Below are positions 1 to 64,000 of a stretch of 64,000 bases of DNA, piece after piece. Where the stretch lies: the NCBI RefSeq assembly GCF_963920485.1, contig NZ_OY986431.1, positions 1,612,001-1,676,000 of the forward strand, read 5' to 3'. The notes under the pieces are model-generated. The model was not told the DNA's origin. It searched no databases and was given only the letters and a program-made list of their open reading frames with translations. This DNA comes from Cyanobium usitatum str. Tous (GTDB lineage: Bacteria > Cyanobacteriota > Cyanobacteriia > PCC-6307 > Cyanobiaceae). The translations under genes were made by a program, and so were the position numbers. Every line of letters starts with the position of its first letter. Within the stretch, counting starts at the first letter, position 1.

Positions 1-274
1 AGCTCAGCGGCGGATCGCACCGCTTGGAGCAACTGCGATGCGAAGCAACTTGCTGCAGTGGCGCTACGTTGAAATGGGAAGCCTTAGCTGCGAAAATTAA
101 TAACGAAACCAAGTTCTTGTTCCAGGCTGAAACGTGACGGGCGCCCATCAAGAGATGGCTACATGAGCTGTTTTGCATGACCTCCTGCCCGCAAACCACT
201 TCACAATCCCCAGCCACCCCTGACAAAAGCCCTTCTGCCCGCCAGCATCTAGGCAGAACTGGCTGCTTGCCTTG
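1..274. other. Left-edge region, possible tail of an upstream gene
   Basis: Two plus-strand frames are open from the edge: one stops with TGA at 70-72, the other with TAA at 98-100. The second would end a protein in ...SLSCEN. Either could be the 3' end of a gene lying outside the window, but the stretch is too short to choose between them. A perfect 7-bp inverted repeat (TTCTGCC and GGCAGAA) lies at about 232-257, just before the next gene; it has no T-run after it and may be chance. Confidence 0.25.
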
Positions 275-715
275 ATGACCCCAGCCCCTGACCAAGCCGC
301 GATCAGCACCGAAGCCAGCCCCAACGGCGCTGCCCTCGCCTGGGTGCCCTGGCTGCAGGCCGGTGTCACGGCAATGCTGGTGGTGCTTTTTTTGGTGATC
401 GTGGGTAAATCCCGCCAGCAGAACGCCACCATCCGCCAGCTGCAGGAGCGGGTGCAGGGGTTGGAGAACAGCCGGGCCCTTGATCGCACCACTGGCCTGG
501 AAGAGCAGTTGCGCACCACCGTGGAGCGGCTGCAGGCGGTGGAGCGCAACGGCACCCGCATCGATGGGCTGAGCCGCGAAACCGCCAACCTGCGGGCCGA
601 GCTCAGCAAGTTGCGCGCAGCTGGCCCCAATGAAGCGGCTGCCCCGAAAACCGATGAGCTGCCTTTGGGAGTGCCGCGCCTGCCGCCCCTGCGCTCCCCA
701 TCAACTGCAAACTGA
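275..715 (+). CDS. Hypothetical single-span membrane protein with coiled coil
   Basis: No family recognised. The 146-residue product has a polar N-terminus, one hydrophobic segment at about residues 26-43 (ending LVVLFLVIVG), then a long charged heptad-like stretch (about 48-115, rich in Q, E, R and L) that should form a coiled coil, and a Pro-rich tail. This layout suggests a protein anchored by one helix with a cytoplasmic coiled coil. A TTG codon lies directly before the ATG at 275; the ATG is chosen. It is convergent with the sugar permease gene, 6 bases apart. Codon usage resembles the neighbours, so it is probably real. Confidence 0.7.
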   Translation: MTPAPDQAAISTEASPNGAALAWVPWLQAGVTAMLVVLFLVIVGKSRQQNATIRQLQERVQGLENSRALDRTTGLEEQLRTTVERLQAVERNGTRIDGLSRETANLRAELSKLRAAGPNEAAAPKTDELPLGVPRLPPLRSPSTAN

Positions 716-721
716 TCGGTT

Positions 722-1570
722 TCAGCCTTTAACCGCATCGCCGGCGGCGCTGGGCAGGATGTAGCGCTGCAGGCCGATAAACACCGCCAGCACAGGCAGG
801 ATCGAAATCACCGCTCCTGCCGCCACCAGGCGCCAGTCGAGTGAGAAGCTGCTGGCCAGCTGCTGCAGCCCAAGCGGCAGGGTGTAGAGCTCGGGTTCAT
901 CGAGGATCACCAAGGGCCAGAGAAAATCGCTCCAGGTGCCGATGAACACAAACATCGCCAGGGTTATCAGGTCGGCCCGGGCCGCTGGAATCATCACGTT
1001 CCACCACTCCCCCACCGGCGTGCAGCCATCGCAACGGGCCGCCTCCTCCAGCTCCACCGGCACGCCCAGGAAGCTCTGGCGCAGCAGGAAGATGCCAAAG
1101 GCGGTGGCTGCCTGGGGAATGATCAGGGCCCAGAGGGTGTTGCGCAGGCCGATCTGCACCATCAGCAGGTAGAGCGGAATCATCACCACCTGAAAGGGGA
1201 TCAAAATCGTTGCTACCACCAGGGCCAGCACCAGGCCGCGGCCGCGAAAATTCATGCGGGCCAGGGGATAGGCCGCCAGCGAGCAGAAGAGCACATTGGC
1301 CAGCACCGCCAGAGCACTCACAATCGTGCTGTTGAGCAGGTAGGTGCCGATTGGGTTGTCGCTAAAAAGGCGCCTGTAGGCCTCAAAGCTGGGCTGGCTT
1401 GGCCAGAGGGCTGGCGGGCTGGTGAAAATGTCCTCCGCCGGACCCTTGAGCGAGGTGCTCACCAGCCACAGCAGCGGCACCAGCATCGCCAGGGCCACCA
1501 GCAACAACAAAATCAGCTGGGCGGCGGCACTGAGCCGTGAGCGGCGCGGTCCTGAGAGGGGCAGGCTCAT
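722..1570 (-). CDS. Sugar ABC transporter permease, MalG type
   Basis: Inner-membrane permease of a carbohydrate-uptake ABC transporter (binding-protein-dependent type, MalG/GgtD-like). The 282 residues hold about six membrane segments. The cytoplasmic EAA loop, which docks on the ATPase, is visible as ELEEAARCDGCTPVGEWW at about residues 175-192. The length is normal for the family. It stands alone: no partner permease, binding protein or ATPase is adjacent, so the complex must be completed from elsewhere. The cyanobacterial relatives I know of include the glucosylglycerol/sucrose transporter permease GgtD, but the substrate cannot be read from this sequence. An AT-rich palindrome lies about 70 bases upstream. 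Confidence 0.85.
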   Translation of the reverse strand: MSLPLSGPRRSRLSAAAQLILLLLVALAMLVPLLWLVSTSLKGPAEDIFTSPPALWPSQPSFEAYRRLFSDNPIGTYLLNSTIVSALAVLANVLFCSLAAYPLARMNFRGRGLVLALVVATILIPFQVVMIPLYLLMVQIGLRNTLWALIIPQAATAFGIFLLRQSFLGVPVELEEAARCDGCTPVGEWWNVMIPAARADLITLAMFVFIGTWSDFLWPLVILDEPELYTLPLGLQQLASSFSLDWRLVAAGAVISILPVLAVFIGLQRYILPSAAGDAVKG

Positions 1571-1641
1571 GGCGGTGGGCTGAGGGGAAGAAATTGACTC
1601 AGGCGGGGGGACTGGCTAGGGGGGATATCGTGATTTGGCAT

Positions 1642-1665
1642 TTAGCTTAGTCTTGACTTAGCTAA
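1642..1665. promoter_or_regulatory. AT-rich palindrome, possible operator upstream of sugar permease
   Basis: The 24-base imperfect palindrome has outer arms TTAGCT and AGCTAA and inner TAGTC/GACTT around a TT centre. It lies in the 160-base gap between the end of leuA and the start of the sugar permease, about 72 bases upstream of the permease start. Its base composition is far more AT-rich than the surroundings. A repressor operator is inferred; it could instead act as a weak leuA terminator stem, although a clean T-run does not follow on the minus strand. Confidence 0.4.
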
Positions 1666-1730
1666 TCAATAAAAACAACACACAGCCCATTGCGCGATCC
1701 CAAGCTGAAGCGCCATAGCGACCCAGCGGC

Positions 1731-3374
<1,644 letters not shown>

Positions 3375-3454
3375 AGGGGAGCCCCTCTAGGCGGAATGAC
3401 TATGAGATAGCCCATTGTATGCGGGCACTACGCCTACAGTGCCGTTATCTCAGG

Positions 3455-5035
3455 ATGGTCATGGCCGCAGGCGATCTGGCCCTAGTCCTCCACGCGCATC
3501 TGCCCTACGTGCGCTCCAGCGAACCGGGTTCGCTGGAAGAAGACTGGTATTTCCAGGCGCTTCAGGAGTGCTACCTGCCGCTGCTTGCCGTGCTCGAGGC
3601 CGCCGCCGCTGACCGGCGCCAGCGCCCCCGGCTCACCCTCGGCCTCTCGCCCACCCTGCTTTCCCTGCTGGCCGACCCCCAGCTCAATGGCCGCTTCCTG
3701 GCCTGGATCGCCGTCCGTCAGGAGCTGCTGCTGCAAGCCCCGGAAGACCAAAGAGCAGCCGCCAGCCACCTAGCTGCCCAACTCGAAGCGGTGGTGAACC
3801 AGTGGCGCCAGGCCAAGGGAAAACTGATCCCCCGCTTCCGCAAACTGCACCAACAGGGGGTGCTCGACCTGATCACCTGCGGTGCCACCCACGGCTACCT
3901 GCCCCTGCTGCGCCAGGTGCCGGAGGCGGTGCGGGCCCAGCTGGTCACGGCCGTGCGCGAGCACGAACGCCTGCTGGGGGAGCGGCCCCTGGGCATCTGG
4001 CTGCCGGAATGCGCCTACTACGAAGGCCTCGATCAGCAGCTGGTGAGCTGCGGTCTGCGCTACTCGGTGCTCGATGCCCACGGCCTGCTGCACGCCCTGC
4101 CCCGCCCCCGCTATGGCGTGTTCGCACCGATCTGCTCGCCGGCTGGGGCGGCCTTCTTCGGCCGCGACAGCAGCGCCACCCTGCCGGTGTGGAGCGCCCG
4201 CGAGGGCTACCCCGGCGATGGCGCCTACCGGGAATTCCACCGCGACCTGGGCTGGGATCTACCCGACAGCGAACTAGCCAGCCATGCCATCACCAGCCGC
4301 CGGCCCCTCGGCCTGAAGCTGCACCGGGTCACGGCCCAGGGCTGCCCCCTCGACCAGAAACAGCCCTATGAACCCGCAGTTGCCGCCGAGCGAATCGAGG
4401 AGCATGCCGCCGCTTACCTGAAGGGGCGAGCCACAGAACTCGGGAGCCTGGCCAACTCGATGGAGCGCCGGCCCCTGCTGGTGGCCCCCTTCGACGCCGA
4501 GCTTTTTGGTCACTGGTGGTTTGAGGGACCCCAGTTTCTAGCGGCCCTATTCCGCCAGGCCCAAGAGACCGGCGTGCGCCTTGTGACCCTGCGGGAGTCC
4601 CTTAGCGGCAGCGACCCCCTACAGGTGTGCCGCCCCTCCCCCAGCAGCTGGGGCCAGGGGGGCTACCACGACTACTGGCTCAACGAAACCAACGCTTGGG
4701 TGGTGGCCGAGTGGCAACGGGCCTCCCAGGCCATGGTTGCTCGCGTGGGTCGCGGCGTTGGCAGCCCAGCCCAGCGAGAACTGCTCACCCAGGCGGGCCG
4801 GGAGCTGCTGCTGGCCCAAAGCTCTGATTGGAGCTTCATCCTGCGGGCCGGCACCACCACCGGACTGGCCAAAGAAAGGATTGAGCGCCACCTGGATCGC
4901 TTCTGGCGCCTGCTGGATGCGATCGAAAACGGCACCGAGCTACCCGCCAAATGGCTCAAGGCAATAGCCATCGAAGATGGCCTATTCCCCCTGCTCAATG
5001 CGGCTGATTGGCTGCCGGCGCCGGTCCAGGCCTAG
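3455..5035 (+). CDS. Glycoside hydrolase family 57 protein (glucan branching enzyme type)
   Basis: A cytoplasmic alpha-glucan enzyme of family GH57, most like the 1,4-alpha-glucan branching enzymes with a C-terminal helical (DUF1957) domain; probably acts on glycogen. From the ATG at 3455 the product has 526 residues. Visible family motifs are HAHLPY (13-18), GATHGYLP, WLPECAY with the likely nucleophile Glu185, and PFDAELFGHWW with the likely acid/base Asp347. DYWLNETNAWVV lies further on. A second ATG is two codons later, and an ATG at 3419 is also in frame but would add 12 residues unlike the family. Branching versus 4-alpha-glucanotransferase activity cannot be told from sequence alone. 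Confidence 0.9.
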   Translation: MVMAAGDLALVLHAHLPYVRSSEPGSLEEDWYFQALQECYLPLLAVLEAAAADRRQRPRLTLGLSPTLLSLLADPQLNGRFLAWIAVRQELLLQAPEDQRAAASHLAAQLEAVVNQWRQAKGKLIPRFRKLHQQGVLDLITCGATHGYLPLLRQVPEAVRAQLVTAVREHERLLGERPLGIWLPECAYYEGLDQQLVSCGLRYSVLDAHGLLHALPRPRYGVFAPICSPAGAAFFGRDSSATLPVWSAREGYPGDGAYREFHRDLGWDLPDSELASHAITSRRPLGLKLHRVTAQGCPLDQKQPYEPAVAAERIEEHAAAYLKGRATELGSLANSMERRPLLVAPFDAELFGHWWFEGPQFLAALFRQAQETGVRLVTLRESLSGSDPLQVCRPSPSSWGQGGYHDYWLNETNAWVVAEWQRASQAMVARVGRGVGSPAQRELLTQAGRELLLAQSSDWSFILRAGTTTGLAKERIERHLDRFWRLLDAIENGTELPAKWLKAIAIEDGLFPLLNAADWLPAPVQA

Positions 5036-5043
5036 GCACAAAT

Positions 5044-6321
5044 CTAGGGATCCAGCATGCGCAGACCCAGCTGCACCTCCCGGCCCCGCATGCCCATCAG
5101 GCCCCAGCGCACGCTCCAAGGTGCCGTGGCAAACAGGGCAAGCATCGCCGCCAGCAGCTCGCCCAGGCTGAGCGTATTGGTCAAAAAGCCATACCACTGG
5201 GCGCTGGGCAGGGAGAAAAAGCTGGCGAAGTGACCGCGCAGCTGGGGCTCGGAGAAGCGCATCAATTTCTCCAGGCCAAATTGATAAAGGGCATGTTTAC
5301 GGCGTAGCTCCGGGGGCCAGAGCGCCTGCCAGCCCGCCTGGGCCAGCTGCAGCGAATCCGCGGCCGGTTCAGCCCGCAGCCGCGCCGCCACCGCCGCCGC
5401 CAGCACCGGCGCCCGGCGCAGCAGCGCCCCCACCAGGTAGCCGGAGGCCGGATGCACCATCGCCGCAGCCCCACCAAAGGCCAGCACGGGCTGATCCAGA
5501 TCCGGTAAGGGCAGGTTCATCGGAAACAGGCAAAACTCCTCGTGCTCCACTTGCTCGATCGCCACACCGCGATGGGCCAGCCGCCGCTCGAGGCGCTGCT
5601 TGAGCGTGGCGTAGGGCACCGGTGCCGCCAGGGCCAGGGAGGTCTCCTCCACAAAAAACCGTCCCTGGCCCAGATCCATCGCATAGAGAAAAGTGGGGGG
5701 CTCGCTGCGCTCCTCGGGGCTGAGATGGTCGCAGCGGTAATCCATCAGCACGAACTGCCCCGGCTCCACCGGAGGCGCCGAGAAGCGTCCCACCACGCCA
5801 TAGGCCGCCTGGCCAGCTACGGGCCCGCGATCAGGCCGCTGCACAAACACCGCCTTGTGGCCGCTTGCATCTAGCACCAGCCTTGCTTCCAGCACTTCCC
5901 CTGCGGCGGTGGCCACCTGGCTGCGGCCGCTCCCATGGCTCAGCTCCAGTGCCCGCCCGCGCAGCCACTGCACGCCGGCGGCCTCACAACGCTCCAACCA
6001 GAACTGCTGCAGCCTGTTTTTGTCGAACAGGCCGTAATCGCGGCGATGACAGGTGGGGCTGTTGGCTGGATCGGCAGAGTCGCTGCTGCCGGAGCCGAAG
6101 TAACTGCAGGTGTAGCTCCAGCGGTGCTCCAGCAGGTGGCCCAGGCCTAGGGCATCCACCTCGTCTCCCCAGATCCCGTAGGTGTTGGGCCAGGGGTCGC
6201 GGCAATCCTCCGGAGAGAGCACCACCACCTTCAGCCCCTCGGCCCCAAGGGCGGCCGCTATGGCCAGGCCCGCGGGCCCGGCTCCGATCACCAGCGCATC
6301 CAGTGGCTGCGCTGGGCTCAC
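5044..6321 (-). CDS. crtL: Lycopene cyclase (plant-type CrtL)
   Basis: Cyclises the ends of lycopene in carotenoid synthesis, a membrane-associated FAD/NAD(P)-dependent reaction. The 425 residues start with a Rossmann motif (ALVIGAGPAGLAIAAAL, residues 9-25). The family block NTYGIWGDEVDALGL comes next, with the substrate-domain motif LDASGHKAVF later. Length and order fit cyanobacterial CrtL. Beta and epsilon cyclases are close paralogues in picocyanobacteria; the position next to gyrA suggests the beta type, but this is recalled synteny rather than proof. The start overlaps the end of the broken ALDC-like gene by 4 bases (ATGA), so translation may be coupled to it. Confidence 0.93.
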   Translation of the reverse strand: MSPAQPLDALVIGAGPAGLAIAAALGAEGLKVVVLSPEDCRDPWPNTYGIWGDEVDALGLGHLLEHRWSYTCSYFGSGSSDSADPANSPTCHRRDYGLFDKNRLQQFWLERCEAAGVQWLRGRALELSHGSGRSQVATAAGEVLEARLVLDASGHKAVFVQRPDRGPVAGQAAYGVVGRFSAPPVEPGQFVLMDYRCDHLSPEERSEPPTFLYAMDLGQGRFFVEETSLALAAPVPYATLKQRLERRLAHRGVAIEQVEHEEFCLFPMNLPLPDLDQPVLAFGGAAAMVHPASGYLVGALLRRAPVLAAAVAARLRAEPAADSLQLAQAGWQALWPPELRRKHALYQFGLEKLMRFSEPQLRGHFASFFSLPSAQWYGFLTNTLSLGELLAAMLALFATAPWSVRWGLMGMRGREVQLGLRMLDP

Positions 6322-7438
6322 ACCACCACCTCAAGCGCCACCCTGTTGCTGGACTGGAGAGATCGGTCCTCAAGAATTTGCTGCTGAGGATCGGCGAGCA
6401 CCTCTAGGTGATGGCGACCCGGTTCAAGCTCAAGCGGCACAGCAAAGGTCTCCTCAGCTCCTGCCTCCAGCCAGGGCAGGCTCAGATAGTGGTGGCCGCT
6501 ATATCGGTCGTTCACCACCACAGCCACCCCCACATCGCTCACATCAAGGTCGCCCCGGTTGTATACCCGAAAGTGGGCGGCGCCATTTTCGTAGCGCAAC
6601 TGGTCAACGCCGAGATCGCTCTCCAGATTGTTAATGCGTTGCAGGGGGTAGAGCACTAGACGCATGAGGCTGCCCAGCGTGGTGTCCGGATGCTCGTGAT
6701 GCAGATGCCCCCCATAGCGCAGGTCGGTACTACATCCATGCAGGTGTAGGTGGGCCCCAGCCTGAGGCACGGTGACACGGCCGGACTCAGGGTCTCTGTC
6801 AAAAAAACCACAGCACTCCCATTCGAGCGAGCGCCCAAGAAAACGGATTGGGTCGAGAGGATCGCCAGGATCTGCAGCGCCCAGCCGGTAATGCTGCAGC
6901 AGCTGGTAAAGCTCTGCCCAGCGGTGGCATCGCTAGTTTCGCTGCGGGCGATGGCCGTATTGCGGCGTTGCTGACCCATACAAAGTTTGGAAGCCACCGT
7001 GATCACCAGCGACCGCCACTCGGCGGTGAGCCGCAGGCCGTAAATGGGGGCATCGAGCAGCTTTCCCTCCCGAACCAGCATCGCGATCGCCTCCCCCACT
7101 AGCTCCTGAAGGGGCCGGCCCTCGCTGGACCCAAGCAGCTCCAGCGGCACGGGCGTGCGCACCCCGCTGACATCGTCGCTGAAGCACACGTAGGGGAAGT
7201 GGCTGCTGCCATCTCCAGGTTTCAGAGCGCGAATGCCCCCATCACTGGCCTGACACTTCCAGATGGTGGTGTCACCCCCCTGCTCATGCAGAAAGGTGAG
7301 CTCTCCGTTGTCGAGGCTGGTTGTGGTTCCCAAGCCGAGTACGTCGCCCTTGAGGGGAATGCGCTCTAGCGGCAAGTGCTCGCGCACATCACCCTGGATC
7401 AGATCTCGAACCGTATTAGCAATCCACAACTTGGCCAT
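6318..7438 (-). pseudogene. Acetolactate-decarboxylase-like plus CARDB fusion, frameshifted
   Basis: Two overlapping frames read as one broken gene. The first (from ATG at 7438, about 170 residues) has GDVLGLGTTTSLDNGELTF, which matches the alpha-acetolactate decarboxylase block GDFGLGTFNGLDGE including its metal-ligand Glu (here Glu46). The second frame gives HLHGCSTDLRYGGH. This matches the decarboxylase zinc site (HLHFLSDDRTFGGH) in nearly every key position, with His codons at 6744-6746, 6738-6740 and 6705-6707. After it comes a CARDB-like beta domain (HFRVYNRG...NRVALEVV). The frames differ by one base. A stop (TAG, 6933-6935) closes the second frame upstream, so the shift falls between about 6933 and 6915. 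Joined length is about 370 residues. It starts 12 bases after gyrA. Enzyme activity is inferred from motifs; the break could be a sequencing error. Confidence 0.65.
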
Positions 7439-7450
7439 GGCTGCGGAGGC

Positions 7451-10108
<2,658 letters not shown>

Positions 10109-10155
10109 GAATGACCGTCTTTAGCAATGGTCAGTTTATCTAAAGCCCCGGGGGA

Positions 10156-11316
10156 ATGCCCAAATCCGATCCATTCCCGCCACGCCAGGAGGCGGAGCTA
10201 AGGCTCAAGCAGCAACGGGGCCAGCTGCAGGTGCGCGCCGCCGCTGATTACCGCAGCCTGGTGCAGCAAGCCGGGCTGGCCGAGGCCTACGCCAGCACTG
10301 ATGTGGTGGTGGCAGCCGATGCGGGCTTCAGCGACCAGGCCAGCCTGCTCCTAAGCCTCGGCCCCACGGATCCACCGATCCGCCTGCGCGACGGCCAGCT
10401 GGCCGGAGTGGCGGGGTTGGCGGGCTGCGGCAGCGGCGAGCTGGTGCTGCCAATCGGCGGCGGCCTAGGCGATGCGATGGGCGGCGCCCAGCTGCTCGGC
10501 GCCCTGCTGCAGGGCCGAGCCCTGCCCTTCAACGCCAGCGGTGAGGCCACCGCCCTGCACCCGCGCCGGGAGCTGCACACGGAGCTGGGGCTGGAGCAGA
10601 TCGGCGCTGGCAGGCTGCTGCTGCAGCGGGCCATTAGTGAAAACGGCGTGGTCGCCCTCAGCCAGGCGGAGGGGCCCTGCCCCAGCCCCTACGGCACCCT
10701 GCTGGGGCCAGCCGCCAACGCCCTTTATTCCTGCGGCGGCGCCGGCAGCATCGGCCTCACCATGCCGGGGTTGTCGCTGCTGGGGCCTGGCTCACCGGTG
10801 CTGGTGGGCGGCAACATCGGCTGGGTGATCGGCGCTGGCAGCGGCCACCAGCCCGGTTGCCGGCGCCAGGCCAGCGGCCATGCCCGCAGCCCCGGCGCGG
10901 CCGCCGCCGTGAGCGTGGATTTGCACGGCCTGCGGCCCGAGTGGGTGCGCCCCTGTTTTTTTGAGGGCCATGGCAGCGCCCTATTGATTGCAATTGCGGC
11001 GCCGGTGCCCCTGATCAATGCCGAGGTAGCGCGCCAGGCCGCCGCTGGCCCCCAGGAGCTCGAGGCGCCCGTGCTCGACCTGTCGGTGCCGCGGCGCATC
11101 AAACCCAGCCTGGGCTCAGTGAGCTACGCGGAGCTGCTCAGCGGCACGATCCAGGTGGCAGGCCGCTCAGTCGCCTGTGCGCCCTCCCACAGCCCGCGAC
11201 TGGCCGCCGCCGCCTGCGAGGCCTTGATAGCAGCCCTGATCGACGGCAGCTTCCCCCTGCGCCTGCCGGTGGTGCCGCTGAGCAGCCGCCCCAGCCTGCT
11301 GCCGATTGAGGCCTAG
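10156..11316 (+). CDS. HcyBio/DUF39 family protein (homocysteine-biosynthesis family)
   Basis: Resembles the DUF39 family whose studied members take part in sulfur insertion into aspartate semialdehyde to make homocysteine. Visible matches are TDVVVAADAGF (about 48-58), DPPIRL (72-77), the LAGCGSGEL block (Cys91), ASGEATALHPRREL and the late block GSPVLVGGNIGWVIGAGSGH. At 386 residues it has no CBS or ferredoxin domain, which many relatives carry. From memory, the family has a Cys in an MCSSG motif and another in a DCYPR motif. Here those places read SDQAS and ALHPR, so both cysteines appear to be missing. The function may therefore differ from aspartate semialdehyde sulfurtransferase. Confidence 0.75.
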   Translation: MPKSDPFPPRQEAELRLKQQRGQLQVRAAADYRSLVQQAGLAEAYASTDVVVAADAGFSDQASLLLSLGPTDPPIRLRDGQLAGVAGLAGCGSGELVLPIGGGLGDAMGGAQLLGALLQGRALPFNASGEATALHPRRELHTELGLEQIGAGRLLLQRAISENGVVALSQAEGPCPSPYGTLLGPAANALYSCGGAGSIGLTMPGLSLLGPGSPVLVGGNIGWVIGAGSGHQPGCRRQASGHARSPGAAAAVSVDLHGLRPEWVRPCFFEGHGSALLIAIAAPVPLINAEVARQAAAGPQELEAPVLDLSVPRRIKPSLGSVSYAELLSGTIQVAGRSVACAPSHSPRLAAAACEALIAALIDGSFPLRLPVVPLSSRPSLLPIEA

Positions 11317-11394
11317 GACTTGGAGGCAGAGGACTTGGAGTCTTAGCCAACCGCACCTAAGCTCCCGCCACGTTCCTATCTCCGCCGCGCCGCC

Positions 11395-11856
11395 ATGGCC
11401 GACGACACCACCACCAACCCCGAAACCGATCCCGCTCCACAGGCGGCGCCCCCCGAGCCCAGCATTGCCGCCACCCTGGTGATTGAAGCCATTCCCAGCG
11501 CCAGCTCGCCAAATAACGAGGCCGAACCCCAAAGCGGCGAAGGTGGTGAGTGGGAGCTGCTACTTGGCAAGCTGCGCCAGTGGCTCGATCAAAACGAGCT
11601 CAACAAGCTGTGGGCCCAGGCCCGCAAACCGGTGACCATCCTGGCTGCCCTGGTGGGCCTGCTACTGGTGCTGCGGGTTTACAGCGCCGTGCTCACCGCC
11701 CTCGACAGCCTGCCCCTGGTGCCCGGCCTGCTCGAGCTGGTTGGGGTGGTGTGGGCGGTGCGCTACGGCATTCCCAAACTGTTGCGCAGCAGCGAGCGCG
11801 AACGGCTGCTGGGCGGTCTGAACCAAAGCTGGAAAGCCTTCCGCGGCAAGGACTGA
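11395..11856 (+). CDS. CURT1/CAAD-domain thylakoid membrane protein
   Basis: The C-terminal 100 residues match the cyanobacterial CAAD domain, also known as the CURT1 (curvature thylakoid) family: an amphipathic helix (WELLLGKLRQWLDQNELNKL), two membrane helices (about 79-101 and 107-126) and a final charged helix. Family members sit in thylakoids and bend or shape the membrane. The first 50 residues are acidic, Pro- and Ala-rich and probably disordered. No aminoacyl-tRNA synthetase domain is present, so this is the stand-alone form. The ATG at 11395 is well placed. It is a single gene between HcyBio and guaB3. Confidence 0.85.
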   Translation: MADDTTTNPETDPAPQAAPPEPSIAATLVIEAIPSASSPNNEAEPQSGEGGEWELLLGKLRQWLDQNELNKLWAQARKPVTILAALVGLLLVLRVYSAVLTALDSLPLVPGLLELVGVVWAVRYGIPKLLRSSERERLLGGLNQSWKAFRGKD

Positions 11857-11921
11857 TCCCGCCTTGCCCCGCGGCCTCCGGGCGGCTGGTTGATAGCTTG
11901 GCCCGAATTAGTTGACTCCAG

Positions 11922-13085
11922 GTGGACATTCAGCTCGGTCGCTTCCGCACTGTGCGTCGTGCCTATGGCATTGACGAGATCGCCCTGGTGCCCGGTGGCC
12001 GCACGGTTGATCCAGCTATCACCGATAGCAGTTGGAGCCTCGGCGGCATCAGCCGCGAGATTCCGATCATCGCCAGTGCCATGGACGGGGTGGTCGATGT
12101 GGCCATGGCGGTGGAACTGAGCAAGCAGGGAGCCCTGGGCGTTTTGAACCTGGAGGGCGTCCAGTGCCGCTACGACGACCCCAATCCCATCCTCGACCGC
12201 ATCGCCGCGGTGGGTAAGGAGGACTTCGTGCCCCTAATGCAGGAGCTCTACAGCCAGCCGGTGCGGGAAGACCTGATCCGTCAGCGAATTGCCGAGATCA
12301 AGCAGCAGGGAGGCATAGCGGCGGTGAGCGCCACGCCAGTGGCCGCTCTGCGATTCGGCAAGGCCATCGCCGAAGCCGGCGCCGATCTCTTCTTTGTGCA
12401 GGCAACGGTGGTCAGCACCGAGCACATCGGCCCTGAGGGCCAGGAGAGCCTCGATCTCGAACACCTTTGCCGCACCTTCGGGGTGCCCGTAATCATTGGC
12501 AATTGCGTCACCTATGAGGTGGCACTGAAGTTGATGCGGGCCGGCGCCGCCGGCGTGATGGTGGGCATCGGCCCCGGTGCTGCCTGCACCAGCCGCGGCG
12601 TGCTGGGCATTGGCATTCCCCAAGCCACCTCAGTTTCCGACTGTGCCGCCGCCCGCGACGAATATTTCACCGAGAGCGGCCGCTACGTGCCGATCGTGGC
12701 CGATGGCGGCATCGTCAACGGCGGTGACATCTGCAAGTGCCTGGCCTGCGGCGCCGACGCCGTGATGATCGGCTCCCCCATTGCCCGCGCCAGCGAGGCC
12801 CCCGGCCGGGGCTTCCACTGGGGTATGGCCACCCCTAGCCCGGTGCTGCCCCGCGGTACCCGCATCAAAGTTGGCACCACCGGCAGCCTCGAAAAGATCC
12901 TGCGTGGTCCGGCCGGTCTCGATGACGGCACCCAGAACCTGCTGGGCTGCATTCGCACCTCGATGGGCACCCTCGGCGCCCGCACCATCAAAGACATGCA
13001 GAAAGTTGAGGTGGTGGTTGCCCCATCCCTGCTCACCGAGGGCAAGGTTTACCAAAAAGCCCAGCAGCTCGGCATGGGCAAATAG
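11922..13085 (+). CDS. guaB3: GuaB3-family IMP dehydrogenase
   Basis: Member of the IMP dehydrogenase/GMP reductase barrel family. IMPDHs oxidise IMP to XMP, the first step to GMP. The active-site loop GIGPGAACTSRG carries the catalytic Cys222. At 387 residues it is about 100 shorter than standard GuaB because there is no CBS pair between the barrel strands, the hallmark of the actinobacterial and cyanobacterial GuaB3 group. It starts with GTG at 11922, giving the usual N-terminus MDIQLGR. A terminator-like hairpin follows 90 bases downstream. Confidence 0.93.
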   Translation: MDIQLGRFRTVRRAYGIDEIALVPGGRTVDPAITDSSWSLGGISREIPIIASAMDGVVDVAMAVELSKQGALGVLNLEGVQCRYDDPNPILDRIAAVGKEDFVPLMQELYSQPVREDLIRQRIAEIKQQGGIAAVSATPVAALRFGKAIAEAGADLFFVQATVVSTEHIGPEGQESLDLEHLCRTFGVPVIIGNCVTYEVALKLMRAGAAGVMVGIGPGAACTSRGVLGIGIPQATSVSDCAAARDEYFTESGRYVPIVADGGIVNGGDICKCLACGADAVMIGSPIARASEAPGRGFHWGMATPSPVLPRGTRIKVGTTGSLEKILRGPAGLDDGTQNLLGCIRTSMGTLGARTIKDMQKVEVVVAPSLLTEGKVYQKAQQLGMGK

Positions 13086-13175
13086 GCCCGGGCGGTTGTT
13101 TCTACAGCCAGGACAGACGGCAGCGTTAGCCTCAACAGGTGCGAGCTTCGGCTCTCACACTCCTCACACCCTCCA

Positions 13176-13197
13176 GCCCGGCGCGTCCGGGCCTTTT
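13176..13197 (+). terminator. Terminator-like hairpin after guaB3
   Basis: A perfect 6-bp stem, GCCCGG (13176-13181) with CCGGGC (13187-13192), has a 5-base loop and is followed by CTTTT. It lies between guaB3 and trxA in a 211-base gap and is best explained as the intrinsic terminator of guaB3. The T-run is short, so it may be leaky. Confidence 0.6.
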
Positions 13198-13296
13198 GTC
13201 TTCCCGCTGCCCAGGCTCACCGGATCACGAGCTGCAACGGTCCTGGGTAGGCCTTAAACAACCTTGCTAGATTCGCCAAACCCTGATCCTGCAAGG

Positions 13297-13620
13297 ATGT
13301 CCAGCGCCGCCGCTGTCACTGATGCCTCCTTTGAGCAAGACGTGCTCAAAAGTGATTTGCCCGTGCTGATCGACTTCTGGGCACCCTGGTGCGGCCCCTG
13401 CCGCATGGTGGCGCCAATCGTCGACGAAATCGCCACCGAATTCGAAGGCAAAATCAAGGTGTTCAAGCTAAATACCGACGAAAATCCCAACGTCGCCAGC
13501 CAGTACGGCATCCGCAGCATCCCCACCCTGATGATCTTCAAGGGGGGCCAGAAGGTCGACACCGTGGTTGGTGCCGTGCCTAAAACCACCCTGTCGTCCA
13601 CAATTTCCAAGTACCTCTGA
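13297..13620 (+). CDS. trxA: Thioredoxin
   Basis: Small cytoplasmic dithiol carrier, 107 residues from the ATG at 13297. The active site is WCGPC (Cys32 and Cys35), with the cis-proline loop [10 protein letters not shown]. The fold is complete and of normal m-type thioredoxin length. An in-frame codon upstream (13264) would add 11 residues without homology to the family, so the later ATG is preferred. In phototrophs this protein passes electrons from ferredoxin-thioredoxin reductase to Calvin-cycle and other targets; that role is from family knowledge. Confidence 0.97.
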
Positions 13621-13673
13621 GCGCAGTTGAGCACCTAGTTCTGAGCGACCCATCCCATTTCGGCCAGAGCCCA

Positions 13674-14704
<1,031 letters not shown>

Positions 14705-14708
<4 letters not shown>

Positions 14709-15328
14709 GTCGCCTCGGCTTAATCGATTACGGCATGGGCAATCTGCACTCAGTGCAGCGGGCTTTTGAACGGCTAGGCGCAACGGTGCAGCCCGTACAA
14801 AGCGGCGCCGAAATGGAGGGCTGCACGGCCCTGGTGCTGCCAGGGGTGGGAGCCTTTGATCCGGCGATGGAGCGCCTGCGCCAGGGTGGTCTGGCCGAGG
14901 CGATCACGGCCTGGTGCACCGCCGGCCGGCCCCTGCTGGGCATTTGCCTGGGGCTGCAGCTGCTGTTTGAGGCCAGTGACGAGGGCGAAGCCGCCGGCCT
15001 GGGCCTGCTCAAGGGGCGGGTGCGGGCCCTACCCCGCCGGCCTGGCCACCCGATTCCGCACATGGGCTGGGAGCCCCTGGTGCCTGCAAACCCCAGCCCC
15101 CTGCTGCCGGCCGGCAGCCCGGAGAGTTGGGTGTATTTCGTGCACTCCTACGCCGCCGAGCCCAGTGATCCGGCCTGCAACACCGCAATGGTGCGCTTCG
15201 CCGACACCGCTGTCAGCGCCGCTGTTTGGCAGGGAGCCATTGGTGCCTGCCAATTTCACCCGGAAAAATCAGGCCCCCACGGCGAGGCGATCCTGCGCCG
15301 CTGGCTGGCCTGGCTCGCGGCCTTATGA
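14705..15328 (+). CDS. hisH: Imidazole glycerol phosphate synthase, glutaminase subunit
   Basis: Class-I glutamine amidotransferase that supplies ammonia to HisF in histidine synthesis. The 207 residues hold the nucleophile elbow LLGICLGLQLLF (Cys81) and the GACQFHPEKSG block with the His and Glu of the catalytic triad near the C-terminus. The N-terminus LGLIDYGMGNLHSV is typical. hisF is not adjacent. The gene overlaps both the LOG gene before it (ATGA) and rsmD after it (ATGA), so the three are likely translated in a coupled way. Confidence 0.97.
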
Positions 15329-15891
15329 GCCTGCGGCTTAGCGGGGGCCGGCGGCTGCAGAGTCCGCCGGGCAGCATCGCCCGCCCCACCAGCTCCCGGG
15401 TGCGGCTGGCGGTAATGAACCTGCTGGCGTCCGAGCTGCCTGGCTGCGCCTGGCTGGACCTATGCAGCGGCAGCGGCGCTATGGCCTGCGAAGCCCTGCA
15501 TCGGGGGGCTAGCCGTGTTGTGGCGATCGAGCAGGACCGCCGCATCGCCGCCGTGGCCCGCACCAATCTCGAAGCGGTGCACCAGGGGCTGGGCGACGCC
15601 GGCCGCCAAGCAAGCGCCTGGGCGGTGCACTGCCGCGAGGTGGTGCGTTGGCTGGCCGAGCCAAATCAGCAGGCGGCCTTTGATTTGATCTATGCCGACC
15701 CCCCCTACGCCGCGGACCTTTATGCCCAGCTAGCCAGTGCTGTGCTGGCAGGGGGCTGGCTCAAGCCAAGCGGCACCCTGATCTGGGAATGCGCTAGCTC
15801 CCAGCTGCCAGCTATTCCAGCCGGATGGGGCAAGCGCGATCAGCGCCGTTACGGCAGCACCAGCTTGCTGCTGCTGGATCAAGTCAACTGA
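15325..15891 (+). CDS. rsmD: 16S rRNA (guanine-N2)-methyltransferase, RsmD family
   Basis: SAM-dependent methylase of the RsmD family, which modifies G966 of 16S rRNA during 30S assembly. Residues 1-188 include RPTSSRVRLAVMNLL at the N-terminus, the SAM motif WLDLCSGSGAMACEAL and the catalytic DPPYA motif (IYADPPYAADLY). The ATG at 15325 overlaps the hisH stop. An upstream in-frame start would only read the hisH tail. The length is normal. Confidence 0.93.
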   Translation: MSLRLSGGRRLQSPPGSIARPTSSRVRLAVMNLLASELPGCAWLDLCSGSGAMACEALHRGASRVVAIEQDRRIAAVARTNLEAVHQGLGDAGRQASAWAVHCREVVRWLAEPNQQAAFDLIYADPPYAADLYAQLASAVLAGGWLKPSGTLIWECASSQLPAIPAGWGKRDQRRYGSTSLLLLDQVN

Positions 15892-15894
15892 AGC

Positions 15895-16005
15895 TCAGTC
15901 GAGCAGGGTGCCACGGCGATACTGGTTCCAGGCTGCTACAAACAAGCCAGCCAGGGTCACGGGGATCAGACCGAGCACGATGCCGCAGAGCAGGGGTTCG
16001 ATCAT
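15895..16005 (-). CDS. petG: Cytochrome b6f complex subunit PetG
   Basis: A 36-residue thylakoid membrane peptide, [20 protein letters not shown] followed by [16 protein letters not shown], nearly identical to PetG of plants and cyanobacteria. It forms one transmembrane helix at the edge of the cytochrome b6f dimer and is needed for its stability. A longer in-frame extension to 16092 exists but runs through the promoter region shared with the divergent cytochrome gene and is unlike PetG. It is convergent with rsmD, 3 bases apart. Confidence 0.95.
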
Positions 16006-16080
16006 GGGAGCACTGACAATGCGTTCAGGGCACAATTGTTTCACGCCCATCCCCCACACCGCGAGCGCCCTGCACCAACT

Positions 16081-16467
16081 GTGACCGGCCAACCCCTAAA
16101 CCCTGATGCCGCTAAAGGCCGCCGCGGCCTGGTCGCTGCCCTGGTGGGCATGGCGGCCGCGGCCTGCATCGTGGCGGTGTTGCTGGTGCTGCCTGCAGCC
16201 CAGGCCGATCCCTACAGCCGTCAGACCCTTGAGCTCAGCGGTTCCAGCGAGAACGGCGGCCTGCTGTTTCGGCTCAATTGCGCCGGCTGCCATGGCATCG
16301 CCGCCCAAGGGCTGGTGGGCCCCAATCTGCATGGCGTCGCCGCCCGCAAGAACTCCCGCCAGCTGATCCAGCAGGTGGTGAGTGGCCGCACGCCACCGAT
16401 GCCCAGCTTTCAACCGGAACCCCAGGCCATGGCCGACCTGCTGGCCTACATGAACGGTCTTGTGTGA
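16081..16467 (+). CDS. cytM: Membrane-anchored c-type cytochrome, CytM-like
   Basis: A 128-residue product from GTG at 16081. It has one N-terminal hydrophobic segment (about residues 16-42) that can act as an uncleaved anchor, then a small class-I cytochrome c domain with the heme motif CAGCH and a Met-containing late loop (PPMPSFQPE). This matches cyanobacterial CytM, a low-potential cytochrome whose exact electron partners are debated. It is divergent from petG. A TTG at 16036 would lengthen it by 15 residues. The subclass is less certain than the heme-binding role. Confidence 0.8.
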
Positions 16468-17201
16468 GCAGCGCCGCCCAGCTGGCCGTGGTGCTGGTGG
16501 AACCCTCCGGGCCGCTCAACGTCGGCAGCGTCGCTCGCCTCTGCGCCAACTTCGACGTAGGTGAGCTGCGCCTGGTGGCACCCCGCTGCGACCACCTCGG
16601 CGAGGAGGCCCGGCGCATGGCCGTGCACGGCGGCTGGCTGCTGGAGCAGGCCCGCCTGTTCCCCAGCCTCAGCGCCGCCCTGGCCGACTGCTGCCGGGTG
16701 GTGGCCACCAGCGGCCGGCGGGCCGGCGAGCCCCTGCCCCTGCAAGCACCGGAGCCGGCCCTGCGCTGGCTGGCCCAGGCCAGGGGCCCCTGCGCCCTGG
16801 TCTTCGGTCGGGAGGATCGGGGCCTCAGCAACGACGAGCTGCTCCAGGCAGGCCAGCTGCTCACCCTGGGCAGCGGCGACGCCTACGCCTCCCTCAACCT
16901 CTCCCACGCTGCAGCCCTGGTGCTGCATAGCTGGCATTGCTTGGGAAGCAGCTTGGAGGTTGGCGGCCTGCCGGAGCCAAGCGACCGCCAGGGCCTCGAA
17001 GCGATGCTCGGCGATGCCGAGGCCCTGCTGCTCGAGGTGGGCTTCCTCCATCCCCACACGGCCCACGCCCGCATGGCCAAGCTGCGGGGGCTGCTGCAGC
17101 GGGCCCAAATCTCCACTGAAGAGGTAGCCCTGGTGCGCGGCATGGTGCGCCAGCTGCGCTGGGCCAGTGAGCGCGGGACCAACCCTGGTCAGACCCCTTA
17201 A
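16464..17201 (+). CDS. SpoU-family RNA 2'-O-methyltransferase, TrmJ-like
   Basis: SPOUT-class methylase. The N-terminal block LVEPSGPLNVGSVARLCANF is the SpoU motif 1, FGREDRGLSNDEL is motif 2 and ASLNLSHAAALVLH is motif 3, which together form the trefoil-knot SAM site. A C-terminal helical extension to 245 residues resembles TrmJ, which methylates position 32 of tRNAs; the RNA target here is not proven. The GTG at 16464 overlaps the cytochrome stop (GTGTGA), so an upstream extension reading through that gene is rejected. Confidence 0.87.
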   Translation: MSSAAQLAVVLVEPSGPLNVGSVARLCANFDVGELRLVAPRCDHLGEEARRMAVHGGWLLEQARLFPSLSAALADCCRVVATSGRRAGEPLPLQAPEPALRWLAQARGPCALVFGREDRGLSNDELLQAGQLLTLGSGDAYASLNLSHAAALVLHSWHCLGSSLEVGGLPEPSDRQGLEAMLGDAEALLLEVGFLHPHTAHARMAKLRGLLQRAQISTEEVALVRGMVRQLRWASERGTNPGQTP

Positions 17202-17228
17202 CTTCAGGTCACCTCGTTGGAGTGGCCC

Positions 17229-18287
17229 GTGACCGCTGGCCGTCAGCCCCGTAGCCCAAAAAACCGCTGGGGAGGCCCCTTTCGGTTGGTGTTGCGCCTG
17301 GTGGTGATGGGAATCGGCCTGGGCGTGGTCACCGGCACCAGCCTCAAGCTGCTGGCCCCCCGCCTGGCCCAAGGCGCCAGCAAGGCCCCCAGCCTCGACC
17401 TCGGCGCCGCCCGCAACAGCAAGGGCCTTGATCCGGGCCAGTTCGAGGCCCGCACGGAGCTGGCAGCCATGAGCAAGCGCTGGGGCGAGCTGGCGGCAGC
17501 CCAAAAAGACCTCAGCGCCAGCGCCTTCCTGCTGGTGCTCGACGACGGCCGCTTTGCCCAGCTGCAGCCCGACCTACCCCTGCCGGCCGCCAGCTCAATC
17601 AAAACGCCGATCCTGCTGGTAGGCCTGGAAGACCTCGACAACGGCAAGTTGCGCTGGAACGAGCCCCTGCCCCTCACAAAAGAGCTGGTGGGCGGCGGAG
17701 CCGGCTGGATGGCCAACAAACCGGTGGGCACCCGCTTCCCGTTTTTTGAAGCGGCCACCGAAATGATCCGGGTGAGCGACAACAGCGCCACCAACCTGCT
17801 GATCAAGCGTCTAGGCGGCAAAACGACCCTCAATGAGCGTTTCAGCGCCATGGGCCTCCCTGCGACGGCAGTCAACAACTGGCTGCCCGATCTCGACGGC
17901 ACCAACACCACCAGCAGCCGCGACCTGGCCAGGTCGATCGCCATGGTGGATATCGGCGAAAGTCTTAGTCCCCGGGCTCGCGACCTATTTAGAGAAATCA
18001 TGGGCAGCTCCCGCACCAACACCCTGATTCCCTTGGGCCTGCTCCAGGGGCTCGGCAAAGACTCCGCCGATCCCGACAGCGAGCTGCTCAGTTTTGGCAT
18101 CACCGTCTACAACAAAACCGGAGATATCGGCATTGCCTACGCCGACGCGGCCCTGATCCAGCTCCCCAACGGCCAGCGCGCCGTGGCGGCCTTCATGGTG
18201 AAAGGTCCGTTCAACGACCCCCGCTCCACCGATCTGATCCGCGCCATGGCCGCTGAAGTTTCAAAAACCCTGGTAGGCCGCAAATGA
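17229..18287 (+). CDS. Class-A beta-lactamase-fold serine hydrolase
   Basis: Exported or membrane-anchored protein with one hydrophobic segment at about residues 18-37. The penicillin-recognising motifs are all present: SSIK (nucleophile Ser122 from the GTG start), SDN (183-185) and KTG (296-298). The ExxLN omega-loop that holds the deacylating Glu of true class-A beta-lactamases is not visible where expected; the region reads NWLPDLDGTN. A peptidoglycan-related or PBP-like role is therefore as likely as beta-lactam hydrolysis. A TTG at 17217 is an alternative start. It overlaps the next gene by 4 bases. Confidence 0.82.
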   Translation: MTAGRQPRSPKNRWGGPFRLVLRLVVMGIGLGVVTGTSLKLLAPRLAQGASKAPSLDLGAARNSKGLDPGQFEARTELAAMSKRWGELAAAQKDLSASAFLLVLDDGRFAQLQPDLPLPAASSIKTPILLVGLEDLDNGKLRWNEPLPLTKELVGGGAGWMANKPVGTRFPFFEAATEMIRVSDNSATNLLIKRLGGKTTLNERFSAMGLPATAVNNWLPDLDGTNTTSSRDLARSIAMVDIGESLSPRARDLFREIMGSSRTNTLIPLGLLQGLGKDSADPDSELLSFGITVYNKTGDIGIAYADAALIQLPNGQRAVAAFMVKGPFNDPRSTDLIRAMAAEVSKTLVGRK

Positions 18288-19723
18288 ACCGTCCTCGCCT
18301 GCTCCAGGCCAGCTGGCTGCCCCTGCTGCTGCTAACCAGCCTGGCTGCCCCCGCCGCCCTGAGCCAGACCTCACCCGTGCTGCGCCCCCAAACCGTGGCG
18401 CCCTTGAGCGGCGGGCTGGACCAGCTGCTGTTGATAAACGACAACAATCCCGAGCTGATTCGCGAGCCCGGGATCCTGCTTTCCACTTTCCCCGGCGCCG
18501 GTCGCGGCGTGCCTGCAGCCCACCTGGATGTGGCGCTAAGCGGCCGCTTCGACCTGTTCAGCCACCACGTCTATGCAGGCAAGCCGGAGAGCCTCGACTC
18601 CACCCTGTGGCTGGCGGTGCTGGCCGCTCCCCGCGGCCCCGGACCCGTAACCCTGAAGCTGCTGGCTGGCTCGACGGCCCTCTCCCAAGCGGTGGATCCC
18701 GGCCAGGCCGGCGCCCCCTTCCTGCCCCTGCCGGCCCTGATGGTGCAGGGCACCACCCCGGTGTGGGCCGGCCCCGGCAGCCGGGTGGCCACCGAATTGC
18801 TGGCCCGCCAGCGCAGCCCCGAGCTGCCCGCCAGCTGGACCTTGAGCCCTGGCGCTCCCACCACCCTGCTGGTGCTGCCCCTGCCGGTGCGGGGACTCGA
18901 TCCCCTGCTCAACGGCCGCAACCTGCAGCTGCGACTGGAGAGCTCGGGCCCCGTGAGCCTGGCCACCCTGGCGGCCTTCGGCCGGGGCAAGGAGCCGCCG
19001 GCCCCCTCCAGCTGGGCCGCCCTGCTGGAGGGGGGTCTCAGCCCCCGGGAGCACAGCCCCACCCCGCGGGGCAGCAAGGGGGGGATGGTGTATTCGCGGG
19101 TGAGTGGGGTGCAGGTGGGCAGCGTCTGGCGCAGCCGCCTTAGCGATCCGGGCAAAAACTGGTTGAGCGTGAGCCGGGCGCCGATCTCCTGGCCGATCAG
19201 CAACCTGGAGCGGGGCACCCTCGGCAGCGGCCAGGTGCAGACCGCCGAGCTTCAGGCCTTCTACCCAGGCACCGCCTGGGCCGCCCACGGCAACTACGGC
19301 GTCGAATACGACCTCAGCATCCCCCTGCGCAACGACACGACCAAACCGGTGTCCCTGCAGCTGGCCCTGGAATCGCCACTCAAAGGCGATGCCGCCATTG
19401 GTGGCCTGCGCTTCAAAAGTATTGGCGCCATGACTAGTGGAAGCCGGCCTGTGATGTTCCGCGGCACGGTGGAGGTGACGGGCCTTGATGGCGCCAGCCC
19501 GGGCAGCCGGCCTCTTGGCCGGCGCAGCTTCCATCTGGTGCAGCGGGCTGGTGAACCCAGCCCCGCCTTCGGCACCATCAGCCTGGCGCCAGGAGCCAGC
19601 CGCCAGCTGCAGGTGCGGCTGATCTATCCGGCCGATGCCACCCCGCCCCAGGTGCTCAGCCTGTTGCCCCTCCCAGAGCAGCCTGTGAAACAATCCGAAT
19701 CAACTCCAGCCAGCCGTCCGTGA
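18284..19723 (+). CDS. DUF3370 secreted protein
   Basis: Large predicted periplasmic or outer-surface protein, 479 residues, with a clear signal peptide (RRR-like positive start, hydrophobic LPLLLLTSLAAPAALS). It is rich in beta-strand-forming sequence throughout and matches the cyanobacterial DUF3370 family by the pattern VLRPQTVAPLSGGLDQLLLINDNN near the mature N-terminus. No catalytic motif is seen and no function is known to me. It overlaps the beta-lactamase-fold gene before it (ATGA) and chlI after it (GTGA), so it is part of a coupled run of genes. Confidence 0.8.
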   Translation: MNRPRLLQASWLPLLLLTSLAAPAALSQTSPVLRPQTVAPLSGGLDQLLLINDNNPELIREPGILLSTFPGAGRGVPAAHLDVALSGRFDLFSHHVYAGKPESLDSTLWLAVLAAPRGPGPVTLKLLAGSTALSQAVDPGQAGAPFLPLPALMVQGTTPVWAGPGSRVATELLARQRSPELPASWTLSPGAPTTLLVLPLPVRGLDPLLNGRNLQLRLESSGPVSLATLAAFGRGKEPPAPSSWAALLEGGLSPREHSPTPRGSKGGMVYSRVSGVQVGSVWRSRLSDPGKNWLSVSRAPISWPISNLERGTLGSGQVQTAELQAFYPGTAWAAHGNYGVEYDLSIPLRNDTTKPVSLQLALESPLKGDAAIGGLRFKSIGAMTSGSRPVMFRGTVEVTGLDGASPGSRPLGRRSFHLVQRAGEPSPAFGTISLAPGASRQLQVRLIYPADATPPQVLSLLPLPEQPVKQSESTPASRP

Positions 19724-20808
19724 CGCCAGTTCGCAAGCGCAGGGTCTTCCCCTTCACCGCGATCGTCGGGCAGGAGGAGATGAAGCTGGCCCTGCTGCTC
19801 AACGTGATCGATCCGCGCATTGGCGGCGTGATGATCATGGGCGACCGGGGCACCGGCAAATCGACCACGATCCGGGCCCTGGCCGACCTGCTGCCCGAAA
19901 TCGATGTGGTGGCGGGCGACCCCTACAACAGCTCCCCGGTTGACCCCGACCTGCAGAGCGCCGAGGTGCGCGCCCGCGCCGAGCAGGGAGAGGAGCTGCC
20001 GGTGGAGCCCCGCCAGGTGCCCATGGTCGACCTGCCCCTGGGCGCCACGGAAGATCGCCTCTGCGGCACGATCGACATCGAAAAAGCCCTGAGTGAGGGC
20101 GTGCGCGCCTTTGAGCCCGGCCTGCTGGCCAAGGCCAACCGCGGCCTGCTCTACGTGGATGAGGTAAACCTGCTGGACGACCACCTGGTGGACGTGCTGC
20201 TGGATTCAGCTGCCTCCGGCTGGAACACGGTTGAGCGCGAAGGCGTGAGCGTGCGCCACCCGGCCCGCTTCGTGCTGATCGGCTCCGGCAACCCGGAGGA
20301 GGGGGAGCTACGGCCCCAGCTGCTCGATCGCTTCGGCATGAGCGTGGAGGTGCGCACCGTGCGCGATCCAGAGCTGCGGGTGCAGGTGGTGGATCAGCGC
20401 ACCGCCTTCGACAGCGATCCAGACGGCTTCAACAACGCCGTGCAAACCACCCAGGACGCCCTGCAAGACCGGGTGATTGCGGCCCAGAAGCTACTCAATC
20501 AAGTAGCGATCGACGCCGACCTACGCATTCGCATCTCGGCGGTTTGCGGTGAGCTGGATGTGGATGGCCTGCGCGGCGACATCGTCACCAACCGGGCCGC
20601 CCGGGCCCTGGCGGCCTTCGAGGGTCGCACCGAGGTGGACGAAAACGACGTAGCCCGGGTGGTGGCCTGCTGCCTGCGCCACCGCCTGCGCAAGGACCCT
20701 CTCGAAACGATCGACACCGGCGACCGGGTGGTGAAGGTGTTCTGCAAGGTGTTCGAGCGCGCCGACAGCAGCGACCGCAGCGCCTTCGAACTGGCCCTGG
20801 CGGCCTAA
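19720..20808 (+). CDS. chlI: Magnesium chelatase ATPase subunit ChlI
   Basis: AAA+ subunit of magnesium chelatase, which inserts Mg into protoporphyrin IX at the first step committed to chlorophyll. The 362 residues include Walker A GDRGTGKST, Walker B LLYVDEVNLLDDHLVD, sensor region FVLIGSGNPEEGELRPQLLDRFG and a C-terminal helical lid. Length is normal. The start is GTG at 19720, overlapping the DUF3370 stop. chlD and chlH are not in the window. The gene is followed by the toxin-antitoxin promoter. Confidence 0.97.
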   Translation: MTPVRKRRVFPFTAIVGQEEMKLALLLNVIDPRIGGVMIMGDRGTGKSTTIRALADLLPEIDVVAGDPYNSSPVDPDLQSAEVRARAEQGEELPVEPRQVPMVDLPLGATEDRLCGTIDIEKALSEGVRAFEPGLLAKANRGLLYVDEVNLLDDHLVDVLLDSAASGWNTVEREGVSVRHPARFVLIGSGNPEEGELRPQLLDRFGMSVEVRTVRDPELRVQVVDQRTAFDSDPDGFNNAVQTTQDALQDRVIAAQKLLNQVAIDADLRIRISAVCGELDVDGLRGDIVTNRAARALAAFEGRTEVDENDVARVVACCLRHRLRKDPLETIDTGDRVVKVFCKVFERADSSDRSAFELALAA

Positions 20809-20831
20809 GGGCGCGCCAAACCAGCTCAGCA

Positions 20832-20860
20832 TTGATAACGGCATATGATGCCAATATCAA
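20832..20860 (+). promoter_or_regulatory. Palindromic promoter/operator of the toxin-antitoxin pair
   Basis: A 29-base interrupted palindrome: left arm TTGATAACGGCAT, centre ATG, right arm ATGCCAATATCAA, matching in 11 of 13 arm positions. The outer TTGATA (20832-20837) and TATCAA (20855-20860) also sit 17 bases apart and so could serve as -35 and -10 boxes. The start of the antitoxin is 25 bases downstream. This is the expected form for an operator bound by a ribbon-helix-helix antitoxin that represses its own promoter; binding is inferred. Confidence 0.65.
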
Positions 20861-20885
20861 TATTAACCGTTGGGGTGCGGGTCCA

Positions 20886-21104
20886 ATGCGCACGATCATC
20901 GATCTGCCCGATACCGATCGGGAACGGCTCGACAGCCTCTGCCGCCAGCGCGGCCTATCCCGGGCCGAAGGCCTGCGCCAGGCCCTGCGCAGCTGGCTAG
21001 ACCACCAGGGCGTTCAGCACCAGAGCGTCTTCGGGCTATGGCGCAACCGCCCAGAAGACTCCCTGAGCCTGGAACGGACCCTGCGCAGCGAATGGGAGCG
21101 CTGA
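20886..21104 (+). CDS. Ribbon-helix-helix antitoxin (VapB/CopG type)
   Basis: A 72-residue protein starting MRTIIDLPDTDRERLDSLCR, typical of MetJ/Arc/CopG ribbon-helix-helix DNA-binding antitoxins: one short beta strand (RTIIDL), two helices with GLSRAEGLRQALRSW, then a flexible acidic/basic tail that would wrap the toxin. The ATG at 20886 is preferred over an in-frame ATG at 20832, which lies inside the palindromic operator. It is one base from the toxin gene start. It should neutralise the PIN toxin and repress the pair. Confidence 0.85.
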   Translation: MRTIIDLPDTDRERLDSLCRQRGLSRAEGLRQALRSWLDHQGVQHQSVFGLWRNRPEDSLSLERTLRSEWER

Positions 21105-21105
21105 G

Positions 21106-21504
21106 GTGGCCGCTGGGATTGCGGCTGCAGGGCTGCTGCTCGACTCCAACATCCTGATCGACCTCTTACGCGGGGAAGCCCAGGCCCTCGCCTGGATCGA
21201 GGCCCACGGCGGGGCAACCTCGATCAGCGTGATCAGCTGGATGGAAATCCTGGTGGGCTGCCACGACGACGAAATGGGCGCCGTGGAACCCTGGCTGAGC
21301 AGCTTTCCCCGCCTGGAGCTGACCCAGTCCATCGCCCGGGAGGCGGTGGCCTGCCGCCGCAGCCTGGGCCTGAAAATCCCAGACGCCATCATCCTCGCCA
21401 CGGCGCGCTGCCATCGTCTGCAGCTGGTGACCCGCAACACCCGCGACTTCCCGGAATCCCTCGGCGGTGTGCAGGTTCCTTACCGACTCAGCCCCGAGGC
21501 CTGA
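21106..21504 (+). CDS. PIN-domain toxin, VapC type
   Basis: Ribonuclease toxin of the PIN fold, 132 residues from GTG at 21106. The four acidic metal-binding residues are visible: Asp13 in LLLDSNILIDLL, Glu47 in SWMEILVG, Asp93 in IPDAIILATA and Asp114 in TRNTRDF. VapC toxins cut tRNA or rRNA; the target here is unknown. The gene follows its antitoxin with one base between stop and start, the usual coupling. No mobile element flanks the pair, which sits between chlI and ruvC. Confidence 0.87.
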   Translation: MAAGIAAAGLLLDSNILIDLLRGEAQALAWIEAHGGATSISVISWMEILVGCHDDEMGAVEPWLSSFPRLELTQSIAREAVACRRSLGLKIPDAIILATARCHRLQLVTRNTRDFPESLGGVQVPYRLSPEA

Positions 21505-21507
21505 TCA

Positions 21508-21981
21508 ATGCGCATCCTCGGCATCGATCCCGGTCTTGCTCGCGTGGGCTATGGGGTGATCGAGGTGGAGGAGCGCCGCGGCGGCGCCCAGCAGCTGCTC
21601 GACTGCGGCATCATCCGCACCGAACCCGGCCGCAGTGAGGGGGAACGGATGGTGGAGATCGCCCGCGACCTGCGGGTACTGATCCGCACCTGGAAGCCCC
21701 AGCTGGCGGTGGTGGAGAAGTTTTTCTTCTACCGCTCCAGCACCACCATCGCCGTGGTGCAAGCCAGGGGCGTGCTGATGATGACCCTGGCCCGCTTTGG
21801 CGTGGCGGTGGTGGAGTATCCGCCGATGCAAATCAAGCAAGCCCTCACCGGCCATGGCCACGCCCAGAAAGATGAGGTGCTTGAAGCGGTGATGCGCGAG
21901 CTCAACCTCGACACCCCGCCCCGCCCCGATGACGCCGCCGATGCCCTAGCCGCCGCCCTCACCGGCTGGTTCCAGCGGTGA
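21508..21981 (+). CDS. ruvC: Holliday junction resolvase RuvC
   Basis: Endonuclease that cuts four-way junctions made in recombination. The 157 residues show the RNase-H-like motif [18 protein letters not shown] (Asp7), the Glu-bearing strand [13 protein letters not shown] and the C-terminal acidic pair in [13 protein letters not shown]. Length is normal. The start ATG comes 4 bases after the toxin stop, so ruvC may be read from the toxin-antitoxin promoter. It overlaps the next gene by 4 bases (GTGA). Confidence 0.96.
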
Positions 21982-22553
21982 GCGCCAAAGCCAGCCTGCG
22001 GCGCCACTTCCGCCCCCTGCGCCAGAGCCTGCTCGCGGGTGTGGAGGCCGCGATCGTGGCCCAGGCCCGCCGGCACATTCCCGCCCTACTGCCCGCCGGC
22101 CGTGTCCTGGGCCTCTACTGGCCCCTGCCCGGCGAGGTTGACCTGCGGGAGCTGGAAATGCTGCTGCCGGGTCGGCTGGCCCTGCCCGCCATCGTGCCCG
22201 CCAGGGCTGGGGGTGATCTAGGGCCCAGGCTTGTATTTCGTCCCTGGCGTGGCGGCGACCCCCTCGAGCCAGATAGCTGCCGCATCCCTGCACCGCTGGC
22301 CGGCGCCGGGGAGCTGCCAGCCCAGGCACTGGGGCTGCTGCTGGTTCCGGCGCTGGCCTGCGATGGGGCGGGCATCCGCCTGGGCTACGGCGGCGGCTGG
22401 TACGACCGGCTGCGGGCCGACCCCGCCTGGGCCCAAGTGCCGGCGCTGGCGGTGCTGCCGCGGGGCTGCCGGGTTGAGCGCCTGCCGCGCGACCCCTGGG
22501 ATGTGCCCCTGCAGGGCTGGCTAGATGAAGAAGGCCTGGGGAACCCTTCTTGA
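21978..22553 (+). CDS. 5-formyltetrahydrofolate cyclo-ligase family protein
   Basis: ATP-dependent enzyme converting 5-formyl-THF to 5,10-methenyl-THF in one-carbon metabolism. The 191 residues include the N-terminal basic helix ([13 protein letters not shown]), the [10 protein letters not shown] block and the nucleotide-site block [23 protein letters not shown], a family hallmark. GTG start overlapping ruvC. The 5-FCL fold is clear. Confidence 0.9.
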
Positions 22554-22637
22554 AGGAACCGTTCTTGACAATGCCTTTACACGGGGCGCAGTGCGAGCAG
22601 CTATTTGCCAGGATCAGTTTATAGAACAGGCCACGCC

Positions 22638-22814
22638 TTGGATCTCAAAGCTTTTACTGCTCCCTGCAGCTACGCCTCGGTCCCAGAAAGGGTCTTGGCT
22701 GCCGAACTTCAGGACCGCGGCCAGAGCCACGACGCCCTCTCGATGATGGTGAGTTCGATGGTGCGGATGGTGCAGGCCGGCAAAAGTAGCGATAGTCGTT
22801 GGCAAGCTTCCTGA
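22638..22814 (+). CDS. Possible small protein, function unknown
   Basis: Within the 268-base gap between the cyclo-ligase and the CbiL-like gene, one frame reads 58 residues from TTG at 22638 (or 69 from TTG at 22605). The stretch PERVLAAELQDRGQSHDALS looks like a real helix with codon usage of the neighbourhood (G/C third bases). It ends 7 bases before the next ATG. No ATG start and no recognised family, so the call is tentative. Confidence 0.35.
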   Translation: MDLKAFTAPCSYASVPERVLAAELQDRGQSHDALSMMVSSMVRMVQAGKSSDSRWQAS

Positions 22815-22821
22815 TTCAGCC

Positions 22822-23277
22822 ATGAATCTGCGTGTAATTCCGGCCCTGCTGCTGCTTGCCAGCGCCGCCCCGGCCCATAGCCACGCGATTGAAAGCAGCC
22901 TGGAGCGCCTGAGCAGCCTCACCGAACATCTGGTGCTCGACAGCCGTTTCGGCAATGGGGAACCCGCCGATGATGCGGTGGTGAGACTGGTGCCACCCAA
23001 CGGTGAACCGATCGAAGTAGGTCGCACCGATGCCAGCGGCCAACTCCGCTTCCAGCTGCCCAGCAACGCAACCTCCGCCTGGGAACTGCAGGTAGACCGC
23101 GGCCCAGGCCACCGCGACTATCTCGAGCTACCGGGGGCAGCTCCGGCCCTTTCAACGCGTTTCAACAGCACCCGACCAGGGCAAGGAACCCAAACAGGGC
23201 TGGCACTGCTCGGCCTCAGCGCCGCAGCCGGCGCCCTGGGAGGAGCCCTGAGCTGGCGCCGCGGCGGCCGGCGCTGA
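22822..23277 (+). CDS. Secreted CbiL/NikK-like protein with C-terminal anchor
   Basis: The 151-residue product has a signal peptide (LRVIPALLLLASAAPAHSHA) and an Ig-like beta domain. The pattern DSRFGNGEPADDAVVRL, GRTDASGQLRFQLP and VDRGPGHRDYLELP recalls the CbiL/NikK extracytoplasmic component of nickel/cobalt ECF transporters. One C-terminal membrane helix (GLALLGLSAAAGALGGALS) follows, ending in positive residues. No CbiM/CbiQ neighbours are present, so a transport role is uncertain. It overlaps sufE by one base (TGATG). Confidence 0.7.
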   Translation: MNLRVIPALLLLASAAPAHSHAIESSLERLSSLTEHLVLDSRFGNGEPADDAVVRLVPPNGEPIEVGRTDASGQLRFQLPSNATSAWELQVDRGPGHRDYLELPGAAPALSTRFNSTRPGQGTQTGLALLGLSAAAGALGGALSWRRGGRR

Positions 23278-23708
23278 TGAGCATTGCCCCCAGCGGCAGT
23301 CCGGCCCTCGACCGCATGGTGGAGCGGCTGGCCAGCACCAGCGATCCCCGCCGCCGCTACGAATACGTGCTTTGGCTGGCCAAAAAGCTCGAGCCCCTGC
23401 CCGAGGAATTTCGCAATGACGCCTTCAAGGTGAAGGGCTGCGTTTCGCAGGTATTTGTGGTGGCGGAGTTGGTCGATGGAGCCCTGCACTGGCGCGGTGA
23501 CTCCGACGCCGCCATCACCAAGGGACTGCTGGCCCTGCTGATCGAGGGGCTCGAAGGGCTGACGCCGCAGCAGGCCACCGCCATCGATCCGGCCTTCATC
23601 GCCGCCACCGGCCTGCAGGCCAGCCTGACTCCCTCAAGGGCCAACGGCTTTCTAAACATTCTGCGGCTGATGCAGGCCCAGGCCCAGTCCCTGGCGGCCA
23701 CCCCCTAG
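23277..23708 (+). CDS. sufE: Cysteine-desulfurase activator SufE
   Basis: Accepts persulfide sulfur from SufS for Fe-S cluster assembly. The 143 residues match SufE: RRRYEYVLWLAKKLEPLP, then the sulfur-acceptor cysteine in KVKGCVSQVFV (Cys55), and the C-terminal helix RANGFLNILRLM. Length is normal. The other suf genes are not here. Confidence 0.95.
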   Translation: MSIAPSGSPALDRMVERLASTSDPRRRYEYVLWLAKKLEPLPEEFRNDAFKVKGCVSQVFVVAELVDGALHWRGDSDAAITKGLLALLIEGLEGLTPQQATAIDPAFIAATGLQASLTPSRANGFLNILRLMQAQAQSLAATP

Positions 23709-23757
23709 GCCAAGCCAATTGATTTATAGGATCGGCGCACCGCTACCCCCCCAACGA

Positions 23758-25071
23758 ATGACCATCGGCATCGGCTTGCTCGGGCTCGGCACGGTGGGGG
23801 CTGGTGTGGCAGCCATCCTGGCGACCCCGGCCGGCCGCCATCCGCTGGTGGGCGAACTCGAATTGCGGCGGGTGGCCGTGCGCGACCTAAAACGGCCGCG
23901 CACGGTTGAATTGGCAGCCGAACTGCTCAGCACCGACCCAGAAGCCGTGGTCGACGACCCGGCGGTCGACATCGTGGTGGAGGTGATGGGTGGCCTGGAG
24001 CCGGCCCGCTCCCTGATCCTGCGGGCTATTGCGGCCGGCAAACCGGTAGTAACCGCCAACAAGGCCGTAATTGCCCGCTACGGCGAGGAGATCGCCGCCG
24101 CCGCCGCCCGTAGCGGGGTGTACGTGCTGATCGAAGCCGCCGTAGGTGGCGGCATCCCGATCATCGAGCCCCTGAAGCAGTCCCTGGGAGCTAACCGGAT
24201 CCAGCGGGTGAGCGGCATCATCAACGGCACCACCAACTACATCCTCAGCCGCATGGCGGCAGAGGGCGCCGCCTACGCCGACGTGCTGGCCGACGCCCAG
24301 CGGCTGGGCTACGCCGAAGCCGACCCCGCCGCTGATGTGCAGGGGGGAGATGCGGCCGACAAGATCGCAATTTTGGCGGGCCTGGCCTACGGCGGTCCGG
24401 TGCCCCGCGAGGCCATCCCAACCGAGGGGATCGACCAGCTCGATGCCAGCGACATCGCCTACGCCGAGCAGCTTGGCTACGTGGTGAAGCTGCTGGCCGT
24501 GGCCCAGGCGATGCCAAGTGAGCAAGCCGAGCAGCTGCTCGATGTGCGCGTCCACCCCACCCTGCTGCCCAAGGCCCATCCGCTGGCCGGGGTGAACGGG
24601 GTCAACAACGCGATCCTGGTGGAGGGCGACCCCGTGGGCCAGGTGATGTTCTATGGGCCCGGGGCTGGAGCGGGGCCCACCGCATCGGCGGTGGTGGCCG
24701 ACATTCTCAACATCGCCGGCATCCGCCAGGCCACTGGCGGTAGGGGCCCTCAGGCGCCCCTCGATCCCCTGCTGGCCGCCGGCAGCTGGCGCGACTGCCG
24801 CCTGGTGGAGAGCGCCGTGACCAGCCACCGCAACTACTTGCGGCTGCGCACCAGCGACCGGGCCGGCGTGATCGGTGCTATCGGCACCTGCTTTGGCGAA
24901 GCGGGGGTGTCGATTCAATCGATAGTGCAGTTCGAAACCCAGAGCGCCGGCGGCGCCGAAATCGTGGTGATCACCCACGAGGTTTGCGAAGCCAACTTCC
25001 GCCAAGCCCTGGCCGCAATCGAGGCCCTGTCTGACGTTCAGGCCGTGGCCGCCTGCCTGCGCACCCTGTAA
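23758..25071 (+). CDS. hom: Homoserine dehydrogenase
   Basis: Reduces aspartate semialdehyde to homoserine, on the way to threonine and methionine. 437 residues from the ATG at 23758: NAD(P)-binding IGLLGLGTVGAGVAAIL, the ANKAVIARY block, the catalytic domain motif SGIINGTTNYILSRM, and a C-terminal ACT domain (GVIGAIGTCFGEAGVSIQSI) for feedback control by threonine. An upstream in-frame start adds 13 residues before the Rossmann strand and is less likely. Confidence 0.97.
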   Translation: MTIGIGLLGLGTVGAGVAAILATPAGRHPLVGELELRRVAVRDLKRPRTVELAAELLSTDPEAVVDDPAVDIVVEVMGGLEPARSLILRAIAAGKPVVTANKAVIARYGEEIAAAAARSGVYVLIEAAVGGGIPIIEPLKQSLGANRIQRVSGIINGTTNYILSRMAAEGAAYADVLADAQRLGYAEADPAADVQGGDAADKIAILAGLAYGGPVPREAIPTEGIDQLDASDIAYAEQLGYVVKLLAVAQAMPSEQAEQLLDVRVHPTLLPKAHPLAGVNGVNNAILVEGDPVGQVMFYGPGAGAGPTASAVVADILNIAGIRQATGGRGPQAPLDPLLAAGSWRDCRLVESAVTSHRNYLRLRTSDRAGVIGAIGTCFGEAGVSIQSIVQFETQSAGGAEIVVITHEVCEANFRQALAAIEALSDVQAVAACLRTL

Positions 25072-25332
25072 CAGCGGGCCTGATTGGCTCCATCAGGTCT
25101 CCAAATCGCCATCAGCTGGCCAATGGGGCCAGCGGCAGGCCACAGTGGGTGCACAAATCGAAAGCAATTATTAAGACCCCAGCGGGGTCTGATCTGGAGG
25201 GGCCAGCTGCTACTGCAAGCCCTGTCGAGATCCCCACACCCAGGTCGATGTTTGTAGCGAGGCGAACAGTGTTAATCCCCTGTCCCCCGCAGCATCTTCC
25301 CAGCAAGCACCAATCAGTTAACCCCTAATCCC
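25072..25332. other. Gap after hom with a hairpin
   Basis: 261 bases with no convincing gene. A 6-bp perfect stem (GACCCC/GGGGTC, about 25172-25186) has a 3-base loop and no T-run, so it is at best a weak transcription signal. On the minus strand a 64-codon frame ends in DLCTHCGLPLAPLAS, a CxxC pattern like the N-terminus of some metal ATPases, but the rest has no such similarity. Confidence 0.4.
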
Positions 25333-25557
25333 ATGAACGGCCCCACCTGCTCTAGTGCCCAGGCCTCGAGCACAGTCAACCTGCACCAAGGTGCCTGCGT
25401 GCAGCTGGAAAGCGATGAGCAGCTCTACCAAGTGATTGGCGTCGACGACCACCACGACCGCTGCTGGCTGCGCCGCTGGCCCCTGGCGCGTCAGGGATCG
25501 GAAGTGTTTGAAATATCCCTGCAACAGGTGCGCCCTGCCTGGCCGCGTCGGTCTTGA
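25333..25557 (+). CDS. Small conserved-looking hypothetical protein
   Basis: A 74-residue protein from ATG. The segment QGACVQLESDEQLYQVIGVD, followed by DRCWLRRWPLARQGSEVFEI, looks like a small beta-barrel of the kind used to bind nucleic acid or protein, with alternating hydrophobic strands. No family recognised. The gene is followed 25 bases later by the peptide-binding lipoprotein. Codon usage matches the genome. Confidence 0.6.
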   Translation: MNGPTCSSAQASSTVNLHQGACVQLESDEQLYQVIGVDDHHDRCWLRRWPLARQGSEVFEISLQQVRPAWPRRS

Positions 25558-25582
25558 ATGGCGTTGATTTGACGGCCGCCCC

Positions 25583-27205
25583 TTGCCCCGCGCTCCGCGG
25601 CTAACCCAAACCCTGGCAGCAGCCCTGCTGACCAGCGGCCTGGCCGCTGGCCTAGCTCTCTCCGGCTGCCGGCCCAAGCAGGAGGCGTCGGCCAACCGGC
25701 TGGTAGTTGCAAGCAAGAACCGCATCGACACGGTTGATCCCGGCGGCGCCTACACCTTCGGCGCCATGCAGCTGCTGAGCGCGATCGGCGATACGCTCTA
25801 TGCGATCAATACCGCTGGCCAGCTGGAGCCGCGCCTGGCAGTGGGGCCGCCCAAGCTAAGTGCCGATGGCCTCAAGGCCCAGGTGCAGCTGCGCCAGGAC
25901 GTGCGCTTCCACGACGGCACGCCGTTCAATGCCGCGGCCATGGTGTTCAGCCTGAAGCGCTTCCTAGCTATCGGCAAGCTCAGCTACCTGCTGGGCGATC
26001 GGGTAAGCGCCGCGCGGGCGGTGGGTCCCTACACAATCGAGCTGACGCTCAAGCGCCCCTTCAGCCCCCTGGCCGAGCTGCTCAGCGCCGTCAACCTGAC
26101 GCCCCTCTCCCCCAGCGCCTACAAAAACCACCGCAATCGCTTCCTCAACGACCGCTTCGTGGGCACCGGGCCCTACCGGCTCAGCTTCTTCACAGGTCAG
26201 CAGCAACGCCTAGAGCCCTTTGCGGAGTACTGGGGGGCCAAACCCGCCAATGGCGGCATCGACCTGGTGTCACTCAGTAATTCCACAGCCCTCTACGGCG
26301 CCCTGCAGAGCGGCGAGGTGGATGTACTGCTCTCGACCAGCCTCGAAATCGACCAGCAGGCCGCCTTGAAAAGCCAGGCTGCGGCTGGAAGCTTGCGGGA
26401 GGGCAGCGGTCCGGCACTGGAGATCGGCTACCTCACCGTGCTCACCGACCAGCCGCCCCTCAACGATCCCCGGCTGCGCCAAGCGGTGGCCTACAGCCTC
26501 GATCGCAACACCATCAGCCGCCGGGTAACCCTGGGCCTGCGGCCGCCCCTGCGCGACCTGGTGCCCCCCAGCCTCAAGGGCTCCGACCCCCAGGCCTGGC
26601 CCAGCTACAACCCAGCCAAGGCCCGCCAGCTCTATCGCCAGGCCGGTTACTGCCAGGGCAAGCGCCTGGCCCTACCGCTCACCTTCCGCTCCAACATCCC
26701 CGCCGACCGGATGTTTGCCCTCACCTGGCAGGCCCAGCTGCAGCAGGATCTGGGCGATTGCGTTGAGCTCGAGGTGACCGGCATGGAGGCCACCACCGCC
26801 TACCGCCAGCTGGGGGAAGGGGCCTTCCCGCTCATCCTGCTGGAGTGGATGGGCGACTTTCCCGATGCCGACAACTACTTGGTGCCCTTGCTGGGCTGTG
26901 AGAAGGCCCAAGGGGAGCGCTGTCTCAAGGGGGCCAGCGCCGCCAGTGGCAGTTTCTGGGCCAAACCCGGCCTGCAAGAAGACCTTGAGCGCAGCGCTTC
27001 TGTAGCCGGCCCCGCCCGCGCCGCCCTGCTGCGCCGCATCCAGCGCCAAACCGCCGCCGCCAACCCCTACCTACCGGTGTGGCTGGTGGCACCGCGGGCC
27101 TGGGCCCAGCCCAGCATCAGCCAGCCCCGTTTCGATGGCTCCGGCCGCCTACTGCTACGGGAACTGACCCGTAAGCAGGCTCAGCAAGGGAGCAGCAAAC
27201 CATGA
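25583..27205 (+). CDS. Peptide-type ABC transporter substrate-binding lipoprotein
   Basis: Extracytoplasmic solute-binding protein of family 5 (DppA/OppA/NikA-like), 540 residues from TTG at 25583. A lipobox LALSGC ends the signal peptide at about residue 29, so the mature protein should be lipid-anchored. The family signature is visible as QLRQDVRFHDGTPFNAAAMVFSLKR, split across about residues 95-120. The ligand is unknown; relatives bind peptides, nickel or opines. It overlaps the permease gene by 4 bases (ATGA). Confidence 0.88.
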   Translation: MPRAPRLTQTLAAALLTSGLAAGLALSGCRPKQEASANRLVVASKNRIDTVDPGGAYTFGAMQLLSAIGDTLYAINTAGQLEPRLAVGPPKLSADGLKAQVQLRQDVRFHDGTPFNAAAMVFSLKRFLAIGKLSYLLGDRVSAARAVGPYTIELTLKRPFSPLAELLSAVNLTPLSPSAYKNHRNRFLNDRFVGTGPYRLSFFTGQQQRLEPFAEYWGAKPANGGIDLVSLSNSTALYGALQSGEVDVLLSTSLEIDQQAALKSQAAAGSLREGSGPALEIGYLTVLTDQPPLNDPRLRQAVAYSLDRNTISRRVTLGLRPPLRDLVPPSLKGSDPQAWPSYNPAKARQLYRQAGYCQGKRLALPLTFRSNIPADRMFALTWQAQLQQDLGDCVELEVTGMEATTAYRQLGEGAFPLILLEWMGDFPDADNYLVPLLGCEKAQGERCLKGASAASGSFWAKPGLQEDLERSASVAGPARAALLRRIQRQTAAANPYLPVWLVAPRAWAQPSISQPRFDGSGRLLLRELTRKQAQQGSSKP

Positions 27206-28233
27206 GTCGCCGCCGGTCCCTATTGCGCTATCTGGCCGCCCGGCTGGCCCTGGCGCCATTGATGTTGTGGCTGATCGCCAGCCTGGTTTTTCTGCTGCTA
27301 CGGCTGGCGCCAGGGGATCCGATCGACGCCCTGCTCGGCACCCGCGCTCCCGAAAGCGCCCGCGCTGCGCTGCGGGCCCAGCTGGGCCTGGATCAACCAT
27401 TGCTGCACCAATACGGCAGCTTCCTGGGCAAATTGCTGCATGGCGACCTGGGCGCCTCGCTCACCAACCAGGAACCGGTGACGGAAGTAATTCGCCAAAG
27501 CCTGCCGGCCTCCCTGGAGCTGGGGGTGGTGGCCCTGCTGCTGGCTGCAGTTGTGGGTCTAGCGGTGGGCTTTTCCGGCATTGCCCGCCCGGAAGGCAAG
27601 CTCGATCTGGCCGGCCGGCTCTACGGCATCGGCACCTATGCCCTACCGCCCTTCTGGGCAGCGATGGTGGTGCAGCTGGTGTTTGCGGTGTGGCTGGGCT
27701 GGCTGCCGGTGGGGGGTCGCTTCCCGCCCACCCTGCTGCCGCCGGAGGGCAGCGGTTTCTACCTATTTGACAGCCTGCGCAGTGGCCTGGCCACGGGCGA
27801 ATGGCAGCTGCTGCTGGGGAGTATGCGCCATCTGGTGCTGCCAGCGGCCACCCTGGGCCTATTGCTCAGCGGCATCTTCGCCAACTCGCTGCGGCTCAAT
27901 CTGCGCCGCACCCTCGGCTCCGATTACGTGGAAGCAGCCCGCAGCCGCGGCCTGGGCGAGGCCCGGGTGGTGCTGCGCCACGCCCTGCCTAATGCCCTGC
28001 TGCCGGTGCTCACGATCACGGGCATCACCGTGGCGTCACTGATCGGCGGAGCGCTGCTGATCGAGATCACCTACTCCTGGCCCGGCATCGCCTTCCGGCT
28101 GCAGGAAGCGATCGGCCAGCGCGACTACCCGCTGGTGCAGGGCATAGTGGTGGTGGTGGCCGGCCTGGTGGTGCTGGTGACGGTGCTGGTGGACTTGCTG
28201 GTGGCCGTGCTCGATCCGCGCATCAAGTTCTGA
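27202..28233 (+). CDS. Peptide-type ABC transporter permease, DppB-like
   Basis: Six-span permease of the dipeptide/nickel transporter class, 343 residues. The N-terminal segment has LLRLAPGDPIDALLG, typical of DppB. The EAA loop reads YVEAARSRGLGEARVVLRHA, and the end is LVDLLVAVLDPRIKF, the common DppB terminus. It is coupled to the binding protein. The second permease (DppC) and the two ATPases normally found next to it are absent, so they must be elsewhere. Confidence 0.92.
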   Translation: MSRRRSLLRYLAARLALAPLMLWLIASLVFLLLRLAPGDPIDALLGTRAPESARAALRAQLGLDQPLLHQYGSFLGKLLHGDLGASLTNQEPVTEVIRQSLPASLELGVVALLLAAVVGLAVGFSGIARPEGKLDLAGRLYGIGTYALPPFWAAMVVQLVFAVWLGWLPVGGRFPPTLLPPEGSGFYLFDSLRSGLATGEWQLLLGSMRHLVLPAATLGLLLSGIFANSLRLNLRRTLGSDYVEAARSRGLGEARVVLRHALPNALLPVLTITGITVASLIGGALLIEITYSWPGIAFRLQEAIGQRDYPLVQGIVVVVAGLVVLVTVLVDLLVAVLDPRIKF

Positions 28234-28355
28234 GCCTTAACTCTGAGCTTTAAGCCCAGACTTAAAGCCCAGCCTTAAACCTGCAAAAAGATCCTTGCAA
28301 ATCGGGAGCCACGCTCCTGAAATGCAAGGATAAATAGTGCGAAAGGGGGAAGACC

Positions 28356-29522
28356 GTGCTGCAGCGGCAGAAGCTCGCCTTGGTGCGAGAGCGGCTGAAT
28401 CAGTTTCCCGCCGTAGCTCTGCTGGGCCCCAGGCAGGTGGGCAAAACGACCCTCGCGGAACAGATCGCCGCTGATCAACTGAGTCTCTATCTCGATCTGG
28501 AATCGCCAGGCGACCGAGCCAGGCTGAGCGACCCCGAGCTGTATCTCAGCAGCCATGCCGACAAGCTGGTGATCCTCGATGAGGTGCAACGGCTGCCCGA
28601 GCTGTTTGCCGTGCTGCGGGGCCTGATCGACCAGGGGCGCCGCAGCGGCCGGCGGAGCCATCGCTTTCTGCTGCTGGGTTCCGCCTCCCTCGATCTGCTG
28701 CGCCAATCGAGCGAATCACTGGCGGGAAGGATCGCCTATCTGCAACTGGATGGTTTCAACCTGCTGGAGGTGGGAGCGCCGCAGCTGGAGCAGCTTTGGA
28801 TTCGCGGCGGCTTTCCGGAGAGCTTTCTGGCCAGCGATGAACCTGGCAGCGTGATCTGGCGCAGCAACTTCATTCGCACCTACCTGGAGCGGGACATTCC
28901 CCAGCTCGGTGCTCGGATCCCAGCGGAAACTCTGCGGCGCTTCTGGACCATGCTTGCCCACGACCAGGGAGGCCTCTTAAACACCGCCCAGCTGGGCCGG
29001 GGGCTGGGAGTGGATGGCAAAACGGCCGCTCGCTACCTAGATCTGCTGGTTGACCTGCTGCTGGTGCGACGGCTGCCACCATTCCACAGCAACACCGGCA
29101 AGCGGCTGGTGAAATCACCCAAGGTGTACGTGCGGGACAGTGGCGTGCTGCACACCCTGCTGGGACTGGACAACCGGGAAGCGGTCCTGGGCCACCCGGT
29201 GGCCGGCGGCAGCTGGGAGGGCTTCGTGATCGAACAGCTCCTCAGCGTCGCTCCCGAGCGCACACAGGCTTGCTTTTACCGCAGCGCTGCCGGAGCTGAA
29301 ATGGATCTGGTGCTGGATCTGCCTGGGCCCGAGCGCTGGGCGATCGAGGTGAAACGCGGCCTGGCCGCAAAACCAGGCAAGGGGTTCCATCAGGCCCGGG
29401 CCGACCTGCAGCCGCAGCGGAGCTTCCTGGTTTACGCCGGTGACGAGCATTACGAATTCGGCGATGGAATCGAGCGGATCAACCCCAGCCAGCTCTGTAC
29501 CTTGCTGCAGGCCAGCCGCTGA
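28356..29522 (+). CDS. AAA-family ATPase with DUF4143 domain
   Basis: A 388-residue protein from GTG at 28356. P-loop LLGPRQVGKTTLAEQIA (residues 23-39), Walker B LVILDEVQRLPELF, then RFLLLGSASLDLLRQ and a C-terminal DUF4143 part with ERDIPQLGARIPAETLRRFW and a nuclease-like segment AEMDLVLDLPGPERWAIEVK (pattern D...ExK). These ATPases are patchily distributed and often transferred between bacteria. Role unknown. The upstream 120 bases are AT-richer and contain short TTAA-type repeats. Confidence 0.85.
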   Translation: MLQRQKLALVRERLNQFPAVALLGPRQVGKTTLAEQIAADQLSLYLDLESPGDRARLSDPELYLSSHADKLVILDEVQRLPELFAVLRGLIDQGRRSGRRSHRFLLLGSASLDLLRQSSESLAGRIAYLQLDGFNLLEVGAPQLEQLWIRGGFPESFLASDEPGSVIWRSNFIRTYLERDIPQLGARIPAETLRRFWTMLAHDQGGLLNTAQLGRGLGVDGKTAARYLDLLVDLLLVRRLPPFHSNTGKRLVKSPKVYVRDSGVLHTLLGLDNREAVLGHPVAGGSWEGFVIEQLLSVAPERTQACFYRSAAGAEMDLVLDLPGPERWAIEVKRGLAAKPGKGFHQARADLQPQRSFLVYAGDEHYEFGDGIERINPSQLCTLLQASR

Positions 29523-29525
29523 CGC

Positions 29526-31130
29526 TCACTCCGGCGGCAGCAACCCCTGCCAGCGGCGAGCCTGGTTGCGATCGAGCACGTAAGCCCGGACGCCGTCCTG
29601 GTCGCGGCGCTGGGGGGAAAGTAGCAAGGGGTGCTCAAAGCCTTGCAGAAATTCGCTGGTGAGGCTTAGCAGCAGCGCCTGGACCTTTAGGGGCTCGATG
29701 CCCACCAGCTCCTCACCGAGTCGAAACAAGGCTTCGCCCCGGTTGTCGATACGCACCGGTGAGAAATGGCTAGCACCCTCCACCAACACCAGCCGGCTGC
29801 GGGGATGGGTGGCACCAGCAAAAACGGCCAGCTGCTCCTGCACCGGGGGGGTCACCAGATCGAGACTGCCGCCCACCAGCAGCACCGGCACGTTGAGATC
29901 TTGCAGGCCGCGGTGGGGCCAAAGCAGGCTGCCGAAACCATTGAAGGCAAGCACTCCCAGCAAGGGCGTGGCCTGGGGCCGCAAGGGACCTGCGCTGGCG
30001 GCGCCATCACCGGTGATCCGAGGCAGCTGGCACTGCAGCAGCCGCGAAAGGTTGGTGAGCGGCAGGGTCGCCAGGGCCAGCTCACAGCGGCGACCCAGGC
30101 CCCGCTCCGGCACCAAGCCAGCCCCCATCAGCGCAGCCAGGCCACCAAGCGAGTGCCCCCCCAGCACCACCCCCTGCTCCCCCGCCGGCGCCGGGCCTAA
30201 ACCCGGCAGCTGGCCCTCCCGCTGGGCCTCGAGCACGGCCTGCAGATCTGCCAGGCGCTGGGGCAGGGCTTCGGCCCCGGGGGGCGGGGCATCACCAAGC
30301 AGCGACGCCTGCAGTGCCTGCTGGTCGCTGCCGGGGTGGACCACTACCAACACGGGCCAACCCCGATCGGCCAGAGCCGCAGCCAACCAGCTGAGCTGGT
30401 CGGCGCTGCCGCCCAGGCCCGGCATCAGCAGCAGCCAAGGACCACGGCGGGCCTGCTGAGCAGGCCACAGCTCCAGCGGCAGGGGCGCCACCCGATGGGG
30501 CACCGGCAGCTGCAGGCGCTGGGGCTGGCGCCGCACGGCGCTCGTAAACCCCAAAGGACTGGAACTTCGCTGGGGCAGGGGCAGCTGGCGCAACCGCTCC
30601 AGGGCAGTGTTTTGCCGCTGCAGCTGGCTGCGCCACTGGCCAGCCAGCTGCAGCGCCCCATCGAGGCGCAGGGTGACGCTGGCCACAGGCAGGGCGCGCA
30701 GCAGCTCAAGTGCGGAGACGCTGCTCTGCCGCTCCAACAACTGACGCAGGCTGCTGAGCAGCAGCGGAGCCGTACTGCGGCCAGCAGGGCCGGTGGTGAG
30801 CAGGCTGCCGGCCTCCTTAAGCATCTGCTCACCGGTCCAGCTGTTGAGCAGTTGCAGCCCAAAGCTGCGATCTCGCAGCAGCGGCGCCTGCAGCAAGCGC
30901 ACTAGGTCGCGGCGACTCTGGGGCTCCAGCAGATTGAGCCACGCTTTCAGGTCGTTAGCTGCCTGCTCGGGCTGGCGAGTCCAGGACTCCAGGGCGACCA
31001 GGTCGATGGGCAGCGCCAGGCCATCGAGTTGCAGCACCAACTCCTCGGCAGCCCGAGCCGGCATGCAGCCCATGGCCAGAGCTCCGGTGAAGCAACACCA
31101 GCAACGCAACGAGCTACGAGCCAAGGCCAT
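29526..31130 (-). CDS. DUF1400 alpha/beta hydrolase, exported
   Basis: 534 residues from the ATG at 31130, which places a signal peptide first (SLRCWCCFTGALAMGCMPARA). The N-terminal domain (about 30-200) matches DUF1400, a cyanobacterial family linked to predicted dienelactone-hydrolase-like enzymes. The second half is an alpha/beta hydrolase with the nucleophile elbow GGHSLGGLAAL and a late His in EGASHFSP; the acid is probably in GSLDLVTPP. Substrate unknown. An in-frame start at 31190 would add 20 residues in front of the signal peptide. Confidence 0.85.
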   Translation of the reverse strand: MALARSSLRCWCCFTGALAMGCMPARAAEELVLQLDGLALPIDLVALESWTRQPEQAANDLKAWLNLLEPQSRRDLVRLLQAPLLRDRSFGLQLLNSWTGEQMLKEAGSLLTTGPAGRSTAPLLLSSLRQLLERQSSVSALELLRALPVASVTLRLDGALQLAGQWRSQLQRQNTALERLRQLPLPQRSSSPLGFTSAVRRQPQRLQLPVPHRVAPLPLELWPAQQARRGPWLLLMPGLGGSADQLSWLAAALADRGWPVLVVVHPGSDQQALQASLLGDAPPPGAEALPQRLADLQAVLEAQREGQLPGLGPAPAGEQGVVLGGHSLGGLAALMGAGLVPERGLGRRCELALATLPLTNLSRLLQCQLPRITGDGAASAGPLRPQATPLLGVLAFNGFGSLLWPHRGLQDLNVPVLLVGGSLDLVTPPVQEQLAVFAGATHPRSRLVLVEGASHFSPVRIDNRGEALFRLGEELVGIEPLKVQALLLSLTSEFLQGFEHPLLLSPQRRDQDGVRAYVLDRNQARRWQGLLPPE

Positions 31131-31206
31131 GGGCGGGGGGTGCTTATTCTCTCGCCCCAGGGCCGCTAAGGGGCGCCAGACTCCCCTCACCTAGTTAACG
31201 GCCCGT

Positions 31207-32466
31207 TTGCGCCCCTTCCGTTCCGCCAGTCCGCCGCAGTCCGGCTGGCTGGCCCAGTTTCCGGCGGCGCTGCGCCAGGTGGCCCTAGTGCGACTAGTGG
31301 CTTCGTTTGGAGCCGGTGGGGTGCTTTACCTAACGCCGATCGTGTTCCACCAGGCGGCCTTCAGCGCCCAGGCGGTGACCCAGGGCTTAGCGCTGGCGGC
31401 GCTGGCGGGCACGGCTGGTCGTTTTTTGAGCGGCATGCTGCTGGATCGGGGCCTGGCCTGCTCGATACCGGTGCTACTAGCTGCCCTGGCAGCCCTGCTG
31501 GGGGATCTGCGGCTGCTCGGCACGGCCAGCTTCCCGGGCTACGTGCAGGGGCAATTGCTGATCGGCATCGCTGCCGGCCTCTACTGGCCGGCGGTTGAGC
31601 TGGCGGTGCCCCTGGGCTGCCGCATGGGGCCTGCCCCGATTCCCACCGCCCGCGGCTATGCATTGGTGCGCAGCGCCGATGCGGCTGGGATTGCGGCTGG
31701 AGCCCTGCTAGGGGCGCTGCTGGCCGCAGCCGGCCGGCTGCGGGGCATCTACCTGATCGACATCATCTGTCTGCTGGTGGTGGTAGTGCTGCTGCTCAGG
31801 CAGCCCCTGCAGCGGACTAGCCCTGCCAGCTTCGATCCAGCCGACCACACCCCCTGGCGCCAATGGTTGCCGCCACTGCTGCCGCTACTAGCGATCAGCC
31901 TGCTGGCCACCTCGCTGCCGGCACTGATGCAGAGCGCCCTGCCCCTGGATCTGGTGCGCGGCGGCCTGGCGCGGGCGGCCATGCCGGAAAGCTTGGGGGC
32001 GCTGCTGGTTGGTCTGCAGCTGGGCGTGCTGGTGCTGATCCAGTGGCCGGTGGGTCAGGCCCTGGCTAAGCGTCCAATAGCGCACGGGCTGGGGCTGAGC
32101 CTGGCCTGCTTTGCCATGGGCACGGTGCTGCTGGCCTTTTCTGCCCTCAGCAGCCAGGGGCTTTGGCTGGTGCTGCTGGCCCAGCTGCCCCTGGCCCTGG
32201 GGGCAGCTGCCTTTCTGCCGATTGCCACCGCAGCGGTGATCGAGCTCAGCCCCAGGGAGCACCAGGGCTTGGCCATGGCCCTGTTTTCCCAATGTTTTGC
32301 CCTGAGCGCCCTAGGGGCGCCGCTGCTGGCCGGCGTGGCCCTCGATGCCCAGAGCCACGCCGGTGGCTTCTGGATCGGCATGACCCTGCTGTGCCTGGCA
32401 GGCCTCAACCTGGTGAAGCGGCTCAGGCCGAGGCCGGCGGTTGTTCGCGAGCGGAGGCCTGCTTAG
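31207..32466 (+). CDS. Major facilitator superfamily transporter
   Basis: A 419-residue membrane protein with about 12 hydrophobic segments and the MFS motif-A-like loop between helices 2 and 3 (GTAGRFLSGMLLDRG). The N-terminal TTG start at 31207 gives a short cytoplasmic lead. No substrate motif recognised; the sequence is more like general drug or sugar efflux members than nutrient uptake ones. The last 44 bases overlap a small gene on the other strand. Divergent from the DUF1400 gene. Confidence 0.85.
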   Translation: MRPFRSASPPQSGWLAQFPAALRQVALVRLVASFGAGGVLYLTPIVFHQAAFSAQAVTQGLALAALAGTAGRFLSGMLLDRGLACSIPVLLAALAALLGDLRLLGTASFPGYVQGQLLIGIAAGLYWPAVELAVPLGCRMGPAPIPTARGYALVRSADAAGIAAGALLGALLAAAGRLRGIYLIDIICLLVVVVLLLRQPLQRTSPASFDPADHTPWRQWLPPLLPLLAISLLATSLPALMQSALPLDLVRGGLARAAMPESLGALLVGLQLGVLVLIQWPVGQALAKRPIAHGLGLSLACFAMGTVLLAFSALSSQGLWLVLLAQLPLALGAAAFLPIATAAVIELSPREHQGLAMALFSQCFALSALGAPLLAGVALDAQSHAGGFWIGMTLLCLAGLNLVKRLRPRPAVVRERRPA

Positions 32467-32632
32467 CCACCCAGGCCTCGTGGGGCAGGGGCTCGGTGCC
32501 GTATTCCCAGTCGTCGTAGTCGGGATCGTTGCGGATCTTTTGGTGCAGCTCCTTCTGCGCGTCGAAATCGTGGGGATGGCCAACGTCCACGGCTTCTTCG
32601 GGCTGAGGGTTGGTTGGTTGGGGGGTAGTCAT
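32423..32632 (-). CDS. Small acidic hypothetical protein
   Basis: 69 residues, strongly acidic in the middle: HDFDAQKELHQKIRNDPDYD followed by DWEYGTEPLPHEAW. No membrane segment or known motif. The frame overlaps the end of the MFS gene by 44 bases in the convergent orientation. The ordered, non-repetitive composition and an ATG start suggest a real protein; function unknown. Confidence 0.6.
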   Translation of the reverse strand: MTTPQPTNPQPEEAVDVGHPHDFDAQKELHQKIRNDPDYDDWEYGTEPLPHEAWVAKQASAREQPPASA

Positions 32633-32692
32633 GGCTTGTCTCTCAGCAAATCCATTCTGAAGCAGGTTCAGACTTGGTGAACGGCCCCGGGC

Positions 32693-33784
32693 TCACACGT
32701 TGAACAGAAACTCCATCACGTCACCCTCAGCCACCACGTACTCCTTGCCTTCAGCCCGCAGCCAGCCCTTGGTGCGAGCTTCCACCAGCGAGCCCGCCTC
32801 GAGCAGCTGCTTATAGCCGATGGTCTGGGCGCGGATGAAGCCGCGCTCGAAGTCGGTGTGAATCACGCCAGCGGCCTGGGGGGCGGTCATGCCGGCCTGG
32901 ATGGTCCAGGCGCGGGTTTCCTTCTCACCGGTAGTGAAATAGGTGCGCAGCCCCAGCAGGTCGTAGGTGGCGCGGATCAGGCTCTGCAGGCCGCCCTCCC
33001 CTACCCCGAGACCCGCCAGGAATTCGGTGCGATCCTCCTCGGGCAGCTCAATCAATTCGGCCTCCACCTGGGCTGAGATGCGCACCGTGCCCGCCCCCTC
33101 CTTCACGGCTAGCGCGGCCACCTCCTCGCAGTAGGCGTTGCCAGAGGCCAGATCGTCTTCGCTGACATTGGTGGCATAGATGATCGGCTTGGCGGTGAGC
33201 AGCCCCAGAGGCTTGAGCAGCGGCGCCTCCTCCTCGCTTATATCCACATTGCGGGCGGCACCGCCGGCCTCCAGCTCCACCTGGATGCGCTCGAGGACGG
33301 CATCTTCAAGCTGGGCCTCCTTGCTGGTGCGCACCTGCTTCTTGAGCCGCTCGCGGCGCTTCTCCACCTGGGAGAGATCGGCCAGGCCCAGCTCCAGGTT
33401 GATCACCTCGGCATCGCGGGCCGGCCCCACCGAGCCACTCACATGGATCACGTCATCGTTTTCGAAGCAGCGCACCACGTGCACGATTGCGTCCACCTCG
33501 CGGATGTTGGCCAGAAACTTGTTGCCAAGACCCTCTCCCTGGCTGGCCCCCTTCACCAGCCCGGCGATATCAACAAATTCCACCCGGGTGGCAATGATCT
33601 CCTTGCTGGAGCTGAGTGCAGCCAGCTGGTCAAGCCGGGGGTCTGGCACGGAAACCACACCAGAATTCGGCTCGATCGTGCAGAAGGGGTAGTTGGCGGC
33701 TTCGGCCTGGGCGTTGGCGACCAGGGCATTGAACAGGGTCGATTTGCCGACGTTGGGCAGACCGACGATTCCGGCTTTAAGCAT
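32693..33784 (-). CDS. ychF: Redox-responsive ATPase/GTPase YchF
   Basis: Obg-family P-loop protein that unusually prefers ATP, implicated in oxidative-stress and ribosome functions. 363 residues: [21 protein letters not shown] (G1), [20 protein letters not shown] (G3), the NVSEDDL variant at the G4 place, and a C-terminal TGS domain ([13 protein letters not shown]). The first codon of a one-residue longer frame is GTG; the ATG at 33784 is preferred. Confidence 0.96.
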
Positions 33785-33827
33785 CACCGAAATCTACGGG
33801 CCGCAGGTCGAGGCGCCAGCAGCGAAA

Positions 33828-34994
33828 ATGGACCTATCTGCCCCCAGCCCAATTTCCACCCCCACTTCAGTGCCGGCGATTTCCAGCTCGCCGCGCCGGC
33901 CCTGGCAGCGTCGGCGGCTTTGGGCCGCGGCCGCCGCAGGGCTTGTGCTCGTAGCTGGCATCGGCCTGGTGCAGCGACAGCGCGGCACCAGCCAGGCCAA
34001 TCTCGAGCCGTACACCGTTGTTGCAGCTGGCGGCGACCTGCCTGGGGTAGTGAGTGCCAGCGGCGAACTTGAAGCCGAAAAGCGCGTGAACGTCAGCCCC
34101 AAACGGCAGGGGGTGATCCAGGAGCTCTACGTGGAGGAGGGGGACCCGGTGGACCGCGGCCAGGCCCTAGCTCGGATGGATCGAGGCGACCTAGACGAGC
34201 GGCTCGCCGAGCTGCGGGCCCAGTTGCGCTCAGCCCAGGCCCAGCTGGCCCGCAGCCGCAGCGAGCTGGAGCGCAACGAGCGGCTCTACCGCCAGAACGC
34301 CATCAGCCTTAGCGACTTCAACAGCGTGCGCAGCACCTTCCTGGTGGACCAGGCGGCCGAACAGGCCGCCCGCCAGCGCTTGACCGCCCGTGAAGTGGAG
34401 CAAGCCGACCTAGTGGTGCGGGCACCGTTCGCTGGGGTGGTGACCCAGCGCTTCGCCGATCCAGGTGCCTTTGTGACCCCTACCACCACCGCTTCTGCCA
34501 CCGCCGGCGCCACCAGCTCCTCGATTGTGGAACTGGCCCAGGGCCTGGAGGTGGTGGCCAAGGTGCCGGAAAGCGACATTGGCCGCGTGCAGCTGGGCCA
34601 GAGCGCCACGGTGCGAGTGGATGCCTTTCCCGATAAAAGCTTTGCAGCACGGGTCAAGCGCGTCACCCCCCGGGCCGTGAAGATCAACAACGTCACCTCC
34701 TTCGATGTGGTGCTGCGCCTGGTTGGCGAGCCCCCCCAGCTGCGCATCGGCATGACTGCCGACGTCGGCTTCCAGACAGGCCAGGTGCAGGCCGACACCC
34801 TGGTACCCACCGTGGCGATCGTCACAGAGGCGGGGCGGCCGGGCGTGCTGCTGGTGGGCAAGAAAAACCAGCCCACCTTCCAGCCGGTGGAGCTCGGCAT
34901 CAGCAGCGGCAAGGAGACCCAAATTCTCTCCGGGCTCAAAAGCGGCACCCGGGTGTTCATCGACCTGCCGCCCTGGGCCAAGAAGCGCCCCTAG
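33828..34994 (+). CDS. HlyD/RND-type efflux adaptor protein
   Basis: Periplasmic adaptor (membrane fusion protein) anchored by one N-terminal helix (RRRLWAAAAAGLVLVAGIGLVQ). 388 residues from the ATG at 33828: a biotinyl-lipoyl-like half motif GVIQELYVEEGDPVDRGQALARMD, an alpha-hairpin (DERLAELRAQLRSAQAQLARS, part 34198-34260), the other lipoyl half VVRAPFAGVVTQRFADPGAFV, and beta-barrel parts. Such proteins pair with MacB-type or RND transporters, but no pump lies next to it. Divergent from ychF, whose start is 43 bases away. Confidence 0.87.
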   Translation: MDLSAPSPISTPTSVPAISSSPRRPWQRRRLWAAAAAGLVLVAGIGLVQRQRGTSQANLEPYTVVAAGGDLPGVVSASGELEAEKRVNVSPKRQGVIQELYVEEGDPVDRGQALARMDRGDLDERLAELRAQLRSAQAQLARSRSELERNERLYRQNAISLSDFNSVRSTFLVDQAAEQAARQRLTAREVEQADLVVRAPFAGVVTQRFADPGAFVTPTTTASATAGATSSSIVELAQGLEVVAKVPESDIGRVQLGQSATVRVDAFPDKSFAARVKRVTPRAVKINNVTSFDVVLRLVGEPPQLRIGMTADVGFQTGQVQADTLVPTVAIVTEAGRPGVLLVGKKNQPTFQPVELGISSGKETQILSGLKSGTRVFIDLPPWAKKRP

Positions 34995-36100
34995 CCGGCC
35001 AGGAACGTGCGGGCAGCCTCCACTATCCGCCCCGAAGCCTGGCCGTCGCCAAATGGGTTGTGGGCCCGGGCCATGGCCTCATAAGCCGCCGGATCATCCA
35101 GCAGGCGGCTGGCCTCGGCCACGATGTCGGCGCTGTCGGTGCCAATCAGCTTGGCCGTGCCCGCCTCCACAGCCTCGGGGCGCTCAGTGGTTCGGCGCAG
35201 CACCAGCACCGGTTTTCCCAGCGATGGTGCCTCCTCCTGCAGGCCCCCCGAATCGCTCAGCACCAAGGTGGAGCCGCGCATCGCCGCCACCAGCTGGTCG
35301 TAATCGAGGGGTTCCACCAGGAAGGCCCGCGGATGGTCGCCGAGCAGGGCTTGCAGCGGTTCGCGCACGGTGGGATTGCGATGCAAGGGCAGCAGCAGGG
35401 CCGTATCGGGATAGAGCTCGAGCAGCTCAAGGAAGCCGCGGCCGATGTCCTGGAGGCGCTCACCCCAGTTTTCACGCCGGTGCACCGTGGCCAGAATCAC
35501 CCGCTGCTTCTCAAAATCGAGGCTGGGCAGGGTGTAGGGGGGCGCCTGCTCGGCCATCAACAGCAGGGCATCGATCACCGTATTGCCGGTGGTCAGCACC
35601 GTGCCCACCACCCCTGATGCCCGGCAATTAGCGGCCGAGAGGGCCGTGGGGGCGAAGTGCAGCTGGGCCAGCTGGGAGATCAGGCGCCGGTTGGCTTCTT
35701 CCGGGAAAGGGTCGAGCAGGTTGTCGGTGCGCAGACCGGCCTCCACGTGCCCCACCGGAATCTGCTCGTAGAAGGCCGCCAGGGCCGAAGCGAAGGCGGT
35801 GGTGGTGTCGCCCTGCACCAGCACCAGATCGGGTCGATGCTCGCCAAATTCCTGTTGCAGCCCCTGCAGCGCGCCGCAGGTGATGTGGGTGAGGGTCTGC
35901 TTGGGAGCCATCAAGGCCAGGTCGTGGTCGGCCGTCAGGCCAAACAGGGCCATCACCTGGCTCACCATTTCGCGGTGCTGGCCGGTGAGCACCACCCGAG
36001 TGCGGAAATCGTCGGCCTGCTGAAAGGCCCGAATCACCGGTGCCAGCTTGATGGCCTCCGGACGGGTGCCCAGCACGATCGTGACAAGGGGCTTGGACAC
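34991..36100 (-). CDS. wecB: UDP-N-acetylglucosamine 2-epimerase (non-hydrolysing)
   Basis: Interconverts UDP-GlcNAc and UDP-ManNAc for surface polysaccharide. About 369 residues with the GT-B-like fold: TIVLGTRPEAIKLAPVIRAF, LVQGDTTTAFASALAAFY, GHVEAGLRTDNLLDPFPEE and the UDP site SGGLQEEAPSLGKPVLVLR. The start is GTG at 36100, with a TTG one codon earlier. Its end overlaps the efflux adaptor end by 4 bases in convergent fashion. A ManNAc-6-P epimerase gene (nanE) is also in the window, far away. Confidence 0.95.
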   Translation of the reverse strand: MSKPLVTIVLGTRPEAIKLAPVIRAFQQADDFRTRVVLTGQHREMVSQVMALFGLTADHDLALMAPKQTLTHITCGALQGLQQEFGEHRPDLVLVQGDTTTAFASALAAFYEQIPVGHVEAGLRTDNLLDPFPEEANRRLISQLAQLHFAPTALSAANCRASGVVGTVLTTGNTVIDALLLMAEQAPPYTLPSLDFEKQRVILATVHRRENWGERLQDIGRGFLELLELYPDTALLLPLHRNPTVREPLQALLGDHPRAFLVEPLDYDQLVAAMRGSTLVLSDSGGLQEEAPSLGKPVLVLRRTTERPEAVEAGTAKLIGTDSADIVAEASRLLDDPAAYEAMARAHNPFGDGQASGRIVEAARTFLAG

Positions 36101-36206
36101 CAAAGCGCTGCAGACCGTTTGATCCTACGAAGGTCGTCAGCAAAGGGTCTGGGGCTGACAGAAGCCGCCGCAGCAGCGAAGCTGGGCAGATATCCGGTGA
36201 CCGCAG

Positions 36207-37388
36207 ATGACGACTTCACCCTTTCCTCCCTCTCCCTTTCCCCCGTCACCTTTCCCGCCCGCCGCAGCACCCCCTGCCCCCACCGCAGACAGTGGAACTG
36301 CCCCCACCCGGGTAGATAACGGCAGCCAGCCCGACAACCTCGAAGGCATCGTGCGCATCGCCAACGAGAGGGGCTACTCCGACGTGCACCTAGGAGTTGG
36401 AGAGGAACCCCGCTTCCGGGTCCGGGGGGAGATGGCTGGCACCGGTTGGCCCGTGACTGATGCGGCCACCTTCAGCGGCTGGATGAAAGAGATGCTCAGC
36501 CCCGTCGAGATCGACGGCTTCCAACGCGACAAAGAATTCGACGGCTCCCACGCCTTTCCCTTTGTGCGAGTGCGCATCAACCTGTTGGATTCGTTGCGGG
36601 GGCCGGCGATGGTGCTGCGGCTGATCCCCCAAAAGATCGCCACCATGGAAGATCTCAACCTGCCATCAGTGCTCAAGGAGCTGGCGGCCCGGCCCAAGGG
36701 AATGATCCTGGTTACGGGCCCCACCGGCTCCGGCAAGAGCACCACCCTGGCCGCGATGATCGACTGGATCAATCGCAACATGTGCCGCCATATTCTCACC
36801 ATTGAAGATCCGGTCGAATTCGTACACGAAAGCCGCCAGTCTTTGATTAGGCACCGGGAGGTGGGTCAGCACACCAAGGTGTTCCACAACGCCCTGCGGG
36901 CAGCCCTTCGGGAGGATCCAGATGTAATCCTGATTGGGGAAATACGCGATCAAGAGACCCTGGCCACAGCGATCGAGGCCTCCCAGACAGGTCACTTGGT
37001 GTTTGGCACCTTGCACACAAACTCAGCCGTCAAAACTGTGGAACGGGTGCTGGGGATGTACCCCCCCAGCGAACAGGACAGCGTCCGGCGTGCAGTTTCA
37101 GAATCACTGCTCGGCGTGATAGCCCAGGGACTGCTTAAAACAACCGACGGTAAACGTGCCGCTTATCACGACATCTTGATCAACACCGACGCCTGCAAGG
37201 ACTATATCCAGCGAGGCGAACTCGATGAGATCGAGGAGATCATGAAGCGCAGCGCTTTGGATGGCATGCAAACCGCCAATCAGGCCTTGCAGCAATTGGT
37301 GGAAGCCAACCGGGTTACGCCAGAGGACGCCTTAGCCCAAAGCCTCAAGCCCAACGAACTGGCTCAAGCGTTTCGCGGTCGCACCTAG
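36207..37388 (+). CDS. pilT: Type IV pilus retraction ATPase PilT
   Basis: Hexameric ATPase that drives pilus retraction and twitching or DNA uptake. 393 residues: Walker A VTGPTGSGKSTTLAAMI, Asp box ILTIEDPVEFVH, Walker B ALREDPDVILIGEIRD, His box GHLVFGTLHTNSAVKTVERV. Before the PAS-like N-domain sits a Pro-rich leader with three tandem SPFPP units (36216-36260), which standard PilT lacks. pilB and pilC are not adjacent. Divergent from wecB. Confidence 0.95.
   Translation: MTTSPFPPSPFPPSPFPPAAAPPAPTADSGTAPTRVDNGSQPDNLEGIVRIANERGYSDVHLGVGEEPRFRVRGEMAGTGWPVTDAATFSGWMKEMLSPVEIDGFQRDKEFDGSHAFPFVRVRINLLDSLRGPAMVLRLIPQKIATMEDLNLPSVLKELAARPKGMILVTGPTGSGKSTTLAAMIDWINRNMCRHILTIEDPVEFVHESRQSLIRHREVGQHTKVFHNALRAALREDPDVILIGEIRDQETLATAIEASQTGHLVFGTLHTNSAVKTVERVLGMYPPSEQDSVRRAVSESLLGVIAQGLLKTTDGKRAAYHDILINTDACKDYIQRGELDEIEEIMKRSALDGMQTANQALQQLVEANRVTPEDALAQSLKPNELAQAFRGRT
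36216..36260 (+). repeat. Tandem 15-base repeat encoding SPFPP x3
   Basis: Three copies of a 15-base unit near the 5' end of pilT encode SPFPP-SPFPP-SPFPP, followed by a Pro/Ala linker. The copies differ at third bases. It is an expandable low-complexity leader, so its length may vary between strains. Confidence 0.8.
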
Positions 37389-37415
37389 GCAGCGCAGAGG
37401 TGCGGCAAAGATTTG

Positions 37416-37619
37416 CTAGTGGCTCGCCAGGCGGGCCACTAGCAACACCGATAAGCCCACCGACAGGCCCACCATTGCCAGCCGGCCGTTCCAGATCTCG
37501 GCTTGCGGGGTAATTCCCCGGCGCCAGGCGTTGAGCTCAGTGGCACTCACTGGCTCAAACCCGTCGGGCACCTGATCGATATCGACGGTTTCTTGAAGCT
37601 CGCGGTTGAGGGTGGTCAT
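37416..37619 (-). CDS. High-light-inducible protein (HLIP)
   Basis: Single-helix chlorophyll-binding stress protein of thylakoids, 67 residues. The chlorophyll-binding signature AEIWNGRLAMVGLSVGLSVL (Glu, Asn and Arg as in light-harvesting helices) is intact. A polar N-terminal part of about 40 residues precedes it. HLIPs protect photosystem assembly and carry pigments under high light. Convergent with pilT. Confidence 0.93.
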   Translation of the reverse strand: MTTLNRELQETVDIDQVPDGFEPVSATELNAWRRGITPQAEIWNGRLAMVGLSVGLSVLLVARLASH

Positions 37620-37660
37620 TGAGCCGCACCAAATACCGGAAGGAATTCACTTTACGCCGA

Positions 37661-38728
37661 TTAAAAGCACGGTTGTGATTCGTAAAGCAAGCCGGCCTGC
37701 TCTAGGGGTAGCCGAGCAGCCACGCTCAGGTCAAGGCAGCTGCTCTGGCCGCCGGCCAGGCGCTGGGCCCCAGCCACCCCGATCATGGCGGCGTTATCGG
37801 TGCAGTAGGCCAGCGGAGCAACCCGCCAGGCCAGGCCATCGAGCCCGCAGCGCTGCTCCAACAGTTGCCGCAGCCGCCGATTGGCGGCCACGCCACCCAC
37901 CAGCACCAGCGTGCCCAGGCCCTGCTCGCGAGCGCAGCGGCAACTGCGCTCCACCAACACTTGGGCCACCACCTGCTCAAAGCTGGCCGCTAGATCAGCC
38001 AGCGGCAACGGCTCGTTGCCTGCCTGGTGCTCAGCCTCCAAAGCGCGCACCAGGCGCAGCATCGCCGTTTTGAGGCCGCTGAAACTGAAGTCGTAGGGAT
38101 AGAAGCCGCCCTCCGGCCGCGACACCCGGCCCTTGGGCAAGGCAAAGCGAAGGGGGTCGCCGTTTTGCCCAGCCGCCTCAATCGCCGGACCACCCGGGTA
38201 TCCGAGCCCGAGCAGGCGGGCCACCTTGTCGAAAGCTTCGCCGGCGGCATCGTCGTGGCTGCGGCCCAAGCGGACATAGCGACCAGGCCCATCCACCCGC
38301 AGCAACTCGGTGTGGCCGCCGCTCACCAGCAGCACCAGGTAGGGACCGGGGGGCAGCGGCTCGCCCAGCTGCACCGAGCAGAGATGACCTTCCAGGTGGT
38401 GAACGGCCACAAAGGGCTTGCCATGCAGCCTCGCCAGGGTGCGGCCCGTGACCGAGGCCACCAGCAGGGCCCCCACCAGGCCCGGGGCGGCGGTGGCGGC
38501 GATGCCATCGAGCTCGGCCATGGTCACACCGCTGTCGCGGCACACCTGCTCAATCAGCTGGGGCAGGGCCTCGACGTGGCGCCGCGAGGCGATTTCCGGC
38601 ACCACGCCCCCCCAGCGGGCGTGCTCTTCAACCTGGGAGGCGACGGCACTGGCCAGCACCGTCTGATCGCGCACAATCGCTGCCGCTGACTCGTCACAAC
38701 TTGTTTCGAGGGCCAGAACCAATGGCAT
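37661..38728 (-). CDS. tsaD: tRNA threonylcarbamoyladenosine synthase TsaD
   Basis: Transfers threonylcarbamoyl to A37 of ANN-decoding tRNAs. 355 residues with the ASKHA fold: [15 protein letters not shown] at the N-terminus, metal-binding His pair in [10 protein letters not shown], and [23 protein letters not shown] near the end is the other Fe/Zn-site block. Full length. Divergent from psaF with about 60 bases between starts. Confidence 0.97.
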
Positions 38729-38789
38729 TGGACTTCAACAGCTCCCGTACTGTCCAGAAGTGTCATCCTGCCCCGCGGCCTTGCGTCCG

Positions 38790-39284
38790 ATGCGCCGTCT
38801 TTTCTCCCGCCGACTCTTCGCGGTTCTGCTCTCCGCCTTCCTGTTGCTCGGCTTCGCCCCTGCGGCCAAGGCTGACGTGGCAGGGCTGACCCCCTGCTCC
38901 GAGAGCGCCCGCTTCCAGCAGCGCGCTGCTACCGCCAAAACCGATCAGGCCAAGGCGCGCTTCGCGATGTACAGCCAGGCCGTATGCGGTGCCGATGGCC
39001 TGCCCCACCTGATCGTTGATGGTCGCTGGAACCATGCCGGTGATTTCATGATCCCTGGCATTGCCTTCCTCTATATCGCTGGCTGCATTGGCTGGGCTGG
39101 TCGCAACTACCTGCGCGCCATCCGCGGCGACAAGGATGCCGCCATGAAGGAGATCCAGATCGATCTGCCCTTGGCATTCAAGAGCACCCTGGCAGCCGCC
39201 ACCTGGCCCCTAGCAGCCTTCGGCGAACTCACCAGCGGCAAGCTGCTCGAATCCGACGACAAGGTCACTGTTTCTCCTCGCTGA
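38790..39284 (+). CDS. psaF: Photosystem I subunit III, PsaF
   Basis: Lumenal-side subunit of photosystem I near the docking site of the soluble donors. 164 residues: a cleavable signal (RRLFAVLLSAFLLLGFAPAAKA, residues 8-29), then the mature protein DVAGLTPCSESARFQQRA with conserved cysteines, and one strong membrane segment (MIPGIAFLYIAGCIGWAGR). The ATG at 38790 gives the usual start; an in-frame ATG at 38760 is upstream. psaJ follows 64 bases later, the standard psaFJ operon. Confidence 0.97.
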   Translation: MRRLFSRRLFAVLLSAFLLLGFAPAAKADVAGLTPCSESARFQQRAATAKTDQAKARFAMYSQAVCGADGLPHLIVDGRWNHAGDFMIPGIAFLYIAGCIGWAGRNYLRAIRGDKDAAMKEIQIDLPLAFKSTLAAATWPLAAFGELTSGKLLESDDKVTVSPR

Positions 39285-39348
39285 GCAGTTTCCCCCCGCT
39301 AAGGGTTCTTAGCCCTGCCAGTCCTAGACGCCTCTCTAATTTTTCATC

Positions 39349-39465
39349 ATGAAAAAGTTCCTCACCACCGCTCCGGTCTTTGCTGCCATCTGGTTCACGG
39401 CCACGGCAGGAATTCTGATCGAATTCAACCGCTTCTTCCCCGACTTGCTATTCCATCCCCTCTAA
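39349..39465 (+). CDS. psaJ: Photosystem I subunit IX, PsaJ
   Basis: A 38-residue peptide, [20 protein letters not shown] then [18 protein letters not shown], a single transmembrane helix that packs beside PsaF in photosystem I. The gene is easily overlooked because of its size. A strong terminator starts 34 bases after the stop. Confidence 0.97.
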
Positions 39466-39499
39466 GCAGCCCCTTCTGATCAGCCATTTCTGATCAGCG

Positions 39500-39526
39500 G
39501 CGGCCCCCTCGGGGCCGCTTTTTTTT
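39500..39526 (+). terminator. Intrinsic terminator of psaFJ
   Basis: An 8-bp perfect GC stem, GCGGCCCC (39500-39507) with GGGGCCGC (39511-39518), a 3-base loop CTC, then a run of eight T (39519-39526). It is the clearest terminator in the window. On the minus strand no T-run follows, so it acts for psaFJ only, not for gmk. Confidence 0.93.
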
Positions 39527-39543
39527 GTCCGAGACCAGCTGCC

Positions 39544-40098
39544 TTAGCCCAGCAGCTGCTCAAGCTCAGCTAACGCCTGCTCCAGTTCGCCGTTAACAAG
39601 CACCGCGTCAAATTCTGGCGCCGCAGCCAGCTCGACCTTGGCCCGCTGCAGCCGCCGGCCAATCGCCTCCTCGCTGTCAGTGCCGCGGCCGCGGATACGC
39701 CGCTCCAGCTCCTCAAAACTGGGGGGTTCGACAAAAATCTGGAAAGCCTCGGCAAAGCTTTGGCGCACCTGGCGTGCCCCCTCCAGCTCGATCTCAAGCA
39801 GCACGGGCCTTCCTGCAGCGAGCTGGGCCTGCACCGGTTGGCGGGGGGTGCCGTAGAGGTTGCCGGCAAATTCGGCCCACTCCAGAAACCCGCCCTCAGC
39901 CACCTGGCCTTCAAAGGCGTCGCGCGACAAAAAGAAGTAGTGCTGGCCATCCAGCTCACCGGCGCGGGGGGCGCGGGTGGTAGCTGAGATCGATAGCCAG
40001 ATCTCCGGATGAAGTAGCAGCAGCCTCTGCACCAAGGTGCCCTTGCCGACTCCACTTGGGCCGGTGATCAAGGTGAGACGGCCGGGCAAGGCGCTCAT
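39544..40098 (-). CDS. gmk: Guanylate kinase
   Basis: Phosphorylates GMP to GDP. 184 residues: P-loop [17 protein letters not shown], the GMP-binding [19 protein letters not shown] and the lid/[10 protein letters not shown] block; length is typical. ATG start. Convergent with psaJ, divergent from the NFACT gene. Confidence 0.97.
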
Positions 40099-40152
40099 GG
40101 CGGGCGACAGCTCTGGCCTGCAGAGTAGAAGCCACCCTCCCGCCTGCAGGCA

Positions 40153-41817
40153 TTGGACGTCACGACCCTGCGGGCGGTGCTGGCCGAATGGCGGCCGCTA
40201 CTGCTGCCAAGTCGCTTCGAGAAGGCCCAACAGGCCAGCCCCCAGGCCCTGCAGATCGGCCTGCGCAGCCTTAGCGGTAACCACTGGCTCGAGCTCAGCT
40301 GGCAGGCGGAAGCGGCTCGGCTGCACACAATCCCGCCGCCACCACGCCAAGGGGATGGCAGCACCCTGGCCCAGCAGCTGCAGCACGGCCTCAAGGGTCT
40401 GGCCCTCATAGAAATCCAGCAGCAGGGCTGGGAGCGGGTGGTGGAGCTCGGCTTCGCCAGGCGTCCCGGTGAGCCCGTGCTGCGCTGGCTGGTGGTGGAG
40501 CTGATGGGCCGCCACAGCAACCTGCTGCTGCTCGACGCCGACCGCCAGGTAGTGGCCCTGGCCCGCCAGGTGAAACCCCAGCAATCACGCCTGCGGCCAA
40601 TCGGCACCGGCGACCCATACCAACCGCCCCCGCCCCTGGCGGGCGAGCCGCCACGGCTGGAAGAGAGCTTTGCAAGCTGGCAGCGCCGACTGCGCCTAGT
40701 GCCCCTGCCCCTGCAGCAGGCCCTGCGCGATGCCTACCAGGGCATTAGTCCGGCCTTAGTGCGCCAGCTACTGCCATGCGGCTGGGGCGAACTGGCCGTG
40801 GACAGCATCAGTCCGGAGCAATGGCAGCAGTTGTGGCAGGGCTGGCGGCAGTGGCTTGAAGCCGTGCAGCTGGGTCGATTCAGCTGGCAGCTCGAACCGG
40901 CCGGCTACCGCTGCTGGGGTGGATCCAGCGGCCATACCCCGGCCGCAAATCCCACCCTGGCAATCAATCAAGGCCTAGCCGCCTATTTCAGCGAGCAACT
41001 CGGCGCCCAGGTGCTTGCTCAGCAGCGCCAGCAGCTGCAGCACCGCTTGCAGGCCACAGTCGAGCGCGAAAGCCGCCAGGCCAGCGAGCAGCAAGCCCTG
41101 CTGGATGCGGTGCCTGAAGGGGAAGCTCTGCAGCGCCGCGCCGATGCCCTGCTCAGCCAGCTCCAGCCGAGCCGCCAGTGCATCGAAGAGGCCCAGAAGC
41201 TCTACAAAACCGCCCGCAAGCGGCGGCGCTCGGTGGCGGCGATCACCCCCAGGCTGGAGCTGCACAGGCAGCGGTTAGCAAGCCTCGAAGCCAGCCTCAC
41301 CTACCTCGAGCAGGCCGACAGCCTCGAGCAGGTGAGCAGCCTGGCTGCCGAGCTCGAAGCCCTGCTGGCTGAGCGCGGCCAGCGCAAGAGCGCGGGGGGT
41401 CGCCAGAGCCGGCGGGCTGGGGCGATCGAGGGGGTGCCCCAGCCCCTGGAGCTGCACACACCTTCCGGCTTGCCCATCCAAATTGGCCGCAACCATCGCC
41501 AAAACGAATGGATCGCCTTTCGCCAAGCGCGCCGCGGCGATCTCTGGTTCCACGCCCAGGAGCTGGCCGGCAGCCATGTGGTGCTGAAAAGCTCGGAGCG
41601 ACTGGCCAGCGATGCGGATCTGCAGGCCGCAGCCGATCTGGCCGCCCACTACAGCAGGGGCCGGGGCAACCGGCGGGTGCCGGTGGTGATGGTGCCCACC
41701 GAGGAGTTGCAACGCATTCCTGGTGCAGCGCCCGGTACCGTGCGCCATCGTGGCGGCTCCGTGCTGTGGGGAGAACCTCAGCGGGCTCTTAGCTTGCTGA
41801 CGGAGCAGAAACGATGA
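40153..41817 (+). CDS. NFACT family protein (RqcH/Rqc2 type)
   Basis: 554 residues from TTG at 40153. The N-terminal NFACT-N domain, a central coiled coil (about residues 300-410 with [20 protein letters not shown]) and a C-terminal NFACT-R domain with [20 protein letters not shown] and [15 protein letters not shown] are in the usual order. Bacterial homologues (RqcH) bind 50S subunits with stalled nascent chains and add alanine tails for degradation; others were called fibronectin-binding. The TTG start gives the expected N-terminal length. It overlaps tatC by 4 bases (ATGA). Confidence 0.88.
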
Positions 41818-42593
41818 GCGCCGAACCCGAAATCTCAGCCAACCGCCTCGCCGCGCCCGAAACGGGGCCTGGAGAATTTCCAGCCGAAGTGGAGATGAGC
41901 CTGGTGGACCATCTCGAGGAGCTACGCCGCCGCGTGCTGCGCAGCCTGCTGGCGGTGGTGGTGGCGGCAGCAGCCTGCCTCGTCGCCGTTAAACCATTGG
42001 TGCGGCTGCTGGAAGTGCCAGCGGAGGGCATCCGCTTTCTGCAGCTGGCCCCGGGCGAATTTTTGTTTGTGTCGTTCAAAGTGGCGGGCTACGCCGGGCT
42101 CACCTTGGCCCTGCCCTACGTGCTCTACGAGGGTCTGGGATTCGTGCTGCCCGGTCTTACCCGGCGGGAGCGGCGGCTGGTGGCCCCTGCGGTAGCTGGC
42201 TCGGCGGTGCTGTTTGCGGCGGGACTGGCCTTCGCCTGGTGGGCGCTGGTGCCCGCAGCCCTGCGCTTCCTGGTGAGCTACGGCGCCGATGTGGTCGAAC
42301 CGAGCTGGTCGATCGAGCGCTACCTCGACTTCGTGCTGCTGCTGATGGTGGCCACCGCGCTGGCATTTCAACTGCCGGTTCTGCAGTTGTTGCTCGGCGC
42401 CCTTGGCCTGGTTAAGGCCAAGCCCATGCTGGCGAGTTGGCGCTGGGTGGTGTTGGCAAGTGCCCTGGCGGGGGCCGTGTTGACCCCCTCCACCGACCCC
42501 GTAACGATGCTGCTGCTCTCCGGGGCGATCACGGCCCTCTACCTAATCGGCGTTGGCTTGGTGGCCTGCACCGAACGGCTGCGGCCCGCCTAG
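41814..42593 (+). CDS. tatC: Twin-arginine translocase subunit TatC
   Basis: Receptor subunit of the Tat pathway, which exports folded proteins across thylakoid and plasma membranes. 259 residues with six membrane spans. The N-terminal cytoplasmic motif MSLVDHLEELRRRVLRSL is the signal-peptide recognition site, and the conserved SPxxxLQL-like region reads APGEFLFVSFK. The ATG overlaps the NFACT stop; the first 23 residues are a low-conservation leader. Close to petC, whose product needs Tat. Confidence 0.95.
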   Translation: MSAEPEISANRLAAPETGPGEFPAEVEMSLVDHLEELRRRVLRSLLAVVVAAAACLVAVKPLVRLLEVPAEGIRFLQLAPGEFLFVSFKVAGYAGLTLALPYVLYEGLGFVLPGLTRRERRLVAPAVAGSAVLFAAGLAFAWWALVPAALRFLVSYGADVVEPSWSIERYLDFVLLLMVATALAFQLPVLQLLLGALGLVKAKPMLASWRWVVLASALAGAVLTPSTDPVTMLLLSGAITALYLIGVGLVACTERLRPA

Positions 42594-42964
42594 AGCAAAA
42601 ATTCGCTGGCCCGGCCGGCCGGGATCTCCAAGGCCAGACCCATCGCCTTTCCCTGCCTCGGCTTATCGGAGGTGGTGCCCAGCCAGCTGCGCACCTGCTC
42701 GGCCACGCCTAGGCCGTTCAGCAAACCCACCAGTTCCTCGAGCTTGCTGCGGTAGCCCTCCTCCGTGAGCGGAAAGGATTGCTGCTCTAAGTAGGCCCAC
42801 ATCACCTGTAGATAGAGCCGGCCGCGACGCTGCACCAGCTGCAGGTCGTAGGAAACCTGCCAACGGGTTTGCAGCAGATCCCAAACCTCTTGCGCAGACA
42901 GGGGCGCACCTGGCTCAGGGGCTGGGGGGAGGGCACTGGAGGGCAGGGACACGCCCGAGCTCAC
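42590..42964 (-). CDS. DUF3067 protein
   Basis: About 124 residues from GTG at 42964 (another GTG at 42952). The DUF3067 core reads [20 protein letters not shown] then [20 protein letters not shown] and EEYRSK-like [17 protein letters not shown]. This small family occurs in cyanobacteria and plastids; I know of a reported link to Rieske protein/thioredoxin-like functions but not a firm activity. An in-frame extension to 43153 overlaps petC and is rejected. Divergent from petC. Confidence 0.8.
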
Positions 42965-43076
42965 GCGACGGATTGCACAACAGCATGTTGCAGGCCCAGC
43001 GGCAGGCCGGCTGCACCGCCCCGGAGCCGCACATGCAAGGTTCATAATGGGCGCCTCATTGTCCAGGCGCGTCTTC

Positions 43077-43637
43077 ATGACCCAGATGCCAGCGAGCGCT
43101 TCAAATAGCGCCTCCAACGGTGATGTGCCCGGCATGGGCCGCCGGCAGTTCATGAACCTGCTGACCTTCGGGTCTGTGACCGGTGTGGCCCTGGGAGCCC
43201 TCTATCCAGTGGCTCGTTATTTCATCCCCCCCAAGGCGGCGGGCGGCGGCGGCGGCACCACCGCCAAAGATGAGCTTGGCAATAGCGTCACCGCCAGCGG
43301 CTGGCTCAGCAGCCACAAGGAGGGCGATCGCAGCCTGGTGCAGGGCCTCAAGGGAGATCCCACCTACTTGCTCGTTGAGGGCAATGACGCCATCGGCAGC
43401 TACGGCATCAACGCCATCTGCACCCACCTGGGCTGCGTAGTGCCCTGGAACAGCGGCGCCAATAAGTTCATGTGCCCCTGCCACGGCTCCCAGTACGACG
43501 CCACCGGCAAAGTGGTGCGCGGTCCAGCGCCCCTCTCCTTGGCCCTGGCTCACGTCTCTGTAGACAACGACAACGTCTTTCTTAGCCAGTGGAGCGAAAC
43601 CGACTTCCGCACCGGCGACAAGCCCTGGTGGGCCTGA
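43077..43637 (+). CDS. petC: Cytochrome b6f Rieske iron-sulfur protein
   Basis: High-potential 2Fe-2S subunit of cytochrome b6f. 186 residues. A twin-arginine start ([14 protein letters not shown]) precedes the single membrane helix, a Gly-rich hinge (AAGGGGGTTA) links to the soluble domain, and the cluster ligands are in [10 protein letters not shown] and CPCHGSQYD. The start ATG at 43077 is preferred to one at 43047. petA follows 48 bases after the stop, forming the usual petCA operon. Confidence 0.98.
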
Positions 43638-43685
43638 TTACCCCGATCCAGCTTTTCTTCTCCCTGTCTGTCGCCTGATCTCGTG

Positions 43686-44621
43686 ATGCGTCGTTCCCTT
43701 TCCCTGCTGCTCGGCTCCCTAATCGCCTTCGCCGTGCTTTTGACCGGCGCCAGCCCCAGCTGGGCCTATCCCTTCTGGGCCCAGCAGAACTACGCCAGCC
43801 CCCGGGAGGCCACCGGCAAAATCGTTTGCGCCAACTGCCACCTGGCCAAAAAGGCCACCCGGGTGGAAGTGCCCCAGGCCATTTTCCCTGACACGGTGTT
43901 TAAGGCCGTGGTGGAAATCCCCTACGACGCCAGCGTTCAGCAGGTGGCTGGTGATGGCAGCCGCGCCGGTCTCAACGTCGGCGCCGTGGTGATGCTTCCA
44001 GATGGCTTCACCCTTGCCCCGCAAGACCGTCTCAGCGAGGAGCTGAAGGAGGAAACTGCCGGCATCTACTACACCCAGTATTCCGACGACCAACCCAACA
44101 TTCTGTTGGTGGGCCCGATCTCCGGTGATGAGCACCAAGAGATCGTTTTCCCGATTCTCTCTCCTGATCCCGCCACCGACAGCAGCATCCACTTCGGCAA
44201 ATACCAGCTGCATGTGGGCGGCAACCGTGGCCGCGGCCAGGTGTATCCCACCGGCGAGAAGAGCAACAACGGCGTGTTCAACGCCCCCGTAACTGGGACG
44301 GTGTCAGCAATCACTGCCGGTGATAACGGCGCTTCCCTGGTGGAGATCACCGCCGCAGATGGCACTACAGCCACCGAAACCGTGCCGGCTGGCCCCACTG
44401 TCTTGGCGGCTGTTGGTGATGCAGTAGTTGCCGGTTCACCGATCACCAACGACCCCAACGTGGGTGGCTTCGGCCAGATTGATGCCGAGGTGGTGCTGCA
44501 AAACCCTGTGCGCATCTACGGTTTGCTGGCTTTCTTTGCCGCAATCGCCCTGGCCCAGATCCTGCTGGTGCTCAAGAAGCGCCAGGTTGAAAAGGTTCAG
44601 GCTGCTGAAGGCTTGATCTGA
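43686..44621 (+). CDS. petA: Cytochrome f
   Basis: Heme c subunit of cytochrome b6f that passes electrons to plastocyanin or cytochrome c6. 311 residues: signal peptide ending SPSWA before YPFWAQQNY (the Tyr at the mature N-terminus is a heme ligand), CANCHLAKK heme motif, a large lumenal beta domain, and a C-terminal membrane helix ([20 protein letters not shown]). A GTG one codon upstream is ignored in favour of the ATG at 43686. Confidence 0.98.
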
Positions 44622-44626
44622 GCAGC

Positions 44627-45478
44627 GTGCTTGCCACCTTCACCTCCCCGGGGCCCCTGGTTTTCCAGCTGGGCCCCTTTGCCTTGCGCTGGTACGGCCT
44701 GCTCATCGCCGTGGCCGTCTTGCTGGGTCTCAGCCTGGCCACCCGGCTCGGCCGGGCTCGAGGCATTGAGCCCTCCCTGATTGCCGATCTCCTGCCCCTG
44801 ATGGTGCTTGGGGCCGTGATCGGGGCCCGCATCTACTACGTCGCCCTCGAGTGGCGCCAGTATTCCGGCAACTGGCTAGAAGCGATCGCGATTTGGCGTG
44901 GAGGCATCGCCATCCACGGCGCCCTGCTGGGCGGCGCCCTGGCCACGATGCTGTTCTGCCGCTGGCGCCGGCAGCCCTTCTGGCAGCTGCTCGATGTGCT
45001 GATGCCCGCCGTGGCCCTTGGCCAGGCGATTGGCCGCTGGGGAAATTTCTTTAATTCCGAGGCCTTCGGCTTGCCTACGGATCTCCCTTGGAAACTGCAG
45101 ATCCCCGCCGCCAGCCGCCCAGCCGAATTTCTTGAGCAGCTCTACTTTCATCCCACCTTCCTCTACGAATCCCTTTGGAATCTGGGGGTGTGTGCCCTAC
45201 TGCTGGGGCTATTTCGGGCCGCCAGTCGCGGCCGTATTCAGCTGCTGCCTGGAGCACTCAGCTGCGTATATCTGATGGCCTACAGCAGCGGGCGGGTGTG
45301 GATTGAAGGGCTACGCCTCGACCCCCTCTGCCTGCTCTCCGAGCCGCCCTTCTGTGATGGCGGTCTGCGCATGGCCCAACTGGTCAGCCTGCTGTTGATT
45401 GCCCTTGGCGGCCTGGGCCTCTGGTGGCTCTACCGCCGCCACCGCCCCCTGCCCGACCCCAGTGGAGTAGCCACTTGA
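44627..45478 (+). CDS. lgt: Prolipoprotein diacylglyceryl transferase
   Basis: Adds diacylglycerol to the lipobox cysteine of lipoproteins in the plasma membrane. 283 residues, about seven membrane spans. [13 protein letters not shown] is the Lgt signature, with [12 protein letters not shown] near the start and [13 protein letters not shown] later. GTG start 5 bases after petA. It overlaps the cobM start by 4 bases. The lipoprotein substrates in the window include the peptide-binding protein. Confidence 0.95.
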
Positions 45479-46242
45479 ATAACAAGCCTGTCTGGATAGT
45501 TGGTGCCGGGCCCGGCGCACCCGACCTGCTCACCCTGCGCGCCGCCCGCCTGCTGGAGCAGGCGGAGGTTTTGGTGTGGACCGACTCCCTAATCAATCCC
45601 CAGATCGCAGCCCTGGCACCCGAGTGCTGTGAGCAGGTGCGCACCAGCACCCTCACGCTGGAGCAGGTGATGGAGGTGGTGCTGGATCGGGCCCGGGCCG
45701 GCAAAACCGTGGTGCGGCTCCACGATGGGGATCCCTGCCTCTATGGCGCCATCGCCGAGCAAATTTGCCGACTGGCCGATGCAGGTATCGGCGTGGAGGT
45801 GGTGCCCGGCTTGAGTGCTTACCAGGCCACCGCATCGGCCCTGCAGAGCGAGCTCACCATCCCTGGCCTGGTGCAGACGATCGTGCTGAGCCGCGCTGGC
45901 GGACGCACCGGCGTGCCGGAGCGGGAGGCCCTGGAGCGGCTTGCAGCCCTGCGCGCTTCCCTTTGCCTCTACCTCAGTGCTCGCCATGTGGAAGAGGTGC
46001 AAACCGAGCTGCTGCGCCACTACCCCGCCGACACTCCCGTAGCCATTGGCTACCGGGTGAGCTGGCCTGATGAGTGGATCAAGGTGGTTCCCCTGGCCGA
46101 GATGGCCCGGGTGAGCCAGGAACGGCAGTTGATCCGCACCACCCTCTACGTGGTGAGCCCGGCGCTGGCGGCGCCGGCGGAGGCCCGTTCTCGCCTCTAC
46201 TCAGCAAGCCACAATCACCTATTCCGCGGCGGCGCTAGCTGA
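45475..46242 (+). CDS. cobM: Precorrin-4 C11-methyltransferase
   Basis: SAM-dependent methylase of corrin-ring synthesis for (pseudo)cobalamin. 255 residues from TTG at 45475, overlapping the lgt stop: [20 protein letters not shown] is the N-terminal glycine loop, [12 protein letters not shown] is the core motif, and [15 protein letters not shown] follows. The TTG start is chosen because an upstream frame would read through lgt. The cobM and cbiF names denote the same activity in the aerobic and anaerobic routes; which route is used cannot be judged here. Confidence 0.92.
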
Positions 46243-46250
46243 AAAAGGCA

Positions 46251-47669
46251 TCAGCCCGTCTCGCCATAAAGCTCCCGGGCCAAGCGCTGCCGATCGAAGC
46301 CACAGCCCAGGCGCTCGACGATCGCCTCCAGGTCCCGGGCGGCATTACCCAAGCAGCAGGTGCCCCCAGGGGAAGGGGTGACGTTGAAGACAAGGCCGGG
46401 CCGGGCCGCGATGCTGGCCTCACCGAGCATCAGCTTGCGGTTGGCCTTATCGATCAGCTGGGGGCGCACGCCGCCATAGCCCTCAGCGAAGCTGAGATCC
46501 TCGAGGCGCATGTCGGGCACGATCTTGCGAGCATCTGCCAAAAACAAGCGCCGCCGCAGCCAGGGCACCTCGAATAGCAAGTTTTTGAAGATGTAATTGC
46601 GGATATCGGCGATGCGAAAGAGCTGCCAGAACACGGCCAGCACGGCCCAATCGAGCCGGAGCACCTTCAGAAACTCCCAGAACGAAGCGGGCTTGTAGCG
46701 CTCCAGCAGCGGCAGCAGCAGGGCGGTGGGGCCAAAGCGGGTTTTGCCAGGGGCGCGCACGTCCGGGTCGCCGTGGATGGCGGCAAAGGGCAGCTTGTCG
46801 TTCTGCACGGTGTAAACCTTGCCCCGGAGCAAATCCGGCGTGAAGTAGAAGCTGCCGGCCACCGGCAGGCAGGAATACTCCAGTCCGTAGCCCATGCGCT
46901 GGGCCATCAGCAGGCTGTGGGCTCCGGCATTCACCACCACGTGCCGAGCCCACACCGAGCGGGGATCCTCCCCGGCGGCGCTGGAGCAGCCTGGGGTGGG
47001 GGCCAGTTCCACCCGGTAGCCATCGCCCTCCGGCGTAATCGCGACCACGCTGGTGCCTAGCTGCACCGTGAGCTGGCGCTCACTGCCGGCCACGCCCTTC
47101 TTGGCCTGGGCCACGAACGAGGCGGAGAGCTCCTCGTAATCCACGGCGGTGTATGTGCGGCGGATGCCGATCGCCACCAGCTCCTCCGGGCGCAACTCCC
47201 CCTGCACCAGTCCCACCTGGGGCTCCCACTCGGCGATCTGCGGCTTCTCGAGCAGCTCCATCGCCGGAAAGTGGGGTGAAAAGCGCTCAAAGCGCTCCCG
47301 CAGGAAGGTGCACTCTCGCTCGCCCACACCCAGCACCATTTTGGGAGTGCGAAAAACGCAGCGCTCGCGGCTGGCTGGATCAAGCAGCTCGGCGTAGTTC
47401 ACGATCATCTCGGCGGTGCGCTTCACCCGCACCGCCTTCTCGAGCGTGTAGTTGGTCTCAATGTCGCCGCAGTGGATCGTCTGGCTGTTGTTGGTGGCCT
47501 TGGAGTTCACCCGAGCTAGGGCGTCGTAGCGCTCCACCAGCAGGATGCGGCCCAAATCGGTGTAGCGGGCCAGCTCAAACAGCAGGGCCGTGCCGCACAC
47601 CCCGCCTCCAACGATCAACACATCTAAAGATGCTGGCTTGGGATCCGCTGCTTCGGGGTTGGCGCTCAC
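46251..47669 (-). CDS. mqo: Malate:quinone oxidoreductase-like FAD enzyme
   Basis: Membrane-peripheral FAD protein that oxidises malate with electrons to the quinone pool. 472 residues: Rossmann motif LIVGGGVCGTALLFELA at about 19-35, ARVNSKATNNSQTIHCGDIE typical of Mqo/2-hydroxyglutarate oxidase relatives, and ATP-free substrate-site segments. The C-terminal block VTPSPGGTCCLGNAARDLE is family-like. L-2-hydroxyglutarate oxidase is an alternative; Mqo is favoured on length and end sequence. No operon partner. Confidence 0.85.
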   Translation of the reverse strand: MSANPEAADPKPASLDVLIVGGGVCGTALLFELARYTDLGRILLVERYDALARVNSKATNNSQTIHCGDIETNYTLEKAVRVKRTAEMIVNYAELLDPASRERCVFRTPKMVLGVGERECTFLRERFERFSPHFPAMELLEKPQIAEWEPQVGLVQGELRPEELVAIGIRRTYTAVDYEELSASFVAQAKKGVAGSERQLTVQLGTSVVAITPEGDGYRVELAPTPGCSSAAGEDPRSVWARHVVVNAGAHSLLMAQRMGYGLEYSCLPVAGSFYFTPDLLRGKVYTVQNDKLPFAAIHGDPDVRAPGKTRFGPTALLLPLLERYKPASFWEFLKVLRLDWAVLAVFWQLFRIADIRNYIFKNLLFEVPWLRRRLFLADARKIVPDMRLEDLSFAEGYGGVRPQLIDKANRKLMLGEASIAARPGLVFNVTPSPGGTCCLGNAARDLEAIVERLGCGFDRQRLARELYGETG

Positions 47670-47738
47670 GCAATGCGACTGGCTCTTAGCCCATGGTGAC
47701 CGATCGACTGCCTGTGGTGTTTTAAGCTCTGGGGGTGC

Positions 47739-47810
<72 letters not shown>

Positions 47811-47846
47811 TTTCAATGGCTGGACTGCATCAAATTTGCCTGCAGA

Positions 47847-48629
47847 ATGTCTATATCTGCTGAGCTTGCTGTTCTGGTGTCGGATTCCCCCAACCCCGAG
47901 GCCTTATCCGCCCTGCGCTGCATCGGTCAGACGCTGCGCCAGGGCCGGGAGGGCCAAGGCCTCGAACTGGCCGTGCTGGCAGCCCGCCTAAACATGGGAA
48001 CCGAACAACTTCAGGCCCTGGAGGAAGCAGACGCCAGTCGCTTGCCGGAACCGGTGTTTGTGATCGCCCAGGCCCGCAGAATCGCCAGCAGCCTGGCCAT
48101 CAATATCGATGGCCCCCTGCAAACCCTGCGCGATAGCGGCCAGTTTCAGACCAAGCCGATCAAGGTGGCCGAACTGACCCAGCGCGCCCCAACCAAACCG
48201 GCACAAACCAGCGGCCGACTGGCCATCACAGCAGCAATCCTGGTCGCCCTCAGCGCCGCCGGCGCCGCGGGCTGGCAGCAGTGGCAGCGTCACCAGGCCC
48301 GCCCAACCGAGCCGCAAGCCCAGCCCCAGCTGCTGACTGAGATTCCCCCAGTAGTTAGAGACAGAGAAAGCGGCAGCGACAGCCTCGAGCCCGATCAGCT
48401 GCAACTGACGAGCAGCCAGCCCAGCTGGCTCGAAATAAAAACAAAAACCGGCACCACTCTGTTCCGTGGCACCTTCACAGGTGAGCGGCGCTTCCCCCTT
48501 GGCCAAGGGCTAGAGGTGCTGGCCGGGCGTCCCGATCTAGTGCGCACTCAAATAGGTGGCGGTGCTGCCCAACCAATGGGAGCCATTGATCAGGTGCGTT
48601 GGCGCAGCTTCAAGGCTCCGGCACCCTGA
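47847..48629 (+). CDS. RodZ-like helix-turn-helix membrane protein
   Basis: 260 residues: an N-terminal Xre-type HTH (IGQTLRQGREGQGLELAVLA, then LNMGTEQLQALEEADASRLP, about 26-70), a Gln/Thr-rich linker, one membrane helix (LAITAAILVALSAAGAAGWQ) and a DUF4115-type C-terminal beta domain. This is the architecture of RodZ, a rod-shape factor tied to MreB. Its 3' end overlaps ppx by 20 bases on the other strand. Cell-shape role is family inference. Confidence 0.83.
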   Translation: MSISAELAVLVSDSPNPEALSALRCIGQTLRQGREGQGLELAVLAARLNMGTEQLQALEEADASRLPEPVFVIAQARRIASSLAINIDGPLQTLRDSGQFQTKPIKVAELTQRAPTKPAQTSGRLAITAAILVALSAAGAAGWQQWQRHQARPTEPQAQPQLLTEIPPVVRDRESGSDSLEPDQLQLTSSQPSWLEIKTKTGTTLFRGTFTGERRFPLGQGLEVLAGRPDLVRTQIGGGAAQPMGAIDQVRWRSFKAPAP

Positions 48630-50220
48630 GACCAAGGCCGCAGGATTCCTGCACCACTTCGGCGCAAGAGCGCAGGCTCCAGCGCTCCAGGCTGAGATCC
48701 GGAGCTTGCTCGCCGGGGGCGGCCGCGAGGGGCTCCAGGTCAACACAAACCGCGTTTTGCCTTGATGTCACCTGCAGGGTCGCAATCACCGCAGCGGGCC
48801 GGCGATCTAGGGCCGCCGCCAGGCGCAACAGCAAGGCCATCGACGTAACGATGCTGCGCTGGTCGCGGTCTTCGATCAGCTGCCACGACTCATGGCGCTT
48901 CTTCGGCAGGCTGCGGCGGTGATAGCGGCCAATGGCCGCCACCATCAGGTGCTCGGATTCGGAGTAGCCCAGCAGCTCGCCGTGGCGGATCAAATACCAG
49001 CTGTGCTTGTGATAAGCGGAGATATTGATGCTCTTGCCACAGGTGTGCAACTGGGCGGCGGCCCAGAGCAGCTCCCGGCCCGGGCCCTCGTCATGGTGCA
49101 GCAGCCCCCGCGACTGGTCGTAGAGGCTGAGGGCATGGGCGGCCACCCGATCGGCCCGGGCCCGATCGACACCAAAGCACTGGGCCAGGTGCAGCACGGT
49201 GCGCTGGCGAATAGTGCTCTGGAAGGCGAAGCGATCTCCCAGCAGGCCGTTGCGCAGCATCCAGTCCACGATCAGGCCCTCCCGCAGGGCCCGATCGCAA
49301 ACCACCAGCTCCCGCACGCCCAGCATCGCCATCGCCGTCTGCAAAATCAGGGCGCCGGGCACGATAATTTCGGCCCGGCGATCATTGATGGCGGGCAAGG
49401 CGCGGCGCTGCTCCGGCGTCATCGCCAGGAGCCGGGCAGTGAGCTGGTCGATGCGCTCGCGGCTGAGCCGATAGCCCTGCAGCTTCAGCGGCGGCTTGGG
49501 ATCTTCAGCAGCCGCCAGGGCAGCTAGGGCCATGGCCGTGCCGCTAGTGCCCACCATCAGCGGCTGTTCGTCCCGCCGCAGCGCCGCCTTCACCTCAGCT
49601 ACCGCAGGGTCGAGGGCACCCTGGATGTATGCCTGCAGGAAGGTGCGACGTTCAACCGGGAGGGGGTCCTGCTGACAAAACTCCCGCTGCAGGCGCACCG
49701 CGCCGATGCGGGTGCTGCTGAAGGAGCGGCCGTCGCGGCCATCGGCCAGCACCAATTCGGTGGAACCGCCACCGATATCAATGATCAAGTGGGGCTGGTC
49801 GCCGAAAGCCATGCCCGAAAGCACACCCAGATAGATCAGCCGGGCCTCCTCGGGCCCGCTTACCAGATCCACCTCCAGGCCCAGTTGCTCCTGCAGCGCC
49901 ACCAAAAAATCCCGGCCGTTGGGGGCCTCTCGCACGGCGCTGGTGGCCGCCGTGACGATCTGCTCCACCCCATGGCTAAGGGCCAGATCGCGATCGTGGC
50001 GCAGGGTGCGGAAAGCTCGCTCGATCGCCTCGGCACTGAGGTCACCGCTATGGGGATCCCTTTCGCCGAGCCGGGTGGTGGCCTTCTCAGCCAGCACCAC
50101 GCTGAAGCTGCTCAGCTCCGGATCCACCTCTGCCACCAGCAGGTGAATCGAGTTGGTGCCGATGTCGATCGCCGCCACCCGACGGCGACCGGCCTGCTGA
50201 AGGTTGGGGGCCTGAACCAT
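48610..50220 (-). CDS. ppx: Exopolyphosphatase/guanosine pentaphosphatase family (Ppx/GppA)
   Basis: Degrades polyphosphate or pppGpp. 536 residues from the ATG at 50220: the actin-like ATPase fold with VAAIDIGTNSIHLLVAEV and LIIDIGGGSTELVLADG, then a C-terminal HD-like domain (LWAAAQLHTCGKSINISAYH, HSWYLIRHGELLGYSESEHL). The HD-domain His/Asp ligands are present. A start at 50280 would add 20 residues lacking homology. PPX and GppA activity cannot be separated by sight. Confidence 0.92.
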   Translation of the reverse strand: MVQAPNLQQAGRRRVAAIDIGTNSIHLLVAEVDPELSSFSVVLAEKATTRLGERDPHSGDLSAEAIERAFRTLRHDRDLALSHGVEQIVTAATSAVREAPNGRDFLVALQEQLGLEVDLVSGPEEARLIYLGVLSGMAFGDQPHLIIDIGGGSTELVLADGRDGRSFSSTRIGAVRLQREFCQQDPLPVERRTFLQAYIQGALDPAVAEVKAALRRDEQPLMVGTSGTAMALAALAAAEDPKPPLKLQGYRLSRERIDQLTARLLAMTPEQRRALPAINDRRAEIIVPGALILQTAMAMLGVRELVVCDRALREGLIVDWMLRNGLLGDRFAFQSTIRQRTVLHLAQCFGVDRARADRVAAHALSLYDQSRGLLHHDEGPGRELLWAAAQLHTCGKSINISAYHKHSWYLIRHGELLGYSESEHLMVAAIGRYHRRSLPKKRHESWQLIEDRDQRSIVTSMALLLRLAAALDRRPAAVIATLQVTSRQNAVCVDLEPLAAAPGEQAPDLSLERWSLRSCAEVVQESCGLGLRVPEP

Positions 50221-50310
50221 CGAGCTCGGCAACTGCCGCAGGGGCGTTACTTTGCCACCCACTGCCCATCCCACCGGCACACCTAGGGTGCGGCACGACG
50301 AAAAGGGGGC

Positions 50311-51216
50311 ATGGCCAACTCGACGCGCGGCACCCGTCTAGGCGCCTGGCTGGAGCTCGTGCGCTGGCACAAGCCAAGTGGCCGCCTGATCCTGCTGATT
50401 CCAGCTGGCTGGAGCCTCTGGCTCACCCCAAACGCCCCGCCGGCGCCGCTGTTGGTGGGATTGATCGTGCTGGGAGGACTGGCGGTGAGCGCGGCCGGCT
50501 GCATCGCCAACGACCTCTGGGACCGCCGCATCGACCCCTTAGTGGAGCGCACCCGCAGCCGTCCCCTAGCCGATGGCCGCGTTGGCGTTGGCGAGGCGAT
50601 AGGCCTGCTGCTGCTCAGCCTGCTAGTCGCCTTGGCGGTGCTGCTGGTGCTGATGTGGGGGTTCCCCGCCGCCAGCCGCAACCTCTGCCTGCTGCTAGCA
50701 ATCGCGGCCCTGCCGCCAGTACTGCTTTACCCCTCGGCTAAACGCTGGTTTGGTTACCCCCAACTGGTGCTAGCCCTCTGCTGGGGCTTTGCGGTGCTGA
50801 TCCCCTGGGCCGCTGCCACCGGCTCCCTGGCCGGCGGCTGGCCCCTGGCCCTGGTGTGGCTGGCCACCTTGCTTTGGACCTTCGGCTTCGACACGGTGTA
50901 CGCCATGGCCGACCGGGATGACGACCGGGCCATCGGCGTGCGCAGCAGTGCCCTCAGCCTGGGCAGCCGGGCCCCCCTGGCGGTGGCGATCAGCTACGCC
51001 CTCGCCGCCCTGGCCCTGGGCCTAGCCGCCGGCCTGCAGGGCTGCGGCTGGATCAGCTGGCCCTTGGGTCTGCTGGCAGCAGCCGGCATGCAGCGCGAAG
51101 CCGCCCTGCTGCGCCGCCCCAACCTGCCCCGCTCCGCCTACGGCCGCCACTTCAGCCGCCAGGTACAGCTGGGAGGGCTGCTGCTGCTTGCCCTGGTGCT
51201 GGGGCAGCTGCCATGA
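50311..51216 (+). CDS. ubiA: 4-hydroxybenzoate prenyltransferase-type UbiA protein
   Basis: Membrane prenyltransferase; in cyanobacteria this member prenylates 4-hydroxybenzoate for plastoquinone. 301 residues with about eight helices. The two Asp-rich prenyl-diphosphate sites are intact: NDLWDRRIDPLVERTRSRPL and DTVYAMADRDDDRAIG. It overlaps the LD-carboxypeptidase gene by 4 bases. Divergent from ppx. Confidence 0.9.
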   Translation: MANSTRGTRLGAWLELVRWHKPSGRLILLIPAGWSLWLTPNAPPAPLLVGLIVLGGLAVSAAGCIANDLWDRRIDPLVERTRSRPLADGRVGVGEAIGLLLLSLLVALAVLLVLMWGFPAASRNLCLLLAIAALPPVLLYPSAKRWFGYPQLVLALCWGFAVLIPWAAATGSLAGGWPLALVWLATLLWTFGFDTVYAMADRDDDRAIGVRSSALSLGSRAPLAVAISYALAALALGLAAGLQGCGWISWPLGLLAAAGMQREAALLRRPNLPRSAYGRHFSRQVQLGGLLLLALVLGQLP

Positions 51217-52142
51217 GCCAGGTCACACGTCAGCCCTCACCGCTGCGGCCCGGGGATCGGGTGCAGCTAGTGGCGGCAAGCTCGGCCCTGCTGGGCGAAG
51301 ACGCCTTGGCGCGTCTGGAGGAGGGCATCGCCGTGCTCGAGAGCTGGGGGCTGGAGGTGGAGCGCACGCCGCTGCACGGGCGCCAGTGGGGCTATCTGGC
51401 CGGTCAAGACCAGCAGCGCCGCGGCGACCTGGAAGCGGCTGCCAGGCGGGGTGCCGAACTGCTGGCCTGTGTGCGGGGTGGCTGGGGTGCGGCCCGGTTG
51501 CTGGAAGCCCCCCTGGCCCTGCCAGCTCGCTGGCTGCTTGGTTTCTCCGACGTCACCTCCCTGCTCTGGGCCCAAGTAGCCCAGGGGCAGGGAGGAGCCA
51601 TCCACGGGCCGCTGCTCACCACCCTGGCCGCCGAACCCGCCTGGAGCCAGGAGCGGCTGCGGTGCCTGTTGTTTGGTGAACCCCTGGGCGACCTTCAGGG
51701 CGAGGGCTGGTGTGGCGGCAGCGCCGCAGGCCCCCTGCTGGCCGCCAACCTCACCGTGGCCACCCACCTGCTGGGTACCCCCTATCTGCCGGATTTGCGC
51801 GGCGCCATCTTGGTGCTCGAAGACGTGGGCGAAGCGCCTTACCGAATCGAGCGCATGCTCACCCACTGGCGGCTGAGCGGTGGGCTGCAGCAGCTGGCCG
51901 GCATCGGCCTGGGGCAGTTCACTGACTGCGATGACAGCACGGACGAGGCAGATCGGTTCAGCCTCGAGCAGGTGCTACGCGAGCGCACAAGCGATCTCGG
52001 CATCCCGGTGGTGAGCAACTTGCCCGTGGGTCATGGGGCCGGCAATGCGGCCCTACCCCTAGGTGCCTGGGCCGAGCTCGCTGGCAGCAGCGGCCAGCTG
52101 CGGATCAGCAGCGCGAAGCAAGCACCGCCGCTGCCACGGTGA
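51213..52142 (+). CDS. LD-carboxypeptidase (peptidase family S66)
   Basis: Recycles cell-wall tetrapeptides to tripeptides, or, in MccF relatives, cuts microcin-type nucleotides. 309 residues: [33 protein letters not shown] (the oxyanion region), [13 protein letters not shown] with the nucleophile Ser region, and [13 protein letters not shown] start coupled to ubiA. The last 38 bases overlap ispD in the opposite orientation. Confidence 0.88.
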
Positions 52143-52785
52143 GATCGAAGGGGGTGGTGAGCTTGATGTTGGAGGCAGGCGCCTCCAACACCTGCACCGC
52201 CAAACCCAGCCGCTCAAACAGGGCCGCATCGTCGGTGACGCTCCAGCCCTGCTCCGTGGCGGTTGCATGGGCAGCCCGCAGCTGCTGCACGGGAAAGCCC
52301 TGGGGAGTTTGGGCGGCCCACAACCAGCTGCGATCTGGGGTGGCCGTGATGGTGCCAGCTCCATCCACCTGCTTGATCGTGTCGGTTACGGGGGTGGCGG
52401 CGATCACGGCTGCGCCTTGCTGGACCGCAGCGGCACAGCGGGCCAGCAGCTCCGGCTCGACAAGACAGCGAGCCCCGTCGTGGATCAGCACCCCAGCAGC
52501 AGCTGCCGGCAGGGCCGCCAGCCCCCGGCTCACCGACTCCTGACGAGTGTCACCACCCTCAATCCACTGCACCGGCCGGTCTGGCTGAGCTTCAGCCACA
52601 AGCGCCGCGATCGCGCCGGCATCAACGGGCTGACCCACGATGCCGATCCAGCTGATGGCGGGGCAGGCGAGGGCCGCATCGAGGGTCCAGGCCAGCACCG
52701 ACCGCCCCGCCACTGGCAACAGCAGCTTGTTGCCAGTGGCCCCCATGCGGCGGCCGCTGCCGGCTGCGGCGATCAGCAAATGCAC
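52105..52785 (-). CDS. ispD: 2-C-methyl-D-erythritol 4-phosphate cytidylyltransferase
   Basis: Second dedicated step of the MEP isoprenoid path. 226 residues: [22 protein letters not shown] carries the CTP-binding Arg and Lys, [16 protein letters not shown] is the metal-binding Asp region, and [14 protein letters not shown] is the MEP-binding end. Complete. Shares its start region with the divergent GT9-like gene. Confidence 0.96.
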
Positions 52786-52858
52786 AAGCGACTCCCGCGA
52801 GACGGGTCAATCCGAATCTGATCCATACAATCAGGCCGCCGAACCTGTGTCGTCTGCG

Positions 52859-53695
52859 ATGCGCGCCCTGTTTCTGATTCCGGGCGGCAGCAGCCAGCAG
52901 CTGCAGAGTTTTGCCGCCGTTGCCGCCGTTGCCGACCAACTCCATGCCGACGTCCAGGTGGTCTGTCCGTTAGCGGCGGTGCCCCTTTGGTCCCTGCATC
53001 CCGCCGTGGAAAGGGCCATGCCCTTCAGCTACGAGCAGGCAACCCTGGCCGATTGGGCCAACTTGATGGGTTCGGTGCGGGAGCCTGATTTTCAGGTGAG
53101 CCTCAACCTGGCGCCCAGCCGCCAGATGGATCTAATGCTGTCGATGAGCCACATCCCCACCCGGGTGGCCAGCGGTGGCTTCTCCGCCACCGAGCGGATC
53201 ACCCCCATCGAGGGCGGCTGGGCCAACCAGGCCTTTGAGGCCTTCCTGAAGCCCATAGGGGTGCGGCTCGATGCTGAGTCATTCCGGTTGGCGATCGCCC
53301 CTGCCGACCTGGAGGCCGCCAGCGCGGCCCTACCCAGTGGCGATGGCCCGGCCCTGCTGCTGGCCCCCTCCGCTGCTGGCGGCGACTGGCCAGCCCAGCA
53401 ATGGCAAGACCTACCCGCCAAGATCCGCAGCAAGCTGCCCAACCTGCGGACCTTGGCGAGCACTCGGGCTGGAGATATGCGTAAGCGCGCCGCCCAGATC
53501 GCCAGTGCCGATGTGGTGCTAGCCAGCGACCCCGTAAGCATCGAATTGGCCCTACTGCTCGGCCTACCGCTGGTGGCCCTGGGCCGGAATGCCGCCAGTC
53601 TGCCCAGCCGTGCTGGGGTGCAGGGCCTCGGCAGCGCCGCCAACCTCAGCCAACTGGGCGACGCCGAGGTGCTCGCCGCCCTGGGACTGGGATAA
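52859..53695 (+). CDS. Glycosyltransferase family 9-like (heptosyltransferase-like) protein
   Basis: 278 residues from the ATG at 52859. MRALFLIPGGSSQQLQSFAA opens a Rossmann half, and the second half has LLAPSAAGGDWPAQQWQDLP, ADVVLASDPVSIELALLLGL and PLVALG, matching the C-terminal sugar-nucleotide half of GT9 heptosyltransferases. It is shorter than usual and the catalytic residues are not obvious. A lipopolysaccharide role is only inferred. Confidence 0.65.
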   Translation: MRALFLIPGGSSQQLQSFAAVAAVADQLHADVQVVCPLAAVPLWSLHPAVERAMPFSYEQATLADWANLMGSVREPDFQVSLNLAPSRQMDLMLSMSHIPTRVASGGFSATERITPIEGGWANQAFEAFLKPIGVRLDAESFRLAIAPADLEAASAALPSGDGPALLLAPSAAGGDWPAQQWQDLPAKIRSKLPNLRTLASTRAGDMRKRAAQIASADVVLASDPVSIELALLLGLPLVALGRNAASLPSRAGVQGLGSAANLSQLGDAEVLAALGLG

Positions 53696-53752
53696 TTGGA
53701 GTTCGGGGGATAGTCAGGCCATACGATCAGCGCCACAAACCCCAGTGCCGCG

Positions 53753-54520
53753 ATGTCCAGTGCCGTGATGTCCAGCCCAGCCCCCCTGGCCGGCCAAGTG
53801 GCCCTGGTTACCGGTGCCAGCAGGGGTATCGGTCGCGCCATCGCCCTTGAACTGGCAGCGGCTGGCGCCCAAGTCGTGGTGAATTACGCCAGCTCCCCGG
53901 ATGCCGCCGAAGCGGTCGTTGCTGAGATCACTGCTGCCGGGGGCGAAGCCTGGAGCCATCGGGCCGATGTAGCCGATGAAGAGCAGGTCGACGCCATGGT
54001 CAAAGCGGTGCTTGATAAGGGCGGCCGGCTCGACGTGTTGGTCAACAACGCCGGCATCACCCGCGACGGCCTGCTGATGCGGATGAAAACCGCCGACTGG
54101 CAGAGCGTGATCAACCTCAATCTCACCGGCGTGTTCCTATGCACCCGCGCTGTGAGCCGGGCCATGCTCAAGGCCCGCAGCGGCCGCATCATCAACATCA
54201 CCTCAGTGGTGGCCCTGATGGGCAATCCAGGCCAGGCCAACTACAGCGCCGCCAAGGCCGGGGTGATCGGCCTCACCCGCAGCAATGCGGCCGAATTTGC
54301 AGCCCGGGGGGTCACCGTCAATGCCGTTGCCCCGGGCTTCATTGAGAGCGACATGACCGCCGAATTAGACAAGACACCAATCCTGGCTGCCATTCCCCTG
54401 GGAAGGATGGGAAGCGCCGCCGAGGTGGCCGGTGCAGTGCGCTTTCTAGCCGCCGACCCGGCTGCCGCCTACATCACCGGCCAGGTGCTGCAGGTGGATG
54501 GCGGCATGGTGATGCGTTAA
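53753..54520 (+). CDS. fabG: 3-oxoacyl-[acyl-carrier-protein] reductase
   Basis: Short-chain dehydrogenase of fatty-acid elongation. 255 residues: [20 protein letters not shown] cofactor site, [14 protein letters not shown], and the active-site Ser, Tyr and Lys (ITSVVALMG..., then [10 protein letters not shown]). ATG at 53753; a second ATG five codons in is possible. Convergent overlap of 4 bases with the small membrane protein gene. Confidence 0.96.
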
Positions 54521-54756
54521 GAGCTTGTGAGCGGCTGAGCCAACTCTTCGCGCAGTCGGCGAATCCGCTGCAGCAGGCGCAGGCGGCGACTGCGGGCGGT
54601 GATTGTCAAGAACAGCCTCACCGGCACATAAACCAAGGCCATCAACACCCCGGCCGCCGCCACGAGCACAAACACCATGGCGTTAGCAGGGGAGCCCGGA
54701 TCCAGCGAAATAGCTTGGTCCGCGCTCTCCAGTGCTGTTTGCAGCAAGTCCTCCAT
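54517..54756 (-). CDS. Small membrane protein, hypothetical
   Basis: 79 residues with one strong hydrophobic segment ([20 protein letters not shown] at about 24-43) followed by a basic, helix-forming tail [20 protein letters not shown]. No family recognised by eye. It lies between fabG and groEL2. An ATG start and the amphipathic tail support a real protein, perhaps peripheral to the membrane on the cytoplasmic side. Confidence 0.7.
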
Positions 54757-54875
54757 TGCTGAACCCTATCGAGCCTGGAGCGAATCAGTAGCCCAGAGAA
54801 GCAGCTTGATTCGGCTTTCCCCACCCCGCTCCGTTGGCCTGGCGGTGGTCCGCTGTGGGACCCTGGCACCACTGA

Positions 54876-56546
<1,671 letters not shown>

Positions 56547-56557
56547 TCCCAGGCCGC

Positions 56558-57232
56558 TCAGCCGGCCAGCACATCCCGTACATAGGCAGCAACCTGCAAA
56601 TCGACCCCGGTGATTGCCGTGCCCACAACCACGGCATCAGCGCCGAGGTCCAGGGCTTGGCGGGCCTGCTGGGGGCTTGATATGCCGCCCTCGCAGATCA
56701 GACTCACCTCGTTGGGTAATTGCTGCCGCAGCAGGGGCAATAGATCCCAGGCTGGTGGCTTCTGGCCTGAGGTTGACTCCGTATAGCCATAAAGGGTCGT
56801 GCCGACCCAGCTGCAACCCAGCTCGGCGGCACGCAGACCATTGGCAACGCTGTCCACATCCGCCATCAGCACAGCACCAAGCTCCCGCTGGGCGCGGGCG
56901 ATCAGACCCTCTAAATTTTCACCCCCGGGGCGATAGCGCTCGGTGGCATCAAGCGCCACCACATCGGCACCAGCAGCCCAAACCGCACGAATCTCCTCCC
57001 ACCCCGGGGTGATGTACACCGAGCTGTCTGGGTAGCTGCGCTTCCATAGGCCCACGATCAGGGCCGTTGGGCAGCGCTGACGAACAGCGCCGATATGCTC
57101 TGGGCTTTCCAGACGCACCCCAGAGGCGCCATTGCGCAAACTGGCATCAGCCATGGCGGCGATCACATCGGGATCGCGCATCGCAGATCCCTCGGGGGCC
57201 TGCACCGACACAATCAAACCGGAGGGTTTCAC
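56558..57232 (-). CDS. nanE: N-acetylmannosamine-6-phosphate 2-epimerase family protein
   Basis: Converts ManNAc-6-P to GlcNAc-6-P in sialic-acid use; a TIM barrel of 224 residues. SGLIVSVQAPEGSAMRDPDV is the family start, ADVVALDATERYRPGG contains the catalytic Lys/Asp neighbourhood, VSLICEGGISSPQQAR binds phosphate. No sialic-acid lyase, kinase or transporter genes surround it. Its GTG start directly follows the stop of the repeat protein (TGAGTG), so the two are tightly coupled. Confidence 0.85.
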   Translation of the reverse strand: MKPSGLIVSVQAPEGSAMRDPDVIAAMADASLRNGASGVRLESPEHIGAVRQRCPTALIVGLWKRSYPDSSVYITPGWEEIRAVWAAGADVVALDATERYRPGGENLEGLIARAQRELGAVLMADVDSVANGLRAAELGCSWVGTTLYGYTESTSGQKPPAWDLLPLLRQQLPNEVSLICEGGISSPQQARQALDLGADAVVVGTAITGVDLQVAAYVRDVLAG

Positions 57233-57658
57233 TCAGCTGGCCAGGGGAAGGTCAAAGCCATCGAGCTCTTCAGCATCCGGCAGCCAGGCCCGCAGGGAAG
57301 CGTGGGCGAAGGGCGCAGGAGCGGCATTGCTCGCTGCCGGAGCCAGAGCATCCTGCACAAGGGCCAGCACAGCCGGTTGCACAACTAGTTGCACAGTCGT
57401 TTGCAGAGTCGGTTGCACGCTCGGCTGAAGGTTGGTTTCCAGGCCAGCCTGGGAGCGCAGCCACTCAGCCGCCCCTACTCCCTGGCCGGCGCTCAGGGGG
57501 CCGGCGATCAGGGCTTCGAGGGCCGCTAGCCCCCGGCGGTGCGCCCACTGCTGCACCAGACGCTGGGCCATGGCCTGGTCCCGTTCTGCAACCGCAGCCA
57601 GCAAGCGGTCCCCTAGGTCGGGACGGTCGGACGGGGGGAATCTGGAGGGCTGCGTCAC
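57233..57658 (-). CDS. Hypothetical protein with 4-residue VQ repeats
   Basis: 141 residues from GTG. The N-terminal half is helical and polar (LGDRLLAAVAERDQAMAQRL). Residues 76-103 form seven tetrads: NLQP SVQP TLQT TVQL VVQP AVLA LVQD, then an acidic C-terminus. No family recognised. It lies between the ABC permease and nanE in one transcription unit. The frame, with no better alternative on either strand, is supported by G/C-rich third bases. Confidence 0.55.
   Translation of the reverse strand: MTQPSRFPPSDRPDLGDRLLAAVAERDQAMAQRLVQQWAHRRGLAALEALIAGPLSAGQGVGAAEWLRSQAGLETNLQPSVQPTLQTTVQLVVQPAVLALVQDALAPAASNAAPAPFAHASLRAWLPDAEELDGFDLPLAS
57350..57433 (-). repeat. Degenerate 12-base tandem repeat inside coding sequence
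   Basis: About seven copies of a 12-base unit with consensus near GTCGGTTGCACA on the plus strand (GGTTGCACA, AGTTGCACA, CGTTTGCAG, CGGTTGCAC). Period 12 equals four codons, so expansion keeps the reading frame, encoding the xVQP-like tetrads. Confidence 0.7.
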
Positions 57659-57669
57659 GAAAGGACTCG

Positions 57670-58515
57670 CTAGGTGAGCTTGCGATCCAAAAGCGGCCGA
57701 ATCAGCAGGAACAACCCGGCGGCCAGCAAGGCGAGCACCCCTAGGCAGGTGGCGCTGTTGAGCTGGCCGTAGGGGGCCTCCAGCACCACTGCGGTGAGAG
57801 AGACCTGTCCCGCATAGGCGGCACGAATCGGTTCTATCGCGAAGGTAAGTGGATTAAGGGCCGCTAGCCAGCCCAGCCAGGCCGGCATGAACGACAAGGG
57901 AGCGAGAGCGGTGCTGGCAAACAGCAGGGGCAGGTTGGCCACAAAGATCACCGCAATCAGCTCAATGTGGCCTGGCAGCGCAAAAGCAAGCCCCAAACTC
58001 AAGGCCGTCACTGCAAAAACCAACAACAGCAAGGTGACCAATACCAGCAGCAACCCAGCGCCACCAGGCCAGCCGTAACCCAGCAAAGCGGCAGTGCCCA
58101 TGATCGCCAGGCTCTGCACCAAGCTCAACGTGGTGATGTAGAGCACCGAGGCGAACACGATCGAGCTGCGCGAGCGCAGCGGCGCCACCAGCAACCGGTT
58201 TAGGAAGCCGAATTCGCGGTCAAACATCAACGGCAGGCCGGCGTTGAGGGCAGCACTGAAGGCCGTGAACACGATCACACCTGCGCCAAGGAAGCGGCCG
58301 TAGCTGATGCCGCCAGGCAGCAGGCCCGCGGGAGCCTTGGCAAACAGGGCCCCAAACAACACCAGCCAGATCAGGGGCTGCAGCACCCCCGCCACCAAGG
58401 TGGAAGGCCGGCGCTGCAGCTGTACGAACAAACGACGGGTGAGGGCCAGGGTTTCTTGACTGATCTCGGCCAAGGCGGAAGCCTCGGGTTGGGGTCCTGG
58501 AAGGGTTGTGGTCAT
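57670..58515 (-). CDS. ABC-2 type transporter permease
   Basis: 281-residue permease from the ATG at 58515 with six hydrophobic spans, of the DrrB/ABC-2 exporter class: PLIWLVLFGALFAKAPAG, ALNAGLPLMFDREFGFLNRL (the ABC-2 signature region) and FMPAWLGWLAALNPLTFAIE. It overlaps the ATPase stop (TGATG), so the two subunits are translated together. The substrate (lipid, polysaccharide or drug) is unknown. Confidence 0.9.
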   Translation of the reverse strand: MTTTLPGPQPEASALAEISQETLALTRRLFVQLQRRPSTLVAGVLQPLIWLVLFGALFAKAPAGLLPGGISYGRFLGAGVIVFTAFSAALNAGLPLMFDREFGFLNRLLVAPLRSRSSIVFASVLYITTLSLVQSLAIMGTAALLGYGWPGGAGLLLVLVTLLLLVFAVTALSLGLAFALPGHIELIAVIFVANLPLLFASTALAPLSFMPAWLGWLAALNPLTFAIEPIRAAYAGQVSLTAVVLEAPYGQLNSATCLGVLALLAAGLFLLIRPLLDRKLT

Positions 58516-59555
58516 CACATGCTCGCTTTGCGTTCAGCCTTGGGATCACGGCTGCCGGCCACCGCCAGCTCCGCGTCCATCAGGGTGCGGCCGGTGGCCT
58601 GGAGATAGACATCATCGAGGCTGGGGCGGCTCTGGGCGAGGGCGAAAACCGGCAGGTCGGCTGCCGCCAATTGGCGGCGCAGCTGCTCGACCACCCCGTC
58701 GTGCTCAATCACCAGATTCAGGGAGTAGCCCTGGGCCCGGTTCACCACCACCTGGCGTACCCCGGCGCAATCGTGCAGCAAGCTGCGCACCCGCTCAGCT
58801 TCCTCGGCATCACTGAATTCGCGCACCCTCAAGGTCACCCGATCGCCACCCAAGGCGGCCTTGAGCGCAGCAGGAGCGCCCTCGGCGATGACCTTGCCAG
58901 CCTCGATGATCGCCAGATGGTCAGCCAGGGCATCCACTTCCTCTAAGTAGTGGCTGCTAAGCAGCACGGTTGTGCCGGCATCGCGCAGCTGGCGCAACAC
59001 GGACCAGATCGCAGCGCGACTCTCGATATCAAGGCCAACGGTGGGCTCATCGAGCACCAGCACCTGGGGGCTGTGCAGCAGGCCCGCGGCCAGATCGAGC
59101 CGGCGCCGCATCCCGCCCGAGTAGCTACCGCAACGCCGATCAATCCAGTCGGCCATGCCGAGTAGCTCGATCAGCTCGTCCATGCGCCGGTTTCGCGCAG
59201 CTGGAACCAGGTGATAAAGATCGCCCTGCAGCTGCAGCAGTTCGCGGCCGGTGAGGATCTTGTCGATTGCCACCTCCTGGGCCACGTAGCCCAACAAGCG
59301 ACGCACCGCCCGGGGATCGGCCAGGGCATCAATGCCACCTACCCGCACGCTGCCGCTGTCAGGGGCCAGCAGGGTGCAAAGGATGCGCAAGGCGGTCGTC
59401 TTACCGGCACCGTTAGGGCCAAGCAGGCCATAGAGGCTGCCGGCCGGCACTTGCAGGGAAAGGTTGTCGAGGGCAACGACGGCAGTTGCCGCCTTCTTGC
59501 CCCCGTAGCGCTTGCAGAGCTGCTGCAGTTCGATCACCGACTCAAGCTGCTCCAA
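58515..59555 (-). CDS. ABC transporter ATP-binding protein, DrrA type
   Basis: 346 residues from TTG at 59555, or 340 from GTG at 59537. Walker A GLLGPNGAGKTTALRIL, Q-loop VAQEVAIDKILTG, signature YSGGMRRRLDLAAGLLHSP, Walker B VLVLDEPTVGLDIESRA, H-loop LLSSHYLEE. A C-terminal extension (after 230) resembles DrrA-type exporters. It follows ctaB directly (59556 and 59555 adjoin), so it sits in the heme A operon. Confidence 0.92.
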   Translation of the reverse strand: MEQLESVIELQQLCKRYGGKKAATAVVALDNLSLQVPAGSLYGLLGPNGAGKTTALRILCTLLAPDSGSVRVGGIDALADPRAVRRLLGYVAQEVAIDKILTGRELLQLQGDLYHLVPAARNRRMDELIELLGMADWIDRRCGSYSGGMRRRLDLAAGLLHSPQVLVLDEPTVGLDIESRAAIWSVLRQLRDAGTTVLLSSHYLEEVDALADHLAIIEAGKVIAEGAPAALKAALGGDRVTLRVREFSDAEEAERVRSLLHDCAGVRQVVVNRAQGYSLNLVIEHDGVVEQLRRQLAAADLPVFALAQSRPSLDDVYLQATGRTLMDAELAVAGSRDPKAERKASM

Positions 59556-60539
59556 TCAGCCGACCAATGTAGGCAAGGCAGCAAAGGGGACGTTGAACAG
59601 TTGGGGGCCCAGCAGGGCTGCCTGCGGTAGGCGGGCCAACAAAAGCAACGCACAGATGCCGAATAAATAGAAAATCGACCAGCGGAACATGGCCTTGGCC
59701 CGTTGGGGTTCGTCGGGCTGGCTGCGTAGCTGGGAGCTCAACTGCAGCAGGCGGGCGTTGAAAGGCAGCACCATCAAGCCATAGAGCAAGCCACCGGTGG
59801 GCAGTGCCACGATGCCAAGCAGGCTCAAGCCAACGGTGGCCCAGGCGTAGTGGCTGATGGCCCGAGTGGTGACCGTCACTCCCTTGACCACCGGCAGCAT
59901 CGGGATGCCCACGGAGCGGTAATCGTCCTTGAGCAGCAGGGCAAGGGCCCAGAAGTGGGCTGGCGTCCACAACATCACCAGGGCAAACAACCACCAGGAA
60001 GCCCAGCCAAGGGAGCCGGTGGCAGCGGCAGCTCCCACCAAGGGCGGAATAGCCCCGGCCACCCCGCCAACCACGATGTTCTGACTGGTGCGCGGCTTGA
60101 GCAGGGCTGTGTAGAGCAGCACGTAGCTGCAGAGGCCCAGCAAGGAGAGGCTGGCAGCCAGAGGATTAACGCCAATAACCAGCACCACCACCGACAGGAT
60201 CGTGAGGCCAATGGCTAGGGCAAAGGCCTGGCGCTGGGCCAGGCGACCAGAGGGAAGGGCCCGGCGGCTGGTGCGCTGCATGCGGCCATCGAGATCCTGT
60301 TCCCAAAGGCAATTGAGCACACCAGCTGCAGCCGAAGCCAGGCTGCCCCCCACCAGGGTGCAGATGATCGTGCTGGTAGAGGGTGCCTCGCCAGAGCTCA
60401 GTGCCATGCCACCTAGGGTGGTAGCGAGCAGCAGCGGTATGAGGCGGGGCTTGGCAACTTCAAGCCAAGCCGGCAATTTCACCGAGGGGCGTATCGCCGG
60501 GGCAACGGCGATTGGAGCTGTGATCGTTGCACTAACCAT
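59556..60539 (-). CDS. ctaB: Protoheme IX farnesyltransferase
   Basis: Makes heme O from heme B and farnesyl diphosphate. 327 residues from the ATG at 60539: [40 protein letters not shown] with the Asp-rich site, and [18 protein letters not shown]. About eight membrane helices. Upstream in-frame codons before 60539 lie inside ctaA. Overlaps the ctaA stop region by 8 bases. Confidence 0.96.
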
Positions 60540-61506
60540 GAGCCACCTCGGAAGACATTGGAGACATGGGCAAGGTCTGGCCTGAGTTGCCAAGGGAGCG
60601 GGCAAGCACCGCTGCGAGTAAACCGACCAGCAGGGCTGCCAGCAGTTGGTGAGCGATCGTTACCAGCGGCGCCTGCAGCTGGAGCTTCAAGGTCCAAATG
60701 CCCAGGCTCACCTGGGCCAGGACCAAAACGGCCGCTCCCTGGGCGAGGCCGGGCAGCTGCCCCTGACCTGGGGGCAAAAGCAGGGCTGCTGCTGCTAATG
60801 CCAACACGGCAAGAGCTGCTGGCATGGCGAGCTGGCGGTGAGCAAGCAGCCAGCGGCAGCCATTGCCAGCACTAAAACACTGATCTGCCGCCCATTGGCT
60901 GGCCATGGTTCCACCCAGCAGGCACTGGGCGAACACCAGCACCAGGGCCAAGCTCGCCAGCAGCTGCCACCAAAGCGGAGGGCTGATCGAGGCCCTATTG
61001 GCCATGGCCAGGCGTTGGTAGAGGCCGCTTGTGAGGGCAACAAGCAGCAAGGCCGTGGCGAGATGGGCCGTAACTAAGGGAGCCGCCAGAAGCTGGGTGA
61101 CGGTGAGAGCCCCCAGGGCGCCTTGAACCAGCACCAGAAAGAGCCCTCCGGTAGCCAGCCAGGGCAACCAGGCGGGCAGGCGCCGCCGCCAGAAAAAACT
61201 CGCTGCCGCAAGCACCAGCAGGGCCACTCCCACAACGAAAGCGTCAAGGCGGTGAAACCACTCCAAAAAAACCTGCAGGTTCATCTGACGACCTGGCAGG
61301 AGTCGGCCGTAGCAAAGGGGCCAGTCAGGGCAGGCCAGGCCCGCCTCCATCACCCTGGTGGCACCGCCGATGCCAACCAACGCCACCAAGGCCACCACTA
61401 GGTGGGAAGCAAGTAGGGCAAGCTTCTGGATCAGGACAGGGTCTGGCCTGCTGCGAACGCTTGGGGCTAGGGGTGGCTGGAGATTTGTCGTCACGGCAAC
61501 GACCAT
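60532..61506 (-). CDS. ctaA: Heme A synthase (CtaA/COX15)
   Basis: Oxidises heme O to heme A. 324 residues, eight spans: [20 protein letters not shown] with the conserved Cys pair region ([14 protein letters not shown]), [10 protein letters not shown] with a heme-ligand His, and later [14 protein letters not shown] and AHQLLAALL with more His ligands. ATG start. Divergent from ctaC with about 108 bases between starts that must hold both promoters. Confidence 0.95.
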
Positions 61507-61614
61507 CCCGGAGTCCAGAGAAGCTAACCAAGTTGTTCAAAACGAGCGACTCTTAATTGCCCAGATCACGAAGTGAAAACATCAGCCCTGCTTGCCAGAG
61601 GCTGAGGCGTTGAT

Positions 61615-62532
61615 TTGCCAACTAAGACAAAGATCGACCCACACATCGCAGCAAGTGCCCATAGGGTGGCTGGAAGCTCAAACAGCATCGTGCCAATTCG
61701 CACCGCCCTAGCTGTGCTCACGGCTACCACAGCCCTTGTGCTGACAGGGTTGTGGGTTGGCAACAACGTCAACATGCTGCCGCTGGGTGCCAGCAGCAAC
61801 GCCTCAACCTACGACGACCTATTTAAGGTTTTATTCAGCATTGGCACCGTGCTGTTTCTTGGCATCGTGATCCTGCTGGCCTACAGCTTGTTTCGATTTA
61901 GGCGCCGCAGCGGCGATTTCAGTGATGGCCTGGCAATAGAGGGAAATCTGCCCCTAGAGATCGTCTGGACGGCAATCCCTGCCGTGGTTGTTTTGTTTGT
62001 CGGGCTATACAGCTACGACATTTATGAGCGGATGGGCGGTATGGCCACGCTCAACGATCACATGGCTATGGATCACGGGGCCATGCAACAGGTAAGTGTC
62101 AAGGAAGGGGATTCAGCTGGCCGGGTTTGGGGGGGGATTGGCGTAGCCGGCATTGACGCAGCACCCGCTGGTCCGGTTTTACCTGTTGAGGTAACGGCTA
62201 TGCAATTTGCCTTTATTTTTCACTATCCAGGCTCAGACATAACCAGCGGCGAACTGCATGTGCCCACCGGTCAACAGGTGGAGTTGCGCATGGAAGCCCG
62301 TGATGTAATCCATGCTTTCTGGGTGCCCCAATTCCGGCTCAAGCAGGATGTAATTCCAGGCCAGCCAACCGTGCTCTCCTTTACCGCCACTCGGGCTGGC
62401 ACCTATCCGATCATCTGCGCCGAGCTCTGCGGTCCTTACCACGGCGGCATGCGCTCCAACGTTGTAGTGCACGAGCCCGATGCCTACGACACCTGGTTGC
62501 AACAGAACACTCCCAACCGCACCACCACCTGA
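61615..62532 (+). CDS. ctaC: Cytochrome c oxidase subunit II
   Basis: CuA-carrying subunit of the aa3-type oxidase. 305 residues from TTG at 61615; a GTG further in (about 61666) is an alternative, and the start is uncertain. Two or three membrane helices come first (including LFSIGTVLFLGIVILLAYSL), then the CuA domain: VIHAFWVPQFRLKQDV and ICAELCGPYHGGM, with Cys268, Cys272, His276 and Met279 as ligands. Followed by ctaD with a GAGG ribosome site. Confidence 0.95.
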   Translation: MPTKTKIDPHIAASAHRVAGSSNSIVPIRTALAVLTATTALVLTGLWVGNNVNMLPLGASSNASTYDDLFKVLFSIGTVLFLGIVILLAYSLFRFRRRSGDFSDGLAIEGNLPLEIVWTAIPAVVVLFVGLYSYDIYERMGGMATLNDHMAMDHGAMQQVSVKEGDSAGRVWGGIGVAGIDAAPAGPVLPVEVTAMQFAFIFHYPGSDITSGELHVPTGQQVELRMEARDVIHAFWVPQFRLKQDVIPGQPTVLSFTATRAGTYPIICAELCGPYHGGMRSNVVVHEPDAYDTWLQQNTPNRTTT

Positions 62533-62541
62533 GGAACCGCC

Positions 62542-64000
62542 ATGACTCTCGCCAACCCAAGCGATTTCGACGGCAACCTGCAACCCCAGGGGTGGCTGCG
62601 CTACTTCAGTTTCAGCCTCGATCACAAGGTCATCGGGCTGCAGTATTTGGTTTGTGGCTTCATCTTCTATTTGATCGGCGGTGCCCTAGCTGGGGTTATC
62701 CGCACGGAACTGATCAGTCCAATTTCCGATTTCGTCAGCCGTGAGACCTACAACGAGGTGCTCACCCTGCATGGCACGGTGATGATCTTCCTTTGGATCG
62801 TGCCAGTCGTAAATGGCGCCTTCGGCAATTATCTGATTCCCTTTTATGTGGGGGCCAGAGACATGGCTTTCCCCCGTCTCAACGCTGTGGCCTTCTGGCT
62901 GATTCCCCCCGCGGGCATTCTGCTTATCAGTAGTTATTTTATCGCCGGAGCAGCTGCCCAATCCGGCTGGACCGCCTATCCGCCCCTAAGTCTCACCACC
63001 CCAGCCGCAGGCCAAGTGGTGTGGATATTGAGCGTGCTTCTGCTTGGTGGCAGCTCGATTTTTGGCGGCATCAACTTCATTGCCACAATCCTCAAGCTGC
63101 GGCGCCCTGGCCTGAAGCTGATGATGCTGCCCATGTATTGCTGGGCAATGCTTGGCACCAGCGTCCTAGTTGTGCTGTCAACTCCGGTTCTGGCAGGCAC
63201 CCTAATTCTGCTCAGCTTCGACATCATTGCCCACACCGGATTTTTCAATCCAACGATGGGCGGAAACGTAGTTGTTTATCAACACCTTTTTTGGTTCTAT
63301 TCCCACCCCGCTGTCTATATTATGGTGCTGCCAGCCTTCGGGCTTGTCAGTGAAATCCTGCCCATCCACGCCCGCAAACCTCTATTTGGTTACACCACGA
63401 TGGTGTATTCGATCATGGCGATCGTTTTCCTAGGACTGATCGTTTGGGCTCACCACATGTTCACAAGTGGCACGCCACCCTGGATGCGCCTATTTTTCAC
63501 GATTGCTACCTCCTTTATCGCCGTTCCAACCGGCATCAAATTCTTTAACTGGTTGGCAACTTTATGGGGCGGAAAGATTGCCCTTAATTCGGCGATGTTG
63601 TTTTCATGCGCCTTCATAGTTAACTTTGTATTTGGCGGCATCACCGGCGTAGCCCTAGCCCAAGTGCCTTTTGATATTCACGTTCACGACACTTACTTCG
63701 TGGTAGGCCACTTCCACTACATTGTTTACGGGGGCACTGTTTTTGTTATTTTCGGATCGCTTTATCACTGGTATCCGAAATTCACCGGTCGCCTGCTCAA
63801 TGAGGATCTGGGGCGACTCCACTTCCTGCTCACCTTTGTTGGCTTCAATCTCTGCTTCGCCCCCCAGCACTGGCTCGGCTTAAACGGCATGCCCCGTCGA
63901 GTTGCCGAATATGACCCAGCCTTCACCACCCTTAATCAGGTGAGCAGCGTCGGCGCCCTGTTGATGGCGATCAGCACCCTGCCACTGCTTATCAATGTGG
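62542..64000 (+). CDS. ctaD: Cytochrome c oxidase subunit I, partial at right edge
   Basis: Catalytic subunit of the oxidase, open to the window end (about 486 codons seen). SLDHKVIGLQYL opens the first helix. His ligands are visible in TLHGTVMIFLW (heme a), FYSHPAVYIMVLPAFG (CuB with the cross-linked Tyr), WAHHMFTSGTPPW and VVGHFHYIV (heme a3 and a). It starts 9 bases after the ctaC stop and needs heme A from the divergent ctaA-ctaB genes. This gene uses many more A/T third bases than the rest of the window. Confidence 0.97.
   Translation, partial: MTLANPSDFDGNLQPQGWLRYFSFSLDHKVIGLQYLVCGFIFYLIGGALAGVIRTELISPISDFVSRETYNEVLTLHGTVMIFLWIVPVVNGAFGNYLIPFYVGARDMAFPRLNAVAFWLIPPAGILLISSYFIAGAAAQSGWTAYPPLSLTTPAAGQVVWILSVLLLGGSSIFGGINFIATILKLRRPGLKLMMLPMYCWAMLGTSVLVVLSTPVLAGTLILLSFDIIAHTGFFNPTMGGNVVVYQHLFWFYSHPAVYIMVLPAFGLVSEILPIHARKPLFGYTTMVYSIMAIVFLGLIVWAHHMFTSGTPPWMRLFFTIATSFIAVPTGIKFFNWLATLWGGKIALNSAMLFSCAFIVNFVFGGITGVALAQVPFDIHVHDTYFVVGHFHYIVYGGTVFVIFGSLYHWYPKFTGRLLNEDLGRLHFLLTFVGFNLCFAPQHWLGLNGMPRRVAEYDPAFTTLNQVSSVGALLMAISTLPLLINV

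Follow-up and report, generated by a model that had tools for sequence, protein, structure and literature searches.

Two tandem 12-bp units upstream of a CopG-type vapBC pair of Cyanobium usitatum: a probable autoregulatory operator that overlaps the promoter

The DNA targets of type II antitoxins are usually palindromes that overlap the promoter, according to the excerpted texts of two reports (PMC4803016, PMC5924515). For instance, the operator of the Escherichia coli YefM-YoeB system is described in the excerpt of the first report as two palindromes that lie 12 bp apart from centre to centre, one of them overlapping the -10 element (PMC4803016). FitAB (PDB 2bsq) pairs a ribbon-helix-helix (RHH) antitoxin with a PIN toxin, and it is described as a tetramer of heterodimers on inverted-repeat operator DNA. 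In cyanobacteria, repeats are also present in the promoters of the Synechocystis pairs VapBC10 and VapBC15, as the extracts of two reports state (PMC3834315, PMC5924515). In addition, a VapBC pair made of a CopG-family regulator and a ribonuclease VapC is available in PDB 7by2/7by3. Here, we compared these systems with a toxin-antitoxin locus of C. usitatum, which lies in a 64-kb stretch of DNA (hereafter the window, meaning that whole stretch).

The antitoxin gene (20886-21104, plus strand) encodes 72 amino acids with a CopG/RHH domain (Pfam RHH_1, PF01402, E = 4.8e-7), and the toxin gene (21106-21504, plus strand, GTG start) encodes 132 amino acids with a PIN domain (PF01850, E = 1.8e-15). 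Both domain matches exceed the Pfam cut-offs, and a single base separates the antitoxin stop from the toxin start. The VapBC of PDB 7by2/7by3 was matched by the antitoxin profile (E = 5.1e-12) and by the toxin, the latter at chain B, "Ribonuclease VapC" (E = 2.5e-27). The antitoxin profile also matched YiiF (PDB 2k5j, E = 1.3e-10). Furthermore, the acidic residues D13, E47, D93, and D114 could be read by eye in the toxin. Thus, the pair is a predicted type II toxin-antitoxin system of a known kind, consisting of a CopG/RHH VapB and a PIN VapC. Both proteins score below the curated NCBIfam cut-offs, which are annotation thresholds and no biological feature (25.6 against 80 bits for VapC, and 21.5 against 60 bits for the mycobacterial VapB), and the pair is a divergent branch relative to these models.

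The N-terminus of the antitoxin reads MRTI. Among 37 aligned sequences, M and T are invariant, and R and I are conserved in at least 90%. The antitoxin monomer was modelled with AlphaFold at moderate quality (mean pLDDT 75, pTM 0.40); two RHH-type helices and two C-terminal helices are predicted, and the N-terminal strand is unformed. In a Foldseek search with this model, the top rows were CopG, VapB-type, and PutA RHH domains, none of them below E = 0.6, so that these predicted-structure matches are only supporting. An alternative start that extends the antitoxin upstream (TTG at 20832, 90 amino acids) was also considered. This extension was rejected because the distance from the operator to the ATG is 26, 27, or 28 nt within the clade of the window, which breaks the frame.

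There are also clear differences from the described systems. FitAB shares the pairing of domains, but it is absent from the sequence matches of the window pair, and in Foldseek it was matched only weakly (FitA, E = 2.3). The YefM-YoeB operator has a similar two-palindrome layout, but it is served by the antitoxin YefM and has the core TGTACA, whereas the window operator has a 13-bp spacing and is of GACGTC type. The two Synechocystis pairs are cyanobacterial VapBC systems as well, but positive autoregulation from other sites is reported for them, and VapB10 is a COG2442 protein (excerpts of PMC3834315 and PMC5924515).

The 77-nt gap between chlI and the antitoxin gene (20809-20885) contains a palindrome. 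A preliminary description of this DNA had placed a 29-bp palindrome, TTGATAACGGCATATGATGCCAATATCAA, at 20832-20860, with arms matching in 11 of 13 positions and outer hexamers 17 bases apart, and our reading of the sequence agrees with it in coordinates, letters, arm match, and spacing. The palindrome widens by one matching pair on each side to 31 bp (20831-20861). It can be written as an inverted repeat without assigned strand, with 14-nt arms at 20831-20844 and 20848-20861 that are complementary in 12 of 14 positions and enclose a 3-nt loop. At up to three mismatches, the 29-mer is present in a single copy both in the window and in the whole genome of 2,656,680 bases (2.66 Mb). Counting inverted repeats whose 14-nt arms match in 12 or more positions and whose loops span 0-8 nt gave nine distinct places (23 overlapping entries) in the window, 20831-20861 among them. 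Repeats of such quality are thus not rare, and the bare palindrome is weak evidence. Its significance comes from the relatives, since a matrix made from distant homologues puts this site first in the window (see below).

To describe the site in the relatives, we searched 400 genomes of the family with the antitoxin and obtained 56 matches in 51 genomes. Fifty of these loci were read, and 45 were usable; the other five lack a start codon at the aligned first residue. Four loci from named records (Synechococcus sp. CS-1330, 8F6, and two MAGs) duplicate four of the 50. In the distant antitoxin homologues (about 50-70% identical), two 12-bp near-palindromes, GATGACGTCATC n GATGACGTCATC or variants, stand in tandem, mostly 3 nt ahead of the antitoxin start codon (26 of 33 distant loci). 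The window site has the same layout, GATAACGGCATA T GATGCCAATATC. Unit 1 (20834-20845, no strand assigned), the counterpart of the GATGACGTCATC unit, and unit 2 (20847-20858, no strand assigned) follow each other at a 13-bp period. In the window and five close relatives, the left arm and the greater part of the right one are invariant, including the block GCATTGATAACGGCATATGATG + ATATCAA. Meanwhile, the upstream flank varies, and the leader downstream of the operator keeps short pieces alone (ACCG, GGGG, CGGG).

A score of at least 17/24 against the tandem consensus was reached within 70 nt upstream of the start codon at 39 of the 45 loci (33 distant loci and 6 of the window's clade), and by 2 of 9000 base-shuffled upstream sequences. 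This test excludes chance, but it is not independent because the consensus came from the same loci, many of which are related (the 33 distant loci have 30 distinct sites). There was no clear site at six loci (L013, L014, L019, L039, L044, and L054), nor at four of the five loci set aside for a missing start codon. The antitoxins of L013 and L014 are 73-74% identical to that of the window and are the nearest to it outside its clade. In addition, the antitoxins of two loci look decayed, L045 (408-479, with an early stop) and L048 (whose aligned first residue is not a start codon), and both retain a good operator upstream.

We then used a held-out matrix, built from the 30 distinct sites of the distant loci with the window's clade left out. 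In the 64 kb, it ranked 20834-20858 first with 16.9 bits, the next place reaching 11.6, and a symmetric unit matrix gave 20.9 against 7.2. Furthermore, a search of the 400 family genomes for the consensus with up to three mismatches returned 17 sites in 15 genomes, and the reversed-pattern control returned none. Fifteen of the 17 sites lie at known antitoxin matches, as expected for a consensus derived from those. The remaining two, L066 and L071, had not been among those matches, and each lies directly before a truncated antitoxin that starts with MRTI or VRTI. All 17 sites therefore stand at this antitoxin, and the consensus was found at this tolerance nowhere else in the 400 genomes. The window site itself differs from the consensus at seven positions and is thus absent from that search; it is among the weaker sites, with a score of 17/24 and 21.1 bits where relatives reach up to 42.5. 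The palindromic site in the promoter region is therefore conserved along with the antitoxin, as two tandem units, and looking for the same palindrome upstream of related pairs, as the preliminary description proposed, gave a positive answer. Its assignment of the palindrome as operator of the toxin-antitoxin pair, judged from sequence comparison, is now strongly supported.

The window genome contains 19 PIN-domain matches in 2.66 Mb, 18 of them over the Pfam cut-off, and so carries many VapC-type genes. We considered an operator common to the other toxin-antitoxin pairs of this genome. This was rejected, since the loci of the other 18 PIN and 2 RHH matches, taken with flanks of about 1.5 kb on either side, gave nothing above 6.8 (against 21.1 at the window site).

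Taken with the described systems, these results make it very likely that a type II VapBC operon is autoregulated at 20834-20858, where two operator units that overlap the predicted -10 element would mediate repression. The palindrome would very probably be the DNA switch through which the pair lowers its own transcription. We infer that two RHH VapB dimers would bind the two near-palindromic 12-bp units, which repeat at 13 bp. The dimers would probably act within a VapB-VapC complex, with the toxin as a putative co-repressor. The most likely -10 element, TATGAT (20844-20849, plus strand), lies in the palindrome centre and straddles the junction of the two units, so that bound units would cover it and exclude RNA polymerase. 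Once the antitoxin is degraded, transcription would rise. From the spacing of the -10 element alone, the approximate transcription start would be at 20855-20857 (plus strand).

The placement of the -10 element is based on the register of the relatives. In the distant group, TA occupies positions -3 and -2 relative to unit 1 at 27 of the 33 loci and completes a TANNNT with it (mostly TANGAT); the other six have no TANNNT there. The same register at unit 2 was found at none of the 33. In the window's clade (window included), the situation is reversed, with the TANNNT register at unit 1 in none of the six loci and at unit 2 in all six, as TATGAT. For comparison, the background rate of TA in the upstream flanks is 1.4%. 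TATGAT is also the sole TANNNT common to all six clade loci within 70 nt of the ATG. It arises because unit 1 ends in A at the six clade loci, whereas all 30 distinct distant sites have C, T, or G (mostly C) there. Thus, the putative -10 element of the distant relatives overlaps the beginning of unit 1, whereas that of the window's clade overlaps the beginning of unit 2, and unit 1 now lies largely upstream of it in the clade. Meanwhile, no conserved -35 element was found in the 30 bases upstream of unit 1 at the distant loci. This resembles the start-site map of Synechococcus elongatus, which in the excerpt of its report gives the -10 motif Ta-aaT and no -35 consensus (PMC3219970). Operator and core promoter may be modular and may have slid by exactly one repeat, and the self-repressing promoter may also set the RuvC level; we put this combined proposal forward tentatively, at somewhat less than even chance.

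In the clade, the operator is followed by a G-rich leader of 26-28 nt before the start codon (20859-20885 in the window), where the distant relatives mostly have 3 nt. This leader is possibly a ribosome-binding site.

The preliminary description had proposed a different promoter, the sigma-70 pair TTGATA-17-TATCAA. Its two hexamers form the outer arms of the palindrome, and promoter and operator would then be one and the same element. Both hexamers and the 17-nt spacer are present and invariant in the window and the five close relatives, but the palindrome explains this conservation equally well. In addition, TATCAA lacks the final T of a -10 hexamer, and a sigma-70 scan, which requires T at the last -10 position, reported no promoter-like site in 19700-21600. 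A TTG before or into unit 1 is also not kept at the distant loci, where positions -3 and -2 are mostly T and A; what is kept is the in-register TANNNT. The lack of a -35 consensus in the S. elongatus map, as excerpted, points the same way (PMC3219970). We thus regard this promoter as unlikely, and its placement was probably wrong by about 11 bp. The proposed overlap of operator and promoter stands, with TATGAT as the -10 element in place of the two hexamers.

The same operator might also serve activation of the operon by the antitoxin. A precedent exists in cyanobacteria, as two Synechocystis antitoxins, VapB10 and VapB15, are reported in the excerpted texts to activate their own promoters (PMC3834315, PMC5924515). 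However, VapB10, as described there, is a COG2442 protein and not an RHH protein (PMC3834315), and the repeat needed for VapB15 binding lies 17 bp upstream of the -35 element according to the excerpt (PMC5924515). The window site covers the putative -10 element and probably the start as well, which is the position of a repressor. Activation therefore seems quite improbable here.

The palindrome could alternatively act in RNA, as a terminator or attenuator hairpin after chlI or as a structure in the vapB mRNA leader. The 77-nt spacer that holds it folds better than its own shuffles (z = -3.15). However, the terminator scan reported no terminator-like site there, and homologous elements are also present at loci whose upstream region, by eye, does not resemble chlI. 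Within the clade, the outer symmetry, in which unit 1 is compared with the complement of unit 2, is kept in 77% of pairs and the symmetry within the units in 56%. Column shuffles gave no covariation in the outer or the inner pairing, and for the inner pairing of the distant loci the observed value even fell slightly under the shuffled ones. Covariation thus favours neither a single 25-bp palindrome nor two 12-bp ones, and the dimers may sit on the 12-bp units or across them. The paired columns show no covariation beyond column composition, and the letters are kept, as in a protein site. We consider an RNA hairpin very improbable. Finally, a functionless chance palindrome, for which the nine comparable repeats of the window could be quoted, is hardly credible in view of the count of 39 of 45 loci, the first rank under the held-out matrix, the consensus search in the 400 genomes, and the invariant block in the close relatives.

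As a predicted VapBC operator, the element is of an ordinary kind in a little-studied family, and the apparent register shift by one unit is its evolutionary twist. When 386 genomes drawn from the phylum were searched with the antitoxin profile, seven matched, six in the window's family (Cyanobiaceae) and one outside. Plasmid-borne relatives of the antitoxin, at 34-40% identity, were found in 32 records (Citrobacter, Rhizobium, Granulicella, and Candidatus Megaera). The operator letters were not found in the seven of these 32 records that were read; the upstream regions differ, are mostly AT-rich, and score 10-15/24, with the best (Rhizobium, L099) at a borderline 15/24. As far as the compared genomes and these seven plasmid records go, the putative operator code is seen solely in the window's family. 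No literature on this operator was found by title among the matches listed. The result gives a concrete, if predicted, operator code for a family of VapBC pairs, the closer members of which were found almost solely in Cyanobiaceae. It also provides a natural series of operator/promoter registers, which is useful for studies of toxin-antitoxin autoregulation.

The pair sits between chlI, the gene of magnesium chelatase ATPase subunit I (19720-20808, plus strand; TIGR02030, E = 2.6e-168), and ruvC (21508-21981, plus strand; Pfam RuvC, E = 1e-36), which begins 3 nt after the toxin gene. We found chlI upstream of ruvC in 34 of the 36 ruvC loci examined, which were taken among the matches listed and are thus mostly nearest relatives. 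In 27 of the 34, the gap is at most 31 nt, and in three loci stop and start overlap. Four of the 34 hold this vapBC (gap 692-720 nt). Since the gap is mostly so short, vapBC was probably inserted into a closely spaced gene pair. With vapBC between chlI and ruvC, the latter may depend on the predicted vapBC promoter, which would then possibly set the level of RuvC, the Holliday-junction resolvase. If it is true that this promoter drives ruvC, a toxin-antitoxin module controls a DNA-repair gene in these strains.

Other contents were also seen in this junction. One locus (L135) has 1.4 kb of other DNA between chlI and ruvC. Another (L122, genome G045) carries a different two-gene pair on the minus strand (1979-2727) that matches NTase_sub_bind and Polbeta/NTP_transf_2, and that we take to be HepT-MntA-like. 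The chlI-ruvC junction may thus be a docking place for toxin-antitoxin modules. A third locus (L132, the same place as L054, 403-615) holds a lone antitoxin in the chlI-ruvC junction, and no toxin was matched there. This antitoxin begins with MTTS instead of MRTI, and no operator was found, as expected if strand and operator co-evolve. In addition, a chlI-vapBC-ruvC stretch with partial toxin and ruvC matches was found in a genome of a different genus (L010, genome G148). The same contig carries a full-length ruvC about 18 kb away, which suggests that this chlI-vapBC-ruvC piece was imported.
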